Assembly (NCBI RefSeq): GCF_024055715.1 | Contig: NZ_JAMXMV010000005.1 | Span: 186,001-250,000, forward strand | Direction of reading: 5' to 3' | DNA length: 64,000 nucleotides | Source of the DNA: Actinoallomurus soli | GTDB lineage: Bacteria > Actinomycetota > Actinomycetes > Streptosporangiales > Streptosporangiaceae | Shown: one piece after another, positions 1-64,000 of the stretch | Layout: every line of letters begins with the position of its first letter | Position numbering within the stretch: the stretch's first letter is position 1 | Made by a program: the position numbers and the translations under genes | The notes under the pieces: model-generated | Told to the model about the DNA's origin: nothing | Database searches by the model: none | What the model saw: the letters and a program-made list of their open reading frames with translations, nothing else

Positions 1-1329
1 CGCGTCGACGAGGTCCTCAAGGAACTCGCCCTGGACCACCGCAGGGACAACAAGGTCTCCGCGCTGTCCGGCGGCCAGCGCAAGCGCGTCAGCGTCGCCC
101 TGGAGCTGCTGACCAAGCCGTCGCTGCTCTTCCTCGACGAGCCGACCTCCGGCCTGGACCCGGGCCTGGACAAGTCGGTGATGCAGATGTTGCGCGGCCT
201 GGCCGACGACGGCCGCACGGTCGCCGTGGTCACCCACAGCGTCGCGAACCTCGACATCTGCGACCGCCTGCTCGTCATGGCGCCGGGCGGCCGGATCGCC
301 TACTTCGGCCCGCCGAAGGAGGCGCTGCCGTTCCTGGGCTTCGACGACTGGGCGGACGTCTTCCAGGCGTTCGACGACCCGTCCATCGACTGGGGCGGCC
401 GCTACCTGCGGTCCGCCGAGCACCAGCGGTACGTCCAGGCGGAGCTGGTCCAGCCGGTGGCGCCGCAGACCGGGCCGGTCGCCTCGTACCAGCCGCCGCC
501 CAAGCCGCAGAAATGGCCGGAGCAGCTGAGTACGCTGATCCGCCGCTACGTGCGGGGCATCGCCGCCGACCCGATGTTCCTCGGCATCACCGTGCTGCTG
601 CCGATCATCATGGGCCTGCTGGCCCGGGTGGTGCCCACCGGCGACCTGCTCGCGCGCCCCGGCACGAACGGTCAGGCGGCCAACCTCCTGCTCATCCTGT
701 GCATCGGCGGCTGTCTCACCGGCGCCGCGAACGCGGTGCGCGAGCTCGTCAAGGAAAGACCGATCTATCAGCGAGAACGCGCGGTCGGACTGTCCAGATC
801 CGCGTATCTCGCCTCGAAGCTGCTCGTGCTCGGCCTGATCACCATCGGCCAGGGGATCGTGCTGACCCTGGTGGCCATGCTCGGCGTCAAGACGCACGAC
901 AAGGGCGTGCTCACGACTCCGCTCACCGAACTGGTGCTCGCGATCGCCCTGCTGTCCTTCACCGCGATGACCCTGGGCCTGCTGATCTCGGCGATGGTCA
1001 AGACCAGCGAGATGACGATGCCGCTCCTGGTGATGTCGACGCTCGTCCAGGTCGTCTTCTGCGGTGCCCTCGTCCACCTGGACGGCAAGCCGGTGCTGGA
1101 GCAGATCTCGTGGCTGGTGCCCGCCCGATGGGCGCTCGCCGCGATGGCCGGAACGCTGAACGCGGGCCAGCTGATCCCGCACCGGGACACCCCGCCGGAC
1201 CCCCTCTGGAAGCAGGACCTCGGCACCTGGAGCCTGGACATGGGCATCATGGTCCTGCAGGTCGTCGTGCTGTCCTTCCTGGTCGCCCGGATGCTCCGCC
1301 GCCAGGAGCCGGAGGTCATGCGGAAGTGA
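1..1329 (+). CDS. ABC-2 type transporter, ATPase fused to permease (5' partial)
   Basis: The reading frame is open from base 1 and ends with TGA at 1327-1329, so the N-terminus is outside the window; 442 residues are visible. The ATPase half shows the signature LSGGQRKR (about residues 23-30), Walker B LLFLDEPTSGLDP and the switch histidine in VVTHS. After about residue 175 come hydrophobic segments typical of an ABC-2 permease, giving an ABCG-like half-transporter order (ATPase then membrane domain). In actinobacteria such proteins often carry an N-terminal FHA domain, which cannot be seen here. The substrate is unknown. The stop overlaps the next start by 4 bp, so the two genes are probably co-translated. 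Confidence 0.9.
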   Translation, partial: RVDEVLKELALDHRRDNKVSALSGGQRKRVSVALELLTKPSLLFLDEPTSGLDPGLDKSVMQMLRGLADDGRTVAVVTHSVANLDICDRLLVMAPGGRIAYFGPPKEALPFLGFDDWADVFQAFDDPSIDWGGRYLRSAEHQRYVQAELVQPVAPQTGPVASYQPPPKPQKWPEQLSTLIRRYVRGIAADPMFLGITVLLPIIMGLLARVVPTGDLLARPGTNGQAANLLLILCIGGCLTGAANAVRELVKERPIYQRERAVGLSRSAYLASKLLVLGLITIGQGIVLTLVAMLGVKTHDKGVLTTPLTELVLAIALLSFTAMTLGLLISAMVKTSEMTMPLLVMSTLVQVVFCGALVHLDGKPVLEQISWLVPARWALAAMAGTLNAGQLIPHRDTPPDPLWKQDLGTWSLDMGIMVLQVVVLSFLVARMLRRQEPEVMRK

Positions 1330-2171
1330 CGCCGGACCCGCGCGGAACGGGCTCGCATCCGGGCATCGACACCTCGGTGCCGCACACGGCCCGCATGTAC
1401 GACTACCTGCTGGGCGGCAAGGACAACTTCGCGGTCGACCGGGCGGCCGTGCGGAAGGTCCTCGAGGCGATGCCGGACATGCCGCAGAGCATCCGGCTGA
1501 GCCGGCTGTTCCTGCGCCGCGCGGTCCGGTACGCCATCCGACGGGGCGTCACCCAGTTCCTCGACATCGGCACCGGGATCCCGACCGCCGGCAACGTGCA
1601 CGAGGTCGCCCACGAGCTCGCCCCCGGGGCCCGTGTCGCCTACGTCGACCACGATCCGATCGTGCTGACCCACGCGCGGGCGCTCCTCTCGCGCGAGCAG
1701 CAGGACCGGGTCACGATCGTGGCGGCCGACCTGCGCGAGCCGGAGAAGATCCTGGCGGCTCCCGAGATACGCGATGTCCTCGACTTCGAGCGGCCGGTCG
1801 CGCTGATGCTGGTGTCGGTGCTGCACTTCCTGCGGGACGACGAGGACCCGTACGGCGTGGTGAAGAGGCTCTGCGACGGGCTGGCGCCGGGCAGCATGCT
1901 GATGCTGACGCACGCGTCCCTGGACCCGGATCCGGAGACCGGCCTGGCCGCCTCCGCCGGCTGGGCCAACGCCACGTCCACGATGAACATGCGGACCCAT
2001 GAGGAGATCCTGCGGTTCTTCGACGGCCTGGAGCTGGTCGAGCCGGGCCTGACCGCCACCTGGAACCCCGACGGGGAGCCCACGGAGGTGCTGGAACGCG
2101 CCATCCGGAACATCTGGGGTTACGGCGGCGTCGCGGTCAAGGCGCCCGCCGGAACCCACCCCGATCACTGA
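1326..2171 (+). CDS. SAM-dependent methyltransferase, DUF574/Methyltransf_19 family
   Basis: A 281-residue protein beginning at a GTG that overlaps the preceding stop codon (GTGA). It has the hallmark opening of this actinobacterial family, PHTARMYDYLLGGKDNFAVDR, near residue 20. The SAM-binding segment FLDIGTGIPT is near residue 80, followed by AYVDHDPIVL, the acidic residue that usually contacts the SAM ribose. Length fits the family (about 265-285). Substrates of these proteins are generally unknown, and their large copy number in actinomycetes gives no clue here. The frame can be extended upstream only by reading antiparallel to good ABC-transporter codons, so the GTG start is preferred. 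Confidence 0.88.
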   Translation: MTPDPRGTGSHPGIDTSVPHTARMYDYLLGGKDNFAVDRAAVRKVLEAMPDMPQSIRLSRLFLRRAVRYAIRRGVTQFLDIGTGIPTAGNVHEVAHELAPGARVAYVDHDPIVLTHARALLSREQQDRVTIVAADLREPEKILAAPEIRDVLDFERPVALMLVSVLHFLRDDEDPYGVVKRLCDGLAPGSMLMLTHASLDPDPETGLAASAGWANATSTMNMRTHEEILRFFDGLELVEPGLTATWNPDGEPTEVLERAIRNIWGYGGVAVKAPAGTHPDH

Positions 2172-2204
2172 CCCCGGCGGGTCGACCCCGGCGGACCGGA
2201 AGGA

Positions 2205-2224
2205 GTCCCGAGCGACCTCGGGAC
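2205..2224 (+). terminator. Hairpin downstream of methyltransferase gene
   Basis: Perfect 8-bp stem GTCCCGAG / CTCGGGAC with a CGAC tetraloop, 33 nt past the methyltransferase stop. It has no T-tract, as is common for actinobacterial terminators. Confidence 0.55.
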
Positions 2225-2345
2225 CAGGGCCGCGGCCGGCCGGGGCCGACCGAGCACGGACGGACGACCCGCGGCCGGATCAGGCCCCTCACGGTGCGCG
2301 CGTCGCCGTGAGCCGTACCATCATGGGGCCGAAAGGGGATGCGGA

Positions 2346-3362
2346 ATGCCGGACACGTGGGTGGTCGTCGGACTGGACAACGGCGGTACCAGCAATAACG
2401 CGACCGTGCTGGACGCCTCGGGGAACTTCCTCGTCGACCGTCTCGTGGAGACTCCCAGCCGGGTGCTCGAAGGGCCGGAGGTCGCCGTGGAGGCCCTGGC
2501 GGCGTCCCTGGCGGGGGTTCTGGAGGTGACCGGCACCGATCCGGCGCGGGTCCGCGCCGTCGGCCTCGACACCCCCGGCCCGGCGAGCGCGACCGGTGTC
2601 ATCTCCAGCAAGGGCGCCACGAACTTCCCCCAGCCCGAGTGGTGGGGCTTCGACATCCGCGCCGCCCTCGAGGAGCGCCTGGGACTGCCCGTCGTCTACA
2701 ACAACGACGGGAACGCCGCGGCGCTGTACGCCCACCACGCCCACTTCGGCGCCGACGCGTCCCGGCACTCCTCCGTGTCCGCGATCGTCGGCACCGGCCT
2801 GGGCGGCGGCGTGGTCGAGTCCGGAAAGGTCGTCAAGGGCGCCGCCGGGATGGCCGGCGAACTCGGGCACGTCCACATCCCGATGCACGGGCTGCTCGAG
2901 GACGGGCAGCCGGTGCCCGCCTGCAACTGCGGCTTCTCCGCCGACGCCGAGAGCGTGGCCTCGCTCACCGGGATCGCCAACAACCTCCTGCCGTACTGGC
3001 TCACGAGGTTCGAGGGGCACCCGCTGGCCGACGAGCCGCCGGGCAAGGCCGCCAAGCTCGTGCGGGGCTACGCCGAACAGGACGACCCCCTCGCGCTCAA
3101 GATCTTCGAGCAGCAGGCGATCGCGCTCGGCCGCCTCTTCACCATCGCCGCGAACTTCACCGACCCCGGCGCGTACTTCGTCGGCGGCGGCGTCGTCGAG
3201 ACCGGCCCGAGGTTCCGGGAGTGGTTCCTGGGCAAGGTCCGCGAGCACACCGTGCTGCGGGAGGAGCAGGCCCGCGCCGCGCGGTTCTCCCTGGTGCCCG
3301 ACCTCGACATGGCGGGGGCGCGCGGCGCCGCGATCGCCGCGCGCGACGCCCTGCCGCGGTAG
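2346..3362 (+). CDS. ROK-family sugar kinase
   Basis: A 338-residue protein that starts directly with the phosphate-binding loop VVGLDNGGTSNN and has no N-terminal helix-turn-helix, so it is a kinase-type rather than a repressor-type ROK protein. Further ROK features are NNDGNAAALY (catalytic Asp region, about residues 118-127), IVGTGLGGGVV, and GELGHVHIP with the ROK histidine. The zinc-binding Cys motif is partial: CNCG is present, but the third cysteine of the usual CxCGxxGC is replaced by an acidic/alanine stretch. Probable substrate is a hexose or amino sugar; which one cannot be told. The start is ATG behind an AAAGGGGATG ribosome site, with a possible -10 TACCAT at 2316-2321. Confidence 0.85.
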   Translation: MPDTWVVVGLDNGGTSNNATVLDASGNFLVDRLVETPSRVLEGPEVAVEALAASLAGVLEVTGTDPARVRAVGLDTPGPASATGVISSKGATNFPQPEWWGFDIRAALEERLGLPVVYNNDGNAAALYAHHAHFGADASRHSSVSAIVGTGLGGGVVESGKVVKGAAGMAGELGHVHIPMHGLLEDGQPVPACNCGFSADAESVASLTGIANNLLPYWLTRFEGHPLADEPPGKAAKLVRGYAEQDDPLALKIFEQQAIALGRLFTIAANFTDPGAYFVGGGVVETGPRFREWFLGKVREHTVLREEQARAARFSLVPDLDMAGARGAAIAARDALPR

Positions 3363-3424
3363 CGCGTTCCCGGCGTGACGGGCGCCTGCCGCAGGAGCAG
3401 TCCCGCGCATCGTCGCAGGTCACC

Positions 3425-3430
3425 TACGCT
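3425..3430 (+). promoter_or_regulatory. -10 box of a leaderless gene
   Basis: TACGCT lies 7 nt before the ATG at 3438, and no Shine-Dalgarno sequence precedes that ATG. The spacing puts the transcription start on or next to the start codon. Confidence 0.45.
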
Positions 3431-3437
3431 TTGCGGC

Positions 3438-3635
3438 ATGGCGGGACGCTGGAGCGCGGCAGGCGGCTGGGTGATCGAGGCGATCGTTCTCGGCGACCGT
3501 CCCTGCTATCGCGTGAGCCGGCGGGGCTACCTCGTCGGCGACGGCTACTGCTATCGCCTGGCCGAGCTGGAGCGGCTGCTGCGGCGGCACGGCATCGCGC
3601 TGGGCGACCTGACCGAGGAGGGCCCTCCGCCGTAA
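3438..3635 (+). CDS. Small conserved-type hypothetical protein, 65 aa
   Basis: A short basic protein with a clear coding bias. It contains an aromatic, beta-rich core, RPCYRVSRRGYLVGDGYCYR, followed by a helical LAELERLLRRHG segment. The sequence could be a small nucleic-acid-binding or partner protein, but I do not recognise a named family. The start at 3438 is preferred over an upstream ATG because it sits 7 nt after a TACGCT box. It lies between a ROK kinase and a MarR regulator, with only 38 nt to the latter. Function unknown. Confidence 0.6.
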   Translation: MAGRWSAAGGWVIEAIVLGDRPCYRVSRRGYLVGDGYCYRLAELERLLRRHGIALGDLTEEGPPP

Positions 3636-3639
3636 CCGG

Positions 3640-3666
3640 TTGAAGGCTCAAGCACGTGACTAGACT
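3640..3666 (+). promoter_or_regulatory. Promoter of the MarR gene, leaderless type
   Basis: TTGAAG (3640-3645) and TAGACT (3661-3666) are 15 nt apart, which is short for a -35/-10 pair. TAGACT lies 7 nt before the ATG at 3674, so the message probably begins at the start codon. Confidence 0.45.
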
Positions 3667-3673
3667 CGCCGGG

Positions 3674-4147
3674 ATGAGCGAGACGCGATGGCTGAGCCCG
3701 GACGAGCAGCACACCTGGCGCGCGTACCTGACCGCCCATCGTCTGCTGCTCGACGAGATCGACGCCCAGCTCCGCCGCGACTCGGGCATTCCGCACGCCT
3801 ACTACGAGATCCTGGTGCGCCTCTCGGAGACGCCCGGCCGCACGCTGCGGATGTCCGTGCTCGCCGAGGGCACCCGTGTCTCCCCGAGCCGGCTGTCCCA
3901 CGCGATCACCCGGCTGGAGGAGCGCGGCTGGGTGCGCCGGGAGGACTGCCCCACCGACCGGCGCGGTCAGCTCGCCGTCCTCACCGACGAGGGGTACGCC
4001 GCGCTGGCCGCCGCGGCGCCGGGCCACGTCGAGGCCGTACGGCGGGCGCTGTTCGACGCGCTCGACGCCGATCAGGTCCGGTGGCTCGGCGCCATCAGCC
4101 AGACCCTCGCCGACCACCTGGACACCGCCGGATCTCCGGAGGCGTGA
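3674..4147 (+). CDS. MarR-family transcriptional regulator
   Basis: A 157-residue MarR protein. The winged helix-turn-helix is visible as LRMSVLAEGTRVSPSRLSHAITRLEERGWVRRE, followed by the wing DCPTDRRGQLAVLTDEG, where the Asp-Arg pair is typical of MarR. The N-terminal helix ends in PHAYYEILVRLSETP, also a family feature. ATG 3674 is chosen over GTG 3656 because of the TAGACT box 7 nt upstream. It is convergent with the redox operon (31 nt gap), so its target is probably elsewhere or itself. No ligand can be inferred. Confidence 0.88.
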   Translation: MSETRWLSPDEQHTWRAYLTAHRLLLDEIDAQLRRDSGIPHAYYEILVRLSETPGRTLRMSVLAEGTRVSPSRLSHAITRLEERGWVRREDCPTDRRGQLAVLTDEGYAALAAAAPGHVEAVRRALFDALDADQVRWLGAISQTLADHLDTAGSPEA

Positions 4148-4178
4148 GCGAGCCGATCTCATGGAGCACGGGCGGGCG

Positions 4179-5657
4179 TCAGGGCGTCTTGAAGCGCATC
4201 GCGAGGGCGGGGCACATCTCGATCGCCTGATGGGCCTGCCGTAGCAGGCGCCGCGGCACGGACTTGCTCTCGACGACCGGGAAGCCGTGCTCGTCCAGGC
4301 TCACCAGGTCGGGGACGAGGTGCCCGCACAGTCCGTGCCCGGCGCAGCGCGTCCAGTCCACCGTCAGGCGCAGCCCGGTGTCCTCGGACTCCTCCGCCGC
4401 GGCCACCTCCTCGCCGTCGATCGGCAGCAGCCCGCGCACCGGGCGGCCGCAGGTCCCGGAGGACAGGTGGACGGCGACGTCCTCCTGGAAGACCTCGAGC
4501 GCCGAGGCGATGAAGCGCGACGTGCCGTCCGGATGGTGGCAGGCTCCGCGGCCCTTGACGACCTGCATGCCCTGCCGCACGGCCGACAGCGCCTCGGACC
4601 GTGAGTCGCCCTCCGCCAGCGCGCGCAGCGACCGGGCGAGGGCCGGCAGGCCCAGGCGGCAGGGACCGCACTGCCCGGCGGTCTCCATGCCCATGTAGAC
4701 GGCGACCCGGGCGACCTCGCCGAGCGGGCAGACGTCCCGGGCGAGCGGCAGGATGATGCCGGCCCCCAGACTGGCGCCCGCCCGGGCGATGTCCTCGCGT
4801 GAGACGCGGGCGCGGTTCGCGGCGGTGGGGGTGAGCCAGGCGCCGTGGTAGCCGCCCATCAGGACGCCCTGGCCGACGTCGGCCCGGCACAGGTCGAGCA
4901 CCTGGAACAACGGGGTGCCGGCCGGGGCCTCGACGACGACGGGCCGCCCGCCGGGCCCCCAGACGGTGAGGAGGACGGTGCCCGGTTCCTCGGCCGTGCC
5001 GATGGCCCCGTAGAGGTCCGGGCCGAGCTGGGACAGCAGTGCGAGCTGGGCGAACGTCTCCGCGTTGGACAGCAGGGTGGGCAGCCCGTCGACGCCGCGT
5101 TCGGCGGCCCGCACCTTGCGGCCCGGGGGCAGCGCCGGCGCGCCGTTCACCCCGTTGACCAGCGCGCCGCCCTCACCGGTGACGAACCGCTCCGGCAGGC
5201 GGACGACGCGGATGAAGCCCCCGAGGTTGCTCTCCACGACCGCGCTGCGGATGGACCGGCCGGCCCGGCCGCCGTCGGTCACGCCGATGACGACCTCGCG
5301 GGCGCCGAGCGCGAGGGCGGCCAGCATCGCCCCGTCGAGAATGAGGTGCGGAACGCGGGACATCAGCAGCTTGTCCTTGGCGCTGGCCGGCTCGCCCTCG
5401 GTGGCGTTGACCAGGACGACGGTCTGGGCGTCCTGCCGGCGGGCCGCCGAGACGACCGCCTTCAGCTTCCGCGCGAACGGGAAGGCCGCGCCGCCCCGGC
5501 CGCGCAGGTCGACCTGCGCGGCCATCGCCTGCAGTTCGCGCACGCTGCGCCGCCGGAACTCCCCGTGCACCTCACGGTGGGCGGTCTGGTCGATGCGCTG
5601 ATGCCGGTCGAGACCACGGCCGAGGCGCGGCGGCCCCACGTACCGGAAGTCCCTCAT
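4179..5657 (-). CDS. NuoF-like flavoprotein with C-terminal [3Fe-4S] ferredoxin
   Basis: A 492-residue fusion. Residues about 45-240 form the FMN/NADH-binding part of the 51-kDa complex I subunit (RGRGGAAFP at 53-60, NATEGEP at 84-90). An SLBB region follows, then a cluster domain at 325-395 with Cys330, Cys333 and Cys373. The first cysteine of the usual ESCGxCxPC is alanine (ETAGQCGPC), so the normal four-Cys [4Fe-4S] site looks incomplete. Residues 430-492 are a ferredoxin with Cys438-x5-Cys444 and Cys482-Pro, the [3Fe-4S] arrangement. No other complex I genes are near. It overlaps the upstream membrane-protein gene by 4 bp, suggesting that it passes electrons to that partner. Confidence 0.85.
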   Translation of the reverse strand: MRDFRYVGPPRLGRGLDRHQRIDQTAHREVHGEFRRRSVRELQAMAAQVDLRGRGGAAFPFARKLKAVVSAARRQDAQTVVLVNATEGEPASAKDKLLMSRVPHLILDGAMLAALALGAREVVIGVTDGGRAGRSIRSAVVESNLGGFIRVVRLPERFVTGEGGALVNGVNGAPALPPGRKVRAAERGVDGLPTLLSNAETFAQLALLSQLGPDLYGAIGTAEEPGTVLLTVWGPGGRPVVVEAPAGTPLFQVLDLCRADVGQGVLMGGYHGAWLTPTAANRARVSREDIARAGASLGAGIILPLARDVCPLGEVARVAVYMGMETAGQCGPCRLGLPALARSLRALAEGDSRSEALSAVRQGMQVVKGRGACHHPDGTSRFIASALEVFQEDVAVHLSSGTCGRPVRGLLPIDGEEVAAAEESEDTGLRLTVDWTRCAGHGLCGHLVPDLVSLDEHGFPVVESKSVPRRLLRQAHQAIEMCPALAMRFKTP

Positions 5658-6559
5658 CGCCGGTCACCGAGCCAGGGCGAGGTCTCGGCGCGCAACGCCG
5701 CCCAGAACTGCTCGTCGGGCAGGTCGCCGGTCTCCGCGGCCGCCCGGGCGTCCGCGCTGACCCGGTCACGGGGGTCGGCGGCGCCGTGGCGCGCCCCGGC
5801 CCCCGTGACCCGGCCGTCTCCTCTGGCCCTGCGGGCGCGCAGCATGCGGCGGTCACGGGCCAGGCGCGGCAGCCGGCCCGTCGCCGCGACCAGCACCAGC
5901 GCGGCGCAGACGATGTAGCTCCACGTGACCCAGGCCTTGGGCGTACGGCCGGCCGCCAGACCGTGGACGAGCGCCGCGGCCCACATCACGTACGCGAGCG
6001 CGTGCACCGTGCGCCACAGCCACGGACGGGGACCGGTGACGAACCGGCCGCGCAGCACGCCGGTGGCGACGATGACGACCAGCAGGTCACCGGCGATGGT
6101 GCCCAGGCCGACCAGGACGGCGCGCCGGCCGTGGCCGGTGAAGGGCAGGAACGCGTCGAGGACCGTCGCGTGGGCCTCCATGACCTTCAAGGCGATGTGG
6201 GCGACCAGGAAGCCGACGGCCATGACCGCGGTCGCGCGGTGGGCGCCCTGGGCGAGGATCCGCAGTCCGATCGGCAGGATCCGCTGTGCGGCGACGACCC
6301 CGGCGACGACCGCCGCGGTCGCGGCCAGGAGGGTGAACACGCCGACGTAGAACTCCAGGAACCGCCGCAGCCGCTCGATCTCGGCCGCTCCCCACGAGGT
6401 CCGGCCGACGACCAGGACCACCGCGAGGAGCACCAGGGTCAGGAAGGCGGCCCGGGTCCGCCCGGGTCTTCGGGAGGGACGGCGCCGCGCCCGCCTCCGC
6501 CGCGCCCCGGGCTCCCTGGGGGCGTGGCGGGAGGCGGCGGTCCGCTCAGAGGACGCCAT
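5654..6559 (-). CDS. Ferric-reductase-like / cytochrome b-type membrane protein
   Basis: A 301-residue protein with a very basic N-terminus (Arg-rich, about residues 10-35) followed by about six hydrophobic helices. Histidines within or at the ends of helices (QGAHRATAVM, LVAHIALKVM, RTVHALAYVM, ALVHGLAAG) match the haem-ligand pattern of ferric-reductase-like transmembrane domains. The C-terminal 80 residues are hydrophilic. ATG 6559 is preferred to GTG 6571 because GGGAG lies at the right distance. The gene overlaps the end of the M23-like gene by 14 bp and the NuoF-like gene by 4 bp, so all three are translationally coupled. Likely role: quinone or haem-mediated electron transfer across the membrane with the NuoF-ferredoxin protein. 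Confidence 0.78.
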   Translation of the reverse strand: MASSERTAASRHAPREPGARRRRARRRPSRRPGRTRAAFLTLVLLAVVLVVGRTSWGAAEIERLRRFLEFYVGVFTLLAATAAVVAGVVAAQRILPIGLRILAQGAHRATAVMAVGFLVAHIALKVMEAHATVLDAFLPFTGHGRRAVLVGLGTIAGDLLVVIVATGVLRGRFVTGPRPWLWRTVHALAYVMWAAALVHGLAAGRTPKAWVTWSYIVCAALVLVAATGRLPRLARDRRMLRARRARGDGRVTGAGARHGAADPRDRVSADARAAAETGDLPDEQFWAALRAETSPWLGDRR

Positions 6560-7760
6560 CGGGGCTCCCACCGGGCAGGGGGACGTTCGGGACGCGCGTG
6601 CTGGGCCCGCCCGGCTTGGGCGTGCGGCTGGGGGAGGGGCTCTTGGACGGTGCGGGGGTCGGGGACGCGGACACGGCCCCGAAGTTCAGCAGCGGGTTGC
6701 CCGCGTCGACGCGGACGCCGGCCCGCTCGGCGAACGTCGCCGCCGCCGTCTCGCGCAGGGTCCAGCCGCCCAGCTGGAAGTGGTCGAGCTGCATGGTGCC
6801 GGTCGCGTCGCCGATCGCGAACCGCACCATCCGCTGGGGCGCCTCCCCGCCGCCGCACGGCTGCTCCGTGCCGGTCCTGCCCAGGTAGTCGCCGCGTTTC
6901 ACGAGGCTGCCGTCGCGCACCTTCGTCACGTCGGACAGCTGGTAGTACTGCGTGGCCAGGCCGTTCGGGTGGATCAGGAGCACGAGCCCGTGGCCGGCCG
7001 CGGAGGAGCAGAGCCGGTAGATCCGGCCGTCGCCCGGGGCGAGGACGCGCCCGTCCCCGCCGTCGAAGCCGGACACGCCCTTGTCCGTGGCCAGGAGGGT
7101 CCAGGACTGCCCGACCCCCCAGGGCAGCATGAGGCCCGTGTCCAGTGGCGTGTCGGCCGTGCCGCTGAACTTCTCCAGCGCCGGGCGTTCGCCGGCCGGC
7201 ACGACCGAGGCGGGCGCCTTCCGCAGGAGCGTGGTGAACCGCGGGGTGCCGGCCAGGGCCACCTGCCAGCCGGCGCCGGTGCGCTGCGCGACGTAGAGCG
7301 AGGACTCCGGCATGACCGCCATCCCGCGCGGCGGCGGGATCGTCTCGGTGCCGAACGCCCAGGTGCGCGTGTGGTCCATCCGGCTCAGCCGCACGATGGG
7401 GGCGGACAGTGTGCCGACGCCGTAGTCCTGGCGGACCGTGTGGCTGCGTTCGGCGAGGACGACCGTCTCGACCTTCTTGTTGAGCTGGACGGCCGGGCTG
7501 ACCGGAGCACGGGACGGCAGGGAGGGGGACGGCGCGGGACGTGGCCGGTGGGAGCGCCCGGCGTGTACGGGACGGCGGTCGGCGACCGGGTGCCGGGCGG
7601 CCGGCGGCATGACGGCCTGCTCGACGATGGCGGCCAGCGCGAGGCCCACGGCGACGACGACCACTCCGCCCAGGGCGGAGATCCTGTCGCCCAGCGACGC
7701 CGTCAGCCTCCGGCGCCGTGGGGGGCCGGGCCGTCCCTGCCTTCGGTGCGTCCTCGGCAT
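6546..7760 (-). CDS. Membrane-anchored M23/LytM-like protein, catalytic residues lost
   Basis: A 404-residue protein: a basic N-terminus, one membrane segment (about residues 30-50), then an extracytoplasmic region. Residues about 205-330 have the outline of an M23 (LytM) fold (APGDGRIYRL, VLLIHPNGLATQYYQL, VKRGDYLGRTG). The zinc ligands are not conserved: the first HxxxD motif reads SGFD, YAHL is YYQL, and the final HxH is replaced by RMVRFAIG. It is therefore probably non-catalytic. A Pro/Ser-rich tail (SPTPAPSKSPSPSR) ends the protein. It is first in the operon with the cytochrome b-like and NuoF-like genes, so it may act as an assembly or wall-anchoring partner; that is inference. Confidence 0.72.
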   Translation of the reverse strand: MPRTHRRQGRPGPPRRRRLTASLGDRISALGGVVVVAVGLALAAIVEQAVMPPAARHPVADRRPVHAGRSHRPRPAPSPSLPSRAPVSPAVQLNKKVETVVLAERSHTVRQDYGVGTLSAPIVRLSRMDHTRTWAFGTETIPPPRGMAVMPESSLYVAQRTGAGWQVALAGTPRFTTLLRKAPASVVPAGERPALEKFSGTADTPLDTGLMLPWGVGQSWTLLATDKGVSGFDGGDGRVLAPGDGRIYRLCSSAAGHGLVLLIHPNGLATQYYQLSDVTKVRDGSLVKRGDYLGRTGTEQPCGGGEAPQRMVRFAIGDATGTMQLDHFQLGGWTLRETAAATFAERAGVRVDAGNPLLNFGAVSASPTPAPSKSPSPSRTPKPGGPSTRVPNVPLPGGSPDGVL

Positions 7761-8103
7761 CGACCTGCCCTTCCAAGGACGATCGCATTAGTGATCGAAA
7801 CCGGATTGCGTGAGGAGTGTAGGAGGCCGGGGGCCTTTAAAGTGTCGAAAACATGAAAAATCGTCATGGAGACGATCGTCTTAGCGGAGCGGAATGGCGC
7901 CGTCACCCGATGGCGCCGAACGCGCGGGGCGAGCCGCCGTCAGGCCACGTCAGGCGGGGTGTGCGGAACCGCCCAGAGGGCGGGCCGGACGGAACGGCGT
8001 CCTCGCAGAGCCGCCATTTCCGCCGGACACGCGCCTCCGGGCGGTGTCGATTGTCCGGATCCGGTCACGATTCCGGACAGTGCGAAATAAGTCGCGAACG
8101 GTA
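7761..8103. promoter_or_regulatory. Intergenic region upstream of the redox operon
   Basis: 343 bp without a gene. It should contain the promoter of the minus-strand redox operon; TACACT on the minus strand (7816-7821) is a possible -10. Two symmetric sites stand out: CATGA-N7-TCATG at 7852-7868 and the perfect 12-bp palindrome AGACGATCGTCT at 7870-7881, which are adjacent and could form an operator. The right end holds the GH2 terminator. Confidence 0.4.
8052..8079 (-). terminator. Hairpin downstream of the GH2 gene
   Basis: TGTCCGGA / TCCGGACA, an 8-bp perfect stem with a 12-nt loop, 25 nt beyond the GH2 stop codon. Confidence 0.5.
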
Positions 8104-10980
8104 TCAGCCGCGTGCGGGCACGGTGAGAGCGGAGAGGTTCCAGCCCGTGATCCCGACCACCGGGGCCGCGCCTCGCAGGTCCGCGACGCGGTACCGCGCG
8201 GTCAGCGTCTGGCTCTGCCCCGGCCAGAGGGTGACGGCGTTGTCGCTCCACTCGATCGGCAGGACCTGGTCGTCACCGCCCAGCGCGCGGCCGCCGGACG
8301 TGCCCCGGCGGACGTCGGCGCGGGTGAACACCGCGGGCACCGGCTTGGAACCGACGTTGCGGATGGTCACCGTGGTGGTCGCCTCTCCGCCGTTCCGGCG
8401 CGTCGACGCGGAGACCCTGACGTTCGCGGCGGGCAGGCTCTGCAGTCCGGTCAGGTCCGCGTAGCCGCCGGGCTTGAACACCGCGCCGAAGCCCTGGCCG
8501 AGCGACTTGGACCAGTCGACCTCGTCCTGCTTCGTGGAGAGCCAGTAGACGTTGCGGCTCACTGTCGCGCCCGGCCGTGTCAGCGTCAGCTCCAGGAAGT
8601 ACGTACGGGAGATCCCCGCCGGCACCTTCGGCGTCAGCACGGTCCGTACGTCCTGGCTGGACAGCGCGGGCACCGCCTGCCGGGCCGTCGCCCGGACCGT
8701 GCCGTTCAGGTCGATGAACCGCGCCGTGGCGGTCAGGCCCGACTGCCGGGCGTTGGTCAGGTTGGCCACCCTGATCGAGCCGTCGGCGTAGTCGTACATG
8801 ACGTGGACGGGCTCGCCGGCCTTCTTCGCGCCGAAGTACACGCCGGGCTGGTCGAAGTCGTAGTTGTACAGGTTCCAGTGCAGCGACGGCCAGGCCTTGT
8901 TCATCATCCAGTAGATGACGCCGGTGCTGGGGTTGACCGGGTCCTTGAAGTGCCCGAGGTAGGCCTCGAACTGCGCCCGCGTGACCTCGTAGCCGCCCAT
9001 CTGTGCGATCCGCTGGTAGGAGGCCATGTCGGACCAGTGGCCGTAGCGGTTCCACAGCGGGGTGTTGTACTGCCCCATCCGGGCGGTCTTCGTGTAGCTC
9101 GTGTACTTCTGGTACACGTGGAAGATGTCCGGGCCCGTCCCCGGACCGTTCGTCGTGCTCAGGTCCCAGATCTTCTTCTGGTCCGCCGCGGTCAGGAACC
9201 GGTTCAGCGAGTCCTGGGTCGGCACCGTGTTGCCGGCGCTGGTCTCGGTGTCGTACGCCCAGGCGCTCCCCGCGTTCGTGAAGGTCGGGTCGCCGGGATC
9301 GACCGTCTCCGGTCCGTTCGCCCACCAGTAGCCCGGCGGGACGTAGTTGTACGGGCCCTCCTTGTTACCGGACGGGCCGAGCTGCGGCGAGGACTTGTAC
9401 TCCGCGGCGGCGACCTGCGGCGTCGGCCAGTCGGCCGCCGAGAACGCCTTCAGGTAGATGGCCTCCTTGGCCGCGTCGGGCGCCTCGTCACTGCCCTGGT
9501 AGAACACGAAGACGCTCGGATGGTCGCGCAGCCATCGCGCCACGTGCGCCGCCTGGACGCCGGCGTTCTCCTTCAGGGCGTCCGGCCACTTCGACGACGG
9601 GTCCTCCCACCGGTCGCAGCACTGCCAGCCGGGCATGGCCAGGATGCCCGCGCGGTCCATCTGGGCGAACATGTCGTCGGGCGGCAGGTTCCCCTCGAAG
9701 CGCAGGGTGTTCAGGCCCAGGTTCTTCACGTAGGCGAGCTGGTCGCGGATGTTCTGCGGCGAGTAGCGCATGAACATGTCCGGCGACCATCCGCCGCCCC
9801 GGATCACCAGCGGGACGCCGTTGATGACGAACTGCCGCGAGCCGTGCGTGGTGTGGGTGCCCGCCTTGACCGGCGTCAGGTGCGAGGTGACGGTGCGGAT
9901 GCCGAAGTCCTCGTCCGTGCGGTCGGAGACCCCGCCGCCGGCGTTCGCGGTCGCGGTCAGGTGGTAGAGCGGCTGCCCGCCGAGCTGGTACGGCCACCAG
10001 ACGGCCGGGTGCCTCAGGTGCAGCGCCCGGTGGTCCGCCGGCGTCAGCGTCACCGTCCGGGTGGACCCGGCGGGGACGGTCGCGTTCGCCGACACGGCGA
10101 TCCGCGTGCCGCCGTGGGTGATCGTGGCGTCCAGCCGCGCCTTCTGCTCGGTGTTCGTGTCGTTGCGCAGGTCGGCCTTGACCGTGAGGTCCGAGCTGGC
10201 GAGGTCGGCGGCGTTGTGCTGGACGACGTGCACGTTGCGCAGCGCGACCGGGCCGGCCTGGGCGAGCTGCGGCGCGAAGCGCAGGCCGGTGTTCTGGTCC
10301 GGCGCGGGCGGGTTCCAGTCCAGCGTGCTGTCGGTGAGGTACGTCTTCGGGGCGTTCTTGGCGATGTCGAGCGCGATGGCGTTCTGGCCGTCCCGGACGT
10401 ACGGGGTGATGTCATATTCGAACCGGCCGTACGCGCCCTGCAGCTGTGACCGGTCGGCGACCTTGATGCCGTTGACCCACAGGTCCGCGGTGCCGAGCAC
10501 CCCGTTCATGATCAGAACGGTGCGGCCGTCACGCCGCGGGTGGACGGTGAGCTGCTCGCGGTACCACCAGTTCGGGGTGAACTGGTCGGTGGGGACCTTG
10601 GCCAGGTTGTCGGAGAAGAAGACGTTCGGGTAGCGCCCGTTCTCCAGCAGGCCCGCCATCAGCGTCTCGGGGCGGCTGATCGGCAGCCAGCCGGTGGTCG
10701 CGTAGCCGGGCCGGGAGATCGCCGCGCCCGACCCGCCGGCGACGGCCGAGGACTGGATCTTCCAGCCGGTGTTCAGGTCGGTCGCCGAGGAGGGCGTGGC
10801 GGAGGTGGTGACCGAGGCCGTGCCGGGCGGCGGTGTGCCCTGGTCCGCGGGGAGTGTGCCGGCCGCCCGCGCCGCGCCACCGGCGGGGGAGGCCGGGCGG
10901 GCGGCCGCCGCGGCCGGGGTGGCGACGGCGAGCAGGGCGCATGCCGCCAGGATGATCGGATGTGACCTCAACCTGGTCAC
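8104..10980 (-). CDS. Secreted GH2 exo-beta-D-glucosaminidase-like enzyme
   Basis: A 958-residue protein with a signal peptide (hydrophobic core residues 9-22, Ala-rich cleavage region). The GH2 order is present: sugar-binding beta domain (about 70-250), immunoglobulin-like domain (250-365), TIM barrel (about 365-700) and a C-terminal beta region. The barrel has FEGNLPP, the acid/base segment YQGSDEAP with Asp498 where ordinary GH2 enzymes have Asn-Glu, and the nucleophile segment YDTETSAG (Glu579). The Ser-Asp form of the acid/base motif is typical of the CsxA exo-chitosanase subgroup, which removes glucosamine from chitosan ends. It has no gene partners in an operon. Two tandem palindromes sit upstream of the start. 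Exact substrate is inferred. Confidence 0.78.
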   Translation of the reverse strand: MTRLRSHPIILAACALLAVATPAAAAARPASPAGGAARAAGTLPADQGTPPPGTASVTTSATPSSATDLNTGWKIQSSAVAGGSGAAISRPGYATTGWLPISRPETLMAGLLENGRYPNVFFSDNLAKVPTDQFTPNWWYREQLTVHPRRDGRTVLIMNGVLGTADLWVNGIKVADRSQLQGAYGRFEYDITPYVRDGQNAIALDIAKNAPKTYLTDSTLDWNPPAPDQNTGLRFAPQLAQAGPVALRNVHVVQHNAADLASSDLTVKADLRNDTNTEQKARLDATITHGGTRIAVSANATVPAGSTRTVTLTPADHRALHLRHPAVWWPYQLGGQPLYHLTATANAGGGVSDRTDEDFGIRTVTSHLTPVKAGTHTTHGSRQFVINGVPLVIRGGGWSPDMFMRYSPQNIRDQLAYVKNLGLNTLRFEGNLPPDDMFAQMDRAGILAMPGWQCCDRWEDPSSKWPDALKENAGVQAAHVARWLRDHPSVFVFYQGSDEAPDAAKEAIYLKAFSAADWPTPQVAAAEYKSSPQLGPSGNKEGPYNYVPPGYWWANGPETVDPGDPTFTNAGSAWAYDTETSAGNTVPTQDSLNRFLTAADQKKIWDLSTTNGPGTGPDIFHVYQKYTSYTKTARMGQYNTPLWNRYGHWSDMASYQRIAQMGGYEVTRAQFEAYLGHFKDPVNPSTGVIYWMMNKAWPSLHWNLYNYDFDQPGVYFGAKKAGEPVHVMYDYADGSIRVANLTNARQSGLTATARFIDLNGTVRATARQAVPALSSQDVRTVLTPKVPAGISRTYFLELTLTRPGATVSRNVYWLSTKQDEVDWSKSLGQGFGAVFKPGGYADLTGLQSLPAANVRVSASTRRNGGEATTTVTIRNVGSKPVPAVFTRADVRRGTSGGRALGGDDQVLPIEWSDNAVTLWPGQSQTLTARYRVADLRGAAPVVGITGWNLSALTVPARG

Positions 10981-11029
10981 GGCGCCTCCTGAGGATCGTC
11001 GGATCGCATCCGGTGGTGTCCCGTGCGTG

Positions 11030-11073
11030 ATCGTTAATCACCTTAACGATTTATTGTTAGGAACATTAACGAT
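11030..11073. promoter_or_regulatory. Two tandem 21-bp operators upstream of the GH2 gene
   Basis: ATCGTTAA-N5-TTAACGAT (11030-11050) is a perfect 8-bp inverted repeat. ATTGTTAG-N5-TTAACGAT (11053-11073) has the same geometry with two changes in one arm. Centres are 23 bp apart, about two helical turns, on one DNA face. They lie 50-93 bp upstream of the GH2 start. The regulator is not identified and is not encoded nearby. Confidence 0.65.
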
Positions 11074-11357
11074 GGCCGGAAGTGGACAGCGGCCGTCGCG
11101 CGGATCGGTTCCGGGCGCCTCCCGGGGCCGGGCGGCGCGGGTGAACGGCCCTGGCGCGGGAAGAGCGCCCGCCGTCAGGGGCCGCGCCGTCGCGTGCGTC
11201 GGATCGGTGGCGGCGGTGACGGCCCCGAGCCGGGACGGCGCCGCCGCGCGTTCCTGCCAGCGTACCCGCGGGGCGCGGACCGCCCGATGCCCGGACCTGC
11301 GAGGTCTCCGGCGTGAACGGCCGTGAAAAGGCCTTCCCCGGCTCCGGTCCCCGGGGT
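11074..11357. other. Long spacer with no recognised feature
   Basis: This stretch between the GH2 operators and the cellulase promoter has no reading frame with convincing start, ribosome site and family match. I see no repeat or hairpin that stands out. Confidence 0.4.
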
Positions 11358-11386
11358 TACCTTCGCTCGGATTGGGAGCGCTCCCA
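11334..11386 (+). promoter_or_regulatory. Cellulase promoter with perfect CebR operator
   Basis: TGGGAGCGCTCCCA (11373-11386) is the 14-bp palindrome bound by the LacI-family repressor CebR in Streptomyces and Thermobifida, released by cellobiose. A possible promoter, TTCCCC (11334-11339) with TACCTT (11358-11363), lies just upstream, so bound repressor would block the transcription start. The gene begins at 11419. Confidence 0.8.
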
Positions 11387-11418
11387 CGTCATCTCCCACC
11401 ACCCGCATGGAGCCGTCA

Positions 11419-12888
11419 ATGCGACCTCGACGCGCGATCTCCTTCCTCGTGGCCTTCCTGCTGAGCATCTGCGGGGTCGGCCTCGTCACCGGCACGGGCA
11501 CCGCGCACGCCGCCGTGGCGTGCGACGTCACCTACGCGAAGAACGACTGGGGGTCGGGCTTCAGCGCCACCATCACCCTCAAGAACCTCGGCGACGCGCT
11601 GAGCGGATGGACGCTGACCTATGCCTACGCGGGCGACCAGAAGCTGACCCAGGGCTGGAGCGGCACGTGGTCCCAGAGCGGTAGGAACGTCACGGTCACC
11701 AACGCCGGCTGGAACGGCGCGCTGGCGAACGGCGCCACCACCCAGATCGGCGCGAACTTCACCTACACCGGTACGAACACCGACCCGACGTCCTTCTCCA
11801 TCAACGGCACCGTGTGCAACGGCTCGGGCTCCGGTGGCGGTGGCGGTGGCGGTGGCGGTGGAGGCGGCACGACCGGACCCGCGCCCGCGCTGCACGTCTC
11901 CGGCAACAGGCTCGTCACCGCGAGCGGCGCGACCGTACGCCTTCGCGGGGCGAACCGCTCCGGCGGCGAGTTCATGTGCGTCCAGGGCCGCGGGATCTGG
12001 GACGGCCCGGTCGACGACGCGTCGATCAACGCCATGGTCGCGTGGAAGATCACGGCGGTCCGCATCCCGCTGAACGAGGAGTGCTGGCTCGGCCTGAGCA
12101 ACATCGACTCGCGGTACGGCGGGACGGCCTACCAGACCGAGGTCAAGGGATTCGTGTCGCGCCTCGAGGCGCACGGCATCACCCCGATCGTCGAGATGCA
12201 CTGGAACTACGGCACCTACACCGGTCCCTCGTCCGGCTGCTCGGACGTCCACGCCACCTGCCAGAAGCCGATGCCGGACGCCCAGTACGCGCCGTCGTTC
12301 TGGACGGGGGTCGCGAACGCCTTCAAGGGCGACGACGCGGTGGTCTTCGACCTGTTCAACGAGCCGTACCCGGAGCGCGCGACCGGCGGCGAGACCTCCG
12401 GCTGGACCTGCTGGCGGGACGGCGGGACCTGCTCCGGCATCCCCTACCAGGTGGCCGGCTTCCAGAGCCTCGTGAACGCCGTACGGGCGACGGGCGCCAC
12501 CAACGTGATCCTCGTCGGCGGGCTGGCCTACTCCAACGACCTGACGCAATGGCTGCAGTACCGGCCGACCGACCCGAAGAACAACCTCGCGGCGTTCGCG
12601 CACATCTACAACTTCAACAGCTGCTCGAGCACGTCCTGCTACGACGGTCAGCTCGCTCCGGTGGCCGCGCAGGTGCCGCTGACGCTGAGCGAGATCGGGG
12701 AGAACGACTGCTCGCACGGCTTCGTCGACACGCTGATGAACTGGGCCGACGCGCACGCCGTCGGATACCTGGGGTGGACGTGGAACACCTGGGACTGCAG
12801 CAGCGGCCCGTCGCTGATCAGCTCCTACGACGGCACCCCCACCTCCTACGGCGTCGGCCTACGGGACCACCTGGTCGCCACCAACTGA
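11419..12888 (+). CDS. Secreted GH5 cellulase with N-terminal CBM2
   Basis: A 489-residue secreted protein: signal peptide (1-32, ending GTAHA/AVAC), family 2 cellulose-binding module (about 33-133, with GWTLTYAYAG and TNAGWNG), a run of 12 glycines, then a GH5 catalytic domain (about 157-489). The acid/base Glu315 is in FDLFNEPYP and the probable nucleophile Glu425 in LTLSEIGEN. ATG 11419 is chosen over ATG 11407 and an earlier start because GGAG lies 6 nt upstream and the signal peptide then begins MRPRR. Substrate is cellulose or another beta-1,4-glucan, supported by the CBM2 and the CebR box. Convergent with qorB. Confidence 0.9.
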   Translation: MRPRRAISFLVAFLLSICGVGLVTGTGTAHAAVACDVTYAKNDWGSGFSATITLKNLGDALSGWTLTYAYAGDQKLTQGWSGTWSQSGRNVTVTNAGWNGALANGATTQIGANFTYTGTNTDPTSFSINGTVCNGSGSGGGGGGGGGGGGTTGPAPALHVSGNRLVTASGATVRLRGANRSGGEFMCVQGRGIWDGPVDDASINAMVAWKITAVRIPLNEECWLGLSNIDSRYGGTAYQTEVKGFVSRLEAHGITPIVEMHWNYGTYTGPSSGCSDVHATCQKPMPDAQYAPSFWTGVANAFKGDDAVVFDLFNEPYPERATGGETSGWTCWRDGGTCSGIPYQVAGFQSLVNAVRATGATNVILVGGLAYSNDLTQWLQYRPTDPKNNLAAFAHIYNFNSCSSTSCYDGQLAPVAAQVPLTLSEIGENDCSHGFVDTLMNWADAHAVGYLGWTWNTWDCSSGPSLISSYDGTPTSYGVGLRDHLVATN

Positions 12889-12947
12889 CGCGCCGCCGCC
12901 ACGGAGGCGCCGCCGCCGACTGAGGCGGGCGGGGCCTCGTCGAGACC

Positions 12948-12987
12948 CGCGCGGGCCGGTGTCCGGCCGACGGAACCGGCCCGCGCG
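12948..12987. terminator. Bidirectional terminator between cellulase and qorB
   Basis: CGCGCGGGCCGG / CCGGCCCGCGCG forms a perfect 12-bp stem with a 16-nt loop between two convergent genes, 4 nt beyond the qorB stop. Confidence 0.65.
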
Positions 12988-12991
12988 CCGT

Positions 12992-13846
12992 TCAGCCGGC
13001 GAGCGCGGCCGCGACGGTGTCGGCGATCGGGGTGGTCGGACGGCCGATGAGGGCCTTCAGGTCGCCCGGCGTGTCGGCCAGCGCCCCGGTCGCGATGCCG
13101 CGGTCGACGTCGACGAGCACGTCGGCGAACGCCTCGGGAACACCGGCCGCGATCAGGGCCGCGCGGTGCTCCTCGGCGGGCAGGTTCCGGTACACGATCT
13201 CCTTGCCGGACGCCCGGGAGATCTCGGCGGCGAGGTCGCCGAGACTCCAGGCCACGTCCCCGGCGAGCTCGTAGATCCGGTTCTCGTGGCCCGCCTCCGT
13301 CAGCACGGCGACCGCCGCGGCCGCGTAGTCCGCGCGGGTGGCGCTGCCGATCCGCCCGTCACCGGCGCCGCCGATGACGGCGCCGGTCTCGACCGCCTGG
13401 GTGATCGCCGGCACGTACATCTCGCTGTACCAGTTGTTGCGCAGGAGCGTGTACGTCAGCCCCGTCTCGCGGATGATCTCCTCGGTCGCCTTGTGCTCGG
13501 CGGCCAGGCCGAGGACCGAGGTGTCGGCGTGCGGCGCGCTGGTGTAGACGATGTGCGGGAGACCGGCGCCCTGCGCCGCCTGGACCGCCGCGGCGTGCTG
13601 CGGGACGCGCCGCCCGACCTCGCTGCCGGAGATGAGCAGCAGCCTGGTCCCTCCCTCGAACGCGGGGCGCAGCGTCTCGGGACGGTCGTAGTCGGCCTCG
13701 CGGACCTGCACGCCGCGCGCGGCGAGGTCGGCGGCCTTCTCCGGGCTGCGCACGGCGGCCACCACCTGGTCCGCGGGCACCTTCTCCAGCAGCCCGTCGA
13801 TCACCAGACGGCCGAGCTGACCGGTGGCGCCGGTAACGATGATCAT
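12992..13846 (-). CDS. qorB: NAD(P)H:quinone oxidoreductase, QorB/NmrA-type
   Basis: A 284-residue atypical SDR. It begins MIIVTGATGQLGR, the NAD(P)-binding GxxGxxG loop, and continues with AAVRSPEKA, HIVYTSAPHAD and LRNNWYSEMY, all close to the E. coli QorB (YtfG) pattern and length. Such enzymes reduce quinones with NADPH and protect against reactive electrophiles. ATG 13846 with GGGAG nearby is chosen over an in-frame extension to 13897. It is divergent from an HxlR-family regulator, the same gene pair as E. coli ytfG/ytfH, which supports control by that regulator. Confidence 0.8.
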   Translation of the reverse strand: MIIVTGATGQLGRLVIDGLLEKVPADQVVAAVRSPEKAADLAARGVQVREADYDRPETLRPAFEGGTRLLLISGSEVGRRVPQHAAAVQAAQGAGLPHIVYTSAPHADTSVLGLAAEHKATEEIIRETGLTYTLLRNNWYSEMYVPAITQAVETGAVIGGAGDGRIGSATRADYAAAAVAVLTEAGHENRIYELAGDVAWSLGDLAAEISRASGKEIVYRNLPAEEHRAALIAAGVPEAFADVLVDVDRGIATGALADTPGDLKALIGRPTTPIADTVAAALAG

Positions 13847-13903
13847 AAGAGTCTCCCGCTTCGAAAGAACCTCGGCCGCAGGGCCCGAGGTGAGCATGCC
13901 TCG

Positions 13904-13939
13904 ACGGTAGTACTAACTTTTTCACAGTGCAATCTGTGA
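13904..13939. promoter_or_regulatory. qorB promoter overlapping an inverted repeat
   Basis: On the minus strand, TTGCAC (13927-13932) and TACCGT (13904-13909) are 17 bp apart and fit a qorB promoter. TCACAG-N6-CTGTGA (13922-13939) is a perfect 6-bp inverted repeat covering the -35, a natural repressor site for the divergent HxlR protein. Confidence 0.5.
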
Positions 13940-13975
13940 GTGAGTACCTGGCGTGAGGTCAGTGCGGTGGAGAAG

Positions 13976-13981
13976 TATGCT
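13976..13981 (+). promoter_or_regulatory. -10 box of the HxlR gene, leaderless type
   Basis: TATGCT is followed by 7 nt and then the ATG at 13989; no ribosome site is visible. Confidence 0.5.
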
Positions 13982-13988
13982 GGGCGCC

Positions 13989-14429
13989 ATGGACAGCGGC
14001 GCGACTGACGGATCGCCGACCCCCGCCCCCGGCGGCGGAGCGGCCTGCGACGCCTACGGCGACATCGTCTTCGACGTGTTCGCCGGCCGGTGCATCTCCC
14101 GCGAGGCGCTCGGGCACGTCACCGGGCGCTGGGGGATCCTCGCGCTGGGCGCGCTGAGCGAGGGGACGTACCGATTCAACGCGCTGCGCCGCCGGGTCGA
14201 CGGCGTGAGCGAGAAGATGCTCGCCCAGACCCTCCAGGCGCTCGAACGCGACGGCTTCGTGCTCAGGAAGGCCGAGCCGACCATTCCGCCGCGCGTGGAG
14301 TACAGCCTCACCCCGCTCGGCCGTGAGGCCGCCGAACGGCTCCTGGGCGTCATCGAGTGGCTGGAGGCCCGCATGCCCGAGGTGATGGCGGCGCAGGCCC
14401 GCTACGACGAGGCCAGGTCCACCGGCTGA
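13989..14429 (+). CDS. HxlR-family redox-type transcriptional regulator
   Basis: A 146-residue winged-helix protein of the HxlR/DUF24 family. Key signs are CISREALGHVTGRWGILALGALSEGTYRFNALRR, the VSEKMLAQTLQALERDGFV recognition region, and the wing with YSLTPLGREAAERLL. It contains Cys residues at about 18 and 34 (counted from ATG 13989), and members of this family often sense quinones or oxidants through cysteine. ATG 13989 is chosen because TATGCT lies 7 nt upstream. Divergent to qorB, so it most likely represses qorB and perhaps itself through the inverted repeat between the genes. Confidence 0.85.
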   Translation: MDSGATDGSPTPAPGGGAACDAYGDIVFDVFAGRCISREALGHVTGRWGILALGALSEGTYRFNALRRRVDGVSEKMLAQTLQALERDGFVLRKAEPTIPPRVEYSLTPLGREAAERLLGVIEWLEARMPEVMAAQARYDEARSTG

Positions 14430-14449
14430 CGGCGGGGGCCCCTCAGCCG
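14423..14449. terminator. Short convergent hairpin spanning two stop codons
   Basis: CGGCTGA / TCAGCCG, 7 bp, with a GC-rich 13-nt loop. The arms contain the stop codons of the HxlR gene and of the facing gene. Confidence 0.35.
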
Positions 14450-14967
14450 TCGCGCGGGCCCGGACGGGTGATCGCGGGCACCAGGCGGTAGTCGCGCTGG
14501 AAGACGAGGTTGTGCAGGTCGGCCGCTGCGATGGCGCGCATCGTGCACACCTCCGCGGCGGCCTGCTGGTCGGTGAAGACGTTGAGCGGCCACTCGCCCA
14601 CCGTCGCGCCGCGCAGGTGCGGATGGTGGAAACCCCGCTCGAAGTGGGCCTCCAGCGTGATCGGGCGGACGCCCGCCGCGCGCTGCTCCGGCCAGGACAG
14701 GGTCCAGGACGCGGCCAGGCCGCCGTCCTCGGTCCGGCACAGCCCGGACTCGTCGACGCGGCCCGTCCCCTCCAGCAGGGAACGGTCGATCTCGGCCAGC
14801 ACCCGCCGGGCGTACGGGGCGAGCAGCACGACCGTGTCGGCGAACCGCTCCTCCTTGTCCGCCCGCGCCTCCACGCCGCCGTGGGTGCCGTCCCGCAGGT
14901 CCTCGAAGTGCCGTCGCAGGGCCGGCAGCGTCGGGTTGTCCCCGTACGCGGTCGATGGTTCGCTCAT
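14443..14967 (-). CDS. Hypothetical protein, 174 aa
   Basis: A soluble protein of unknown function with normal codon bias. The N-terminal half is charged and helical (LRRHFEDLRDGTHGGVEARADKEERF, VVLLAPYARRVLAEIDR). The C-terminal half carries an aromatic, His-rich stretch (EAHFERGFHHPHLRG) and VFTDQQAAAEVCTMRAIAAADLHNLVFQRDYR. No signal peptide or membrane segment is seen. No domain was recognised. It follows pgm on the same strand but is separated from it by a strong hairpin ending only 9 nt before its ATG, so it is probably transcribed separately. Confidence 0.6.
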   Translation of the reverse strand: MSEPSTAYGDNPTLPALRRHFEDLRDGTHGGVEARADKEERFADTVVLLAPYARRVLAEIDRSLLEGTGRVDESGLCRTEDGGLAASWTLSWPEQRAAGVRPITLEAHFERGFHHPHLRGATVGEWPLNVFTDQQAAAEVCTMRAIAAADLHNLVFQRDYRLVPAITRPGPRDG

Positions 14968-14976
14968 ACGTTCATT

Positions 14977-15013
14977 CTGCGCCGCGACGCCCCGGGCGGG
15001 CGTCGCGGCGCAG
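14977..15013 (-). terminator. Strong hairpin downstream of pgm, abutting the next start codon
   Basis: CTGCGCCGCGACGCC / GGCGTCGCGGCGCAG pair perfectly over at least 15 bp with a short GC loop. It lies about 150 nt past the pgm stop and 9 nt before the ATG of the 174-aa gene. Confidence 0.6.
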
Positions 15014-15045
15014 CCTCGGCGAGGAGGCGGACCCGTCGCGCCGGC

Positions 15046-15131
15046 GCGCGGTCCGGGCCGGGAGGCGCGCGGTGCGGCTCAGGGGGCGTGGCGCCTGGGC
15101 CGGAGGCACGCGCGGTCCGGGCCGGGAGGCG
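15046..15131. repeat. Direct repeat in the pgm 3' spacer
   Basis: A 22-bp sequence beginning GCGCGGTCCGGG occurs exactly at 15046-15067 and again at 15110-15131 (64 bp apart). The stretch between and after contains weaker copies of the CCGGGxCGGAGGCG core. Confidence 0.6.
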
Positions 15132-15161
15132 TGCCGTCCGGGTCGGAGGCGCGGGGGCGGG

Positions 15162-16808
15162 TCAGGAGGCGGCGGCGAGCGTCGCGTTGACCAGGTCGCG
15201 GGCCTCCTCCTGGACGCGGGCGAGGTGGTCCGGGCCCTGGAAGGACTCGGCGTAGATCTTGTACACGTCCTCGGTCCCGGACGGCCGGGCGGCGAACCAG
15301 GCGTTCTCGGTGCAGACCTTCACGCCGCCCAGCGGCGCCCCGTTGCCGGGCGCCTCGGTGAGCACCGCGGTGATCGGCTCGCCGGCGAGCGTGTCCGCGG
15401 TGATCTGCTCGGCCGACAGCTTCTTGAGGACCGCCTTCTCCTCGCGGGACGCGGGCGCGTCGACCCGCGCGTACGCGGGGTCGCCGTACCGGGTGACCAG
15501 GTCGGCGTAGTTCTCGCTGGGGGACCGGCCGGTGACCGCGGTGATCTCCGAGGCCAGCAGGGCCAGGAGGATCCCGTCCTTGTCGGTGGTCCACACCGAG
15601 CCGTCGCGCCGCAGGAACGAGGCGCCCGCGCTCTCCTCACCCCCGAACCCGAGCGAGCCGTCCAGCAGACCGGGCACGAACCACTTGAACCCGACCGGCA
15701 CCTCGACGAGGCGGCGGCCGAGCCCGGCCGCGACCCTGTCGATCATGCTGCTGCTGACGAGCGTCTTGCCGACGCCGGCGTCACCGGGCCAGTCGGGCCG
15801 GTGGGCGTACAGGTAGGAGATGGCGGCCGCGAGGAAGTGGTTGGGGTTCATCAGGCCGCCGTCCGGCGTGACGATGCCGTGCCGGTCGGCGTCCGCGTCG
15901 TTGCCCGTGGACACCGCGAACTCGTCCTTGCGGGCGATCAGCGAGGCCATCGCGTACGGCGAGGAGCAGTCCATCCGGATCTTGCCGTCCCAGTCCAGCG
16001 TCATGAACCGCCAGGTCGGGTCGGTGTGCGGATTGACGACCGTGAGGTCGAGCCGGTGGCGGTCGGCGATCTCGCCCCAGTACGCGACGCCGGCGCCCCC
16101 GAGCGGGTCCGCGCCGATTCGTACGCCCGCCTCGCGGACGGCGTCCAGGTCGAGGACCGAGGGCAGGTCGTCCACGTACGCGCCGAGGAAGTCGTAGCGG
16201 CCGGTGGTGTCCGCGGCGAGCGCGCGGGCGTACGGGATGCGCCTGACCTCTTTGAGATCCTCGGCGATCAGCGCGTTCGCACGGTCCTGGATCCACGACG
16301 TGGCGTCGGTGTCGGCCGGGCCGCCGGACGGCGGGTTGTACTTGAAACCGCCGTCGGCCGGCGGGTTGTGCGAGGGCGTCACGACGACGCCGTCCGCGAG
16401 GCCGGACTCGCGACCGCGGTTGTAGGTGAGGATGGCGTGCGAGACGGCGGGCGTCGGCGTGTAGCCGTCCCGGCTGTCGATGAGCACCCGTACGCCGTTG
16501 GCGGCGAAGACCTCGAGCGCCGACACGCGCGCGGGCTCCGACAGGGCGTGCGTGTCGATGCCCAGGAACAGCGGCCCGTCGACCCCCTGGGCCGCGCGGT
16601 ACTCACAGATGGCCTGGCTGGTGGCCAGGATGTGCGCCTCGTTGAACGCGGTGTTCGACGCGGATCCGCGATGCCCCGACGTGCCGAAGGCCACCCGCTG
16701 CTCGACCCGTGCGGGATCGGGTCGGAACGCGTAGTACGCCGTCACCAGCCGCGCGACGTCCACCAGGTCTTCGGGCTGCGCGGGCCGCCCCGCACGCTCA
16801 TGCGCCAT
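15162..16808 (-). CDS. pgm: Phosphoglucomutase (alpha-D-glucose phosphate-specific)
   Basis: A 548-residue enzyme, the same length as E. coli Pgm, that interconverts glucose 1-phosphate and glucose 6-phosphate. Domain 1 has FGTSGHRG (41-48) and the phosphoserine loop [14 protein letters not shown] with Ser146. Metal loop [10 protein letters not shown] lies near residue 320. The sugar-binding loop GGEESAG and the C-terminal phosphate-binding [11 protein letters not shown] are intact. It links glycogen and trehalose metabolism to glycolysis, which suits the alpha-glucan genes further along. Upstream lies the antiporter operon with an 82-nt gap. Confidence 0.95.
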
Positions 16809-16890
16809 CGGTCACTCCTTCGGCCCTCGCGGGCCGTCGACGTTCGGTTCTCCAAGTCTGTCCCAGCGCCAGGAAGGTAACCGACGCGGG

Positions 16891-18066
16891 TCACGGCCGG
16901 CGCCCGCGGGCGCCGGCCAGGGCGACGGCGCGGGCCAGGGAGTCGGCGCTCCGGGCCAGCAACGGCCCGGCGACCGCGAGGATCAGGACGTACGCCGCGG
17001 CGAGCGGCCCGAGCCGCGGGTTCGTGCCGGCGCCGGCCGCCAGGCCGGCGACGACGATGCTGAACTCCCCGCGGGGGACCAGCGCGGTCCCGGCGCGCAG
17101 CCGGCCCGCCGGGCCGACACCCGCCCGGCGGGCCGCCACCCACCCCGTGGCGAGCTTGGTCACCACCCCGGCGATCGCCAGGACGGCCGCGACGCCGGCG
17201 ACCGGCGGCAGGTCCGCCGGATCGGTGTGCAGTCCGAAGAAGACGAAGAACACCGCCGCGAACAGGTCCCGGAGCGGGCTGAGCAGCTGCCGGGCGTCAT
17301 GGGCGAGCGGCCCGGACAGCGCGATGCCGACGAGGAACGCCCCGACGGCGGCCGACACCTGCAACTGCTGGGCGAGCCCCGCCACCAGGACGGTGAGTCC
17401 GAGGACCTTCAGCAGGAGCACCTCCCGGCTGGGGCTGGCGACGAAGCGCTGCACGACCTCGCCGTGGCGGAGCGCGACGAACAGGATCAGGCCGATGGTG
17501 ACGGCGGCGGCCAGGAGCGCGACCACGCCGCCGAGCAGACCGGCCCCGGCCAGCAGCGCCGTGAGGATCGGCAGGTACGCGGCCATCGTGAGGTCCTCGA
17601 AGACCAGGACCGACAGCACGCTGGGAGTCTCGCGGTTCCCGAGCCGGCCCAGGTCGCCCATCACCTTCGCGGTGATCCCGGAGGAGGTGACGTACGTGAT
17701 GCCGCCCAGCGCCACCGCCGCGACCGGGCCCCAGTGCAGCAGGAGAGCGGCGGCGACGCCCGGGACGGCGTTCAGCATCAGGTCGGACAGGCCGATCGGC
17801 GCGGACGTCCGCATGGTGGTCACGAGTTCGTCGGCCGTGTACTCGAGGCCGAGGGTGAACAGCAGGAGGATCACGCCCACCTCGGCGCCGACCGAGACGA
17901 AGTCCTCGCTGGTCGTGAGCGGGAGCACGCCGCCGGATCCGAAGGCGAGTCCCGCCAGGAGGTACAACGGGATCGGCGAGACGGAGAACCGGACCGCGAC
18001 CGCGCCGAGCAGCCCCAGGCCCAGGATGATCGCGCCGAGTTCGATCAGTTGGGTCGTCGAGTGCAC
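16891..18066 (-). CDS. CPA2-family cation:proton antiporter
   Basis: A 391-residue integral membrane protein of the KefB/KhtU type with about 11-12 helices (starts MHSTTQLIELGAIILGLGLLG). Features include PLYLLAGLAFG, LLLFTLGLEYT and VFEDLTMAAYLPI, the last being the acidic ion-binding region of CPA2 antiporters. It has no C-terminal TrkA_N domain; regulation is provided by the separate TrkA_C protein encoded 6 nt upstream. It probably expels K+ or Na+ in exchange for protons. It is the last gene of a three-gene operon. Confidence 0.88.
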   Translation of the reverse strand: MHSTTQLIELGAIILGLGLLGAVAVRFSVSPIPLYLLAGLAFGSGGVLPLTTSEDFVSVGAEVGVILLLFTLGLEYTADELVTTMRTSAPIGLSDLMLNAVPGVAAALLLHWGPVAAVALGGITYVTSSGITAKVMGDLGRLGNRETPSVLSVLVFEDLTMAAYLPILTALLAGAGLLGGVVALLAAAVTIGLILFVALRHGEVVQRFVASPSREVLLLKVLGLTVLVAGLAQQLQVSAAVGAFLVGIALSGPLAHDARQLLSPLRDLFAAVFFVFFGLHTDPADLPPVAGVAAVLAIAGVVTKLATGWVAARRAGVGPAGRLRAGTALVPRGEFSIVVAGLAAGAGTNPRLGPLAAAYVLILAVAGPLLARSADSLARAVALAGARGRRP

Positions 18067-18072
18067 GGGCGG

Positions 18073-18555
18073 CTACCGCGTGCCGAGCAGCGCGGCGACC
18101 GCCGCGGTGCCGTCGGCGGTGCCGACCACGAGGACGATGTCGCCCGCCTCGAACACGAAGTCCGGGCGGGGGCTGGCGACCACACCGCCGCCGCGGACGA
18201 CGGCCACGATCGACGCGCCCGTGCGGGTCCGCGCACGGGTGTCGCCGAGCGGCCGTCCGTCGTAGGGCGAACCGGCGGTGATCGGGACCTGCCGGCTGAC
18301 CAGGCCCTCGACGTGACGGTGCAGTTCGGCCAGGCGTTCGACGACGCGGGCGGTGCCGAGGAGTTCGGCGACCGCGCCGGCCTCCTCCGACGTCAGCACG
18401 ATCGTCGTCGCCGCGGTGTCGGGGTCGTCCCGGTCGAAGACGACCAGGTCGCGCCGGCCGCTGTGGTGGGAGACGATCCCGACGCGGCGGCCGCGGGCCG
18501 TCGTGAACACGTGCTGCAGGCCGATTCCGGGGAGGGAGGTGCGTTCGATCTCCAC
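18073..18555 (-). CDS. TrkA_C (RCK_C) regulatory subunit of the antiporter
   Basis: A 160-residue soluble protein. The N-terminus reads VEIERTSLPGIGL, the usual opening of KhtT-like regulatory subunits, followed by RRDLVVFDRDDPD and LTSEEAGAVAELLG. Residues about 90-158 form the TrkA_C domain (YDGRPLGDTRARTRTGASIVAVVRGG, FEAGDIVLVVG). In Bacillus the homologous KhtT gates KhtU and binds c-di-AMP. GTG 18555 is chosen over GTG 18597 because it fits the family's start and has AGAGGA upstream. Encoded 6 nt ahead of the antiporter gene. Confidence 0.82.
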   Translation of the reverse strand: MEIERTSLPGIGLQHVFTTARGRRVGIVSHHSGRRDLVVFDRDDPDTAATTIVLTSEEAGAVAELLGTARVVERLAELHRHVEGLVSRQVPITAGSPYDGRPLGDTRARTRTGASIVAVVRGGGVVASPRPDFVFEAGDIVLVVGTADGTAAVAALLGTR

Positions 18556-18593
18556 GAGAGTCCTCTCAGGCTCGTCGATCGGAGGCAGGGGGA

Positions 18594-18755
18594 TCACTGG
18601 TCGAGGGCGGCGTACACCATCGCCATCACGGTGGCGATGATCAGCACCGCCAGCGCGGGCAGGCCGAGACGCGCGTCGTCGCGGCGGAACATCGAGCCGA
18701 GCAGGAGCACACCGCCGAGCACGAAGACGGCGATGGCGAGGAACAGGTAGGTCAC
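18594..18755 (-). CDS. Small membrane protein, 53 aa
   Basis: GTG start with GGAGAG 7 nt upstream. The protein has two hydrophobic helices, YLFLAIAVFVLGGVLLLGSMF and LGLPALAVLIIATVMAMVYAAL, joined by a charged loop RRDDAR. It is 38 nt upstream of the TrkA_C gene and heads the antiporter operon, so it may be an accessory subunit. No family name recognised; it is not homologous by eye to KhtS. Confidence 0.65.
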   Translation of the reverse strand: MTYLFLAIAVFVLGGVLLLGSMFRRDDARLGLPALAVLIIATVMAMVYAALDQ

Positions 18756-18953
18756 GGTCGTCTCTCCACGTCGGAACGCCGATGCGGCACACCGGCGGCC
18801 CACGGGACGGCGGCACGCGCACGCCGCCCGCGGACAGGGAACGGTCGGGGAACGGGCGCGCGCCGTCACGCGGCGGGGACGCCCGTCTTCCGGGCGGCGG
18901 ACGCCCGGGCACACGCGCGCCGGCGACCGACGGCGCGGTTCGCGACCGTGCGG

Positions 18954-19337
18954 CTACGCCGACGCGTACGGGGAGAGGACCGGAGGCGCCCGGCCGCCCC
19001 GCGCCGGCAGGTCACCCGCCGGCGTACGGGAGGAGGCCCGGTGCGGCCCACGCCACCAGACGGGCAGCCCGGCCGCCACGGAGGCGCCCTCCGGGCCCGC
19101 CGCCCTCAGCGGCGCCTTGCCGGTCTGCCGGTGCTCGCCGAGCCGGGGCGCGTGCCGGCCGTGCTCGGCGGCGGGACTCACGCCGGCGAAGGGAGCGGTC
19201 GCCGCGACCGCGGCGGTCAGGGGACGGGCGTCCGGGGAGGAGGACGAGGCGGCGCCGAGCCCGCCTCCGACACCGAGGAACAGCACCAGTGAGACGAGGA
19301 TCGCCGGAATCCGCCGGCGCGCCCGCTCACCGGACAC
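18954..19337 (-). CDS. Small secreted or membrane-anchored protein, 127 aa
   Basis: GTG start with an excellent GGGAGG ribosome site. Codons are strongly G/C-ending, which supports a real gene. The N-terminus is a signal peptide or anchor (RARRRIPAILVSLVLFLGVGGG), then an Ala/Ser/Pro-rich extracellular part without cysteine. No domain is recognised. It is upstream of, and on the same strand as, the antiporter operon, separated by about 200 nt. Confidence 0.55.
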   Translation of the reverse strand: MSGERARRRIPAILVSLVLFLGVGGGLGAASSSSPDARPLTAAVAATAPFAGVSPAAEHGRHAPRLGEHRQTGKAPLRAAGPEGASVAAGLPVWWRGPHRASSRTPAGDLPARGGRAPPVLSPYASA

Positions 19338-19655
19338 CGCACACCCTCCCCACCTGGCCGGAGCCGTCCACCTGACCTCGACCCTACCGGGAATCCGCGG
19401 ACCCGGCCGTGGACCGGTGCGAGGCTCGGCCGCGGATCACGGCCCGCGGACGTGCGGGCGGACCGGCCCGGGGACCGGCCGCGCGGGGGCGGGGCCCGGA
19501 CGTGAGCGGCGCACTCCCGGACCGGGCGCCCGCGAGCCCTCCGGGACGAGGCCCGGGGGACGGCCCGGCGAGTGGTGCGGAGGCCGCCTTATCCTGGTCG
19601 TTCAGCCGTAACCTCACGGTAGTGTTGCTCAGTGGCCGACGAGCGAGGTACCGGG
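19338..19655. other. Divergent intergenic region
   Basis: 318 bp between the small secreted protein and the MEDS regulator. It must hold promoters for both. TAGTGT at 19620-19625 could be a -10 for the rightward gene, but no matching -35 was found. No repeat or riboswitch was recognised. Confidence 0.35.
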
Positions 19656-20582
19656 ATGAGCATCCCCACCCCCTTCTCCCACCCGGCACTCATGTACCGC
19701 GGTGAGCGGGAGTACCTCGCCGGGACGCTGCCCTTCGTGCGAAGCGGTCTCGACGCCGGTGAGCCGGTCGCGATCGCCGTTCCCGGTGACCGGCTAGCGC
19801 TGCTGCGCGCCGGCCTCGGCACGGCGGCCGGGCGGGTGCGGCTCATCGACATGAGCGTGGCCGGACGCAATCCGGGCCGGATCATCCCCGGTGTCCTGCG
19901 CCATTTCGCCGACGCGCACCCTGGACGACGGGTGCGGATCATCGGCGAGCCGATCTGGCGTGGCCGCTCGGCGGCCGAGTACCCCGCCTGCGCCCAGCAC
20001 GAGGCCCTCATCAACCTGGCCTTCGCCGGACGCGCGGTCACGATCCTCTGCCCCTACGACGCGACGGCACTCGATCGGCGGGCGCTGGCGGACGCGGCTC
20101 TCACCCACCCGGTCCTCATCGAACGCGGCGTCGAGCGTTTCAGTCCCGACTTCGATCCAGAGAAGGTCATCGAGGTGTACAACGACGTGGGCCCCGAGCC
20201 CGTGGACACGGCGGCCCTCGACTTCGACGCCGACGCGCTCGGCGAGGTGCGCCTCTTCGCCACGGCCGAGGCCGCCCGGCGCGGTCTCACCGGCGACCGC
20301 CTCCTCGACCTCGAGCTCGCGGTCAACGAGCTGGCCGCCAACTCGATCGTGCACGGCGGTGGCCGCGGCACGCTCCGCGTATGGTCGCTGCCCGGATACG
20401 TCGTCTGCGAGGTCAGCGACGAGGGTCGGCTCGCCGATCCGCTGGCCGGACGGCGACCGGTGCCCGCCAACGCCCACGGCGGGCGCGGCCTCCTCCTGGT
20501 CAACCAGGTCGCCGACCTCGTCCGGATCGCCCGCTCCGACGACGGCACCCGCGTCCAGGCCCATTTCGCCGTGAACCGCTGA
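19656..20582 (+). CDS. MEDS-domain / HATPase_c_2 regulator (RsbA-like)
   Basis: A 308-residue two-domain protein. Residues about 5-165 form a MEDS sensory domain (FSHPALMYRGEREYLAGTLPFVRSGLDAGEPV). Residues about 195-308 are an anti-sigma-factor-type ATPase with ELAVNELAANSIVHGGG (N-box), VSDEGRLADP (G1) and AHGGRGLLLVNQVAD (G2). Such proteins phosphorylate anti-sigma antagonists or bind sigma factors in partner-switching stress responses. ATG 19656 behind GAGG is preferred to GTG 19632. It is monocistronic, and no sigma factor is adjacent. Confidence 0.85.
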   Translation: MSIPTPFSHPALMYRGEREYLAGTLPFVRSGLDAGEPVAIAVPGDRLALLRAGLGTAAGRVRLIDMSVAGRNPGRIIPGVLRHFADAHPGRRVRIIGEPIWRGRSAAEYPACAQHEALINLAFAGRAVTILCPYDATALDRRALADAALTHPVLIERGVERFSPDFDPEKVIEVYNDVGPEPVDTAALDFDADALGEVRLFATAEAARRGLTGDRLLDLELAVNELAANSIVHGGGRGTLRVWSLPGYVVCEVSDEGRLADPLAGRRPVPANAHGGRGLLLVNQVADLVRIARSDDGTRVQAHFAVNR

Positions 20583-20596
20583 TCGCGAAGAGCCGT

Positions 20597-20707
20597 GACC
20601 GGCCGCGAAGGCCGAAGATCCACGACCGATCGGGGAGGGCTGAAGGACCAGGACCGATCGGGGAGGGCTGAAGAGCCACGACCGATGGGGGAGTGCCGCG
20701 ACCGGCC
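20597..20707. repeat. 28-bp tandem repeat array
   Basis: Units start at 20624, 20652 and 20680, with a degenerate one at 20597. The first 22 bp of the units at 20624 and 20652 are identical (core GACCGATCGGGGAGGGCTG); the outer units are diverged. It lies between a stop codon and a terminator, so it is probably transcribed but untranslated. Confidence 0.75.
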
Positions 20708-20712
20708 GTGAC

Positions 20713-20741
20713 GGGCGATCGGGATCGTCTCCCGATCGCCC
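20713..20741 (+). terminator. Terminator hairpin after the MEDS regulator
   Basis: GGGCGATCGGGA / TCCCGATCGCCC, a perfect 12-bp stem with a 5-nt loop, 130 nt beyond the stop codon and just after the tandem repeats. Confidence 0.65.
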
Positions 20742-20946
20742 TTCCGGGAAGGCCTGACCCGGATTCGCCGAGTCCGGCCCGGTAGCCCGTACGGCGACCG
20801 AGTCAGACGACCGGCGATGAAAGTGCCATCGCTTTCCGAAACGACCGCATTGCGCGGTCCCCTCAACTGTGCCGGTAACGGACAGTAGCGTCAAGAGCGC
20901 AAATAGTAAACAATCGTTCACCGCCCAGGGGCGGAATCACCCCGCG
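20742..20946. other. Intergenic region before hemerythrin gene
   Basis: The end of this spacer is unusually AT-rich for the window (20881-20935, with AAATAGTAAACAATCG). I see no gene or hairpin in it. Confidence 0.35.
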
Positions 20947-21522
20947 TCACTTCCGCTCGCGGCCGAGCGCCTTGCGCACCACGTCCCGCGTCCGGTCGGC
21001 GGCGGAGGCGAACGTACCGATGAGGATGTTCTTGGCGGCGGACTCCACGCCCGGGTGCGGGTGCGTCGGCGCCATCGCCTCGGCCGCCTTGATCGCCGCT
21101 GCCAGGCCGCGCAGTTCGGTGCCGCCCATCTGGCGCAGCCGGGTGAACTCCTCGCGCTCCTCGTTCTCCGCGTGCTCGATGACGGACTTGCGGAACTCGG
21201 CGAACAGCGGTTCGAAGCCGGCGGCCGAGGTGCCCATCTTCTCCAGGGCCTGCAGGACGCGCTTGCCCTCGTTCTCCTCCTCCAGCCGGGCGTCGATCAC
21301 CCGGTCGCCGTCGGGGATGACCCGGCGGGCCAAGGGGTGCACGACCTCCTCTTCGGCCGTCTCGTGCACGGCCAGGAAGCGGCAGAGCTTCTCGAACGCC
21401 TCCTCGCGGGCGTGGCCCGTGCTCCGGTCGACGTCCTCGAACAGGCGACGGATCTCCTCGTGCTGGCGGATCAGCAGGTCGATCGCGTCTCTCTCCGGCA
21501 TCGTCTCAGGTCGCTGAGTCAT
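20947..21522 (-). CDS. Hemerythrin-like HHE domain protein
   Basis: A 191-residue helical protein with the HHE cation-binding pattern: LLIRQHEEIRRLFEDV (His about 20), FLAVHETAEEEVVHPLARR (His-Glu pair and second His), and FRKSVIEHAENEEREEFTRL (His-x3-Glu). This ligand set binds a di-iron centre. Proteins of this type sense or buffer O2, NO or iron. The C-terminal 50 residues (GVESAAKNILIGTFASAADRTRDVV) are an amphipathic extension. Start ATG 21522 has GGAAGG upstream. No operon partners. Confidence 0.85.
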   Translation of the reverse strand: MTQRPETMPERDAIDLLIRQHEEIRRLFEDVDRSTGHAREEAFEKLCRFLAVHETAEEEVVHPLARRVIPDGDRVIDARLEEENEGKRVLQALEKMGTSAAGFEPLFAEFRKSVIEHAENEEREEFTRLRQMGGTELRGLAAAIKAAEAMAPTHPHPGVESAAKNILIGTFASAADRTRDVVRKALGRERK

Positions 21523-21794
21523 CTCGCGGTACCTTCCCCCCTGTGTTCCCCGTATGTGCCTATTGCGACATTTCCGGTGCCGACCTGGTTAAACGCGGTC
21601 CCCGGCCGGACGGCGCGGGGTGAAAGGCGGGAAAGGATCGGCCGCCGAGCCCGGGAGGACCGGCCGGACTTTCTTCGATCATGTAGGTCGGGCGACCCTG
21701 GTTTTGATCGACGATCTCTAGCCTGATTCCCGGAGTGGTCACGGACGGTGGCGTCCGTCCACAGGGGCCGTCGTCCGACCTCGGGAGGGGCACA

Positions 21795-21851
21795 ATGCCC
21801 GGCACGATCAGGTGGGTCGTCGAGAGCGGGCGGCCGTGCCGCCGTGGCTGA
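21795..21851 (+). CDS. Possible 18-aa upstream ORF overlapping the transferase start
   Basis: ATG at 21795 has the strong ribosome site GGGAGGGG 4 nt upstream, which the two GTG candidates of the next gene lack. The frame encodes MPGTIRWVVESGRPCRRG and stops at 21851, inside the transferase coding region. It may be a leader peptide that couples translation, or the real transferase start may differ. Confidence 0.3.
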   Translation: MPGTIRWVVESGRPCRRG

Positions 21852-22978
21852 CGGCGGCGGGCGCGGCCCTCGCCGCGCTCGTGCTGGCCGACATGCTGAG
21901 CGCCGGGCTCGGCCGGTACGCCCTGCGGCGCGGGATCGTCGACCGGCCGGGCGTCCGTAAGGCCCACGACCGGCCGACGCCGTACCTCGGCGGGGTCGCG
22001 ATCGCCGTCGCCGCGCTGACGGGGGGCGCGGTGTCGATCCCTTACTGGGACCGGCGGGTCACGGTCCTCGTCGTGGCCGGCGTCGTCGTCGCGCTGGTCG
22101 GGCTGCTCGACGACCTCAGGCCGACGCATCCGGTGCTCCGGCTGGCCGTCGAGGTCGGCGCGGCCACCGCGGTCGTCCTGGCCGGAGGCCGCATCGGCGT
22201 CTTCGGCCACTGGACGGACCCGGTGGCGACGGTGACGTGGGTCGTGGTCCTCGCCAACTCCTTCAACCTGCTGGACAACATGGACGGGGCGGCCGCGGCG
22301 GTGGCCGTCCCGGTCGGCTGCCTCATCGCCGGCGCGGCCTACCTCCAGGGCCGGAGCGGCCTGGCGCTGCTGCTGATCACGCTCTCCGCGGCATGCTTGG
22401 GATTCCTCGTGCACAACTGGGCGCCCGCGCGGATGTTCATGGGGGACGCGGGCTCGCTGTTCATCGGCTTCATCCTGGCGGCGGCCACCGTACTGGTCCG
22501 GGTGCCGGGCGGCGCGGGCGCCAGGCTGGCCGAGCTGCTCCTGTTCACCTTCGTCGCCACCGTGGACACCTGCCTCGTCGTCATCGCGCGCCCGCGCGCC
22601 GGACTGTCCTGCTTCACCGCCGGCACCGATCACGCGGCGCACCGGCTGCGCGCGATGGGGCTCACCGTCCCGCAGGTCGCCCTGACCCTGTTCGCCGTCG
22701 CGGGCCTGGCCGGGCTCTGCGGCGTGGGAGTCACCGCGGCCCGGCTGCCCGGCGTCCTCACCCTGGCGGCGGCCGGCACCGGGGCCGCGGCGCTGATCCT
22801 GTTGCTGATCAAGGTGCCGGTGTACGCGATGGTCCCGGAGGAGACGCCGGGCACCGCGGACGTGCTGCCGATGACGGTTCGTCCGGCTGCCGAGCCCGGC
22901 CACGGCGACCTCCCGCTGAGGAGGACGCCGGCGGCGGGCCCGGGCTCGGTCCTGCACATCGACGAGTGGCGGAAATGA
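21812..22978 (+). CDS. WecA/MraY-family polyprenyl-phosphate sugar-1-phosphate transferase
   Basis: A 388-residue membrane protein with about 10-11 helices. Family motifs are RKAHDRPTPYLGGVAI, LLDDLRPTHP (the DD pair), ANSFNLLDNMDGA (catalytic Asn/Asp loop), MFMGDAGSLFIGF and GTDHAAHRL (the His motif of cytoplasmic loop 5). It would move a sugar-1-phosphate, probably GlcNAc-1-P, from a UDP-sugar to a polyprenyl phosphate for wall teichoic acid, arabinogalactan-like or exopolysaccharide synthesis. GTG 21812 or GTG 21836 could be the start; neither has a clear ribosome site. It is convergent with the CBS gene, 9 nt apart. Confidence 0.85.
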   Translation: MGRRERAAVPPWLTAAGAALAALVLADMLSAGLGRYALRRGIVDRPGVRKAHDRPTPYLGGVAIAVAALTGGAVSIPYWDRRVTVLVVAGVVVALVGLLDDLRPTHPVLRLAVEVGAATAVVLAGGRIGVFGHWTDPVATVTWVVVLANSFNLLDNMDGAAAAVAVPVGCLIAGAAYLQGRSGLALLLITLSAACLGFLVHNWAPARMFMGDAGSLFIGFILAAATVLVRVPGGAGARLAELLLFTFVATVDTCLVVIARPRAGLSCFTAGTDHAAHRLRAMGLTVPQVALTLFAVAGLAGLCGVGVTAARLPGVLTLAAAGTGAAALILLLIKVPVYAMVPEETPGTADVLPMTVRPAAEPGHGDLPLRRTPAAGPGSVLHIDEWRK

Positions 22979-22987
22979 CGCCGGTCG

Positions 22988-24004
22988 TCAGTGGGGGTTG
23001 CCGGCGAGCAGTTCGCTGAGCAGGTCGTCGAGGCTGACGATGCCGATGAACGGGTTCTCCGGCGTCGCGACGAGGGCGAGCTGCGCGCGGGCGCGGCGCA
23101 GCGCGCTGACCGCGGCGAGCACCGTGGTGTCCAGGGAGAGGGTCGGGACCGGGTAGGTCATGTCGCCGGCGGTCCGGCCGTCCGGCCCGGGGGAGAGGGC
23201 GTCTCGTACGTGCAGCAGCCCGGAGACGCGGGCACGGCCGTCCCGGACGAGCAACCGGGTGTGCCCGCTCGCCGCGGAGGCCCGCCGGATCTCCTCGGGT
23301 GCGGCGTCGGCGGGAACCGTGGTGACCCGCTCGGCGGGCACGACCAGATGGTCGATGCCCTCCTGCCGGGTGGTGATGGCCCGGCCGAGGAGGTCGTGCT
23401 CGGCCCGGTCGATCAGCCCCAACCGGCGAGACTCGCCGATCAGATGGGACAGGCGCTGCGGGTCGGCCGGCGGGTCCGCCTCCGCGCCCGGCCGTACGCC
23501 GCAGAGCCGGAGCAGGCCGTCGGTCACTCCGCCCAGAACGGCGAGGACCGGGCGTGACAGCCGGGCGAACACCCGGAAGGGGATCGCCAGGGCCAGGGCG
23601 GAGCGTTCGGGATGGGCGATGGCCCAGGACTTCGGCGCCATCTCCCCGGCCACCATGTGCAGGAAGGTCACGACGCCCAGCGCCAGGGTGAACGCCACCG
23701 GGCGCGCGGCGGACTCCGGAAGGCCGACGGCCGCCAGCGGCGCGTCCAGCAGGACCTCGAAGGCCGGCTCGGTGACGACGCCGAGCCCCAGCGAGCACAT
23801 CGTGATCCCCAGCTGCGCGCCGGCCAGCATCAGTGACAGCTCGTCGATCCCCGCGACGGCGGCCCGGGCGGCGGCGCCGCCCCGCGCGGCCGCCCGCTCC
23901 AGGCGCGGGCGTTTGGCGGCGACGAGGGCGAACTCCGAGGCGACGAAGAAGGCGTTGCCCGCCAGCAGCAGGAGCGTGACCAGGGCGGAGGTCAGCGGGC
24001 CCAC
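22988..24004 (-). CDS. CNNM/CorC-type membrane protein with CBS domains (second of pair)
   Basis: A 338-residue protein with an N-terminal DUF21/CNNM membrane domain (AGNAFFVASEFALVAAKRPRL, SLMLAGAQLGITMCSLGLG, GEMAPKSWAIAHPE) followed by a CBS pair (about 200-330, including ENPFIGIVSLDDLLSELL). There is no CorC_HlyC C-terminal domain, so it is shorter than its neighbour. Such proteins transport or sense Mg2+ or Co2+ or affect membrane integrity. The GTG start has a superb GGAGGAGGAGG site and overlaps the neighbour's end by 13 bp, so the pair is translationally coupled and may form a heterodimer. Confidence 0.85.
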   Translation of the reverse strand: MGPLTSALVTLLLLAGNAFFVASEFALVAAKRPRLERAAARGGAAARAAVAGIDELSLMLAGAQLGITMCSLGLGVVTEPAFEVLLDAPLAAVGLPESAARPVAFTLALGVVTFLHMVAGEMAPKSWAIAHPERSALALAIPFRVFARLSRPVLAVLGGVTDGLLRLCGVRPGAEADPPADPQRLSHLIGESRRLGLIDRAEHDLLGRAITTRQEGIDHLVVPAERVTTVPADAAPEEIRRASAASGHTRLLVRDGRARVSGLLHVRDALSPGPDGRTAGDMTYPVPTLSLDTTVLAAVSALRRARAQLALVATPENPFIGIVSLDDLLSELLAGNPH

Positions 24005-25530
24005 GAGACCTCCTCCTCCGTCGCCCCGGGGGCGGCGGTGGCGAGCGGGAGGACGCGGAGCCGTACGGTCCGGGCCACACGACGGCGTACGGCGATGACC
24101 TCGATCGCGGCGCGTCCCGGCGGGCCGTGCTCGGGATCGAGCTCGACCTCGATCCGGTCGCCCGCGCGCGGCAGGCGGTGCAGCCGCGTCATGACGAGCC
24201 CGCTGAGGCTGTCGTACGCGGAGCCGGCGGGCAGCGCGAGCCCCGTCAGGTCCCGGACCTGCGCGATCCGGGTGCCGGCGGCCAGCACCCACACCCCGTC
24301 GCCGCGGATGGGATCCGCCGCGGCGGCGTCGTTCTCGTCGGCGATCTCACCGACGAGCTCCTCGGCGATGTCCTCGAAGGTGAGGATCCCGGCCAGGCCG
24401 CCGTACTCGTCGACGACGGCGGCGAACTCCTGACCGGCCTCGCGCATCCGCGCCGTGACCGCCTGCAGTTCGAGGGTGTCCGGGACGAGCAGCGCGGGGC
24501 GCATCACCGCCTCGACGGTGCGTCCGGCACCCGGCACGCCCGTGCCGGCCGTGCCCGTGCCGGCCGTGCCCGTGCCGGCCGTGCCCGTGCCGGCCGTGCC
24601 CGTGCCGGCCGTGCCCGTGCCGGCCGTGCCCGTGCCGGCGCCCGGCGTGCCCGTACCCGGCGCGTCGGCGGCGGTCCGGCGGGGCGGGCCGGGCGGGCCG
24701 GCGACGTCGAGCGCGGCCAGTTCCCGCACTCCGACGACGCCGATGACGTCGTCGATGTCCCGCCCCCACACCGGATAGTCGGTGTGGCCGGCGCGGGCGA
24801 CCAGGTCGGTCAGCTCGGTCACGGTCGTGGACCGGGGAACGGCGACGACGTCGGGACGCGGCACCATGACCTCGGCCGCCGTACGGTCCCGGAAGGTCAG
24901 CGCGCGCTGGAGCAGGTCGGACAGGTCCGGCGGGAGATGGCCCGCGCGGCGGGACTCGCCGATGATGTCGCCGAGCTCCTCCAGCGTCGCGCCGTGGTGC
25001 AGCTCCTCCACGGGCTCGACCCCGAACAGCCGCACCAGCCGGGCGGCCGCCGTGTCGAAGAGTCTGATCACCGGGCCCGCCGCCGTCAGGTAGGCCAGGG
25101 TCGAGGCGGCGAGCGCCTTGGCGACCGGCTCGGCGCGGGCCAGCGACAGGTTCTTGGGCAGCAGTTCGCCGAGCACCATCTGGACCGCGGTCGCCAGGAG
25201 GAACCCGGCGACGACCGCGGCGCCGCCGGCCGCACCCGCGGACAGGCCCGCGTGCCGCAGCAGCGGAGCGATCAGCCGGGACGTGGCGGGCTCGGCGATG
25301 AAGCCGACGACCAGCGCGGTCACCGTGATCCCGAGCTGCGCCCCGGACAGCATGAACGACAGCCGGTTCGTCACGGCCAGGGCCCGCCGGGCCCCGGCGT
25401 CGCCGCGCTCGGCCTGCGCGCCGAGCGTCGCGCGGTCGACGGCGACGAAGGCGAACTCCTGGGCGACGAAGTACCCGGTCGCGGCCGTCAACGCCAGGAT
25501 GGCGGCGATTCCGGCGAGGGCGCTCACCAC
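23992..25530 (-). CDS. CNNM/CorC-type membrane protein with repeat-expanded linker
   Basis: A 512-residue protein: DUF21/CNNM membrane domain (GYFVAQEFAFVAVDRATL, SFMLSGAQLGITVTALVVG, LGELLPKNLSLARAEP), a CBS pair (about 210-400, including VVDEYGGLAGILTFEDIAEELVGEI) and a C-terminal CorC_HlyC domain. The two CBS motifs are separated by an insert of six perfect and one partial copies of the pentapeptide GTGTA, encoded by a 15-bp tandem repeat. GTG 25530 is chosen because the membrane domain begins right after it; the frame continues upstream to 25965 in low-quality codons. It overlaps the following CNNM gene. Confidence 0.85.
   Translation of the reverse strand: MVSALAGIAAILALTAATGYFVAQEFAFVAVDRATLGAQAERGDAGARRALAVTNRLSFMLSGAQLGITVTALVVGFIAEPATSRLIAPLLRHAGLSAGAAGGAAVVAGFLLATAVQMVLGELLPKNLSLARAEPVAKALAASTLAYLTAAGPVIRLFDTAAARLVRLFGVEPVEELHHGATLEELGDIIGESRRAGHLPPDLSDLLQRALTFRDRTAAEVMVPRPDVVAVPRSTTVTELTDLVARAGHTDYPVWGRDIDDVIGVVGVRELAALDVAGPPGPPRRTAADAPGTGTPGAGTGTAGTGTAGTGTAGTGTAGTGTAGTGTAGTGVPGAGRTVEAVMRPALLVPDTLELQAVTARMREAGQEFAAVVDEYGGLAGILTFEDIAEELVGEIADENDAAAADPIRGDGVWVLAAGTRIAQVRDLTGLALPAGSAYDSLSGLVMTRLHRLPRAGDRIEVELDPEHGPPGRAAIEVIAVRRRVARTVRLRVLPLATAAPGATEEEVSWAR
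24541..24640. repeat. 15-bp minisatellite inside the CBS linker
   Basis: CGTGCCGGCCGTGCC is repeated six times without error from 24541 to 24630, followed by a partial copy. It stays in frame and encodes Gly-Thr-Gly-Thr-Ala on the minus strand. Confidence 0.9.
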
Positions 25531-25945
25531 GGCGGTGCCCCCGCCGCCCCAGGACTGGAAGGGTCCGGCGCCGCGGACACCCACATCCCCCCTCTTGTCG
25601 GTCGTACAGCCGGAACGACCGGACTCCGCCCCGGTGTTCCCGGACGGATCGCCGGACGTCCCGGGCGGCCGGCGGAGGCCCTGCCCGGGATCGGCCGTCC
25701 TACCCCTCTTCCGAGAACGCGTTCCTCGTGGCATCGTCCTGTCCAAGGGAGAAAACGCCCTGTTTCGGGGGGTTCCGAGTTGCTCGGACCCGAGGGTGCG
25801 AGCCGCTTGGACTCGGTACCAACACGCCCGTGTAACGAGCCGGAAACGTGTTGGACATCTGCTTGACACGACTTCTCGCGTGGTGGCAATTTGAACGATC
25901 AAATCGCCCCGGTCACCAGGAATTTCGCGAAACGCGAGGGAAAGA
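25531..25945. promoter_or_regulatory. Divergent control region of the alpha-glucoside operon
   Basis: 415 bp without a gene. It contains TTGACA (25863-25868) with CAATTT 18 nt later as a promoter for the LacI gene, an operator overlapping that -10 (listed separately), the 10-bp palindrome GAACGCGTTC (25715-25724) and an inverted pair CCAACACG (25819-25826) / CGTGTTGG (25847-25854). Confidence 0.5.
25886..25907. promoter_or_regulatory. LacI-type operator with central CG
   Basis: The core ATTTGAAC/GATCAAAT (25889-25904) is a near-perfect palindrome centred on CG, the usual geometry of LacI-family sites; matching GC ends extend it to 22 bp. It overlaps the likely -10 and is about 40 bp before the LacI ATG, which suggests autoregulation and control of the whole operon. 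Confidence 0.6.
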
Positions 25946-26956
25946 ATGAGCGGTCGAGACGCCAACGGAGTGACGATCTCCGATGTCGCCGCGGCCGCCG
26001 GAGTCTCCCGCCAGACCGTGTCGAACGTGCTGAACCGCCCGGCGCGCGTGGCGCCGGAGACCGCCGAGCGCGTACGGCAGGCGATCGACGAGCTCGGCTA
26101 CCGGCCGAACCGCGCGGCGCAGAACCTCCGCGAACGTGCCAGCCGGTGCATCGGCCTGAAGATCCCCGCGCCGATCGGCGTGAGCAACTTCCTCGACCGT
26201 TTCCTTTACTCGCTGACGGTGGCGGCCGGGTCGGCCGGTTACCACCTGCTGCTGTTCGCCCCGACGGCCGTGGACGAGGAGCTCGCGACCTACGAGGACC
26301 TGATCCGCACCGGCACGGTCGACGGCTTCGTGGTGGCCGACGTGTCGGCGCGGGACCGGCGGCTGCCGTGGTTCGCCGAGCGCCGCATCCCCTTCGTCTG
26401 CTTCGGCCGGCCCTGGGGGCAGGAGGACGGGCCGTACACCTGGGTGGACGTCGACGGGGCGCACGGCATCGCGCAGGGCGTCGACCACCTGATCGGCCGC
26501 GGGCATCGGCGCATCGCCTACCTCGGCTGGCCCGAGGGCACCGGGTTCGGCGACGAGCGGCGGAGGGGCTGGCAGCGGGCCATGAGCCGGCACGGCCTGG
26601 ACACCGACGGGCTGATCGGCGTGTGCGCCGAGGGCGTCGCCGTCGCCGCCGAGGCGGCCGAGCGGCTGCTGGCGCGGCCCGAGCCGCCGACCGCCTTCGT
26701 CTGCGGCAGTGACACGCACGCCGTCGGGGCCAGGCTCGCCGGCGGCCTCGACGCGCAGGGCCGCCCGCGCGTCGAGGTGGTCGGCTTCGACGACTCGCCG
26801 GCGGCGACCTTGATCTCGCCTCGGATGTCGAGCATCCGGCAACCGCTCGACGAAGTGGCGCGCCGTGTCGTCAGCCTGCTGACGACACGTGTTCAGGGCA
26901 GTGATTCCCCGCCCGAGGGGGTGATGTTGCGCCCAGAGCTCGTGGCACGGGAGTGA
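25946..26956 (+). CDS. LacI-family repressor of the alpha-glucoside operon
   Basis: A 336-residue LacI protein. The N-terminal helix-turn-helix reads VTISDVAAAAGVSRQTVSNVLNRPARVAPETAERV and the hinge ELGYRPNRAAQNLR. A periplasmic-binding-like effector domain follows (IGLKIPAPIG, DGFVVADVS, FGRPWGQEDGPYTWVDVDGAHG, AYLGWPEGTGFGDERRRGW, EVVGFDDSPAATLISPRMSSIRQP). It lies immediately upstream of, and in the same direction as, the sugar ABC operon (56 nt gap), so it probably senses an alpha-glucoside such as maltose or trehalose. Start ATG 25946 is preceded by GAGGGAAAGA. Confidence 0.92.
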   Translation: MSGRDANGVTISDVAAAAGVSRQTVSNVLNRPARVAPETAERVRQAIDELGYRPNRAAQNLRERASRCIGLKIPAPIGVSNFLDRFLYSLTVAAGSAGYHLLLFAPTAVDEELATYEDLIRTGTVDGFVVADVSARDRRLPWFAERRIPFVCFGRPWGQEDGPYTWVDVDGAHGIAQGVDHLIGRGHRRIAYLGWPEGTGFGDERRRGWQRAMSRHGLDTDGLIGVCAEGVAVAAEAAERLLARPEPPTAFVCGSDTHAVGARLAGGLDAQGRPRVEVVGFDDSPAATLISPRMSSIRQPLDEVARRVVSLLTTRVQGSDSPPEGVMLRPELVARE

Positions 26957-27012
26957 CGAGGGCCGGGGGTCTCCGGCAGCAGTACCGAAGAAATCCTCAG
27001 GATGGAGTGAAG

Positions 27013-28305
27013 GTGGCATCCGTTTCGAGAATGACCCGCTTCGCGGTCATCGCGGCGAGCGTCGCCGTGGTCGCCGCTGCCTGTGGCGGTAGCAAGAGCG
27101 ACGACAAGAAGGACGCGTCCGGCGGCAGCGGCGGTGCGCTGACCGGCCGGGGGCCGATCACGCTGGCGACCGGCAAGGACACGTCGGGCAACCTGCAGAA
27201 CCTGGTCAACACCTGGAACCAGCAGCACCCGAAGGAGCAGGCCCGGATCATCGAGCTGCCCGAGGACGCGGACGCGCAGCGGCAGCAGATGGTGCAGAAC
27301 GCCCAGACCAAGTCCAACGCGTACAGCGTCCTGAACCTGGACGTGGTGAACACGGCGGAGTTCGCCGCGAACCGGTGGATCGCGCAGCTGCCGAAGGACC
27401 AGTTCGACCTGTCGAAGTTCCTGCCCGCGGCGGTTAAGACCGGTGAGTACCGGAACAACCTGTACGCCGCCCCCTGGAAGACCGACTCCGGTCTGCTGTA
27501 CTACCGCAAGGACCAGCTGGACAAGGCGGGCATCAAGGAGCCGCCGAAGACCTGGGCGGAGATGCAGCAGGACTGCAGCAAGATCAAGGGCTTCAACTGC
27601 TACGCCGGCCAGTTCGAGAAGTACGAGGGCCTCACGGTCAACTTCTCCGAGGCCGTCAACAGCGCCGGCGGCCAGGTCGTCGACGACTCGGGCAAGCCGA
27701 ACGTCAACACCCCGCAGGCCAAGCAGGGCCTGGACTTCCTCGTCAACGGCTTCAAGAGCGGGATGATCCCCAAGGAGGCCATCAGCTTCAAGGAGGAGGA
27801 GTCCCGGCGCGCGTTCGAGAAGGGCAACCTCCTCTTCTACCGGCAGTGGCCGTACGCGTACGCCCTGTCGAACAAGAAGGGTGACTCCAAGGTCGTCGAC
27901 AAGTTCGCCGTCGCCCCGCTGCCGGGTCTGAACGGCCCGGGCGCGCCGACCCTCGGCGGTCACAACCTGGCCATCTCCCAGTTCGCCCCGAACAAGGCCA
28001 CGGCGCTGGACTTCATCAAGTACCTGACCAGCGAGCAGACCGAGCGCGCCAACCTCATCGCGTCCTCGGAGGCGCCGACCCTGGCCTCGCTGTACGACGA
28101 CCCCGAGTTGCAGAAGAAGTTCCCCTACCTGCCGACGCTCAAGGCGTCTCTCCTCAACGCCAAGCCCCGGCCGCAGGTCGTGCGCTACAACGACGTGACG
28201 ACCGCGATCGAGGAGGCCGCCTACTCGGCCCTCACCGGCAAGTCGACCACCGACCAGGCGCTGGCCGACCTGCAGAACAAGCTCGGACAGCTCATCACGC
28301 CGTAG
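27013..28305 (+). CDS. Sugar ABC transporter substrate-binding lipoprotein
   Basis: A 430-residue family 1 solute-binding protein. GTG 27013 is favoured among several starts because GGAG lies 5 nt upstream; MTRFAV at 27031 is an alternative. The N-terminal hydrophobic stretch ends in a lipobox-like VVAAAC, followed by a Gly/Ser/Lys tether. Motifs ITLATGKD, WNQQHPKEQARIIELPE, LYAAPWKTDSGLLYYRKDQL and AISQFAPNKATALDFIKYL resemble trehalose/maltose-binding proteins of the ThuE/LpqY type. Operon order LacI, binding protein, two permeases, GH13 supports an alpha-glucoside. No ATPase gene is present; actinobacteria commonly use the shared MsiK ATPase. Confidence 0.9.
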   Translation: MASVSRMTRFAVIAASVAVVAAACGGSKSDDKKDASGGSGGALTGRGPITLATGKDTSGNLQNLVNTWNQQHPKEQARIIELPEDADAQRQQMVQNAQTKSNAYSVLNLDVVNTAEFAANRWIAQLPKDQFDLSKFLPAAVKTGEYRNNLYAAPWKTDSGLLYYRKDQLDKAGIKEPPKTWAEMQQDCSKIKGFNCYAGQFEKYEGLTVNFSEAVNSAGGQVVDDSGKPNVNTPQAKQGLDFLVNGFKSGMIPKEAISFKEEESRRAFEKGNLLFYRQWPYAYALSNKKGDSKVVDKFAVAPLPGLNGPGAPTLGGHNLAISQFAPNKATALDFIKYLTSEQTERANLIASSEAPTLASLYDDPELQKKFPYLPTLKASLLNAKPRPQVVRYNDVTTAIEEAAYSALTGKSTTDQALADLQNKLGQLITP

Positions 28306-28312
28306 CCGCGTT

Positions 28313-28347
28313 CCCGTGGCGGGACGCCCCCCGCGTCCCGCCACGGG
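28313..28347 (+). terminator. Intercistronic hairpin after the binding-protein gene
   Basis: CCCGTGGCGGGACG / CGTCCCGCCACGGG, a perfect 14-bp stem, fills the gap between the binding-protein stop and the permease ribosome site. It likely causes partial termination or protects the upstream mRNA, giving more binding protein than permease. Confidence 0.65.
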
Positions 28348-28363
28348 CCCCGAGGAGGGCTCA

Positions 28364-29380
28364 ATGACTACTACGACCGCCGAACCGGGAACCGTGGCCC
28401 CGGTAAAGCAGAAAAAGAAGAGCGACGTCCAGGGCTCGGGTCGCCTGGCCGCCATCCTGCTCTCGCCGACCTTCCTGGTCCTCGCCCTGGTGGTCGGCTA
28501 CCCGCTCATCGACGCGCTCCGTGAGTCGCTGTACCAGAAGAACCAGGGGCTGGACGCCAACGGGTTCGTCGTCAGCGGAGACAAGTTCGTCGGCCTGAAG
28601 AACTACACCGACATCCTCACCGGCGCCAACTCCCACGCGTTCTGGAACGCGTTCTACAACACCACCTTCTTCACCGTCGTCGGCGTCATCATCGAGACGA
28701 TCCTCGGTGTGGCGATGGCGCTGATCATGCACCAGGCCTTCCGCGGCCGGGGCTTCGTCCGGGCGAGCATCCTGGTGCCCTGGGCGATCCCGACGGCGGT
28801 GTCCGCGCTGCTGTGGCGCTGGGTGTTCCAGGCCGACGGCGTGGCCAACGCGATCATCGGTCACCAGATCCTCTGGACCACCGAGGGCTTCCACGCGAAG
28901 GTCGCCGTGCTCATCGCCGACACGTGGAAGACGGCGCCGTTCGTCGGCCTGCTCGTCCTCGCCGGCCTTCAGCTGATCCCCGCCGAGGTCTACGAGGCCG
29001 CCAAGGTGGACGGGGCCGGCACGTGGTACACGTTCCGCAAGATCACCCTGCCGCTGATCAAGCCGGTGCTGCTCGTCGCCGTGCTGTTCCGGCTGCTCGA
29101 CGTGCTGCGGTTCTTCGACCTGCCGTTCGTGCTGATCGGCGCGCACAAGGACTCGGTCAACACCCTGTCCATGCTCGCCTACGACGAGGCGAACAACCTG
29201 CGGTACGGCCCCGCGGCCGCCTACGCGACGATCCTGTTCGTCTACGTCGCGCTCGTCGCGTACGCCTTCGTCAAGCTGCTCGGCGCCGACATCATCGGCG
29301 ACGCGCGGGCGCGTAAGAAGTCCACGCCCTCCAAGCGCGCCAAGAAGGGCTCGCGCACCATCCGGGAGGCAACGGCATGA
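28364..29380 (+). CDS. Sugar ABC transporter permease (MalF-type)
   Basis: A 338-residue membrane protein with six or more helices. It begins with a Lys-rich cytoplasmic tail (VKQKKKSDVQG). The conserved EAA loop reads EVYEAAKVDGAGTWYTFRKITLPLIKPVL, which docks on the ATPase. Start ATG 28364 has GAGGAGGG upstream. The end overlaps the next permease by 4 bp (ATGA). Partner of the next gene in a heterodimeric channel for an oligosaccharide. Confidence 0.93.
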   Translation: MTTTTAEPGTVAPVKQKKKSDVQGSGRLAAILLSPTFLVLALVVGYPLIDALRESLYQKNQGLDANGFVVSGDKFVGLKNYTDILTGANSHAFWNAFYNTTFFTVVGVIIETILGVAMALIMHQAFRGRGFVRASILVPWAIPTAVSALLWRWVFQADGVANAIIGHQILWTTEGFHAKVAVLIADTWKTAPFVGLLVLAGLQLIPAEVYEAAKVDGAGTWYTFRKITLPLIKPVLLVAVLFRLLDVLRFFDLPFVLIGAHKDSVNTLSMLAYDEANNLRYGPAAAYATILFVYVALVAYAFVKLLGADIIGDARARKKSTPSKRAKKGSRTIREATA

Positions 29381-30246
29381 CCGCCATTTCCACCGCGAAG
29401 TCCGGTCCCCCGAGGCGCCGGAGCTTCAGCGCGGGCAGGGCGCTCTCGTATCTGGGCATGATCGTGGTGGCGCTCTACTGTCTGGCGCCGTTCTACTGGA
29501 TGGTCGTCTCGGCCTTCCGGCGCCCGGAGGACCAGTTCGACAACTCGCCGATCCCCTCGCCCATCTCGATCAAGAACTTCACGGCGGTGTTCAAGCACGA
29601 CGTGGGGTTCCAGCGGGCGCTGCTGAACAGCGTCATCGTGGCGGGCGTGACGACGGCGCTGACGCTGGTCGTCGGCACCTTCACGGCGTACGCGCTGGCA
29701 CGGCTGGACTTCCGGTTCAAGAACATGGTGCTCGGCATCATCGTGGCGACCTCGATGTTCCCGACGATCTCCCTGATCGTTCCCCTGCTGCACCTGTTCA
29801 CGAACATCAAGTGGATCAACTCCTACCAGTCGATGATCATCCCGAACCTCTCGTTCGTGCTGCCGCTGGCGGTCTGGAACCTCAACGCGTTCTTCCGGCA
29901 GATGCCGTTCGAGCTGGAGTACGCGGCGATGGTCGACGGGTGCACCCGCGGCCAGGCCTTCCGGAAGATCATCGTGCCGCTCGCGGCACCGGGCGTCTTC
30001 ACCACCGCGATCATCGCGTTCATCGCCGCGTGGAACGAGTTCATGATCGCACTGAGCATGGTGAACAAGAAGGAGATGCAGACGGCCACCGTGTCGATCT
30101 CCAAGTTCACCGGGGCGTACGGTTTCGACCAGCCGTTCGGCACGCAGATGGCGGCCGGCGTCCTCGTCACCGTGCCGCTCGTCATCGTCGTGCTGATCCT
30201 CCAGCGCCGCATCATCGCCGGTCTCACCGCCGGTGGCGTGAAGTAG
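29377..30246 (+). CDS. Sugar ABC transporter permease (MalG-type)
   Basis: A 289-residue protein with six helices and the EAA motif ELEYAAMVDGCTRGQAFRKIIVPLAAPGVF. It contains the MalG-like opening ALSYLGMIVVALYCLAPFYWMVVSAFR. It is translationally coupled to the upstream permease. The C-terminus, IIAGLTAGGVK, is the usual end for this family. Confidence 0.93.
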   Translation: MTAISTAKSGPPRRRSFSAGRALSYLGMIVVALYCLAPFYWMVVSAFRRPEDQFDNSPIPSPISIKNFTAVFKHDVGFQRALLNSVIVAGVTTALTLVVGTFTAYALARLDFRFKNMVLGIIVATSMFPTISLIVPLLHLFTNIKWINSYQSMIIPNLSFVLPLAVWNLNAFFRQMPFELEYAAMVDGCTRGQAFRKIIVPLAAPGVFTTAIIAFIAAWNEFMIALSMVNKKEMQTATVSISKFTGAYGFDQPFGTQMAAGVLVTVPLVIVVLILQRRIIAGLTAGGVK

Positions 30247-30286
30247 GTTCGCGCGACAACGTCCCCGACCCCCCTGAAGGGAAACC

Positions 30287-31921
30287 GTGCACGTCAACGC
30301 CCCCTGGTGGCGCAGCGCCGTCATCTACCAGATCTACATTCGCAGCTTCGCCGACGCGAACGGTGACGGGATCGGTGACATCGCCGGAATCCGGTCCCGG
30401 CTGCCGTACCTGCGCGACCTCGGCGTCGACGCCGTCTGGATCACGCCGTGGTACCCCTCGCCGATGGCCGACGGGGGCTACGACGTGGCGGACTACACCG
30501 ATATCGATCCGATGTTCGGCACCCTGGCCGACGCGGACGCCCTGATCCGTGACGCACACGACCACGGCATCCGGGTGATCATCGACATCGTTCCCAACCA
30601 CACCTCCGACCGGCACACGTGGTTCCAGGCCGCGCTCGCGGCCGGCCCCGGCAGCCCCGAACGCGACCGGTACGTCTTCCGGTCCGGGCGCGGGGCCGAC
30701 GGCGAGCTGCCGCCGAACGACTGGCGCAGCACGTTCGGCGGCAGCGCCTGGACCCGCCTGCCGGACGGAGAGTGGTACCTCCACCTGTTCGCCCCCGAGC
30801 AGCCGGACCTGAACTGGGAGAACCCCGAGGTCCGCGCCGAGTTCGAACGGGTGCTGGCGTTCTGGTTCGACCGCGGCGTCGACGGCTTCCGCATCGACGT
30901 CGCGCACGGCCTGATCAAGCAGGACGGGCTGCCGGACCTCGGCGGCGAGGCCGAGGACGTCCTGGAGCCGAGCATGCGGCTCGACCACCCGCACTGGGAC
31001 CGCGACGGGGTCCACGAGATCTACCGCGGCTGGCGGCGGGTGGCCGACCGCTACGACGGCGACCGTACGTTCGTCGCCGAGGCGTGGGTGGCGACGCCGG
31101 AGCGGCTGGCGCGGTACCTGCGCTCCGACGAGCTGCACACCGCGTTCAACTTCGACTACCTGCGGGCCTCCTGGGACGCTTCGAGCCTGCGCGAGGTGAT
31201 CGACGCGAGCCTGGGAGCGTTCGCCCTGGAGCACGCCCCGGCCACGTGGGTCCTGTCCAACCATGACGTGGTCCGCCACGTCACGCGGTACGGCCGGGCC
31301 CACACCGGCGGCCGCGGCCCGCAGAGCGACGTCGAGGAGCCCGTCGACCTGGAGCTCGGCACCCGCCGGGCCCGGGCGGCGGCGCTGCTCATGCTGGCCC
31401 TGCCCGGCGGCGCGTACGTCTACCAGGGCGAGGAGCTCGGCCTCCCGGAGGTCGAGGACCTGCCCGAGTCCGCGCTGCAGGACCCGGTTTGGGAACGTTC
31501 CGGCCACACGTCGCGTGGGCGGGACGGCTGCCGGGTGCCGATTCCGTGGTCCGGGGACGCCGAGCCGTACGGATTCGGCCCGGACGGCAGCACCCCCTGG
31601 CTGCCGCAGCCGGAGTCCTGGAAGGGCTACACGGCCGAGGCGGAGGCCGCGGACCCGGCGTCCACGCTCGAGCTGTACCGTGCCGCGCTGCGGCTCCGGC
31701 GGGAGCACGCCGCCCTGGGCGACGGCGACCTGACCTGGGACGACGGCGCTCCCGACGGGGTGCTGCGGTTCACCCGCGCGCCGGGCTTCGCCTGCGTCGT
31801 GAACCTGTCCGGGACGCCGCAGGAGCTGCCCACCGACGCCGAGGTGCTGCTGGCCAGCGGCCCGCTCGACGGAGGGCTGCTGCCCACGGACACCGCCGCC
31901 TGGCTCGCGGTCTCCGACTGA
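30287..31921 (+). CDS. GH13 alpha-glucosidase, intracellular
   Basis: A 544-residue alpha-amylase-superfamily enzyme without signal peptide. The catalytic residues are visible: Asp204 in GFRIDVAH, Glu265 in FVAEAW and Asp327 in LSNHD. Region I is DIVPNHTS (about 100-107). The QIYIRSFADANGDGIGDIAG opening and length match oligo-1,6-glucosidase / alpha-glucosidase members. It hydrolyses maltose, isomaltose or trehalose-type disaccharides brought in by the upstream transporter. GTG start behind GAAGGGAAA. Last gene of the operon, followed by a strong terminator. Confidence 0.92.
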   Translation: MHVNAPWWRSAVIYQIYIRSFADANGDGIGDIAGIRSRLPYLRDLGVDAVWITPWYPSPMADGGYDVADYTDIDPMFGTLADADALIRDAHDHGIRVIIDIVPNHTSDRHTWFQAALAAGPGSPERDRYVFRSGRGADGELPPNDWRSTFGGSAWTRLPDGEWYLHLFAPEQPDLNWENPEVRAEFERVLAFWFDRGVDGFRIDVAHGLIKQDGLPDLGGEAEDVLEPSMRLDHPHWDRDGVHEIYRGWRRVADRYDGDRTFVAEAWVATPERLARYLRSDELHTAFNFDYLRASWDASSLREVIDASLGAFALEHAPATWVLSNHDVVRHVTRYGRAHTGGRGPQSDVEEPVDLELGTRRARAAALLMLALPGGAYVYQGEELGLPEVEDLPESALQDPVWERSGHTSRGRDGCRVPIPWSGDAEPYGFGPDGSTPWLPQPESWKGYTAEAEAADPASTLELYRAALRLRREHAALGDGDLTWDDGAPDGVLRFTRAPGFACVVNLSGTPQELPTDAEVLLASGPLDGGLLPTDTAAWLAVSD

Positions 31922-31984
31922 TGAGCGTGCGCCGATGCCGGGGCGCCGCCGACCGGCGGCGTCCCGGCACCGGCGCGCCATAAC

Positions 31985-32019
31985 CCCCCGGAGCCGGCCC
32001 GACCGGCCGGCTCCGGGGG
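31985..32019 (+). terminator. Operon terminator after GH13 gene
   Basis: CCCCCGGAGCCGGCC / GGCCGGCTCCGGGGG, a perfect 15-bp stem with a 5-nt loop. Confidence 0.8.
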
Positions 32020-32058
32020 TCCGCGCACGTTCGGGGGCGATCCACGAGAGGTGATGAC

Positions 32059-34746
32059 ATGCGGCTTCCTTCGTCAGAGGAGAGATCCAGAGATGCTGTG
32101 CCCATGGTCCGCTCGCTCCGCTCGCTCATGAGAGGACATGTCCTGCGGCCGCTGCCGACGGCGGCGGTCGCGCTCGCACTGGCGGCCGGGACGGTCGCCG
32201 CCGCGCGGCCGGCGCCGGCGCGCGCGGCCACGGGCCCCGCGGTGTCGGCGGCGCCGGCCGAACTCTCGGAGACGACCCGGCTGCCGGACCGGCGGTCGGT
32301 CGTCATCGGGGACCGCTTCTACTCGGTGTCCACCGAGGACGGGCTGTACCCGGCGGCGGGCTGGCACACGAACGGCGAGATGGGCGGGCTCTGGACGCCG
32401 CCGCTCAAGCTGCTCGACGGCGTCTGGTTCGGCCTGGACGGCGCGTGGCTCGGCAAGCAGGCCGCCGCGCAGCGGTTCACCAGTGGGCAGGGGTACACCC
32501 GGATCGCGTACGCGGCGGCGGACGGCGTGCGCGCCGAGCGCACGGACGTCGCGCCCGACGGCGTACGCGCCGGGCTCATCGGCATCACCCTCAGCTCCGC
32601 GTCCCGCAAGACCGTACGCCTCGACGTGGACGCGCACTCGGAGCTGATGACCGCCTACCCGTGGGGCTCGACGACGCCGAGTCAGCAGGCGATGAACCTC
32701 CCGGACACGGGCGCGTACGACAAGGGGACGCTCGTCTTCCGCGAGCAGGGCACCCCGGACGTCCCGAACGCGACCCGGCACGACTACGCCGCGCTCGTCG
32801 CCGCCGACCGTACCCCGGCCGCGCACCGGCTCGGCCCCGACCACCGGGGGCCGCAGGACCCCGCCGTCATCTGCCCCGCGAGCGGCGACCAGCCGAAGCG
32901 CTGCGACGACACGGCGCTCGGCAAGGGGACCGGCGGGCGGCTCTCCTACGACGTCACCGTTCCGGCGGGCGGCAAGGCCACCGTCTGGATCGCGGTCGCC
33001 GGCTCGGACCACGGTCTGCCGGAGGCCCGGGGCGCGCTGCGCACCGCGCTGCGCGACCCGGCCGGCCTGCTCGCCCGTAAGATCGCCGCGCGTCGCGCCG
33101 TCGCCGCGAACACCGTCGTCGACCTGCCCGGCGACCGGCTCCTGCAGCAGAGCGTCGAGTGGAGCAAGCAGAACCTCGCCGACTCCGTGCAGGAGGCCCG
33201 CGACCTGAAGATGCGGGTCACCCATGAGGGCAAGGACTACCCGGCGCCCAAGGGCACCGTCGCGAAGGCCCGCTGGCTCGGCGCCGGCTGGCCGGACTAC
33301 CCGTGGCTGTTCGGCACCGACGGGGAGTACACCGCCTACGCGACCGTGGCGGCGGGGCAGTTCTCCTCGATCGAGGACCACCTGCGGGCCGTCCGTGACA
33401 CGAGCGACATCGTCAACGACCGCAGCGGCAAGGTGATCCACGAGGTCGTCTCGGACGGCTCGGTCTACTTCGGCGCGAACGGCGAGGCGGGCAACACCGA
33501 CGAGACCGCGAAGTTCCCCAGCGCGGTCGCGCTGGTGTGGCGCTGGACCGGCGACCGGGCCTTCCTCGACTCGATGTACGCCTTCACGAAGCGCAACATG
33601 CACTACATCGTGGACAAGCTCGACGCCGACGGCGACGGCTGGCCGGAGGGCTCCGGCAACGTCGAGCGTCCCGGTATGGGCGTCGAGAAGCTCGACAACG
33701 CCGTGTACACCATCCGCGGTCTGCGGGACCTGGCCGACCTGGCCACCGCCGAGGGCGACGGCGCCACCGCCGCCTGGGCGGGCGGGCACGCCGACGCGCT
33801 GGAGAAGAAGTTCGAGGCGGCCTGGTGGTACGGCGGTGACACCGCCCAGTACGCCGACTCCATCGACCGGCCCGACGACCCGGCGAACGACAACACGAAG
33901 ATCTTCCAGCGGCACTGGATCGGCGTGACCCCGATGGACGCCGAACTCGTCCGTCCCGGTCAGGTCACCCGGCCACTGGCCGACGACCAGCACGCCCAGG
34001 CGGCGCTGGCCCGGCGCGAACAGCCCTGCTACACCGGCACGACCGGGCTCTACCACACGGGTACCGGACCGACCTCGGCCGACGGCGGGAACAAGGGACC
34101 GTCGTGCGACGGCGTGGTGTCGTCCGTGCAGAGCGACCGCGAGGTCTTCTCGCTCGGCAACGGCATCATGGCCGTCGCCGAGGGCAACTACGGCCGCCTC
34201 GCGCAGCAGCGGACGTACACCACCGACAACGCCCGGATCCAGCTCGACCCGTCGCTGTGGGAGATGCCGGGCGCCATGCCGGAGATCGCGCCGAGCCCCG
34301 ACTTCGACCCGGCCAACATCGACCGTCCCCTGACCGGACGCTCGATGGTCCTGCAGGCGTGGGGCGCGTACGGCAACCTGTGGCCGGTCGTCCACCAGCA
34401 GCTCGGCGTCTCCCCGGACATGGGCCGGGCGCGGCTGGAGGTCGTCCCGCAGGTGCCGCCGGGCCAGTCCCGCGTCGCCGGGCGTCACATCCGGGTGGGC
34501 GGCGGCACGGTCGACGTGATCGCCGAGGCCGCGGGCAGGACGCTGCGCACCACCGTCACCGGCCGGTCCACCCGGGCGAGCCTGCTGATCGGCCAGGTCC
34601 TGCCGGGCGGCGCGACCGTCGCGTCGGTGACCCTCGACGGGCATGCCGTGAAGTACCGGGTACGGCAGACCGCGCGCGGCTCCGAGATCGTGGCCGACGC
34701 CGGATCCGCGGGCGGCACCGCCGTCCTCGCCGTGACCCTCCGCTGA
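32059..34746 (+). CDS. Secreted debranching-type (six-hairpin) glycosidase
   Basis: An 895-residue protein. ATG 32059 has an excellent GAGAGGTGAT site. The first 24 residues are encoded by a dispersed repeat, so the signal peptide (hydrophobic core LRPLPTAAVALALAAGTVAAA) starts only at about residue 24; ATG 32128 could be the ancestral start. An N-terminal beta domain (about 70-340) is followed by an (alpha/alpha)6 barrel with WPDYPWLFGTDGEYTAYA, GNVERPGMGVEKLDNAVY and REVFSLGNGIMAVAEG. The fold resembles amylo-alpha-1,6-glucosidase and GH15/GH65-like enzymes. Extracellular alpha-glucan or trehalose breakdown is likely; the substrate is not proven. Confidence 0.7.
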   Translation: MRLPSSEERSRDAVPMVRSLRSLMRGHVLRPLPTAAVALALAAGTVAAARPAPARAATGPAVSAAPAELSETTRLPDRRSVVIGDRFYSVSTEDGLYPAAGWHTNGEMGGLWTPPLKLLDGVWFGLDGAWLGKQAAAQRFTSGQGYTRIAYAAADGVRAERTDVAPDGVRAGLIGITLSSASRKTVRLDVDAHSELMTAYPWGSTTPSQQAMNLPDTGAYDKGTLVFREQGTPDVPNATRHDYAALVAADRTPAAHRLGPDHRGPQDPAVICPASGDQPKRCDDTALGKGTGGRLSYDVTVPAGGKATVWIAVAGSDHGLPEARGALRTALRDPAGLLARKIAARRAVAANTVVDLPGDRLLQQSVEWSKQNLADSVQEARDLKMRVTHEGKDYPAPKGTVAKARWLGAGWPDYPWLFGTDGEYTAYATVAAGQFSSIEDHLRAVRDTSDIVNDRSGKVIHEVVSDGSVYFGANGEAGNTDETAKFPSAVALVWRWTGDRAFLDSMYAFTKRNMHYIVDKLDADGDGWPEGSGNVERPGMGVEKLDNAVYTIRGLRDLADLATAEGDGATAAWAGGHADALEKKFEAAWWYGGDTAQYADSIDRPDDPANDNTKIFQRHWIGVTPMDAELVRPGQVTRPLADDQHAQAALARREQPCYTGTTGLYHTGTGPTSADGGNKGPSCDGVVSSVQSDREVFSLGNGIMAVAEGNYGRLAQQRTYTTDNARIQLDPSLWEMPGAMPEIAPSPDFDPANIDRPLTGRSMVLQAWGAYGNLWPVVHQQLGVSPDMGRARLEVVPQVPPGQSRVAGRHIRVGGGTVDVIAEAAGRTLRTTVTGRSTRASLLIGQVLPGGATVASVTLDGHAVKYRVRQTARGSEIVADAGSAGGTAVLAVTLR
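32068..32129 (+). repeat. Dispersed 61-bp repeat, copy A (inside coding sequence)
   Basis: This block matches the reverse complement of 54407-54467 at about 52 of 62 positions, with one gap and nine substitutions, all transitions. It contains the direct repeat CGCTCGCT-CCGCTCGCT. Here it encodes residues 4-24 of a secreted glycosidase. Confidence 0.75.
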
Positions 34747-34751
34747 TCCCC

Positions 34752-34789
34752 TGAGGGACGCCCCGCCGGCTTCGGCGGGGCGTCCCTCA
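34752..34789 (+). terminator. Terminator between the two debranching-type genes
   Basis: TGAGGGACGCCCCGCCG / CGGCGGGGCGTCCCTCA, a 17-bp perfect stem with a GCTT tetraloop, 5 nt after the stop. Confidence 0.8.
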
Positions 34790-34816
34790 CGTCTTCCTCA
34801 CTCCACGGAGCTCCCC

Positions 34817-36865
34817 GTGTCCCAGTCCCTCCACGAACACCTCACCTGCGTGGCCGCGCCCGCCGTCTGGCTCTCCCCGCCGAGCGGGCAGCTCACCGGC
34901 GGCGCCGACGGGCTCTACGTCGCCGACCGCCGTGTCCTGTCACGGCTCGTGCTCACGCTCGACGGCGCCGAGCCCGCGCCCGTCGGCGCCACCATGGCCG
35001 GCGCGGACCGCGCCCGCTTCACCGCGGCGTCGGGCGTGCTGACCGTCGAGCGGACCCGTACGGTCGGCCGCGACGGCGGGACCGAGGAGATCCGCGTACG
35101 GAACGACGGCGCCGATCCGGTCACCGTGGCCGTCGCGGTCGAGGCGGCCGCGGACCTGGCCGAGATCAGCGACGTCAAGGCCCGGCACGCCGGGGAGCCG
35201 GGCCGGGCCGGCGACCGCGACGGTGGGCATGGGACGGACGGGACGTCGCTGCGCGACGGGGTCGCGCACACCGGACCGGACGGCTACACGGTGCTGCTGA
35301 CCGGGCCCCTGCGGGCGGAACCGACCCTGGCGCCGGGGGAGGAGTTCACGGCCACGCTGACCGTACGGGCGACGCCACCGCCGGTGGAGGGGTTCCGGCC
35401 GCTGCCGCCGGGCGCGCCGCCGCCCTGGTCGGCGACGCCCCTCACCGTTCGGTCCGAGGACCGGCGCCTGGACGCGCTGGTCGGCCAGGGGATCGCCGAC
35501 CTCGGCGCGCTCCTGCTCACCGACGAAGGAGACCTGTACTGCGCGGCCGGCAGCCCGTGGTACCTCACGCTCTTCGGCCGGGACTCCCTGTGGACCGCCC
35601 GGCTGGCCCTCCCGCTCGGGTACGAACTCGCCGCCGGGACGCTGCGGACCCTGGCCCGGCACCAGGGCGTCCGCCACGACCCGGAGACGGAGGAGGCGCC
35701 CGGCAGGATCCCGCACGAGCTGCGGCCCGCGCATGCCGCGGGGTGGCTGCCGCCGGTGTACTACGGCACGGTCGACGCCACGCCGCTGTTCGTCACCACG
35801 CTCGCGGAGGCGTGGCGGTGGGGGATGCCGGAGGCGGAGGTCGCGGCGCTGCTGCCCGCCGCCGAGCGGGCCCTGACCTGGATCGAGGGCTTCGGCGACG
35901 CCTTCCTCTCCTACACGGGGTCGCCGGACCGGCTCGTCAACCAGGGCTGGAAGGACTCCACCGACGGCGTCCAGCACGCCGACGGCCGCACGGCGACGCC
36001 GCCGGTCGCCCTGTCGGAGGTCCAGGCGTACGCCTACCAGGCCGCCGTGCTCGGCGCCGACCTGCTCGACGCGTTCGGCCGGCCGGGCGGCGAACGCCAC
36101 CGCGAGTGGGCGGCGGCCCTCGCGGAGCGGTTCCGCGCGCGGTTCTGGGTCGACGGGTACCCGGCGATCGCGCTGGACGGCGGGGGAGAGCCGGTCGACG
36201 GCCCGGCCTCCAACATGGGGCACCTCCTCGGCACCGGCCTGCTCACCCCGGCCGAGGAGGACCTGGTCGCGGCCCGCCTCGCCGGACTGGACTCCGGCTG
36301 GGGGCTGCGGACGCTGGGCACGGCCTCGGCGGGCTTCGACCCGCTGTCGTACCACCTCGGCTCGGTCTGGCCGCACGACACCGTGATCGCCGTGCTCGGC
36401 CTCGTACGGTCCGGTCATCCCGACGTCGCCGCGAGCCTGGCGCGCGGCCTGATCGCCGCGGCGCCGAGCTTCGGTCACCGGCTGCCCGAGTTGTTCGGCG
36501 GCCAGGCCGCCCCACCGGGCCACGGGTCCGGCGCCGAGCGGAGCCACCGGAGGGTCGAGGACTCGGGGCACAGCGGCCCGGTCGGCCGGACGGACGATGA
36601 CGCGGCGGTGGGTCCGGTGCCGTATCCGGCCGCGTGCTCGCCGCAGGCATGGGCCGCCGCGGTCTCGCCGGCCCTGGTCACCGCGCTGCTCGGGCTCGCC
36701 GTCGACGTGCCGGCCGGCCGGCTCACCGTGTCCCCGGTCCCCGGCTTCGGACCGCTGTCCGTGAGCAACGTCCGCGTCGGCGCCGCGACCGTCTCGATCG
36801 ACGTCGACCCTCAGGGCGCCGTGTCGCTCATCGGCGTGCCGCCGGGCCTGACCCTGGACCTCTGA
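34817..36865 (+). CDS. Amylo-alpha-1,6-glucosidase (glycogen debranching) family
   Basis: A 682-residue intracellular protein. The N-terminal GDE_N_bis domain (about 15-200) has GLYVADRRVLSRLVLTLDG. A six-hairpin GDE_C domain follows with GSPWYLTLFGRDSLWTARL (catalytic Asp region), RLVNQGWKDSTDGV, LGTASAGFDPLSYHLGSVWPHDT and PYPAACSPQAWAAA. A charged, probably disordered stretch (about 565-595) interrupts the barrel. It may debranch glycogen-like alpha-glucans, or act on sucrose or other glucosides, as function in this family varies. GTG start behind GGAGCTCCCC. Its 3' end is the first unit of a tandem repeat. Confidence 0.87.
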   Translation: MSQSLHEHLTCVAAPAVWLSPPSGQLTGGADGLYVADRRVLSRLVLTLDGAEPAPVGATMAGADRARFTAASGVLTVERTRTVGRDGGTEEIRVRNDGADPVTVAVAVEAAADLAEISDVKARHAGEPGRAGDRDGGHGTDGTSLRDGVAHTGPDGYTVLLTGPLRAEPTLAPGEEFTATLTVRATPPPVEGFRPLPPGAPPPWSATPLTVRSEDRRLDALVGQGIADLGALLLTDEGDLYCAAGSPWYLTLFGRDSLWTARLALPLGYELAAGTLRTLARHQGVRHDPETEEAPGRIPHELRPAHAAGWLPPVYYGTVDATPLFVTTLAEAWRWGMPEAEVAALLPAAERALTWIEGFGDAFLSYTGSPDRLVNQGWKDSTDGVQHADGRTATPPVALSEVQAYAYQAAVLGADLLDAFGRPGGERHREWAAALAERFRARFWVDGYPAIALDGGGEPVDGPASNMGHLLGTGLLTPAEEDLVAARLAGLDSGWGLRTLGTASAGFDPLSYHLGSVWPHDTVIAVLGLVRSGHPDVAASLARGLIAAAPSFGHRLPELFGGQAAPPGHGSGAERSHRRVEDSGHSGPVGRTDDDAAVGPVPYPAACSPQAWAAAVSPALVTALLGLAVDVPAGRLTVSPVPGFGPLSVSNVRVGAATVSIDVDPQGAVSLIGVPPGLTLDL

Positions 36866-37066
36866 GGCGCGCGGTCGTGACGACCGGACGGGCCGCCCGG
36901 CCTGACGCCGGACCGCTGAGCGGCCCGGTCGCGTACGGCCGGGCGGAACGCTCGGGCTGACGCCGGACCTCTGAGGCGCGCGGTCGCGTACGGCCGGTTG
37001 GGCCGCCCGGGCCGACGCCGGACCCTGAGCGGCGCGGTCGTGTACGGGTGGACGGGCTCGCCCGGC
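36848..37066. repeat. 54-55 bp tandem repeat including a stop codon
   Basis: Four diverged copies begin at 36848, 36902, 36957 and 37012. Core: CTGACGCCGGACC, then CTGAG, GCGCGGTCG, TACGGCCGG and GGGCCGCCCGG. Copy 1 is the end of the debranching-enzyme gene with its TGA; the others repeat that end downstream. Confidence 0.8.
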
Positions 37067-37116
37067 GGGGGTACACCGGGGATGCCGGGTCGTTCGAGGG
37101 CGAGAGGGAGGGTCCC

Positions 37117-37899
37117 ACGAAGATCGCGATCACCGGGGGTACCGGCCGGATCGGCGGGCGCGTGACGCGGCTGCTGGCCGGCGACGGACGCCACGACGTC
37201 GTCCCGCTGTCCAGCCGTAGCGCGCCGTACGACGACCCCGAGGCGCTGCGAAGGGCGCTGGACGGGATCGACACGCTCGTGTTCGTCTCCAGCGACGGCG
37301 AGGCCGCACGGGTCGTCGTGCACCACCAGAACGTCCTGAACGCGGCGGCCCGGTGCGGGGTCGGCCACATCGTGCTGCTCAGCGGCCTCGACGTGGACCT
37401 CGACTCGCCGTTCTGCTACGCGTTCACCAACGGCCACAACGAGCGGTCGCTGCGCGCGTCCGGGTGCCGGTTCTCCATCGTGCGCGCGAGCGTGTACACC
37501 GAGTTCCTCCTCGACCTGCTGCGCAAGGCGGCGGTCGGCGGCACCGTCGCGCTTCCGGCCGGCGCCGCCCGCGTGTCGCCGGTCGCCCGGGAGGACGTGG
37601 CGCGCTGCCTGGCCGCCCTCGCGCTGCGCGCACCCACCGGCCGGCACCACGACGTGACCGGACCGCGGAGCCTTCCCGTGGGGGAGATCGCCGCCATGGC
37701 GGGATACCGGTACGCGCAGACCACTCCGGCCGAGTTCGCCGCCACGCTGCTGCGCCGCGGCGAGGAGCCGTGGTGGGCGTACGCCTACACCGGCATGCTC
37801 GCGTCCATGCGGCAGGGCCGGTGGGCCAAGGCGCCGGGCGCGGTCACCGAGCTGACCGGCCGCCCGCCGCTGTCCGTCCGGGACCTGCTGGGCGGGTGA
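37117..37899 (+). CDS. NmrA-like NAD(P)-binding SDR; start codon unclear
   Basis: About 260 residues. It opens with KIAITGGTGRIGGRV, the dinucleotide-binding loop, followed by RDVVPLSSRSA-type strand-loop, DTLVFVSSDGEA, GVGHIVLLSGLDVD and RFSIVRASVYTEFL, as in NmrA/QorB-like atypical SDRs. No ATG, GTG or TTG lies where the family normally starts; instead ACG at 37117 is preceded by GGGAGGG at proper spacing. GTG 37048 would add 23 unrelated residues that fall within the upstream repeat array. I therefore place the start at ACG tentatively. The enzyme probably reduces a quinone, an imine or an azo compound, or is only a redox sensor. Confidence 0.65.
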   Translation, partial: TKIAITGGTGRIGGRVTRLLAGDGRHDVVPLSSRSAPYDDPEALRRALDGIDTLVFVSSDGEAARVVVHHQNVLNAAARCGVGHIVLLSGLDVDLDSPFCYAFTNGHNERSLRASGCRFSIVRASVYTEFLLDLLRKAAVGGTVALPAGAARVSPVAREDVARCLAALALRAPTGRHHDVTGPRSLPVGEIAAMAGYRYAQTTPAEFAATLLRRGEEPWWAYAYTGMLASMRQGRWAKAPGAVTELTGRPPLSVRDLLGG

Positions 37900-37905
37900 C
37901 GCCCT

Positions 37906-37927
37906 CCGCCCGGAATCCGCCGGGCGG
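37906..37927 (+). terminator. Hairpin after the SDR gene
   Basis: CCGCCCGG / CCGGGCGG, 8 bp with a 6-nt loop, 6 nt past the stop codon. Confidence 0.5.
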
Positions 37928-37960
37928 GGCGAGGAAAATGTTTACGAGTGAAATACCTGT

Positions 37961-37966
37961 TAAGCT
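37961..37966 (+). promoter_or_regulatory. -10 box of the FUSC gene, leaderless type
   Basis: TAAGCT is 6 nt before GTG 37973. TTTACG (37941-37946) could be a -35 but is only 14 nt away. The flanking AT-rich stretch is a reasonable MarR target. Confidence 0.45.
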
Positions 37967-37972
37967 TCTCGG

Positions 37973-39691
37973 GTGGATCGACAGGGGACGGACGGGAGGC
38001 GGCTGCTGCCGCTGCGGGGCGTGTTGCGGGTCGGCCGGGGCAGCGACATCTGGCGCAAGGTCGCGTTGAGCGTGGTGACGGCCCTCGCCGTTCCGGACTT
38101 CACACTTCTCGCCCTCGGCCGGCTCGACCTGGTCCTCTACACCTCCGGCGGGGCGATGTGCGCGCTGTACGCCCACGGCCGGCCGTACGCCGCCCGCGCC
38201 CGTACCCTGCTGTGGGTCGTGCTCGGCATGCTCGGGAGCATGGCCGTCGCGCTGCTCACCTCCGCGTCGACCGAGTCGGTGGTGATCCGGGTCGCGGTGG
38301 CCGCCCTCCTCGCGGCCGCGCACAAGGTGGTCTGCGACGCCGTCCGCATCGGCCCGCCCGGGAATCTGATCTTCACGTTCATCGCCGCGAGCTGCGCGTT
38401 CGTGCCGCAGCGGCTCGGTGACGTCCCCGCCCATGTGGGGCTCGGCCTGCTCGGGGGCTGCGTGGCCTGGCTGGTGTGCATGGCACCGGCGCTGGTCCGC
38501 CGGGACGGCCCGGAGCGCGTCGCCGTCGCCCGTGCCCTCGACACGGCGGCCCGGCTCCTCCGCGCCGCGCCCGGGCAGACGGCGCGGGCCCGGCATGACG
38601 CCGCCGCCGCGGCCAACGCCGCGTGGCACACCCTGGCCCTCGTGCCCGCCCGTCAGCCTGGCCGGGGCGCCGCCCGTAAGCTCGGCCGGAGCCCCGCACG
38701 TACGCCCGGACGGGGCGCGACCCGCGCGACGCTGGAGCGGTTCGTCGCCCGCGCCGAGTCCGCCCTCGCGGCCGGGCCGGGACACGCCGAGGAGGCCGAC
38801 CGGCTCGCTCGGTGGGCCCGTGACCTGCGCCGCGGCCGGACTCCGATGACGCCCGCGCCCAGTCCCGCCGAGGCGGGCGAGCTGGTCGGGCTCGCGGTCG
38901 AACGCGCCCGGGGTTCGCGGCGCCTCCTGCGCGCGCTGCGGCCCGGTTCGCCGGTCATCCCGATCGGCGCGCGGGTGGCCGTCGGCGCCGCCCTCGCCGG
39001 GTGGTGCTCGGCCGCCCTCGGCGTGGGCCGCCCCTACTGGGCGGTGGTCACCGCCGCCGCCGTCTTCCAGGCGAACCTGTCGCTCACCTGGCAGCGCGCC
39101 GTGCAGCGGGTGCTCGGCAACCTGGTCGGCCTGCTGGTCTTCACGGCGGTCCTGCCGCTGACCCGCACCGCCCAGGTGGCGCTCGTCCTGACCGCGCTGG
39201 CCTTCCAGTTCGGCGCCGAGGCGCTGATCGGCCGCAACTACTGGCTCGGGACGGTCTGCGTCACACCGATGGCGCTGCTCGTCGTCGAGTTCGCCGGGGC
39301 GCAGCCCGCCGGACGGCTCATCGCCGACCGCTGGCTCGACACCTGCGTGGGCGCGGTCGTCGGCCTGCTCGGCTGCTTCCTGATCGCCGACCGCCGGGCC
39401 GGGCACCGGATCGACGAGCTCCTGGACCGGGTCGTCCTCGCGGACGCCACCGCGCGTGCCCTGCTCGGCACGGCCTGGGGCATGGACCCGCGCGACCTGG
39501 CCACGGCACGGGACCGCCTGGTGGCGTCGCTGGTGGAGCTGCGCGAGGCGGTCGACGCCGTGAACGGGGAGTGGTGGCGGCACCCGCTCCCGGAGGAGCG
39601 GATCGCGTCGGCCGAACGGGAGGGGCACCGCACGCTCGCCCGCACGGCTCTGCGCCTGTCGACGCCGGTCGCCACGGCACTCGCCTCCTGA
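37973..39691 (+). CDS. FUSC-family membrane transporter
   Basis: A 572-residue protein of the FUSC / aromatic-acid-exporter type. Two hydrophobic halves (about 30-185 and 325-475) flank a long soluble helical region (about 190-320). The second half has GRPYWAVVTAAAVFQANLSLTWQRAVQRVLGNLVGLL, the characteristic FUSC signature (WAVxTAxxV...R..G...G). Such proteins export aromatic acids or other toxic anions. The start is GTG 37973 behind a TAAGCT box with no ribosome site. A MarR gene follows 19 nt later, which suggests ligand-induced export. Confidence 0.82.
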   Translation: MDRQGTDGRRLLPLRGVLRVGRGSDIWRKVALSVVTALAVPDFTLLALGRLDLVLYTSGGAMCALYAHGRPYAARARTLLWVVLGMLGSMAVALLTSASTESVVIRVAVAALLAAAHKVVCDAVRIGPPGNLIFTFIAASCAFVPQRLGDVPAHVGLGLLGGCVAWLVCMAPALVRRDGPERVAVARALDTAARLLRAAPGQTARARHDAAAAANAAWHTLALVPARQPGRGAARKLGRSPARTPGRGATRATLERFVARAESALAAGPGHAEEADRLARWARDLRRGRTPMTPAPSPAEAGELVGLAVERARGSRRLLRALRPGSPVIPIGARVAVGAALAGWCSAALGVGRPYWAVVTAAAVFQANLSLTWQRAVQRVLGNLVGLLVFTAVLPLTRTAQVALVLTALAFQFGAEALIGRNYWLGTVCVTPMALLVVEFAGAQPAGRLIADRWLDTCVGAVVGLLGCFLIADRRAGHRIDELLDRVVLADATARALLGTAWGMDPRDLATARDRLVASLVELREAVDAVNGEWWRHPLPEERIASAEREGHRTLARTALRLSTPVATALAS

Positions 39692-39710
39692 CCGGGGAAG
39701 GAGTAAGGAC

Positions 39711-40214
39711 ATGGAGGACGCGGTCGCCGAGGTCCTGCGCCAGTGGCAGCGGGTCCATCCCGACCTGGACACCCTCCCGATCGCGGTGATCGGCAGGCTC
39801 ACCCGCTGCGCGACGCTGCTCCAGCAGGCGGCGGACGCCCCGCTGACCCGCGAGGGGCTCGCCCGCCCGGAGTTCGACCTGCTCGGCGCGCTGCAGCGGG
39901 TCGGCCGCGAGCTGACCCCGACGCAACTCGCGCGGGAGACGTTCTCCTCGGGCGCCGCCGTCACCAAGCGCCTGCGCCGGCTGGAGGAACGGGGACTGGT
40001 CGAGCGCCGCGCCGACGAGCGCGACCGCCGGGTCGCCCACCTGTCCCTCACCGAGGAGGGCCGGCGGCTCATCGCCCGCCTCGTTCCCGAACAGGTCGGC
40101 TACGAGGCCTCCCTGCTCTCCGCGCTCGGGGTGGACCGGCAGCGGGATCTGGCCGACGTCCTGAGCGAGCTGCTCGTCCTCCTCGAAGGCCGTCTCGGCG
40201 GCGTGCCGATCTGA
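39711..40214 (+). CDS. MarR-family regulator linked to the FUSC exporter
   Basis: A 167-residue MarR protein with LTREGLARPEFDLLGALQRVGRELTPTQLARETFSSGAAVTKRLRRLEERGLVERRADERDRRVAHLSLTEEG, in which the recognition helix and wing (DERDRR) are clear. Start ATG 39711 behind GGGGAAGGAG. It is co-transcribed with the exporter, and many MarR proteins of this arrangement respond to phenolic acids and repress the operon. Confidence 0.88.
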   Translation: MEDAVAEVLRQWQRVHPDLDTLPIAVIGRLTRCATLLQQAADAPLTREGLARPEFDLLGALQRVGRELTPTQLARETFSSGAAVTKRLRRLEERGLVERRADERDRRVAHLSLTEEGRRLIARLVPEQVGYEASLLSALGVDRQRDLADVLSELLVLLEGRLGGVPI

Positions 40215-40314
40215 CCGGTCCGGCCGCCTCCGCCCCCGGCGTGCGCGCCGCGCCGGCGCGCCCGAGTATGTAACCGTTCTGTGACAAGGTGGCATCCAAG
40301 ATCATCTTTCGGTC

Positions 40315-40320
40315 TACGCT
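40315..40320 (+). promoter_or_regulatory. -10 box of the serine-hydrolase gene, leaderless type
   Basis: TACGCT precedes GTG 40327 by 6 nt; no ribosome site is visible. Confidence 0.45.
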
Positions 40321-40326
40321 GGCGCG

Positions 40327-41745
40327 GTGATCTCACTTCGCATCCGACAACGGCGTCAAGCCGTGGTCGCGCTCGGGGGCGCCGCGGTGCTGCTGGCCAC
40401 CCTGGGCCGGCCGGCGCACGCGGCCACGCACCCGTCCGACGCGCTCGCCCAGCGGCTCCAGCAGACCATGGCCGGGCTGAACTTCGGCGACCTCATCGAC
40501 ACCACCCCGCCCGGATCGGCCCAGGCCCGCGCCCTCGCCGCCCAGCCGGAGACCGAGTCGGGCCTGCCGGACCACGCTCCCGCGCTCAAGGCCGCCGCCG
40601 GCACGACGATCCACCAGCAGCCGCAGGTCGACGTCACCGTCATCGAGCTGGACAAGAAGGGACGGCCGGTCTCCTCCGGCACCGTCCTGATGAGCCCGCA
40701 GTACAAGAACGGCGTCGTCGTCCCGGTGGACCGGAACCTCCGCACCACCGCCGTGCGGTACCGCCTGTGGGACGACAACGAGTGGGACGCCAACGGCGGC
40801 CAGGGCACGATCGACACCGTCCCGGGCCGTGAGAACGCGCCCATCGACTTCATGGAGCCCTACCCGGCGTCGATCATCAAGCTGACGGTCGGCTTCGGGA
40901 TCCTGCAGCTGGTGGACAAGGGCGTCATCAAGCTGAGCGACACCTACGCCTACACGCCGACGAAACCCTCCGACCGCTGCGAGGGCGCGACCACCCGGAC
41001 CATCGGCGAGTACTTCGACCGGATGATCACCATCTCCGACAACGGCGCGACGTGCTCGCTGATCAAGGTGATGCACGAGCATGGCGGGGTCGACTGGCTC
41101 AACCAGCGGTTCCAGGACCTCGGCCTGGACATGCTCCAGCTCAAGGGCACGGACCCGGCCAACGGCGACTGGTCCCCGCAGGTCACCATGTCCTCGCTGG
41201 ACACCGCCAAGCTGCTGATGCTCATCAACGGGGTTCCCGGTGAGGCGTGGACCGCTCCGAACGGCAAGCCGGTCACCAGCGACGTCCTCAGCAGGTCCTC
41301 CCGCGAGTACTTCCTGAAGGAACTCGGCGACCAGGGCTGGAACAACGTCCTGTCGACGACCAACTACTGCGGCTACAGCTACCCGACCCAGGGCATGCCG
41401 CAGCGGATCTCGCAGCGGTGGATCGGCCCCGACGGGACCGTGACGGTCAACCAGGATCCGACCGACGGGAAGTACCTCTACCCCGTCCAGCCCTGCCAGG
41501 ACGCCGCGGAGGTGACGTTCGCCCACAAGACGGGGCTGACGGCGGTCGCGGCCGGTGACGCGGGCATCGTGCACTCCCTGCCCGGCAAGGCGAAGCGGAA
41601 CTACATCATCGTCGCGTTCAGCAACCTCGGCTGGCGTTACCAGGACACCGATCGTCCGAACCCGGGCGTCCAGCCCGCCGTGAACCGCACCGAGAAGTTC
41701 GCCGAACTCGGCCGCGCGATGGACGACTACGAGGCCGGACGGTAG
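40327..41745 (+). CDS. Secreted class A beta-lactamase-fold serine hydrolase
   Basis: A 472-residue secreted protein: signal peptide (1-33, ending GRPAHAA), a linker, then a penicillin-recognising domain. The three motifs are SIIK (Ser182-Lys185), SDN (237-239) and KTG (401-403). It is longer than class A beta-lactamases (about 290), with an extra N-terminal 100 residues and inserts, so it may be a peptidoglycan-directed hydrolase or a beta-lactamase-like protein rather than a resistance enzyme. Two cysteine pairs (C219/C243 and C348/C390) could form disulfides. Monocistronic, followed by a strong terminator. Confidence 0.85.
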   Translation: MISLRIRQRRQAVVALGGAAVLLATLGRPAHAATHPSDALAQRLQQTMAGLNFGDLIDTTPPGSAQARALAAQPETESGLPDHAPALKAAAGTTIHQQPQVDVTVIELDKKGRPVSSGTVLMSPQYKNGVVVPVDRNLRTTAVRYRLWDDNEWDANGGQGTIDTVPGRENAPIDFMEPYPASIIKLTVGFGILQLVDKGVIKLSDTYAYTPTKPSDRCEGATTRTIGEYFDRMITISDNGATCSLIKVMHEHGGVDWLNQRFQDLGLDMLQLKGTDPANGDWSPQVTMSSLDTAKLLMLINGVPGEAWTAPNGKPVTSDVLSRSSREYFLKELGDQGWNNVLSTTNYCGYSYPTQGMPQRISQRWIGPDGTVTVNQDPTDGKYLYPVQPCQDAAEVTFAHKTGLTAVAAGDAGIVHSLPGKAKRNYIIVAFSNLGWRYQDTDRPNPGVQPAVNRTEKFAELGRAMDDYEAGR

Positions 41746-41794
41746 CGGTACCGTCCTCAGAGGTCGAGTCCGGGGACACGGGCGAGATCCTCAG

Positions 41795-41830
41795 GACGAG
41801 GAGGGGCCGGATCTGCGGCCCCTCCTCGTC
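41795..41830 (+). terminator. Terminator after the serine-hydrolase gene
   Basis: GACGAGGAGGGGCCG / CGGCCCCTCCTCGTC, a perfect 15-bp stem with a 6-nt loop. Confidence 0.8.
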
Positions 41831-41871
41831 TCACGGGGACGCGCGGCACGGACGCCACGGAGGGGGAGCCG

Positions 41872-42549
41872 ATGGATGAGGTCCGGCTGGTTCCGGTGGT
41901 CGAGGCGTACACGGGGGTGCTCGACGACGCCGACCTCGGACCGATCGGCGAACCGCGGTGGGACGCGTACTGCCGGGAGCGGATCGTCGCGGCGGGCCTG
42001 CCCGCGCCGGTTGCGGCGCATCCCTGGCTGGTGCCCGCCGCGGGCCTGCGGGGAGCCGGCCTGGCCCGGCTCGTCCGCGCGGTCTCGTTCACGGACGGGC
42101 CGGACGACGACCGGCTGCTCGATCGGCTCCGCGACCCGGGGACGCGGCAGGACGCGCTGGAGGAGGTTCCGGCGCTGTCGGGAGGCTACGTGCTGGAGAC
42201 CCGCGAAGGCCGGTGTCTCGCGCTCCCCGGCTGCTGCGGAGACCTCGGGAATCTCGACGAGTGGCGGGCGGCCGTCCGGCATGACGCCGCGGCGCCCGCC
42301 GTGCTGTGGACCGGTCATCCCTGGCTGCTGGTCGGCGGCGACGGGGCCGTGCTGACGCTGAGCGGACCCACCGAGGACGGCGCGGCCCCCGCGCCGGTCG
42401 TCGCCCAGGTCTCGCGGGACGCGCTCGCCGCGGCGGTCGTCACGGCGGAACGGGACGTCGCGCACTTCGGCGAAGGACTCCGCGCCGTCTGCGCGGACCT
42501 CGTGGGCGCGGAGGCGGCCCCGCTCATGGCCGGCGCGCTCATCGGGTGA
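41872..42549 (+). CDS. Hypothetical protein, 225 aa
   Basis: A soluble acidic protein with good codon bias and a GGAGGGGGAG ribosome site. Mid-section LETREGRCLALPGCCGDLGNLDEWRAA and TGHPWLLVGGDGAVLTLSGPTEDG recall actinobacterial proteins of SMI1/KNR4-like or immunity type, but I cannot assign a family. No signal peptide. It stands alone between the serine hydrolase and the convergent acyltransferase operon. Confidence 0.65.
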   Translation: MDEVRLVPVVEAYTGVLDDADLGPIGEPRWDAYCRERIVAAGLPAPVAAHPWLVPAAGLRGAGLARLVRAVSFTDGPDDDRLLDRLRDPGTRQDALEEVPALSGGYVLETREGRCLALPGCCGDLGNLDEWRAAVRHDAAAPAVLWTGHPWLLVGGDGAVLTLSGPTEDGAAPAPVVAQVSRDALAAAVVTAERDVAHFGEGLRAVCADLVGAEAAPLMAGALIG

Positions 42550-42658
42550 GCGCGTTCCCTGAGGACATGCCGGCGCCTCATTCCGCGGACGGCCGATCCG
42601 GCGTCGCTGCGCGATTCAGGGGACGGTGGTCCGCGCGACGCGGGCCGGGCGAATCCGC

Positions 42659-42709
42659 CGGTGCCGGGCGTCCGCTGCCATTCCGTCGGTGCCGGGCGTC
42701 CGCTGCCAT
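42659..42709. repeat. Two-copy 28-bp-period tandem repeat
   Basis: A 23-bp core (CGGTGCCGGGCGTCCGCTGC...) at 42659 recurs exactly at 42687. Confidence 0.7.
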
Positions 42710-42742
42710 GAGGGTCGGAGACCGGGCGTCATCCGGAACGAG

Positions 42743-42783
42743 CGAGCCCCGGGTCGCCTGTACGGCGTGGCCCCCGGGGCTCG
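42743..42783. terminator. Terminator after the LarA-lipid operon
   Basis: CGAGCCCCGGG / CCCGGGGCTCG, an 11-bp perfect stem with a 19-nt loop, 18 nt beyond the acyltransferase stop on the minus strand. It can serve both convergent units. Confidence 0.65.
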
Positions 42784-42801
42784 TGAGGCGCGATCGACGC
42801 G

Positions 42802-43770
42802 TCAGTTGCGCCAGACGCGGCGGCGACGGCTGGTGAGGGGCTCGGTCGAGGCCCAGATCCGGCGCCAGTCGGCGGTCTCGCCCGCCTTCTCGCCGTCCTC
42901 ACGGACCGCGCCGGGACGGGTCGGCTGGGAGCCGCCCGGGACCTCGAGGCGGTCGTCGGCCGCGTGGCGCAGCGCGTCGTACCAGCCCAGGTCCTCCTCG
43001 GCCGCGAGCGCGGCGACCGCCTTGGCCATCCGCGCGCGGAACGCCCGGACGTCCTCACCCTCCTCGGGAACGAGGGGACGGCCGTACCGGACGGTGACGC
43101 GCGGCTTGCCCGGCTGCGGCCAGTTGCGCCCGCGCGGCATCGCGGCGTACGAGCCCCGGATCGCGATCGGCACGCACGGGATGCGCTTGGAGACGCACAG
43201 CACGGCCGCGCCGAGCTTGAAGGGGTTCATCCAGCCGTCCTCCGACCGGGTGCCCTCCGGGTACAGCAGCAGGCTCCAGCCGTCGTCGACCAGGTCGAGG
43301 GCCAGGCTGCGCAGCCGCTTTGAACCGTACCGCTCGACGGGGAAGGCGTTGAAGAACACCGCCGTCAGCGTCGCGCGCCAGCGTACGTCGAAGAAGTAGT
43401 CCGACGCGGCGCCGACGGCGACGCGGTTGGCGAACCGCTCCGGCAGCGAGCCGAGGATCAGCGGGGTGTCCAGGTGGCTGGAGTGGTTCGCCACGAACAC
43501 CACCGGACCGCGCACGCCGTCGAGGTACTCCGTGCCCTCGATGACCGGCGTGATCTGCCGCCACGCGACGGGCTTCAGCAGCCCCTTGCGCAGCACGGAC
43601 CGCGCCGCGACCGCGAACGGCGTGCGCGCCCACGCGGTCGGGAAGACCTTCTCCTCCGGCTCGACGACGTGGGGCTCCGCCGAACGGGGCACCGTGGAGC
43701 GCCCGCGCCAGTCTCGCCCGTGCCGCAGCAGGCGAAGCTCCCCACGGACGCTCAATCGTTTCCGGCTCAT
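42802..43770 (-). CDS. PlsC-type lysophospholipid acyltransferase
   Basis: A 322-residue acyltransferase. The catalytic HX4D motif is NHSSHLD (His96, Asp101) and the acceptor-binding motif is PEGTRSEDG (171-179). FNAFPVERYG and IPIAIRGSY-like segments complete the family pattern. It would esterify a fatty acyl group to a lysophosphatidate or other alcohol. The C-terminal 60 residues are charged and probably disordered. Its ATG overlaps the LarA-like stop by 4 bp, so the two are translationally coupled. Last gene of a four-gene operon that also encodes a FAR-HAD fusion and a dehydrogenase, which points to lipid chemistry. Confidence 0.88.
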   Translation of the reverse strand: MSRKRLSVRGELRLLRHGRDWRGRSTVPRSAEPHVVEPEEKVFPTAWARTPFAVAARSVLRKGLLKPVAWRQITPVIEGTEYLDGVRGPVVFVANHSSHLDTPLILGSLPERFANRVAVGAASDYFFDVRWRATLTAVFFNAFPVERYGSKRLRSLALDLVDDGWSLLLYPEGTRSEDGWMNPFKLGAAVLCVSKRIPCVPIAIRGSYAAMPRGRNWPQPGKPRVTVRYGRPLVPEEGEDVRAFRARMAKAVAALAAEEDLGWYDALRHAADDRLEVPGGSQPTRPGAVREDGEKAGETADWRRIWASTEPLTSRRRRVWRN

Positions 43771-45344
43771 CGCACGTCCGCCAGGGCGAGCGGCGGGGCG
43801 TGGAGGTAGGAGATCGACGGGCTGCCGCCGACGGTGTCCTTGGCCATCTCCAGCGCGTCGGCGAGGGTCGTCGCCGAACGGAAGCCCATCCGCGCGGTGG
43901 TCTTGCGGTTGCCGCCGACGAAGATGACGTCGCCGAGGTGCTCCAGCGCGTGCGCCCCCCAGTACCACATGTAGAAGGGGTGGACGCCGTGGTAGGCGTA
44001 GCTGTTGCGGTACAGCTGGATGTACCACGGGTCCGTGGCGAACTGCTCCTCGTACTTCGTCTCCAGGAGCACCGGGTCGGTGCTCTCGGTGAGGATCTCC
44101 TCGAAGAAGTCGATGTAGCTCGGGTGGTGCACCGGGTGGAACTCGTTCGGCACCGGGTGGTAGAAGATCGCCACGCCGCCCTGCCGGACGATCGGCTTGT
44201 TCATGTAGAGGTTGAAGAAGTAGCCGAGCCCGAGCGACATCACCAGGATCGGGTTCATCACCGAGTTGACGTTGTACGGGCAGATGTACGGCAGCCCGTA
44301 GATCGCGATGTCGGACTGGCCGTTCACCTCGGTGCGCTGCTGCCGGTGGACGTTCTGCAGCGTCAGCGGGTGCACCTCGGACTGTAGGCCGGCGTGCACG
44401 CCGGTCACGCCGTACGGCGCGGCGGTGTTCTGCCAGATGCGCCGCCGCGTCTTCTTCGGCATCAGCTCGTTGGCCCGCTTGACCCCGAGGTAGGTCGCCT
44501 GGTCGCGGACGTTCCACTCCCACTCGCGCTTGTTCAGGAAGCCCATCGAGGAGGGGAAGGTGTCGTTGTTGAGCGTCGTCTCGATCGTGAAGACCTTGAC
44601 GTGCTCGTCGATCAGGCCCTTCATCCGCTCGTACGAGTGGTGCATCGCGGAGTTCGGGGGGTCGTTGAAGGAGTTGGAGTGCCGCAGCGTGTGCACGTTG
44701 TGGTGGTGCCGGAGGCTGCGGTAGCTCGCCAGGCCGACCGACACGGACTTCGCGCCGCCGCTCATCGCGGTCAGCGTGATGTTCACGTAGACGATCAGGT
44801 CGCTCTCGGCGGCGCGCCGGTTGATCTCGACGTCCTCCCCGTGGCGGGTCTTGCCCATGTGGAGGAGGTTGTCGCGGTCCTCGGCGTCGTGGTTCTTCAG
44901 GTGCTCGGGGAAGAACGCGCGGAACACCCGGTCGCCGACGGTGCGCCGCAGCTCCGCCGGGGTCATCCGGCGGTGGAGCGCGTTGGCCGCGATCAGCTCG
45001 ACGTCGTCGACGCCCTTGGCCGCCGCCATCTCCAGGACATGCTCGATGATGCGCTGGCGCACGTCCGGGGTCTGCATCTGCGGCAGCGGCAGCGACAGGT
45101 CGTCGAAGACGATCGTGAGCCGCATGCCGGCGCGCAGCAGCTCCGGGAGCGGCTCGGTGCCGTGCGGGTGCAGCAGCGCGTTGCGGATCGCGGCGTCGAC
45201 GTCGCGGATGCCGGGCAGGGAGTCCGGCGGATAGATGACCTTGGACCCGAGCGGCAGCCGCTCCAGCCGGAAGCCCTCGCCCTGGTGCACGACGAGCGGC
45301 GGCGTCCGCTCATCCACATCGAGTACGAAGCCTGGTCTGCTCAC
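43767..45344 (-). CDS. LarA-family (lactate racemase-like, DUF2088) protein
   Basis: A 525-residue homologue of the nickel-pincer (NPN) enzyme LarA (about 425 aa in Lactobacillus), with a longer C-terminus. Conserved by eye: NALHRRMT (His124, matching catalytic His108), SGGAK (Lys199, matching the NPN-linked Lys184) and HHH (His215, matching nickel ligand His200, 16 residues after the lysine in both). The second catalytic histidine (His174, ten residues before the lysine) appears to be Ile189, and the usual DxTRPxP substrate loop reads DDLSLPLP. The substrate is therefore probably not lactate. larE, larB and larC follow 3.7 kb away. GTG start behind AAAGGAA. Confidence 0.82.
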   Translation of the reverse strand: MSRPGFVLDVDERTPPLVVHQGEGFRLERLPLGSKVIYPPDSLPGIRDVDAAIRNALLHPHGTEPLPELLRAGMRLTIVFDDLSLPLPQMQTPDVRQRIIEHVLEMAAAKGVDDVELIAANALHRRMTPAELRRTVGDRVFRAFFPEHLKNHDAEDRDNLLHMGKTRHGEDVEINRRAAESDLIVYVNITLTAMSGGAKSVSVGLASYRSLRHHHNVHTLRHSNSFNDPPNSAMHHSYERMKGLIDEHVKVFTIETTLNNDTFPSSMGFLNKREWEWNVRDQATYLGVKRANELMPKKTRRRIWQNTAAPYGVTGVHAGLQSEVHPLTLQNVHRQQRTEVNGQSDIAIYGLPYICPYNVNSVMNPILVMSLGLGYFFNLYMNKPIVRQGGVAIFYHPVPNEFHPVHHPSYIDFFEEILTESTDPVLLETKYEEQFATDPWYIQLYRNSYAYHGVHPFYMWYWGAHALEHLGDVIFVGGNRKTTARMGFRSATTLADALEMAKDTVGGSPSISYLHAPPLALADVR

Positions 45345-45417
45345 TCGTAGTTCCTTTCCAAACCAACCTGCACCCGGCCTACCTCCCGGTCCTTTTCCAA
45401 CAACCCTGTTACGCCGC

Positions 45418-46614
45418 TCAGCGCGCCAGGTCGAAGGCGACTTTGACGGTTCCCAGCCGCCCGGAGTCGGCCGCGTGGTTCAGTGCCTCCCGCCAGCGGG
45501 CGAGAGGGTAGGTCGTGCCGACGTAGCCGTCCAGCGGAGCCGAGCCGGCGAGCCGGAGCGCGTCGGCGAAGTCGGCCCCGTCGGCGCCGGAGCAGTACGC
45601 CCCGACCAGCTCCAGCTCCCGGAACCACAGCGGCGTCAGGTCGACGCCGCCGGACGGCATGCCGGACATCACGACGGTACCTCCCGCGCGCGCGAGCCGC
45701 AGGGAGGTGTCCAGACCGCTCGCGCCGCCGGTGCACTCGAAGACGGTGTCGACGCCGCCGAGCAGGAAGTCCGCCCCCATCTCCGGCGTGTGCATCCGCG
45801 CGGTGGTGACGCGCCGCAGCGCGCGCACGGCCTTGCGGGGCTCGATGACGGCGGTGGCGCCGAGCGCCTTGGCCTTCTCCTTCTGGTGACCGTGCTTGGC
45901 GATGACGTACACCGCGCCGACCTGGGTCAGCTCCCGCAGCGCGATCAGCGTCAGCAGCCCGACCGTGCCCGCCCCGACGATCACGGCCGTGGAGTTCGGC
46001 TCGATCGGCACGCGGCGTACGGAGTGCACGGCGCAGGCGAGGGGCTCGGCGAGCACCGCGCGCTCGTCGGGCAGCGCGTCGGGCACGACGTGCAGCTGGC
46101 TGGCGTGCGCGACCATCTGGCGGCTCCAGCCACCGCCGGTGTCGGCGCACGTGCCGGTCTGGATGCCCGCCGAGATGCGGCCTGCGGTGACGTGGTCGCA
46201 GCGGCTCTGCTGGCCCGAGGCGCACCAGCGGCAGGGCTCCATGCCCCGCACGGCGCACGACAGGACCGGGTCGATGACGACGCGGCTGCCCTTCGGGATG
46301 CCGGGCAGCTCGTCCATGGTCCGGCCGACGACCTCGTGTCCCGGCACGAACGGCATGGACGTCATCGGGGACAGGTACGGCGAGGAGTGCCCGGTGAGCA
46401 GGCTCAGGTCCGAACCGCAGATGCCGGACAGGATCGGCGTGACGCGCGTCCAGCCGTCGCCGGGCAGCTCGGGCGCCTGCCGGTTGACCAGGCGCAGCGG
46501 CGCGACGTTCCCGGCGACCATGCCGCTGAGCCTGCTGCCCATCCGGGTGGAGGTCAGGCCGCGGGCGGCGACGAACCGGCCCGGCGAGCGGTGGTATTCG
46601 AGCGCGAGGATCAT
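45418..46614 (-). CDS. Zinc-dependent medium-chain alcohol dehydrogenase
   Basis: A 398-residue MDR enzyme. Catalytic zinc ligands are Cys66 (SGICGSD), His93 and Glu94 (PGHEVVG). The structural zinc site has Cys120, Cys128, Cys131 and Cys139. The NAD-binding loop is VIVGAGTVGLLTLIA (about 233-247). It would oxidise an alcohol or reduce an aldehyde, sugar or threonine-like substrate. ATG 46614 overlaps the end of the FAR-HAD gene (ATGA), and 73 nt separate it from the LarA-like gene. Function may be to supply or remove the hydroxy/keto intermediate handled by the LarA-like protein; that is inference. Confidence 0.87.
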   Translation of the reverse strand: MILALEYHRSPGRFVAARGLTSTRMGSRLSGMVAGNVAPLRLVNRQAPELPGDGWTRVTPILSGICGSDLSLLTGHSSPYLSPMTSMPFVPGHEVVGRTMDELPGIPKGSRVVIDPVLSCAVRGMEPCRWCASGQQSRCDHVTAGRISAGIQTGTCADTGGGWSRQMVAHASQLHVVPDALPDERAVLAEPLACAVHSVRRVPIEPNSTAVIVGAGTVGLLTLIALRELTQVGAVYVIAKHGHQKEKAKALGATAVIEPRKAVRALRRVTTARMHTPEMGADFLLGGVDTVFECTGGASGLDTSLRLARAGGTVVMSGMPSGGVDLTPLWFRELELVGAYCSGADGADFADALRLAGSAPLDGYVGTTYPLARWREALNHAADSGRLGTVKVAFDLAR

Positions 46615-48896
46615 CGGGCGGACCTCGCTCCCACGGTGTCGATCAGCACGTCGCCCCGTCCACGGGTATGGGCGCCCCACTCATGGATGCGCCAGTGCTT
46701 GCGCTTGGCATGGCGGTACAGCGAGGGGTCCGGGTTGACCGCGTTCGCGTTGCCCACCGCCTCCAGCAGCGGCCGGTCGGAGTAGCTGTCCGCGTAGGCG
46801 TACGACTGCGACAGGTCCAGGCCGGTGTCGGCGGCGTGGCGGCGCAGCCACGCCGCCCGCGCCTCGTCCACCAGCGGCGGCGCGTCGAGGTAGCCGGTCA
46901 GCCTGCCGTCGCGCTCGTGCATCCGGCTGGCGACGACCTCGTCGAACAGCGTCGCGAGCGGCTCGACGAACACGTCGATCGTGCCGGTGATGAGGATCGT
47001 CTTGTGCCCGGCCGCGCGGTGCGCCCGGATCCTGCGGACGGCCTCCGGCATGACCCGCTGCAGCACCGCCTCGCCGAGCACGTCCTTGACCAGCGCGTTC
47101 AGCTCGGCGACGTCGGCGCCCTGGTAGCGCCGCAGGAACGCCCGGACGAAGTCTCCCCGGTCGCGCCGTTCGGCCCGCAGGTAGCGGGGGAGCGAGCGGG
47201 CCAGGTCGGCGAGCTCACCGCTCCACTGCGAACGCGGCATCGACGACAGCCGCGCCCACAGGTACGACTCGATGAGGTTCGAGGCGATGATCGTGCCCTC
47301 GAGGTCGAACACCGCGGCCACGTCGGTGCGCTCCGGCAGCACCGGGTCGGCGCTCTTGCGGCCGCCGCCGCGGCCCTTGGAGAAGCCGCGCATCAGCTCG
47401 GTGACGCTGGGGGAGTGCACCTCCTGCAGGTAGTGCTCCCAGTCGATGACCGACGGGTCGAAGCCGTGCTCGTCGACCCGGTCGGCCGGCACCGTACGGT
47501 GCAGCGCGTGCGTGCGGCTGTCGTCGTAGATGACCTCGGCCTTGGTGTACGCCTGGTACAGGTCGGAGTAGCGGCGCAGGAAGTCGAGGTTCGTCTGCTG
47601 CCGGTGCACCGCGGTCATCCACTCGCGCGTCTTGGCCGACGCGGGCAGCCGCAGCAGCGCGCGCTCGGCCGCGGACGTCGCCCGCTCGCTGCTGCTCAGC
47701 ATCATCTCGACCTGACGGCTGCCCGGGAACCGCCACTGCGGAACGCGGATGTGGCCGCGCTCGCCGGCCGGCATCGGGTGCCGCCGGAAGTAGTCGCGGA
47801 CGTTCTCGTACAGGCCGCGGAAGGACAGCGGGTTGCGCGAGCCGGAGCCGACGTGGAAGTAGCCGGGCGTGCCGCGCTCGGGCGGCGTGGCCGCGACCGC
47901 GATCGTGGCGTTGACGACCAGGTCGACCGGGATGATGTCGACGACGCTGTCGGGCAGGCCGGGGAACTCCGGCAGGACGCCGCGCCCGTACGCGATGATC
48001 AGCGGGTCGGCCATCTTGTAGCCGTCGATCCAGCCGGGGTAAGGGTGGCGCAGCGAGCTCTCGACGATCGCCGGGCGGACGATGGACAGCCGCCGCTCGC
48101 CCCACAGCTCCTCGGCGGCGCGCTCGCCCAGGGCCTTGGTGAAGGTGTAGACGTCCGGCCAGCCGAGGCTCTGCGCCCGCGCCCGGCCGTAGTCGACGAG
48201 ACGCTCGGTGACCCACGCCTGCCGGGCCTCCTCGGCGGCCGCGACCACCGACTGCGGACCGGCCTTGCGGTGCTCGCCCTGCGCCCGCGCCATCGACTTG
48301 CGCAGCACCTCCGGGCGCCGTGAGTCGCGCTCGACGTCGGCGTGGGCCGCGAGGGCCTCGCCCAGCTCGGTGCGCCAGTCGACGCCGTGGTCCAGCCGGG
48401 CCTCCGGCACGACGCCCTTGCGGACGCCCGCGACGTACGCGGTGGAGACGTGGACCACGTGCGGGTCGGCGCCGGCCTTGTGCAGCGCCTCGTACAGCGT
48501 CACGACACCGGAGACGTTCGTGCGGAACGCCTCGTCGATCGGCGGGTCGAAGGACACCGTGGACGCGCCGTGGATGACCACGTCGATGTCGGAGGGGAGG
48601 GTCACCTCGCCGAGGTCGCCCTCGATGACGTTGACCCGCTCGGCCGCGATGCGGCGCAGCTCGTCCTCGCCGATCCGCTCCCGCATCGTCCGGAAGACGG
48701 GCTTGCGCAGCAGGCCGTCGAACCGGCGCTGCGCGGACGTGCCGCCGCGCGGCCGGATCAGCACCGAGACGCGAACGCCCGGGTGCGCCGACAGCAGCTT
48801 CTCCAGGGTCGCCTGCCCGAGGAAGCCGGTGGCGCCCGTCAACAGGACGTGGGAGTCACCCAGGGACGGGAACTCGTGAGGTCGGTCTGGCGTCAT
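46611..48896 (-). CDS. Fatty acyl reductase-like SDR fused to HAD-IB phosphatase
   Basis: About 761 residues in two enzymes. Residues 1-370 are an extended SDR of the NAD_binding_4 (male sterility / thioester reductase) type: LLTGATGFLG (18-27), HVSTAYVAG and the Tyr250-x3-Lys254 pair. Residues about 525-735 are a HAD-IB (SerB-like) phosphatase with FDLEGT (Asp531), ITGT and YADSYSDRP. The HAD nucleophile motif has Glu in place of the second Asp, seen in some HAD-IB proteins linked to lipid acyltransferases. The middle region (375-520) is helical. First gene of the operon. ATG 48896 is favoured because of GGAGAA upstream; ATG 48923 is possible. Confidence 0.8.
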   Translation of the reverse strand: MTPDRPHEFPSLGDSHVLLTGATGFLGQATLEKLLSAHPGVRVSVLIRPRGGTSAQRRFDGLLRKPVFRTMRERIGEDELRRIAAERVNVIEGDLGEVTLPSDIDVVIHGASTVSFDPPIDEAFRTNVSGVVTLYEALHKAGADPHVVHVSTAYVAGVRKGVVPEARLDHGVDWRTELGEALAAHADVERDSRRPEVLRKSMARAQGEHRKAGPQSVVAAAEEARQAWVTERLVDYGRARAQSLGWPDVYTFTKALGERAAEELWGERRLSIVRPAIVESSLRHPYPGWIDGYKMADPLIIAYGRGVLPEFPGLPDSVVDIIPVDLVVNATIAVAATPPERGTPGYFHVGSGSRNPLSFRGLYENVRDYFRRHPMPAGERGHIRVPQWRFPGSRQVEMMLSSSERATSAAERALLRLPASAKTREWMTAVHRQQTNLDFLRRYSDLYQAYTKAEVIYDDSRTHALHRTVPADRVDEHGFDPSVIDWEHYLQEVHSPSVTELMRGFSKGRGGGRKSADPVLPERTDVAAVFDLEGTIIASNLIESYLWARLSSMPRSQWSGELADLARSLPRYLRAERRDRGDFVRAFLRRYQGADVAELNALVKDVLGEAVLQRVMPEAVRRIRAHRAAGHKTILITGTIDVFVEPLATLFDEVVASRMHERDGRLTGYLDAPPLVDEARAAWLRRHAADTGLDLSQSYAYADSYSDRPLLEAVGNANAVNPDPSLYRHAKRKHWRIHEWGAHTRGRGDVLIDTVGARSAR

Positions 48897-49055
48897 CCGC
48901 TGTTCTTCTCCGATCATGGGCATGAGCCGTCCCGGCCGCGATCTGACAGGGAAACCCTAACGGTTAATGGACACTCCACGAACGGCCGGACGCGTCACCC
49001 GTCGTTCATGTCTCGCACATCGAACCGCCGGGTCGGCCCGCGGGCCCGTGCGTGG

Positions 49056-49883
49056 TCAGCGTTCGGACGCGGCGAGCCGGTCGTTCATCGAACCGGACCG
49101 GAACACCTCGACGCGGATCGGCGCCGCCGCGAACCCGGCCTCGCGGATCGCGGCGTGCACGGCCTCGTCGTCGCGGGCGCGGTCGACCAGGTCGGGGTCG
49201 ACCTCCAGCCGCACGGCGTCGCCCAGGTCACGGACCCGCAGGTCCCGGACCGCCCCGCCGAACAGCCCGCGCACGGCCGTCTCCGCGCGCTCGATCCGCT
49301 TGAGCCGCGCCGAGGTCACCTCGATGCCGTACGCGACGCGGCTCGCCATGCACGCCGCGGCCGGCTTGTCCCACATCGGCAGGTCCCAGTGCCGGGCGAT
49401 GGCGCGCACCGTGTCCTTGTCCAGGCCGAGGTCGGCCAGGGGCGTACGGGCGCCGCGCTCGGCGGCGGCGCGGATGCCGGGCCGGAACCCGGCGACGACG
49501 TCCGAGGCGTTCGTGCCGGTCGTGATGGTGGAATAGCCCAGGTGGTCCGCGAGCGCGTTGGCGGTGTCGACCAGGACGCTCTTGCAGAAGTAGCAGCGCT
49601 GCGGCCCGTTCTCCCGGTAGCCGGGCACCTCCAGCTCGGACGTGGCGGGCGTGTGATGCGTCACGCCCAGGTCCGCGCAGAACCGCCGCGCCGCGTCGAG
49701 TTCGGCGGCCGGCAGCGACGCCGACACGGCCGTCACGGCGGCGACCTGTTCGGGCCCGAGCGCGCGCGCCGCCGCGGCGAGCACGACACTGGAGTCCACG
49801 CCGCCGGAGAACGCCACCAGCGTTCTGCCGTAGCCTGCCATCTCGGTCAGCAGTGAGTCGGAGAGGACCACGACGTCCACCAT
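49056..49883 (-). CDS. larE: LarE: sulfur-inserting enzyme of NPN cofactor synthesis
   Basis: A 275-residue PP-loop enzyme. SGGVDSS (26-32) binds ATP. Cys178 in the motif PAAACMASR corresponds to the sacrificial Cys176 of L. plantarum LarE, which donates its own sulfur to the pyridinium dicarboxylate precursor. CYFCKS (97-102) is another family feature. The protein acts after LarB and before LarC. It is divergent from larB with only 27 bp between the two ATG codons, and points toward the LarA-like operon. Confidence 0.92.
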   Translation of the reverse strand: MVDVVVLSDSLLTEMAGYGRTLVAFSGGVDSSVVLAAAARALGPEQVAAVTAVSASLPAAELDAARRFCADLGVTHHTPATSELEVPGYRENGPQRCYFCKSVLVDTANALADHLGYSTITTGTNASDVVAGFRPGIRAAAERGARTPLADLGLDKDTVRAIARHWDLPMWDKPAAACMASRVAYGIEVTSARLKRIERAETAVRGLFGGAVRDLRVRDLGDAVRLEVDPDLVDRARDDEAVHAAIREAGFAAAPIRVEVFRSGSMNDRLAASER

Positions 49884-49910
49884 GCAACCCCGATCCGTTG
49901 AGGAACATCG

Positions 49911-50603
49911 ATGACGGTATCTCAGCCGGACGGCGTCGCCGATCTCGGCTTCGCGCGGCTCGACGTGGACCGCGCCGCCCGGACCGGCGACCCGGAGGTG
50001 GTGTTCGGCCAGGGCAAGACGCCCGAGCAGATCGTCACCGCGCTGCGCACCCTGCACGAGGCACACCCGGACCGCGCCGTGCTCGCGACGCGGCTGGCGG
50101 ATGAGGCGATCGCGATGTGCGCGGAGCGGCTGCCGGACGCCGAGGTCGACCCGGTCGGCCGCACGGCGGTCCTGGGCACGGCCGAGACGCACGGGACGGT
50201 CGCCGTCGTCGCCGCCGGCACGTCCGACCTGCCGGTCGTGCGCGAGTGCGCGACCACCGTGCGGGTGTTCGGCGCCGAGCCGGACGAGATCGTGGACGTC
50301 GGCGTGGCGGGCCTGCACCGGCTGCTCGCCCAGCGCGACCGGATCGCCGAGGCCGACGTCGTCGTCGCGGTCGCGGGCATGGAGGCGGCCCTGCCGTCCG
50401 TGCTCGGCGGGCTCGTCGGCGCGCCCCTGATCGCGGTGCCGACGAGCGTCGGCTACGGCTGGCATATGGAGGGCGTCACGGCCTGGCTGGCCACGGTGAA
50501 CAGCTGCGCCCCCGGCATCGTGTCGGTCAACGTCGACAACGGCTTCGGCGCCGGCGTCGCCGCCGCCCGCATCGCCCGCCGCACCGCACGGACGCGCCCG
50601 TGA
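49911..50603 (+). CDS. larB: LarB: NaAD carboxylase/hydrolase of NPN cofactor synthesis
   Basis: A 230-residue protein with an AIRC (PurE-like) C-terminal domain. AAGTSDLPVVREC (about 101-113), PTSVGYG, NSCAPG (Cys199) and NVDNGFGAG are the LarB fingerprints. It carboxylates the pyridinium ring of nicotinic acid adenine dinucleotide and releases AMP. ATG 49911 has GAGGAA 6 nt upstream. Its stop overlaps the larC start (GTGA). Confidence 0.92.
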   Translation: MTVSQPDGVADLGFARLDVDRAARTGDPEVVFGQGKTPEQIVTALRTLHEAHPDRAVLATRLADEAIAMCAERLPDAEVDPVGRTAVLGTAETHGTVAVVAAGTSDLPVVRECATTVRVFGAEPDEIVDVGVAGLHRLLAQRDRIAEADVVVAVAGMEAALPSVLGGLVGAPLIAVPTSVGYGWHMEGVTAWLATVNSCAPGIVSVNVDNGFGAGVAAARIARRTARTRP

Positions 50604-51883
50604 GCCCTTCCGAGGAGCCCATGGGCCCTTCCATGGAGTCAGTGGGCACTTCCGCGGGGCCCGTGGGCCCTTCCGCGGAGACGCGTCCGGCGCGGACGTT
50701 GTGGGTAGATGCGGGCAACGGCGCGGCCGGGGACATGCTGCTCGCCGCCCTGCTGGACGCCGGCGCCGACCCGGAGGCCGTGCGCTCCGGGCTGCGGGGG
50801 CTGGCCGTCGAGCCCATCGACGTCGAGGTGACCCAGGTGCGCCGGCACGGGCTGCGCGCCCTGCACGCCGACGTACGGGCGCCGCGCAGCGACGTCTCGC
50901 GGGACCTCGCCGACGTCACCGCGATCCTCACCGCCGCCGCGCTCCCGGACGAGGCGAGGGCGTTCGCGCTCGCGGTGTTCGAGCGGCTCGCCCGCGCGGA
51001 GGCGCGCGTGCACGGCGTGGCCGTCTCGGAGATCCACTTTCACGAGGTCGGGGCCCTGGACGCGATCGCCGACGTCACCGGCTGCGCCCTCGCCCTGCAC
51101 GACCTCGGCCTGCTCGGGTCCGCCGTGCGCGTCGTGTCGCCGGTCGCGGCCGGCTCCGGCGTCGTGCGGGCCGCGCACGGCCCGCTGCCCGTCCCGGTGC
51201 CCGCCGTGCTGGAGCTGCTCACCGAGGCCGGCGCGCCGCTGCGCTCGCACCCCGCCGCGATGGAGCTGTGCACCCCGACCGGCGCCGCGCTGCTCGCCAC
51301 GCTGGCCACCGGCTGGGGCCCCGCGCCGGACTGCGTGCCGCGCGCCACCGGCACCGGCGCCGGCAGTGCCGACCCCGAGGGCCACCCGAACGTCCTGCGC
51401 GTGCTGATCGGGGAGGCCGCCGGAGCCTCCGGGTGGTCGTCCGCGGAGATGCGGCGCGTCGACACGACCGTGGACGACCTGGACCCGCGGTTGTGGCCCG
51501 ACGTGCTGGAGGCGCTCCGCTCCGCGGGGGCCGCCGACGCCTGGTGCGTGCCCGCGCTCATGCGCAAGGGCCGGCCGGGTCAGGTGCTGAGCGTCCTGGC
51601 GCCGCCGGACCGGCTCGACGCCGTGTGCCGCGTCGTCTTCGAGCAGACGACCACCCTCGGCGTCCGGGTGTCGGCGGTGGAGCGGCGCTCGCTGCGCCGC
51701 GACCAGGTCACGGTGACCGTGGCCGGGGGAGCGACGGTCGCGGTGAAGCGCGGCCTGCTCGGCGGCCGGGTCGTGACCGCGCAGGCGGAGTACGACGACG
51801 CCCGCGCCGCCGCCGAGCGCACCGGCCGTCCCGTGCGCGAGGTGCTCACCGAGGCGCTGACCGCCGCCCGCGCCCTCTCCTGA
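50600..51883 (+). CDS. larC: LarC: nickel insertase of NPN cofactor synthesis
   Basis: A 427-residue LarC encoded by one continuous frame, unlike the split larC1/larC2 of L. plantarum. The domain begins TLWVDAGNGAAGDMLLAALLDAG at about residue 33. IHFHEVGALDAIADVTG and MELCTPTGAALL are family signatures, and the C-terminal domain has RRVDTTVDDLDP and KGRPGQVLSVL. It inserts nickel using CTP. The first 30 residues are a low-complexity stretch coded by a 21-bp repeat. GTG 50600 overlaps the larB stop; ATG 50621 is an alternative. Confidence 0.92.
   Translation: MSPSEEPMGPSMESVGTSAGPVGPSAETRPARTLWVDAGNGAAGDMLLAALLDAGADPEAVRSGLRGLAVEPIDVEVTQVRRHGLRALHADVRAPRSDVSRDLADVTAILTAAALPDEARAFALAVFERLARAEARVHGVAVSEIHFHEVGALDAIADVTGCALALHDLGLLGSAVRVVSPVAAGSGVVRAAHGPLPVPVPAVLELLTEAGAPLRSHPAAMELCTPTGAALLATLATGWGPAPDCVPRATGTGAGSADPEGHPNVLRVLIGEAAGASGWSSAEMRRVDTTVDDLDPRLWPDVLEALRSAGAADAWCVPALMRKGRPGQVLSVLAPPDRLDAVCRVVFEQTTTLGVRVSAVERRSLRRDQVTVTVAGGATVAVKRGLLGGRVVTAQAEYDDARAAAERTGRPVREVLTEALTAARALS
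50606..50689 (+). repeat. 21-bp repeat in the larC N-terminus
   Basis: Four diverged units with CCTTCC or ACTTCC at 50606, 50627, 50648 and 50669. Each encodes roughly Pro/Thr-Ser-x-x-x-x-Gly. Confidence 0.65.
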
Positions 51884-51898
51884 GCGGCTCCTGAAAAG

Positions 51899-51917
51899 CC
51901 CGGACGGTGAGTCCGGG
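51899..51917 (+). terminator. Terminator after larC
   Basis: CCCGGAC-GGTGA-GTCCGGG followed by TTT, 15 nt past the stop. Confidence 0.65.
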
Positions 51918-51972
51918 TTTCCAATGCATTGTCACGGTCATGCCTTAGCGGGTGATTTGAATCTCACGAGGG

Positions 51973-52002
51973 TTGATATACGCCTAGGTAAGGCTAGCCT
52001 TA
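51973..52002 (+). promoter_or_regulatory. feo promoter with DtxR/IdeR-type iron box
   Basis: CTAGGTAAGGCTAGCCTTA (51984-52002) matches 15 of 19 bases of the consensus TTAGGTTAGGCTAACCTAA. TTGATA (51973-51978) and TAGCCT (51995-52000), 16 bp apart, fit a promoter whose -10 lies in the box, so iron-loaded repressor would block transcription. Confidence 0.8.
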
Positions 52003-52027
52003 GCAGCATCGGGCTTCTGGAGGATCG

Positions 52028-52255
52028 ATGACACTGCGGGGCTGCGCGGTCGGGTCGCGTCTCGAGGTCTGCCGGGTCACCGGCGGCCGGCGGCACCGGC
52101 GGCGTCTCATCGAGCTGGGTTTCGTGCGGGGCGCCGTCCTCTCGGTCATCGGCAGGGGGACCATGGGCGGGCTCGTCCTCGCCCTCGGCGACTCGCGGAT
52201 CGCGGTCGACTCGTTCACCGCCGAGACCCTGCTCGTCAAGCCCGCTCATGTCTGA
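52028..52255 (+). CDS. feoA: FeoA, ferrous iron transport accessory protein
   Basis: A 75-residue SH3-like protein: LRGCAVGSRLEVCRVTGG at the start and RLIELGFVRGAVLSVI in the middle, the family core, then LALGDSRIAVDSFTAETLLV. FeoA supports FeoB-mediated Fe(II) uptake at the inner face of the membrane. ATG has GGAGG 6 nt upstream. It overlaps feoB by 8 bp. Confidence 0.9.
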   Translation: MTLRGCAVGSRLEVCRVTGGRRHRRRLIELGFVRGAVLSVIGRGTMGGLVLALGDSRIAVDSFTAETLLVKPAHV

Positions 52256-54410
52256 GCGCCCGCTGACCCGGCTCGTCCTGGAGAAGCCCTGCTGCGACGC
52301 CGACGCCCCGGGCGTCGACGAGGGGCACGCGCGCGTGGCGCTCGTCGGCAACCCCAACGTCGGCAAGTCGACGCTGTTCAACATCCTCACCGGGGCGCGC
52401 CAGCGGGTCGGCAACTGGCCCGGCAAGACCGTGAGCGTCGCGCGCGGCACGTGGCGGACGCCCGACGGCGAGATGACGCTCATCGACCTGCCCGGCACCT
52501 ACAGCCTGCTGCCCGACTCGCCGGACGAGGCGCTGACCCGCGACCTGCTCGTCGACCGGGGCATGGACGACCGCCCCGACGTCGTCGTCCTCACCCTCGA
52601 CTGCTCCAACCTCGCCCGGAACCTCTACCTGCTCGCCCAGGTCATGGAGACCGGCGTCCCGATCGTCGTGGCCCTCACGATGGTCGACATCGCCGAGGGC
52701 CGCGGCATCCGGGTCGACGCCGACCGGTTCGCCGAGCTCATCGGCGCGCCGGTCGTCCCCGTCGTGCCGCGCCAGAACCGCGGGCTGGACGCGCTGCGCG
52801 CGGCCGTCGCGGGCGCGCTCGCCGCGCGCCGCCCGCCGGGCGAGCCGGACCTCGGCGAGGACGTCGAGACGGTCCTGGCGGACGTCGCCGCCCTCCTGCC
52901 CGCCGACGCGCTGCTGCGGTACCCGGAGCGCTGGCTGGCCACCGCCCTCCTCACCGGCGAGACGGTCCCGGGCGTGCCGGAGGAGGTCGGCGCGCGGGCG
53001 CGGGCCCTCGGCGCGGGACTGCTCGCCGACGACGGGACGGACGACCTCGGCGGGCTCGATGACCTCGACGACCTTGAGATCATCGTCGCCGAGCAGCGGT
53101 ACGCCTGGGCGCACCGGCTGATCGCCGAGACGGTCCGCCGGAAGAACGACGTACGCGCCACCGTGTCGGACCGGGTGGACCGGCTGCTGACCTCCCGCTG
53201 GGTCGGCCTGCCGATCTTCTTCCTGGTCATGTGGGGCGTGTTCATCCTCACGACGAAGATCGCGGCACCGCTCCAGACCGGCCTGCAGGACCTCATCGAC
53301 GGCCCGGTCACCACGGGGGCGGCGCACGCCCTGCGCGGGATGTCGGCTCCGGGCTGGCTGTCCGGCCTGGTGCTGAACGGCATCATCGGCGGCGTCGGCC
53401 AGCTCCTCAGCTTCGTTCCGCTGATGGCGATCATGTTCGTGCTGCTGTCGGTGCTGGAGGACTCCGGTTACATGGCGCGCGCGGCGTTCGTCGTCGACCG
53501 GCTGATGCGCCTGATCGGCCTGCCGGGCCGGGCGTTCCTGCCGCTGGTCGTCGGGTTCGGCTGCAACGTGCCCGCCCTGGCCGGCACGCGCATCCTCGCC
53601 GACCGGCGGCACCGGCTCCTGACCGGCCTGCTGATCCCCTTCGTGAGCTGCAGCGCACGCCTCACCGTGTACGTCCTGGTGGCGGGCGTCTTCTTCGGCA
53701 GTAACGCGGGCACCGTGGTGTTCGCGATGTACGTCCTGTCCATCGTCCTGGTCGTCGGCATGGGCCTGCTGCTGCGGGGCACGCTGTTCCGCGGGATGAG
53801 CTACGAACCACTGGTCCTGGACCTGCCGCCGTACCGCCTGCCGACCCTGCGGGTCATCGGCACGCAGACCTGGCAGAAGCTCTGGGCGTTCCTGCGGACC
53901 GCGAGCGGCCTCATCGTCGCGACGGTCACGGTGGTGTGGCTCTTCGCCTCCATCCCGGCGGGCGGCGGCCACGGCGGGTTCGGCCGGACCCCGATCGAGC
54001 ACAGCCTGTTCGGGAGCACCGCGCGGGCGGTCGCCCCGGCGTTCGCCCCTGCGGGGTTCGGTGACTGGCATCCGTCCGCGGCGCTGATCACCGGCTTCGT
54101 GGCGAAGGAGGCCGTGGTGTCCACGGTCGCCCAGACCTACAGCATGAGCGAGCCGTCGGACAACCACCGGGCCGGGAGCCTCGGCCCGGCCATGCGGCAG
54201 ACGTTCGAGCGGACCTCCCACGGCCATCCGATCCCGGCCGTACTGGCGTTCATGGTCTTCCTGCTCGCGTACACCCCGTGCATGACGACCGTCGCGGCCC
54301 AGCGCGCCGAACTCGGCGGCAGGATGACCCTGTTCGGCATCGGCATGCAGCTGGTGGTCGCCTGGCTCCTCGCGGTCGCCGTCTTCCAGATCGGAGCGCT
54401 GTTCCTGTGA
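52248..54410 (+). CDS. feoB: FeoB, ferrous iron permease
   Basis: A 720-residue protein. The N-terminal G domain has GNPNVGKST (G1), DLPGTYSL (G3) and a helical GDI-like region. The membrane part has two Gate regions, LSFVPLMAIMFVLLSVLEDSGYMARAAFVVDRLM and PLVVGFGCNVPAL, with the conserved GCNVPA cysteine, and a C-terminal core with YTPCMTTVAA. It takes up Fe(II) at the cytoplasmic membrane. A His-rich loop (PAGGGHGGFG) lies before the last helices. The start overlaps feoA. Confidence 0.95.
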   Translation: MSERPLTRLVLEKPCCDADAPGVDEGHARVALVGNPNVGKSTLFNILTGARQRVGNWPGKTVSVARGTWRTPDGEMTLIDLPGTYSLLPDSPDEALTRDLLVDRGMDDRPDVVVLTLDCSNLARNLYLLAQVMETGVPIVVALTMVDIAEGRGIRVDADRFAELIGAPVVPVVPRQNRGLDALRAAVAGALAARRPPGEPDLGEDVETVLADVAALLPADALLRYPERWLATALLTGETVPGVPEEVGARARALGAGLLADDGTDDLGGLDDLDDLEIIVAEQRYAWAHRLIAETVRRKNDVRATVSDRVDRLLTSRWVGLPIFFLVMWGVFILTTKIAAPLQTGLQDLIDGPVTTGAAHALRGMSAPGWLSGLVLNGIIGGVGQLLSFVPLMAIMFVLLSVLEDSGYMARAAFVVDRLMRLIGLPGRAFLPLVVGFGCNVPALAGTRILADRRHRLLTGLLIPFVSCSARLTVYVLVAGVFFGSNAGTVVFAMYVLSIVLVVGMGLLLRGTLFRGMSYEPLVLDLPPYRLPTLRVIGTQTWQKLWAFLRTASGLIVATVTVVWLFASIPAGGGHGGFGRTPIEHSLFGSTARAVAPAFAPAGFGDWHPSAALITGFVAKEAVVSTVAQTYSMSEPSDNHRAGSLGPAMRQTFERTSHGHPIPAVLAFMVFLLAYTPCMTTVAAQRAELGGRMTLFGIGMQLVVAWLLAVAVFQIGALFL

Positions 54411-54467
54411 GCGAGCGAAGCGAGCGAACCATGGGCACGGCGTCTCCGGTCCCTCCCCCGACGAAGG
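54407..54467 (-). repeat. Dispersed 61-bp repeat, copy B (between feoB and feoC)
   Basis: Reverse-complement partner of 32068-32129. It begins at the feoB stop codon (GTGA at its edge) and ends just before the feoC ribosome site. The direct repeat GCGAGCGAAGCGAGCGAA is prominent. Confidence 0.75.
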
Positions 54468-54474
54468 AGGGCGC

Positions 54475-54747
54475 ATGACCGCCCTGCGCCAGATTCTGAA
54501 GGAGATCACCAACTCGCGCGGGGCCAGCCTCGACGAGATCGCCCGCCGGGTCGGCGTCAGCCGCGAGGAGGCCGAGTCGATGGTCGACTACTGGGTCCGC
54601 AAGGGCCGGCTGTCGGCGGAGGACATGGCGGCCGCCTGCCCGAGCGGGGGCTGCGGCGGCTGCCCCCAGGGCGACCACGGCAAGCCGGGCTGCGGCACCC
54701 GGCGCGACGGCCCGGTCCTGCTCGCCATCAGCGTCCGCCGCCCCTGA
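54475..54747 (+). CDS. feoC: FeoC-like small regulator
   Basis: A 90-residue winged-helix protein: LRQILKEITNSRGASLDEIARRVGVSREEAESMVDYWVRKGRL. The C-terminal part has a cysteine cluster (CPSGGCGGCPQGDHGKPGC), which in FeoC proteins can hold an iron-sulfur cluster. It probably senses iron or oxygen and acts on FeoB. ATG behind GGAGGG. Its last 20 bp overlap the end of the convergent MFS gene. Confidence 0.78.
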   Translation: MTALRQILKEITNSRGASLDEIARRVGVSREEAESMVDYWVRKGRLSAEDMAAACPSGGCGGCPQGDHGKPGCGTRRDGPVLLAISVRRP

Positions 54748-55939
54748 TCCCCGCGCCCCGGCCGGTCCAGCGCAGGAAGCCCCAGGCGAGGGCCGCGACC
54801 ACGGCCGCCAGGCCGTACGTCACGGACGGGCCCGCGCCGAGGGTCGCGCCGCCGAGGGCGGTGCCCGCGCCGATCCCGACGTAGATCGACGAGGCGTTGA
54901 GCGAGACGGCGAGCGGCGCCTCCTGCGGCGCCGCGGCGATGAGGCGGTGCTGTTGCGGGGGCGTCTGCGTCCAGGTGCTCGCGCCCCACAGCAGCACGAG
55001 CGCCCCGGCCGCCGGCGCGGACCCGGCGCCCGTCGCCGCGACGATCCCGAGCGCCGCCAGGGACGCGGTCAGGACGAGGTAGCCGCCGCTCAGCACGCGC
55101 ATCGGCCCCCACCGGTCCGTGGCGCAGCCGGCGACGAGGTTCCCCGCCACGGCGCCCGCGCCGTACAGGAAGAGCATCAGGACCATCGAGTCCTCCGGCA
55201 CGCCGACGCCCTTCAGCGCCGGAACGCTGTAGGCGTACACGGTGTAGCTCGCCCCCATGCCGAGGACGGTCAGCGGCAGCACCGACGCCACGGCCGGCCG
55301 CCGCAGCAGCGCCAGGCGCGTCCGCAGCGGCACGCGCGGGCCCCCGGGCAGCGACGGCATGATCAAGGAGACCCCGGCGGCGGCGACCAGGGAGAGCGCC
55401 GCCACCAGGCCGAGCGCCGTACGCCAGCCGAACCAGTGCCCGGCCAGGTCGCCCAGCGGCACCCCGATCGCGGTCGCCACCGTCAGCCCGCCCACGACCA
55501 CGGCCAGCGCGCGCGCCCGCACCTCCGCGCGGACCAGGGCCGCGCTCACCGCGCCGGCGCCCGGCGTGTAGACGGCGGCGCCCGCCGCGGCCAGCACACG
55601 GCTCGCGATCAGCAGGGGGAGGTCCGGCGCGAGCGCCGAGGCGAGGTTGGCGAGGCCGAGCACGACGAGCGCGCCGACCAGCAGCGTGCGGCGCGGCAGC
55701 CGCGCCGTCGCGGTCGCCAGGACGGGCGCGAGGACGGCGTACGCGACGGCGAACACCGTCACCGACTGGCCCGCCGCCCCGGCGGAGGCGTGCAGCGTAC
55801 GGGCCATGGAGGGCAGGAAGCCCGCCACGACGAACGCGTCCGTCCCGACGGCGAAGGTCCCCAGGGCCAGGACCAGCGTCGAGGTCAGACCGCCCGTCCG
55901 CGCCCGCTCGTCGGCACGATCGATCGGGACATCGGACAT
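54728..55939 (-). CDS. MFS transporter (DHA1-type)
   Basis: A 403-residue protein with 12 helices. It begins with a polar tail, then LALGTFAVGTDAFVVAGFLPSMARTL, as in the arabinose/chloramphenicol-type drug:H+ antiporters. Motif ATATARLPRRTLL corresponds to the loop 2-3 motif, with Gly-rich helix 4/5 segments (GAGAVSAAL, VATAIGVPLGDLAGHWFGWR). Substrate unknown; probably an exported metabolite or drug. ATG 55939 is chosen for its GAGGAG site. The upstream neighbour on the same strand is an Rrf2 regulator (48 nt gap). Confidence 0.88.
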   Translation of the reverse strand: MSDVPIDRADERARTGGLTSTLVLALGTFAVGTDAFVVAGFLPSMARTLHASAGAAGQSVTVFAVAYAVLAPVLATATARLPRRTLLVGALVVLGLANLASALAPDLPLLIASRVLAAAGAAVYTPGAGAVSAALVRAEVRARALAVVVGGLTVATAIGVPLGDLAGHWFGWRTALGLVAALSLVAAAGVSLIMPSLPGGPRVPLRTRLALLRRPAVASVLPLTVLGMGASYTVYAYSVPALKGVGVPEDSMVLMLFLYGAGAVAGNLVAGCATDRWGPMRVLSGGYLVLTASLAALGIVAATGAGSAPAAGALVLLWGASTWTQTPPQQHRLIAAAPQEAPLAVSLNASSIYVGIGAGTALGGATLGAGPSVTYGLAAVVAALAWGFLRWTGRGAGIRGGGR

Positions 55940-55987
55940 CCGGATTCTCCTCACGCGTCGTTCCGTGCTCGTTCGCCGGTGTTCCGG

Positions 55988-56461
55988 TCAGCCGTTCACG
56001 CGCTCGTGCCAGCGCCGGGCGCGGGCGGCGGCGGAGGGCGGCGCCTCGGCCATCAGGTCGGCGAGCGTCTGGGCGGCCAGTTCGCGCCGCCACGCCAGCT
56101 CCGCGCGCCGCATCGCGACGGAGACGCCGCACGCGTGCCGGAACTCGCTGGCGGGCGCCTCCGCGCCTGCGCCCCGCTGCCGGATCTCGGAGCAGCGGAA
56201 CGTCTCTTCCGGCCCCTCGATCGCGGTGACGACGTCCATGAGCGTGATCTTCTCCGGCGGGCGGCCCAGGCGGAATCCGCCGCGCGCGCCGGCGGTCGAG
56301 GTCAGCACCCCGGCCCGTACGAGCGCCTGGAGGCGCTTGTTCAGGTACGCGGGCGGCAGCTCGAACCACTTCGCGAGCTTCGCCGTCGACAGCGCCTCGT
56401 CGTCGCCGATCCACGCCAGCACCAGACAGCAGTGCAGGCCCCATTCGACCCCTTCGCCCAT
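55988..56461 (-). CDS. Rrf2-family transcriptional regulator
   Basis: A 157-residue Rrf2 protein. It begins MGEGVEWGLHCCLVLAWIG and has the winged-helix segment LSTAKLAKWFELPPAYLNKRLQALVRAGVLTSTAGARGGFRLGRPPEKITLMDVVTAIEG. Cysteines at about 110 and 131 could ligate a cluster or sense oxidants, but the typical three-Cys set is not complete. ATG 56461 is preferred to a start at 56503, which would run into the palindrome upstream. It is followed by the MFS gene, its likely target. Confidence 0.85.
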   Translation of the reverse strand: MGEGVEWGLHCCLVLAWIGDDEALSTAKLAKWFELPPAYLNKRLQALVRAGVLTSTAGARGGFRLGRPPEKITLMDVVTAIEGPEETFRCSEIRQRGAGAEAPASEFRHACGVSVAMRRAELAWRRELAAQTLADLMAEAPPSAAARARRWHERVNG

Positions 56462-56470
56462 TCGCACGAT

Positions 56471-56491
56471 CCTGGATATTACATGTCCAGG
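56471..56491. promoter_or_regulatory. Rrf2 operator
   Basis: CCTGGATAT-TAC-ATGTCCAGG, a 21-bp palindrome with one mismatch, 10 bp before the Rrf2 start. TAATAT on the minus strand inside it is a likely -10, so binding would repress the regulator and the MFS gene. Confidence 0.65.
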
Positions 56492-56595
56492 AAGAACCGT
56501 CATGAGCGGTGCGGGCGCCGGGAGGCACCGGTCCTGAATCGAGCTCGCACGGCCCGGCGTAGGCTGTTCGAGAAGCAGCGAACGTGGAGAACGGC

Positions 56596-57927
56596 ATGGT
56601 CAGGAAGCCCGTCTCCGACCAGTCCGGCGGGCCGGTCGGGGGCGGAGCGCACAGCGCGCGATTGGACGCCGAGGACCTGGACCGGATTCAGGCAGGCCTG
56701 CGCCAGGCGGTGCATGCTCAAGAGCGGATGTGCCAGCTGCTGGATGCGGTGCTCGCCATCAGCAGCGCCCTGGATCTGAGAGTGGTCCTGCATACGATCA
56801 CGGACACCGCCAGGCAGCTGGTCCAGGCCCGGTATGCCGCGGTCGGTGTGCTGGGCCAGGAAGGGGAGTTCGCCGAGCTGATCACCTCGGGATTCGGCAC
56901 GGATCAGTCCCGGTCGGCGGGGGACGAGATGCCGCACGGCGCCGGCCTGCTCGGCGACCTGGTGCGCGACCCGCGCCCGCTGCGCGTGGACAACGTGGTC
57001 ACCCATCCTCACGCGGTCGGCTTTCCTGAGGGACACCCCATCATGACCACCTTGCTCGGGGTGCCGATTCGGGTCCGGGAGACCGTCTACGGCAATCTCT
57101 ACCTGGCTGACAAGGCGGACGGCCCGTTCACCGGCGAGGACCAGGACATCGTCACCGCGCTGGCCGGCGCCGCCGGCGTGGCGATCGAGAACGCACGTCT
57201 GTACGAGCGGCTGCGGCAGGCGACGGAGGAGTTCCAGCGGCGCCTGCTGCCCCGGATGCCGCGCCCGGAGGGCCTGGAACTGGAGGCCCGCTACCAGCCT
57301 TCCACCGAGACTCCCAGGATCGGCGGGGACTGGTACGACGTGATCCATTTCCCCGGGAAGGTGTGCTGTCTGGTGGTCGGCGACGTGATGGGTCACGGCC
57401 TGGAGTCCGCCACCATCATGAGCCAGATCAGCAACATGCTCCGGGTGATCGCGTTCGAGGAGCGCGAGCCCCCCAGCCGCATCCTGCACCGCCTCGACGA
57501 CGTCCTGCACGCACTGCACGGCGGCCCCCTGGCGACCGTGCTGGTGGCCCGCCTGGAGCCCGCGGCCGGCGGCGGCAGGCTGATGCGCTGGTCCCCCGCC
57601 GGTCATCTGCCACCCCTGCTGGTCACGGCCGATCGAGAGGCCTGCTATCTGCACGCCGATGCGGGCCTGCCGCTCGGCGTCGACCCCACACTGCCCCGGC
57701 CCGACAATGAACACTTCATCCCTGCGGACTCCACGGTGCTGCTGTACACCGACGGGCTGGTCGAGCACCCCGCCGACACCCTGGAGGACGGTATGCGTCA
57801 CGTCGCCGAAATGGCGGCCGCTCGCGCCACCGAGTCACTGCCGCACCTGTGCGACGCGCTGCTCACGCACCGCCGAGGACGCTTCCACGACGACGTCGCT
57901 CTCCTCGCCGCACGCGTCACGCACTGA
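56596..57927 (+). CDS. GAF domain SpoIIE-type serine phosphatase
   Basis: A 443-residue protein. A short helical region (25-60) precedes a GAF domain (about 60-210; LHTITDTARQLVQARYAAVGVLG, FPEGHPIMTTLLGVPIRVRETVYGNLYL, AGVAIENARLYERL). The PP2C/SpoIIE phosphatase follows (about 215-443; ETPRIGGDWYDVIHF, VVGDVMGHGLESA with metal-binding Asp, STVLLYTDGLVEH, DDVALLAARV). It dephosphorylates anti-sigma antagonists in a partner-switching cascade, gated by a ligand on the GAF domain. ATG 56596 is favoured over GTG 56584 because GGAG sits at the right distance. Confidence 0.92.
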   Translation: MVRKPVSDQSGGPVGGGAHSARLDAEDLDRIQAGLRQAVHAQERMCQLLDAVLAISSALDLRVVLHTITDTARQLVQARYAAVGVLGQEGEFAELITSGFGTDQSRSAGDEMPHGAGLLGDLVRDPRPLRVDNVVTHPHAVGFPEGHPIMTTLLGVPIRVRETVYGNLYLADKADGPFTGEDQDIVTALAGAAGVAIENARLYERLRQATEEFQRRLLPRMPRPEGLELEARYQPSTETPRIGGDWYDVIHFPGKVCCLVVGDVMGHGLESATIMSQISNMLRVIAFEEREPPSRILHRLDDVLHALHGGPLATVLVARLEPAAGGGRLMRWSPAGHLPPLLVTADREACYLHADAGLPLGVDPTLPRPDNEHFIPADSTVLLYTDGLVEHPADTLEDGMRHVAEMAAARATESLPHLCDALLTHRRGRFHDDVALLAARVTH

Positions 57928-57977
57928 CCGAGTGGCCCTGAGGCGACGACGAGATCACCCGACCGGATCGAGCCGGA

Positions 57978-58070
57978 CTAGAGGCCTTCCAGGACGGTCA
58001 CCTCGACGCAGTTGCCGCCGTTCTCAGTGCTGCGGGTCGCCTTGCGCCAATCAGCGTACTTCAGGTCCAT
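57978..58070 (-). CDS. Truncated DUF397 protein, 30 aa
   Basis: It starts MDLKYADWRKATRSTENGGNCVEV, the unmistakable N-terminal half of DUF397, then stops after VLEGL. Family members are about 60 aa and continue with an AVRDSK...W..F half, which is absent; the bases after the stop show no remnant in any frame I read. It overlaps the XRE gene's end by 10 bp, keeping the usual coupling of the pair. Confidence 0.65.
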   Translation of the reverse strand: MDLKYADWRKATRSTENGGNCVEVTVLEGL

Positions 58071-58837
58071 TTTTCCGCCACCACCTTCGTGATGAACTCG
58101 ACCGATTCCTGTTGTGACAGGGTGAAAGTCCGGATGGACTCCCAGGTATCCGACAGGATAGAGATGTCCTCCCGGTTGCTGGTGACCACGCCACGAACGG
58201 CCGTTTCCACGTAGGCTACCTCGCCGCCGTCGACGGTGGCGAGAAGGAATCCACCCCCTCTGTGCGGATTTGCGGTCGCGGGGACCACTTGAACGGTCAA
58301 CTGCGGAGATACGCGGGAGACCAGATATTCCAGTTGGGTGCGCATGACGGGAGGGCCTCCGATCTGGCGGTGGAGGACCATTTCGTCGATGACGCACCGC
58401 AGGGTCGGCGCGGTCTCCCCGGAGAGGATCTCCTGGCGCTCCAGCCTGGCGGCGACCGCTGTTTCGTCTCCACCCAGCAGCGCGCGGGCGTACTCCTCAT
58501 GCTGGAGCAGCCCGGGGACCACGGTCGGCTCGAACGAGCGAAAAGCCGTTGCGGCGCGTTCCTCTTCGAGCCAGGGGCGGAACCAGCCGGGCGGAGTCTC
58601 CTCCATGAGCAGGTCGTAGAGGTCCATGAGGGCACCGCCGGGGAGGCCGAGTGCCTTCTCGACCGAGCCGACGGCCGTGCGCCGGGGGCGGAGCTGGCCG
58701 GTCTCCAGGTTGCTGAGCCAGCCCTCGGAGTAAGTGACCCGCTGAGCGAGTTGCGCCTGCGTGAGCCCGCCGGCCTGCCGATAGCGGCGGACGGCCGCGC
58801 CGAGTTTGATCAATATCGGGCTGGGGGGATTGCCCAT
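58061..58837 (-). CDS. XRE-family regulator with DUF5753
   Basis: A 258-residue protein. Helix-turn-helix residues about 8-62 read LGAAVRRYRQAGGLTQAQLAQRVTYSEGWLSNLETGQLRP. The DUF5753 domain (about 80-255) has WFRPWLEEERAATAFRSFEPTVVPGLLQHEEYARALLG and AYVETAVRGVVTSNREDISILSDTWESIRTFTLSQQESVEFI. Such proteins pair with DUF397 and often sit beside HATPase genes in actinomycetes, with roles in development. It is divergent from a HATPase gene. Confidence 0.92.
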   Translation of the reverse strand: MGNPPSPILIKLGAAVRRYRQAGGLTQAQLAQRVTYSEGWLSNLETGQLRPRRTAVGSVEKALGLPGGALMDLYDLLMEETPPGWFRPWLEEERAATAFRSFEPTVVPGLLQHEEYARALLGGDETAVAARLERQEILSGETAPTLRCVIDEMVLHRQIGGPPVMRTQLEYLVSRVSPQLTVQVVPATANPHRGGGFLLATVDGGEVAYVETAVRGVVTSNREDISILSDTWESIRTFTLSQQESVEFITKVVAEKWT

Positions 58838-58981
58838 TTGTTCCTCCGTGCCGGAGTTCAGTGTCGCTTCGAGAACTCCTCAGGTCGATTTCGTTGTGCG
58901 TGATCCGTGTTCGATCGCCTACGAGTTGTAGTCGACGCGGCGCATCGTAGGAGGTCAATCGCAACGACGGGAGGACGGCTC

Positions 58982-59422
58982 ATGACGTCCCGAGAAATGA
59001 CCGGGGTGAGGATTCTCGGAGGATTCCGCATGCCGGCGGCGGCTCCGGATGTCGCCCGAATGCGTCACTGGGCGTACGGCATGCTCGTACCGGCCTACGA
59101 GGCGATCGCCGACGACACGGTGCTCCTCGCCTGTGAATTGGCGACCAACGCGATTCGCCATTCGGGCTCCGGGACCGTGACGGTCACGCTGCTCTCGCTC
59201 ACCGACGCGATCCGCGTCGAGGTCGCGGACTCCGGGGCCTCCGGTGACGTTCCACGGATCGTCGAGTCGGGACCGGACGCCACCGGAGGGCGCGGACTGC
59301 ACATGGTCGCCACCCTCACGTGCGGACGGTGGGGCACCTATGTCGGTGACACCGGGCGGATCGTCTGGTGCGAGGTCACGCTCCCGCTCGGGCGGAACAC
59401 CGGGGAGGGGCCGACCGTATGA
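58982..59422 (+). CDS. Small HATPase_c_2 (anti-sigma factor-type) protein
   Basis: A 146-residue single-domain ATPase of the RsbW/SpoIIAB-like class. N-box VLLACELATNAIRHSGSG, G1 VADSGASGD and G2 ATGGRGLHMVATL are all present. It probably binds or phosphorylates a partner in the XRE/DUF397 system, or a sigma antagonist. ATG 58982 has GGAGGA upstream. The stop overlaps the next ATG by 4 bp. Confidence 0.85.
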   Translation: MTSREMTGVRILGGFRMPAAAPDVARMRHWAYGMLVPAYEAIADDTVLLACELATNAIRHSGSGTVTVTLLSLTDAIRVEVADSGASGDVPRIVESGPDATGGRGLHMVATLTCGRWGTYVGDTGRIVWCEVTLPLGRNTGEGPTV

Positions 59423-59649
59423 CACCGGAGGAAGGGCTGCGGCGCTCACTCGCGGAGTTTCAGGCGACGCTCGACTCGATGCGGCTCGCCGGAGTCTCGC
59501 AGGTCGCGGAGGTCCAGCAGTTGAGGCACCTGGTCATGAAGTATCCCGACCGGGCGCGGCACTTCCTGGCCGGTCTCGACCTGCCCGGTAGGCGAGGCCG
59601 CCACCGGGCGGAGAAGCGGAGCCGTCCCTTCGGCGCGTCCGGTGGCTGA
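59419..59649 (+). CDS. Small helical protein coupled to HATPase, 76 aa
   Basis: ATGA overlap with the HATPase stop, and a strong GGGGAGGGG site. The protein is helical and charged (PEEGLRRSLAEFQATLDSMRLAGVSQVAEVQQLRHLVMKYPDRARHFLAGL), ending in a basic tail (GRRGRHRAEKRSR). No known domain; likely a partner of the ATPase. Function unknown. Confidence 0.6.
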   Translation: MTPEEGLRRSLAEFQATLDSMRLAGVSQVAEVQQLRHLVMKYPDRARHFLAGLDLPGRRGRHRAEKRSRPFGASGG

Positions 59650-59702
59650 AGCGAGGTCCGGCCTGCTCGCCAGCCCACGCGAACCGTCCCCTTCCCCGCC
59701 GT

Positions 59703-59773
59703 CCTTTGCTCTGCTCACCCCCGGTATGCATCCGGACCGGACCAGTGCTCACCCCGCGTGAGCAGAGCAAAGG
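59703..59773. repeat. 71-bp element with perfect 16-bp inverted ends
   Basis: CCTTTGCTCTGCTCAC (59703-59718) and its exact reverse complement (59758-59773) flank 39 bp. A direct GCTCACCCC lies at both ends of the inner part. It sits between convergent genes and could be a long-stem terminator or a miniature element; no target duplication is visible. Confidence 0.7.
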
Positions 59774-59927
59774 CACTGGGGAGGCGTGCGGCCCTGGCCG
59801 GGTCCGGATGACCACCGGCGGACGACCCCCAGGGGGCGCCCGCCGAGCCGACCGGGATGGTCGCGCCGGGTGCCGGAGTCCTCGCCGGACATGCATGCCG
59901 GGAGGACTCCGGCTTCTCGGGAAACCC

Positions 59928-60635
59928 TTAGTGGACGGTCACGCCGGTCGTGGCGGAGACCGCCGCCACGTAGATGCTGCTGCCGGCGTAGCGCGCCTGC
60001 CAGGTGCCGGACTTGGACGCGGTGACCTTCTTGGTGAACTTCCCGCCGCTGACGGTCGTCGTCGAACCGGCGTAGGCGTAGGTCTTCGCGCCCTTCTTCT
60101 TGAAGTAGAAGGTGACCTTCTGCCCCTTGTAGCCCACGTACTGGTAGGAGCCGTCCCAGCGCTTGAGGGTGCCGGACAGCGTGAACTTCCTGCCCTTCTT
60201 GACCTTTGTCGAGGAGGCCTTGAACTTCGAGAGCGAGATGTTCCGCTTGACCGAGATCCGGACCGTCTTCGAGGCGTCCGGACCGTCGGCCTCGTAGTCG
60301 ATCGCGTCGATGTCGACGTTCCAGGGGCCCGGGGCCTCGAAGTTGTAGATGAAGCCCGAGCCGGTCCACACCCCCGGCGCCGTCTTCTTCAGGACGATGA
60401 CCGTGCCGCCGCTGCCCTTGACCGGCTGCAGGTCCGCGGTCACATCGTCGGTCTCCGCGCTGGTGTGGACCTGGACGGTGACGGTCTTGCGGTTCGTCGC
60501 CGACTGGATGACGGTCGACGGCGTCACCGTGACCGACGTGATGACCGCCTCGCGGGCCTGGGCGGCGGTCGAAAGGCCGGTGAGGGCTGCGGCGCATACC
60601 GTGACACCGACACCCATGATGAGGCTTTTACGCAT
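59928..60635 (-). CDS. Secreted Ig-like/bacterial surface protein, 235 aa
   Basis: Signal peptide MRKSLIMGVGVTVCAAALTG...AQA (1-27), then two beta-sandwich-like regions. The first (about 28-125; VTVTPSTVIQSATNRKTVTVQVHTSAETDDV) resembles a bacterial Ig/Y_Y_Y type fold. The second (about 130-235; FTLSGTLKRWDGSYQYVGYKGQKVTFYFKKKGAKTYAYAG) resembles repeats of secreted actinobacterial proteins (calcium- or wall-associated). It is rich in lysine, unlike the Arg-rich neighbours. ATG 60635 is chosen because the signal peptide starts there. Isolated between signalling genes. Role unknown. Confidence 0.75.
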   Translation of the reverse strand: MRKSLIMGVGVTVCAAALTGLSTAAQAREAVITSVTVTPSTVIQSATNRKTVTVQVHTSAETDDVTADLQPVKGSGGTVIVLKKTAPGVWTGSGFIYNFEAPGPWNVDIDAIDYEADGPDASKTVRISVKRNISLSKFKASSTKVKKGRKFTLSGTLKRWDGSYQYVGYKGQKVTFYFKKKGAKTYAYAGSTTTVSGGKFTKKVTASKSGTWQARYAGSSIYVAAVSATTGVTVH

Positions 60636-60740
60636 ATTTCTCTCTTTTGAGGGGTGATCAGACATGCGTAGGACGCCGGAGGGACTCATGAGGTTGCAAG
60701 AGCCCGCGAGGAAGATCGTTTCGGGGTGCGCGGCGGCGGC

Positions 60741-63542
60741 TCAGAGGGCGGCGGAGTCGAACTGCTCGAGGAGGGCGTCGGCCAGCGCGCCGCCGCCGGC
60801 GGCCGGGGCGCCGCCCCCGAGAGCCTGGTCGGCCCAGATGACCTTGCCCCTGGACGTGTACCGCGTCCCCCATCGCTGGGAGAGCTGCGCCACGAGGAAC
60901 AGGCCCCGCCCGCCCTCGTCGGTGGTCGCGGCGCGCCGCAACCGGGGGGAGGTGCTGCTGCCGTCCCACACCTCACAGGTGAGGCAGCGCCCGTGCAGCA
61001 GCCGCACTTTGATCGGCGGTGCGCCGTACCGGATCGCGTTCGTGACCAGCTCGCTCACGATCAGTTCGGTCGTGAAGGCGACCTGCTCCAGGCCCCACTC
61101 CCGCAGCGTCTTCGCGCAGTTCGCCCGCACCGTGGGGACCGCCGCCGCGTCGACCGGGACGTCCCACTCGGCCACGCGCGACCGTGGGAACGACCGGGTG
61201 CGCGCCACCAGCAGCGCGATGTCATCGGTGGGGTGTTCCGGCGCGACGGCGTCGATCACCGCCTGACACGTCTCCTCCGGGGCGAACCCCTCCGTGCGCT
61301 TCAACGCCCGGCGCAGCTCCTCCAGCCCGCCGTCGATGTCGCGGTCCCGGGCCTCGACCAGGCCGTCGGTGTACAGGACCAGGCGCGAGCCCTCCGGCAG
61401 GCGCAGCTCGGCGGTCTCGAAGGGGTGGCCGCCCACTCCGAGCGGAGGTGAGGCCGGCACGTCCGGGAAGGCGACCTTCCCGTCCTCGTACACGACCGCC
61501 GGGCCGGGGTGCCCCGCGCGGGCGATCGTGCACGTCCCCGCCACCGGGTCGTACACCGCGTACAGGCACGTCGCGCCGGTGACCCCGTCTCCGCCGGGTC
61601 CCTTCGGGTCCTCGCCGGTGCTCTCCTCGTTGTCCATCCGCGCGACCAGCTCGTCCAGGTGGCCGAGGACCTCGTCCACCGGGAGGTCCAGCGTGGCGAA
61701 GTTGTGCGCCGCGGTGCGCAGCCGCCCCATCGTCACCGCCGCGTGCAGTCCGTGACCGACGACGTCGCCCATCGCCAGCGCCACTCGTGCCCCCGGCAGT
61801 GGGATCAGGTCGAACCAGTCCCCGCCGACCCCCGCCTCCGCGGGCAGGTAACGCCAGGCCACCTCCAGCGCGTCCTGTTCGGGCTGCCGGCGCGGCAGCA
61901 GGCTGCGCTGCAGCGTGACCGCCATGGCGTGCTCCCGGGCGAAGCGCCGGGCGTTGTCGATGGCCACCGCCGCTCGCGCGGTCAGCTCCTCGGCCAGCAG
62001 CAGGTCCTCGTTCTCGAACGCCGGCGTGCCCCGCACCCGGTAGAAGCTCGCCACGCCCAGCGAGACGCCGCGCGCCTGCAACGGCACGGCCACCAGCGAG
62101 TGCAATCCCTGCTCCAGCGCCTCGCGGGAGCGCTCCGGCGCCTGCTCCCGCCACCCGCGCGCCTGGTGGAGGTCCGCGTGCAGCACCCCGTACCCCTGCT
62201 CCAGCGCTCGCATCTGCGGCGCCGCCGAGGAGAACGTGACCTGCTCGCCCACCGGCCACAGCGGCGAGAGCAGCCGCTCACCGCCGATCGCCACGCGCCG
62301 CAGCCCCTGCCACCGCCCCGCGACCGGTTCCTCTCCGCGCAGCACCGCGTCGAGCAGGTCCACCGTTGCCGCGTCGGCGAACCCCGACACGGCCACCTGG
62401 GTCAGCTCCCGTGCCTCCCGGGTCACGTCCAGCGTGGTCCCGATCCGTACCCCCGCCTCGTACAGCAGCTTCAGACGCTCCCGGGTCACCTCCGCCCGCC
62501 CCGTCACGGCCGCCAGCTCCGTGGTGTCCCGCAGCGTCACCACACTGCCGCCCTCCGCCGTGCCGGGGAACGGGGACCGCTTGTTCACCGCCAGCAGCCG
62601 GTCCTCGGTCAGCTGCACCTCATCGGTGACCGCCTCTCCCGACAGCAGCAGGCGCGTCATCTGCTCCGGCAGCCCCAGCTCGCGGACGTGCCGTCCCTCC
62701 GCGTCCTCCGGCAGGCACAGCAACCGCCGCGCCTCGTCGTTCGCCACCACCAGCCGCCCGTCGGCGTCGGTGATCAGGACCCCCTCCCGTACGGCGTGCA
62801 GGACCGCGTCATGGTGCTCGTACATCCGGGTCATCTCCGCCGGGCCCAGGCCGTGCGTCTGCCGCCGCAGCCGGCGGGACACCAGCACCGTTCCGGCGGC
62901 GCCCACGGCCAGCGCGGCCGCTCCGCTCCCGAGGGTCAACGGCAGTTGCGGCGTCCAGACCTTCGCCACGCTCTTGACCGTGATCCCGGCGGCGACCACG
63001 CCGACCACGGCGCCGCGGTCATCGGTCACCGGGACCACCGCACGGACGTCCGTGCCCGTGCCCGCCGGCAGGGGCGGCCCGCCTCCCTCCTGGATGACGG
63101 TGCGGCCTTCCAGCGCCGGCCGGATGTCGGTGCTGAACTTTCCCCCGATGTACTGCTTGTAGGGGTACGTGTAGCGGATGCCGTGGGTGTTCAGGACGAC
63201 GATGTAGTCGACGCCGGCCTTCTTCCGGGCCGCCTCGGCGCGCGGTTGCAGCACCGCCGTCGGATCCGGGGCGCGCAGCGCCTGGACGATGCCGGGGGCG
63301 TTCGCGAACGTCTGGGCGGCGACGAGCGACTCGCGAATGCCCTCCCGCAGGGCCTCGTGCGCCGCCTGGTACACCTCCATCGCCACGGCCACCGCGACCA
63401 GCAGGATCACGATCAGGACCTGGAGAAGGAGCACCTGCCCGGCGACACTGCGCAGGCTGAGCAGCGACACACGGCGGTCGCGCGGACGCCCGTCGGGCGG
63501 ATGGCGTGGATGCCTCCGGAATCGCCGGAGGAATGCCTCCAT
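60741..63542 (-). CDS. Cache-PAS-GAF-SpoIIE-HATPase sensor phosphatase
   Basis: A 933-residue membrane sensor. A first helix (about 35-58) and a second (about 203-225) bracket an extracellular Cache-like domain (VLNTHGIRYTYPYKQYIGGKF, PVTDDRGAVVGVVAAGITV, like CitA/DcuS sensors). PAS (about 240-350; AVREGVLITDADGRLVVANDEARRLL) and GAF (about 365-550) follow, then a SpoIIE/PP2C phosphatase (about 565-780; GVGGDWFDLIPL, MGDVVGHGLHAAV, LVLYTDGLVEARDRD, DDIALLVART) and an HATPase_c_2 domain (about 790-920; ELIVSELVTNAIRYG, EGGRGLFLVAQL). A carboxylate-type ligand could control both phosphatase and kinase activities in one polypeptide. Confidence 0.9.
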   Translation of the reverse strand: MEAFLRRFRRHPRHPPDGRPRDRRVSLLSLRSVAGQVLLLQVLIVILLVAVAVAMEVYQAAHEALREGIRESLVAAQTFANAPGIVQALRAPDPTAVLQPRAEAARKKAGVDYIVVLNTHGIRYTYPYKQYIGGKFSTDIRPALEGRTVIQEGGGPPLPAGTGTDVRAVVPVTDDRGAVVGVVAAGITVKSVAKVWTPQLPLTLGSGAAALAVGAAGTVLVSRRLRRQTHGLGPAEMTRMYEHHDAVLHAVREGVLITDADGRLVVANDEARRLLCLPEDAEGRHVRELGLPEQMTRLLLSGEAVTDEVQLTEDRLLAVNKRSPFPGTAEGGSVVTLRDTTELAAVTGRAEVTRERLKLLYEAGVRIGTTLDVTREARELTQVAVSGFADAATVDLLDAVLRGEEPVAGRWQGLRRVAIGGERLLSPLWPVGEQVTFSSAAPQMRALEQGYGVLHADLHQARGWREQAPERSREALEQGLHSLVAVPLQARGVSLGVASFYRVRGTPAFENEDLLLAEELTARAAVAIDNARRFAREHAMAVTLQRSLLPRRQPEQDALEVAWRYLPAEAGVGGDWFDLIPLPGARVALAMGDVVGHGLHAAVTMGRLRTAAHNFATLDLPVDEVLGHLDELVARMDNEESTGEDPKGPGGDGVTGATCLYAVYDPVAGTCTIARAGHPGPAVVYEDGKVAFPDVPASPPLGVGGHPFETAELRLPEGSRLVLYTDGLVEARDRDIDGGLEELRRALKRTEGFAPEETCQAVIDAVAPEHPTDDIALLVARTRSFPRSRVAEWDVPVDAAAVPTVRANCAKTLREWGLEQVAFTTELIVSELVTNAIRYGAPPIKVRLLHGRCLTCEVWDGSSTSPRLRRAATTDEGGRGLFLVAQLSQRWGTRYTSRGKVIWADQALGGGAPAAGGGALADALLEQFDSAAL

Positions 63543-63686
63543 GTCCTATTCATAACACCATCTCCGTGCCGCACCGGACTCACCCGGTGCCGCGTCGCCC
63601 CGCCTCCGGGCCGCTGTCTCGGATCCGAGACGGTTCATGGAGAAGGGTTCTTGCGGGGTGCGGGGCGTGGGCGTGAGGGTGCGCAC

Positions 63687-64000
63687 ATGGCAAAACAGGA
63701 GGTCAGCGGCGGCTCGCGGGTCGCCGGCGGGCAGGCGGAGGGCGGTGCGCTCGGAGTCGAGCGGCGATCCATCGACTTCGTCCCGCCCGAGGAGCGGCAC
63801 GGGTCGGTGCGGAGCCTGTTCACCGTGTGGTTCGGCGCGAACATGCAGGTGACCACGGCGGTCACCGGAGCGCTGGGAGTGATCCTGGGGCTGCCGTTGC
63901 CCTGGGCGATCGTCGCCCTGATCCTCGGCAACCTGCTCGGTGCGATCTTCATGGCGCTGCACTCGGCGCAGGGGCCGAAGCTCGGCATCCCGCAGATGAT
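63687..64000 (+). CDS. NCS1-family purine/cytosine permease (3' partial)
   Basis: 104 residues are visible before the window ends. A polar N-terminal tail (AKQEVSGG..., about 45 residues) is followed by RHGSVRSLFTVWFGANMQVTTAVTGALGVILGLPLPWAIVALILGNLLGAIFMALHSAQGPKLGIPQM, which is the first two helices and the PxLGIPQM motif of NCS1 permeases such as CodB. Substrate may be cytosine, purine or allantoin. The start ATG 63687 has a weak ribosome site. Confidence 0.88.
   Translation, partial: MAKQEVSGGSRVAGGQAEGGALGVERRSIDFVPPEERHGSVRSLFTVWFGANMQVTTAVTGALGVILGLPLPWAIVALILGNLLGAIFMALHSAQGPKLGIPQM

Follow-up and report, generated by a model that had tools for sequence, protein, structure and literature searches.

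A LarA homologue without the loop histidine is encoded in a conserved actinobacterial operon with fatty acyl-CoA reductase, alcohol dehydrogenase and acyltransferase genes

In lactate racemase (LarA), a hydride is passed to C4 of the nickel-pincer nucleotide (NPN) cofactor and a histidine acts as base. Several LarA homologues that lack the second catalytic histidine, His174, have been described. Groups 14 and 15 were reported in 2020 to be without it (PMC7583248, PMC12611868), and one member of group 14, the Frankia sp. LarAH14, was assayed alone and was inactive on seven hydroxy-acid reactions (Desguin 2020, PMC7583248). Structures exist for an Asn-bearing sister group of the His-less LarAs (PMC12611868), and in the case of LarA Sp, which like LarA Bw has one catalytic histidine, cryo-EM revealed substrate-site density near His115, His306, Tyr307 and His401 (PMC12611868). 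Published proposals are a shift of the hydride to a neighbouring site within a single enantiomer (PMC7583248) and a racemase that works one way (PMC12611868); the function of single-histidine LarAs is an open question in this recent literature. Because His174-less groups and an inactive Frankia member have already been published, the altered active site described below is already known and is not a discovery. A first-pass annotation of the DNA analysed here had suggested hydride transfer or one-way oxidation by a LarA relative without the usual second base; the protein is indeed such a relative, but those chemistries had already been published in similar form.

The window, a stretch of 64,000 nucleotides from Actinoallomurus soli, carries the gene in question on its minus strand, which the first-pass annotation had left unstated. 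The gene is real: an open reading frame of 525 codons begins with GTG and is preceded by a GGAAAGGA-like ribosome site, and the plus-strand frames that overlap it are taken as ordinary high-GC shadow ORFs. The protein contains a Lar_N domain (PF09861, 4.7e-42) and covers the whole NCBIfam profile NF052592 (LarAH_14_15_16, positions 1-520) with 919.8 bits, above the cut-off of 740 bits. It reaches only 77.9 bits with the lactate racemase profile NF033504, below the threshold of 460 bits, and of the two catalytic histidines of lactate racemase it has only His124 in the classical positions. Membership of the LarA family was thus borne out, and the protein clearly belongs to the LarAH14/15/16 group, which itself has no known activity. 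In a phylogenetic tree the group-14 sequences formed a single clade, separate from 19 two-histidine LarAs, with 100/100 support. The genome of A. soli encodes two further Lar_N genes, one of which exceeds the lactate racemase cut-off.

An AlphaFold2 model built from a 48-sequence input (pLDDT 93.4) was compared with solved structures. LarA chains headed the list with Z scores from 23.6 to 39.4, unrelated matches with Z below 7 being disregarded. The two closest chains were both single-histidine enzymes, 9q3k (27% identity, rmsd 2.5 over 450 residues, Z 39.4) and 9q3j (Z 36.1); two-histidine LarAs ranked behind (9eia, Z 31.4; L. plantarum LarA 5huq, Z 29.3). The LarA Sp and LarA Bw structures (9q2u, 9q3k, 9q3j; PMC12611868) are therefore the nearest solved relatives by fold, but they share only 24-27% identity with the A. 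soli protein and belong to a sugar-metabolism context. Residues 16-525 of the model aligned with residues 2-476 of 9q3k, and residues 14-525 with residues 1-426 of 5huq. A C-terminus about 100 residues longer than in lactate racemase had been claimed; the extra length stands, but since the structure alignments reach the C-terminus of the model and match it to the C-terminal parts of LarA structures, a C-terminal extension is ruled out and the additional residues are internal, the largest piece lying at about residues 262-311.

The residues that handle the cofactor are kept. His124, Lys199 and His215 pair with His108, Lys184 and His200 of LarA, as the first-pass annotation had stated by eye, and do not vary among 97 members of the group or in the 7 sister sequences; Asp72 is likewise retained as an invariant Asp82. 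The substrate loop was also correctly seen to be altered, DDLSLPLP standing in place of DxTRPxP. In our alignments the motif reads D82-L-S-L-P-L-P and Arg75 of LarA pairs with Leu85, a position occupied by Leu or Ile in 95 of the 97 members. In the Isosphaera enzyme, the equivalent of Arg75 binds the phosphate of NPN as well as the carboxylate of the substrate (PMC12611868). LarA Sp and LarA Bw have Lys76 at this place. Compared with L. plantarum LarA and the other two-histidine enzymes, the A. soli protein thus shares the fold and the equivalents of Asp72, His108, Lys184 and His200, but it lacks both His174 and Arg75.

Compared with LarA, the loop in which His174 would lie has lost four residues, and no histidine is present at residues 183-197 in any of the 105 sequences aligned. 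The second catalytic histidine had been said to be replaced by Ile189. Its absence was confirmed, but the naming of Ile189 is unsafe, because it came from an ungapped count back from Lys199 across a loop that is shorter by four residues. The exact substitute depends on the alignment: in a profile-profile comparison (hhalign) with the 19 two-histidine LarAs His174 falls in a gap, whereas HMMER places the His174 of L. plantarum LarA opposite residue 190, a position held by Asn in 84 of the 105 sequences and by Thr in 19, the A. soli protein among the latter. Residue 188 is Asn in all members of groups 1 and 2, and residue 189 is Ile, Val or Leu across relatives. LarA Sp and LarA Bw differ in this region, as their full-length loop carries an invariant Asn (185/187) ten residues before the cofactor lysine, where the A. 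soli protein has residue 189.

A candidate for the second acid/base lies in the C-terminal domain. Sequence (phmmer) and profile alignments matched Tyr307 and His401 of LarA Sp to Tyr357 and His455, both active-site residues thus having counterparts, while His306 of LarA Sp corresponds to Pro356. Further information came from three distant LarA-like paralogues that lack equivalents of Asp82, His124, Lys199 and His215. These three have also lost Tyr357, Asn378, His407, His455, Tyr461 and Trp462, and retain His325 and His452. The six residues lost together with the cofactor residues are therefore probable pocket residues. On the strength of the LarA Sp alignment and of this pattern of loss, His455 is a candidate for a relocated acid/base. 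The earlier idea of a single-base enzyme is right as to the usual position, but "single" may be too strong, as the invariant His455 aligns with a substrate-site residue of LarA Sp.

Features of the LarAH locus. Positions refer to the window; residue numbers refer to the LarAH protein.
Feature	Position	Strand	Basis or remark
PlsC-type 1-acyl-glycerol-phosphate acyltransferase	42802..43770	-	PF01553 9.9e-16 (longer ORF); 5kym TmPlsC 8e-16; HX4D and EGxR invariant
LarA homologue, LarAH14/15/16 group	43767..45344	-	525 aa, GTG start; NF052592 919.8 bits; PF09861 4.7e-42
His455, candidate second acid/base	43980..43982	-	Aligned with His401 in the LarA Sp active site; no variation in groups 1 and 2; replaced by Leu in cofactor-less paralogues
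Tyr357	44274..44276	-	Aligned with Tyr307 in the LarA Sp active site (sequence and profile alignment); lost in cofactor-less paralogues
Largest extra internal segment compared with LarA, around residues 262-311	44412..44561	-	hhalign; HMMER match interrupted there
His215, nickel-ligand histidine (LarA His200)	44700..44702	-	Alignments to LarA; invariant
Lys199, cofactor-link lysine (LarA Lys184)	44748..44750	-	Alignments to LarA; invariant
Shortened loop, residues 183-197	44754..44798	-	Devoid of histidine; residue 188 always Asn in groups 1 and 2; residue 190 Thr here, Asn in most relatives
His124, counterpart of the catalytic His108 in LarA	44973..44975	-	Invariant in 97+7 relatives; alignments to PDB LarAs
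D82-LSLPLP motif, residues 82-88	45081..45101	-	Asp72 retained; Leu85 in place of Arg75 (phosphate/carboxylate binder)
Zn medium-chain dehydrogenase, ketose reductase/sorbitol dehydrogenase-like	45418..46614	-	Zn ligands C66, H93, E94 and structural cysteines invariant
Fatty acyl-CoA reductase fused to HAD-IB phosphatase (FAR-HAD)	46611..48923	-	PF07993 and PF12710; 7eoz 5e-52
larE, NPN sulfur insertase	49056..49883	-	TIGR00268 274 bits, cut-off 150
larB, divergent from larE	49911..50603	+	NF033503 252 bits, cut-off 175
larC, start uncertain	50600..51883	+	PF01969 1.2e-120; LarC1 and LarC2 equivalogs

The LarAH gene is part of an operon, which was missing from the first-pass annotation and which, with its FAR-HAD, alcohol dehydrogenase (ADH) and PlsC genes, is the strongest evidence of this analysis. 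On the minus strand the order is larE, FAR-HAD, Zn alcohol dehydrogenase, LarAH and PlsC, with larB and larC divergent. larE lies 132 bp upstream of FAR-HAD, the FAR-HAD stop overlaps the dehydrogenase start by ATGA, and the LarAH stop and the PlsC start share another ATGA. The FAR part resembles the fatty acyl-CoA reductase 7eoz end to end (residues 21-525), the dehydrogenase is nearest to 4ej6, a putative zinc-binding dehydrogenase, and to the ketose reductase 1e3j, and the closest solved structure to PlsC is 5kym, a 1-acyl-sn-glycerol-3-phosphate acyltransferase. Catalytic residues are conserved in all operon partners. HAD motif I of FAR-HAD (window 47270-47330) reads FDLEGT, Glu replacing the second Asp; of 81 relatives, 25 have Glu at this position and 56 have Asp. 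A gene for a FeoB-type ferrous iron transporter adjoins larC (window 52248-54410, plus strand) and is kept in the near relative L004. The adjacent larE, larB and larC genes give indirect, neighbourhood-based support for the use of NPN by the LarAH protein.

A scan of genome contigs yielded more than 500 relatives, the best 80 of which were all actinobacterial, and the gene order of the operon recurred in essentially all of these 80. Among 106 loci examined, HAD was present in all 94 that offered room for it, ADH in 101 of 103 with room, and PlsC in 95 of the 106. The three genes were always on the LarAH strand, with median gaps between matched regions of 52 and 30 nt. ADH was not found in two loci (L030 and L137). 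PlsC was missing from seven loci although each left over 1 kb for it; a single family accounts for four of these seven. In one lineage, also without PlsC, protoglobin and GAF-domain genes lie between the dehydrogenase and LarAH (L105:10579-12323). Across 396 actinobacterial genomes, 88 had both LarAH14 and FAR-HAD, 4 had LarAH only, 5 had FAR-HAD only and 299 had neither (Fisher p 2e-76, in a test that ignores kinship). The five genomes with one gene only that were inspected (G216, G387, G259, G040 and G345) do not qualify as real exceptions, as they run off contig ends; the remaining four (G277, G394, G064 and G354) are of low completeness or at contig edges. Outside the four operon genes and larBCE, the search for conserved genes brought up only local synteny.

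In literature searches we found no LarA in the context of a FAR, an acyltransferase or DUF2088. The Frankia LarAH14 falls in the same NCBIfam group by name; Frankia orthologues in our scan were 63-68% identical to the A. soli protein and shared the FAR-HAD/ADH/PlsC order where the contig allowed. No mention of the group-14 operon was found in the text consulted of PMC7583248. The myxobacterial elb and MXAN_1674-1676 ether-lipid operons (PMC9131029) likewise bring FAR-type, HAD-type and acyltransferase modules together for lipid synthesis, but they include no LarA and have ACS/ACP or AGPS modules of their own that are missing here, the resemblance being one of module content only.

The cofactor genes larE, larB and larC adjoin the operon in A. 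soli and in about 27 loci, and larB was found in 80 of 92 genomes with LarAH14 versus 152 of 304 without. Neither larB nor larC was detected in eight LarAH14 genomes (G084, G095, G106, G160, G181, G213, G263 and G294), several of whose assemblies are more than 90% complete, and the LarAH proteins of all eight retain Lys199, His124 and His215. Missing contigs would suffice to explain this, or there may be another source of cofactor. Sister LarAHs, about 40% identical, have the same His/Lys/Asn set and no FAR-HAD operon, and the link with FAR-HAD is therefore a trait of the group-14 clade. A family III CoA-transferase gene lies directly upstream in four of seven sister loci (L095, L096, L097 and L100), and in another (L098) LarAH is beside a pyruvate-formate-lyase-like glycyl-radical enzyme. 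The three LarA-like genes without any NPN residue equivalent (L102, L103 and L104) are about 26% identical and possibly represent a cofactor-free offshoot of the LarA fold; among their neighbours are genes for DNA polymerase I (L102) and for phosphofructokinase (L103).

We consider it plausible, though short of probable, that LarAH14 is an NPN enzyme that performs an internal hydride transfer on a hydroxylated, probably non-carboxylate precursor in the lipid pathway encoded by the operon, with His455 or His407 as second acid/base. The FAR domain would make a fatty aldehyde or alcohol, the HAD domain would take off a phosphate, PlsC would attach an acyl chain, and the ketose-reductase-type ADH and LarAH14 would work on a hydroxyl-bearing precursor between these steps. 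His124 would accept a proton and C4 of NPN a hydride, which would return within the same molecule, either to the opposite face or to an adjacent carbon, His455 (or His407) of the C-terminal domain being the likely replacement for the lost loop histidine. The net outcome would be an internal-redox isomerisation or epimerisation and not a net oxidation. The substrate would be a neutral alcohol, a polyol or a lipid intermediate: it is probably not a simple 2-hydroxy acid, because the arginine that holds the carboxylate in LarA is replaced by Leu or Ile, and it is probably a lipid precursor since the pathway combines a fatty acyl-CoA reductase, a phosphatase, a polyol-type dehydrogenase and an acyltransferase. 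The inactivity on hydroxy acids of the Frankia LarAH14, the one group member for which an assay was found in the literature, fits a non-acid substrate but does not prove it. A more specific version, in which the compound isomerised by the nickel-pincer enzyme is a neutral intermediate (fatty alcohol, polyol or lipid) and not a 2-hydroxy acid, with the C-terminal His455 as second acid/base, within an undescribed and widespread actinobacterial lipid pathway, is possible but doubtful. Against the lipid reading stand the LarAH14 genomes without detectable larB or larC, the lineages without PlsC and the fact that not every FAR acts on long-chain substrates; moreover, the chemistry need not be lipid-specific, as the sister LarAHs adjoin a CoA-transferase or a glycyl-radical enzyme instead.

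Other readings were weighed against the same evidence. In line with the proposal for LarA Sp and Bw, LarAH14 could racemise or epimerise 2-hydroxy acids in one direction, accepting only the D-type substrate via His124 and releasing the other form, for instance a 2-hydroxy fatty acid or thioester then reduced by FAR. All characterised LarAs use 2-hydroxy acids (PMC7583248, PMC11770544), the NCBIfam name for NF052592 is hydroxyacid isomerase, a 2-hydroxyacyl thioester could be reduced by the FAR partner and CoA-transferases adjoin sister LarAHs; however, the loss of Arg75 in nearly all members and the seven negative Frankia assays make this rather unlikely, and the Lys298 equivalent of LarA is also absent from some groups of unknown specificity (PMC7583248). 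A net oxidoreductase or hydride shuttle, in the spirit of the one-way oxidation suggested in the first-pass annotation, would hand the NPN hydride from one substrate to a different carrier or to a partner, for instance the ADH product, with no stereocentre inverted; it would suit both the one histidine in the classical positions and the near-constant dehydrogenase. We regard such a net oxidoreductase as unlikely, given the two loci without ADH and the lack of any conserved gene for an electron carrier around the operon and larBCE; the literature searched contained no case of net oxidation by an NPN enzyme. Finally, the genomes without detectable larB and larC and the existence of cofactor-less LarA-like paralogues would suit a structural or regulatory protein that no longer uses the cofactor, which is highly improbable in view of the invariance of Lys199, His215 and His124 even where larBC are lacking, of the larE/B/C genes beside the operon, and of the fact that true cofactor-less paralogues lose all those residues.

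The conserved operon narrows the partner enzymes to a few and points to a class of pathway that can be tested, in culturable lineages such as Nocardioides, Kribbella and Actinomadura. The association of actinobacterial LarAH14 with genes for fatty-alcohol formation and acyl transfer, almost without exception, points to a putative nickel-dependent step in lipid synthesis. If this is true, the NPN cofactor would reach beyond hydroxy-acid racemisation, and lipid synthesis would gain a nickel-dependent step.
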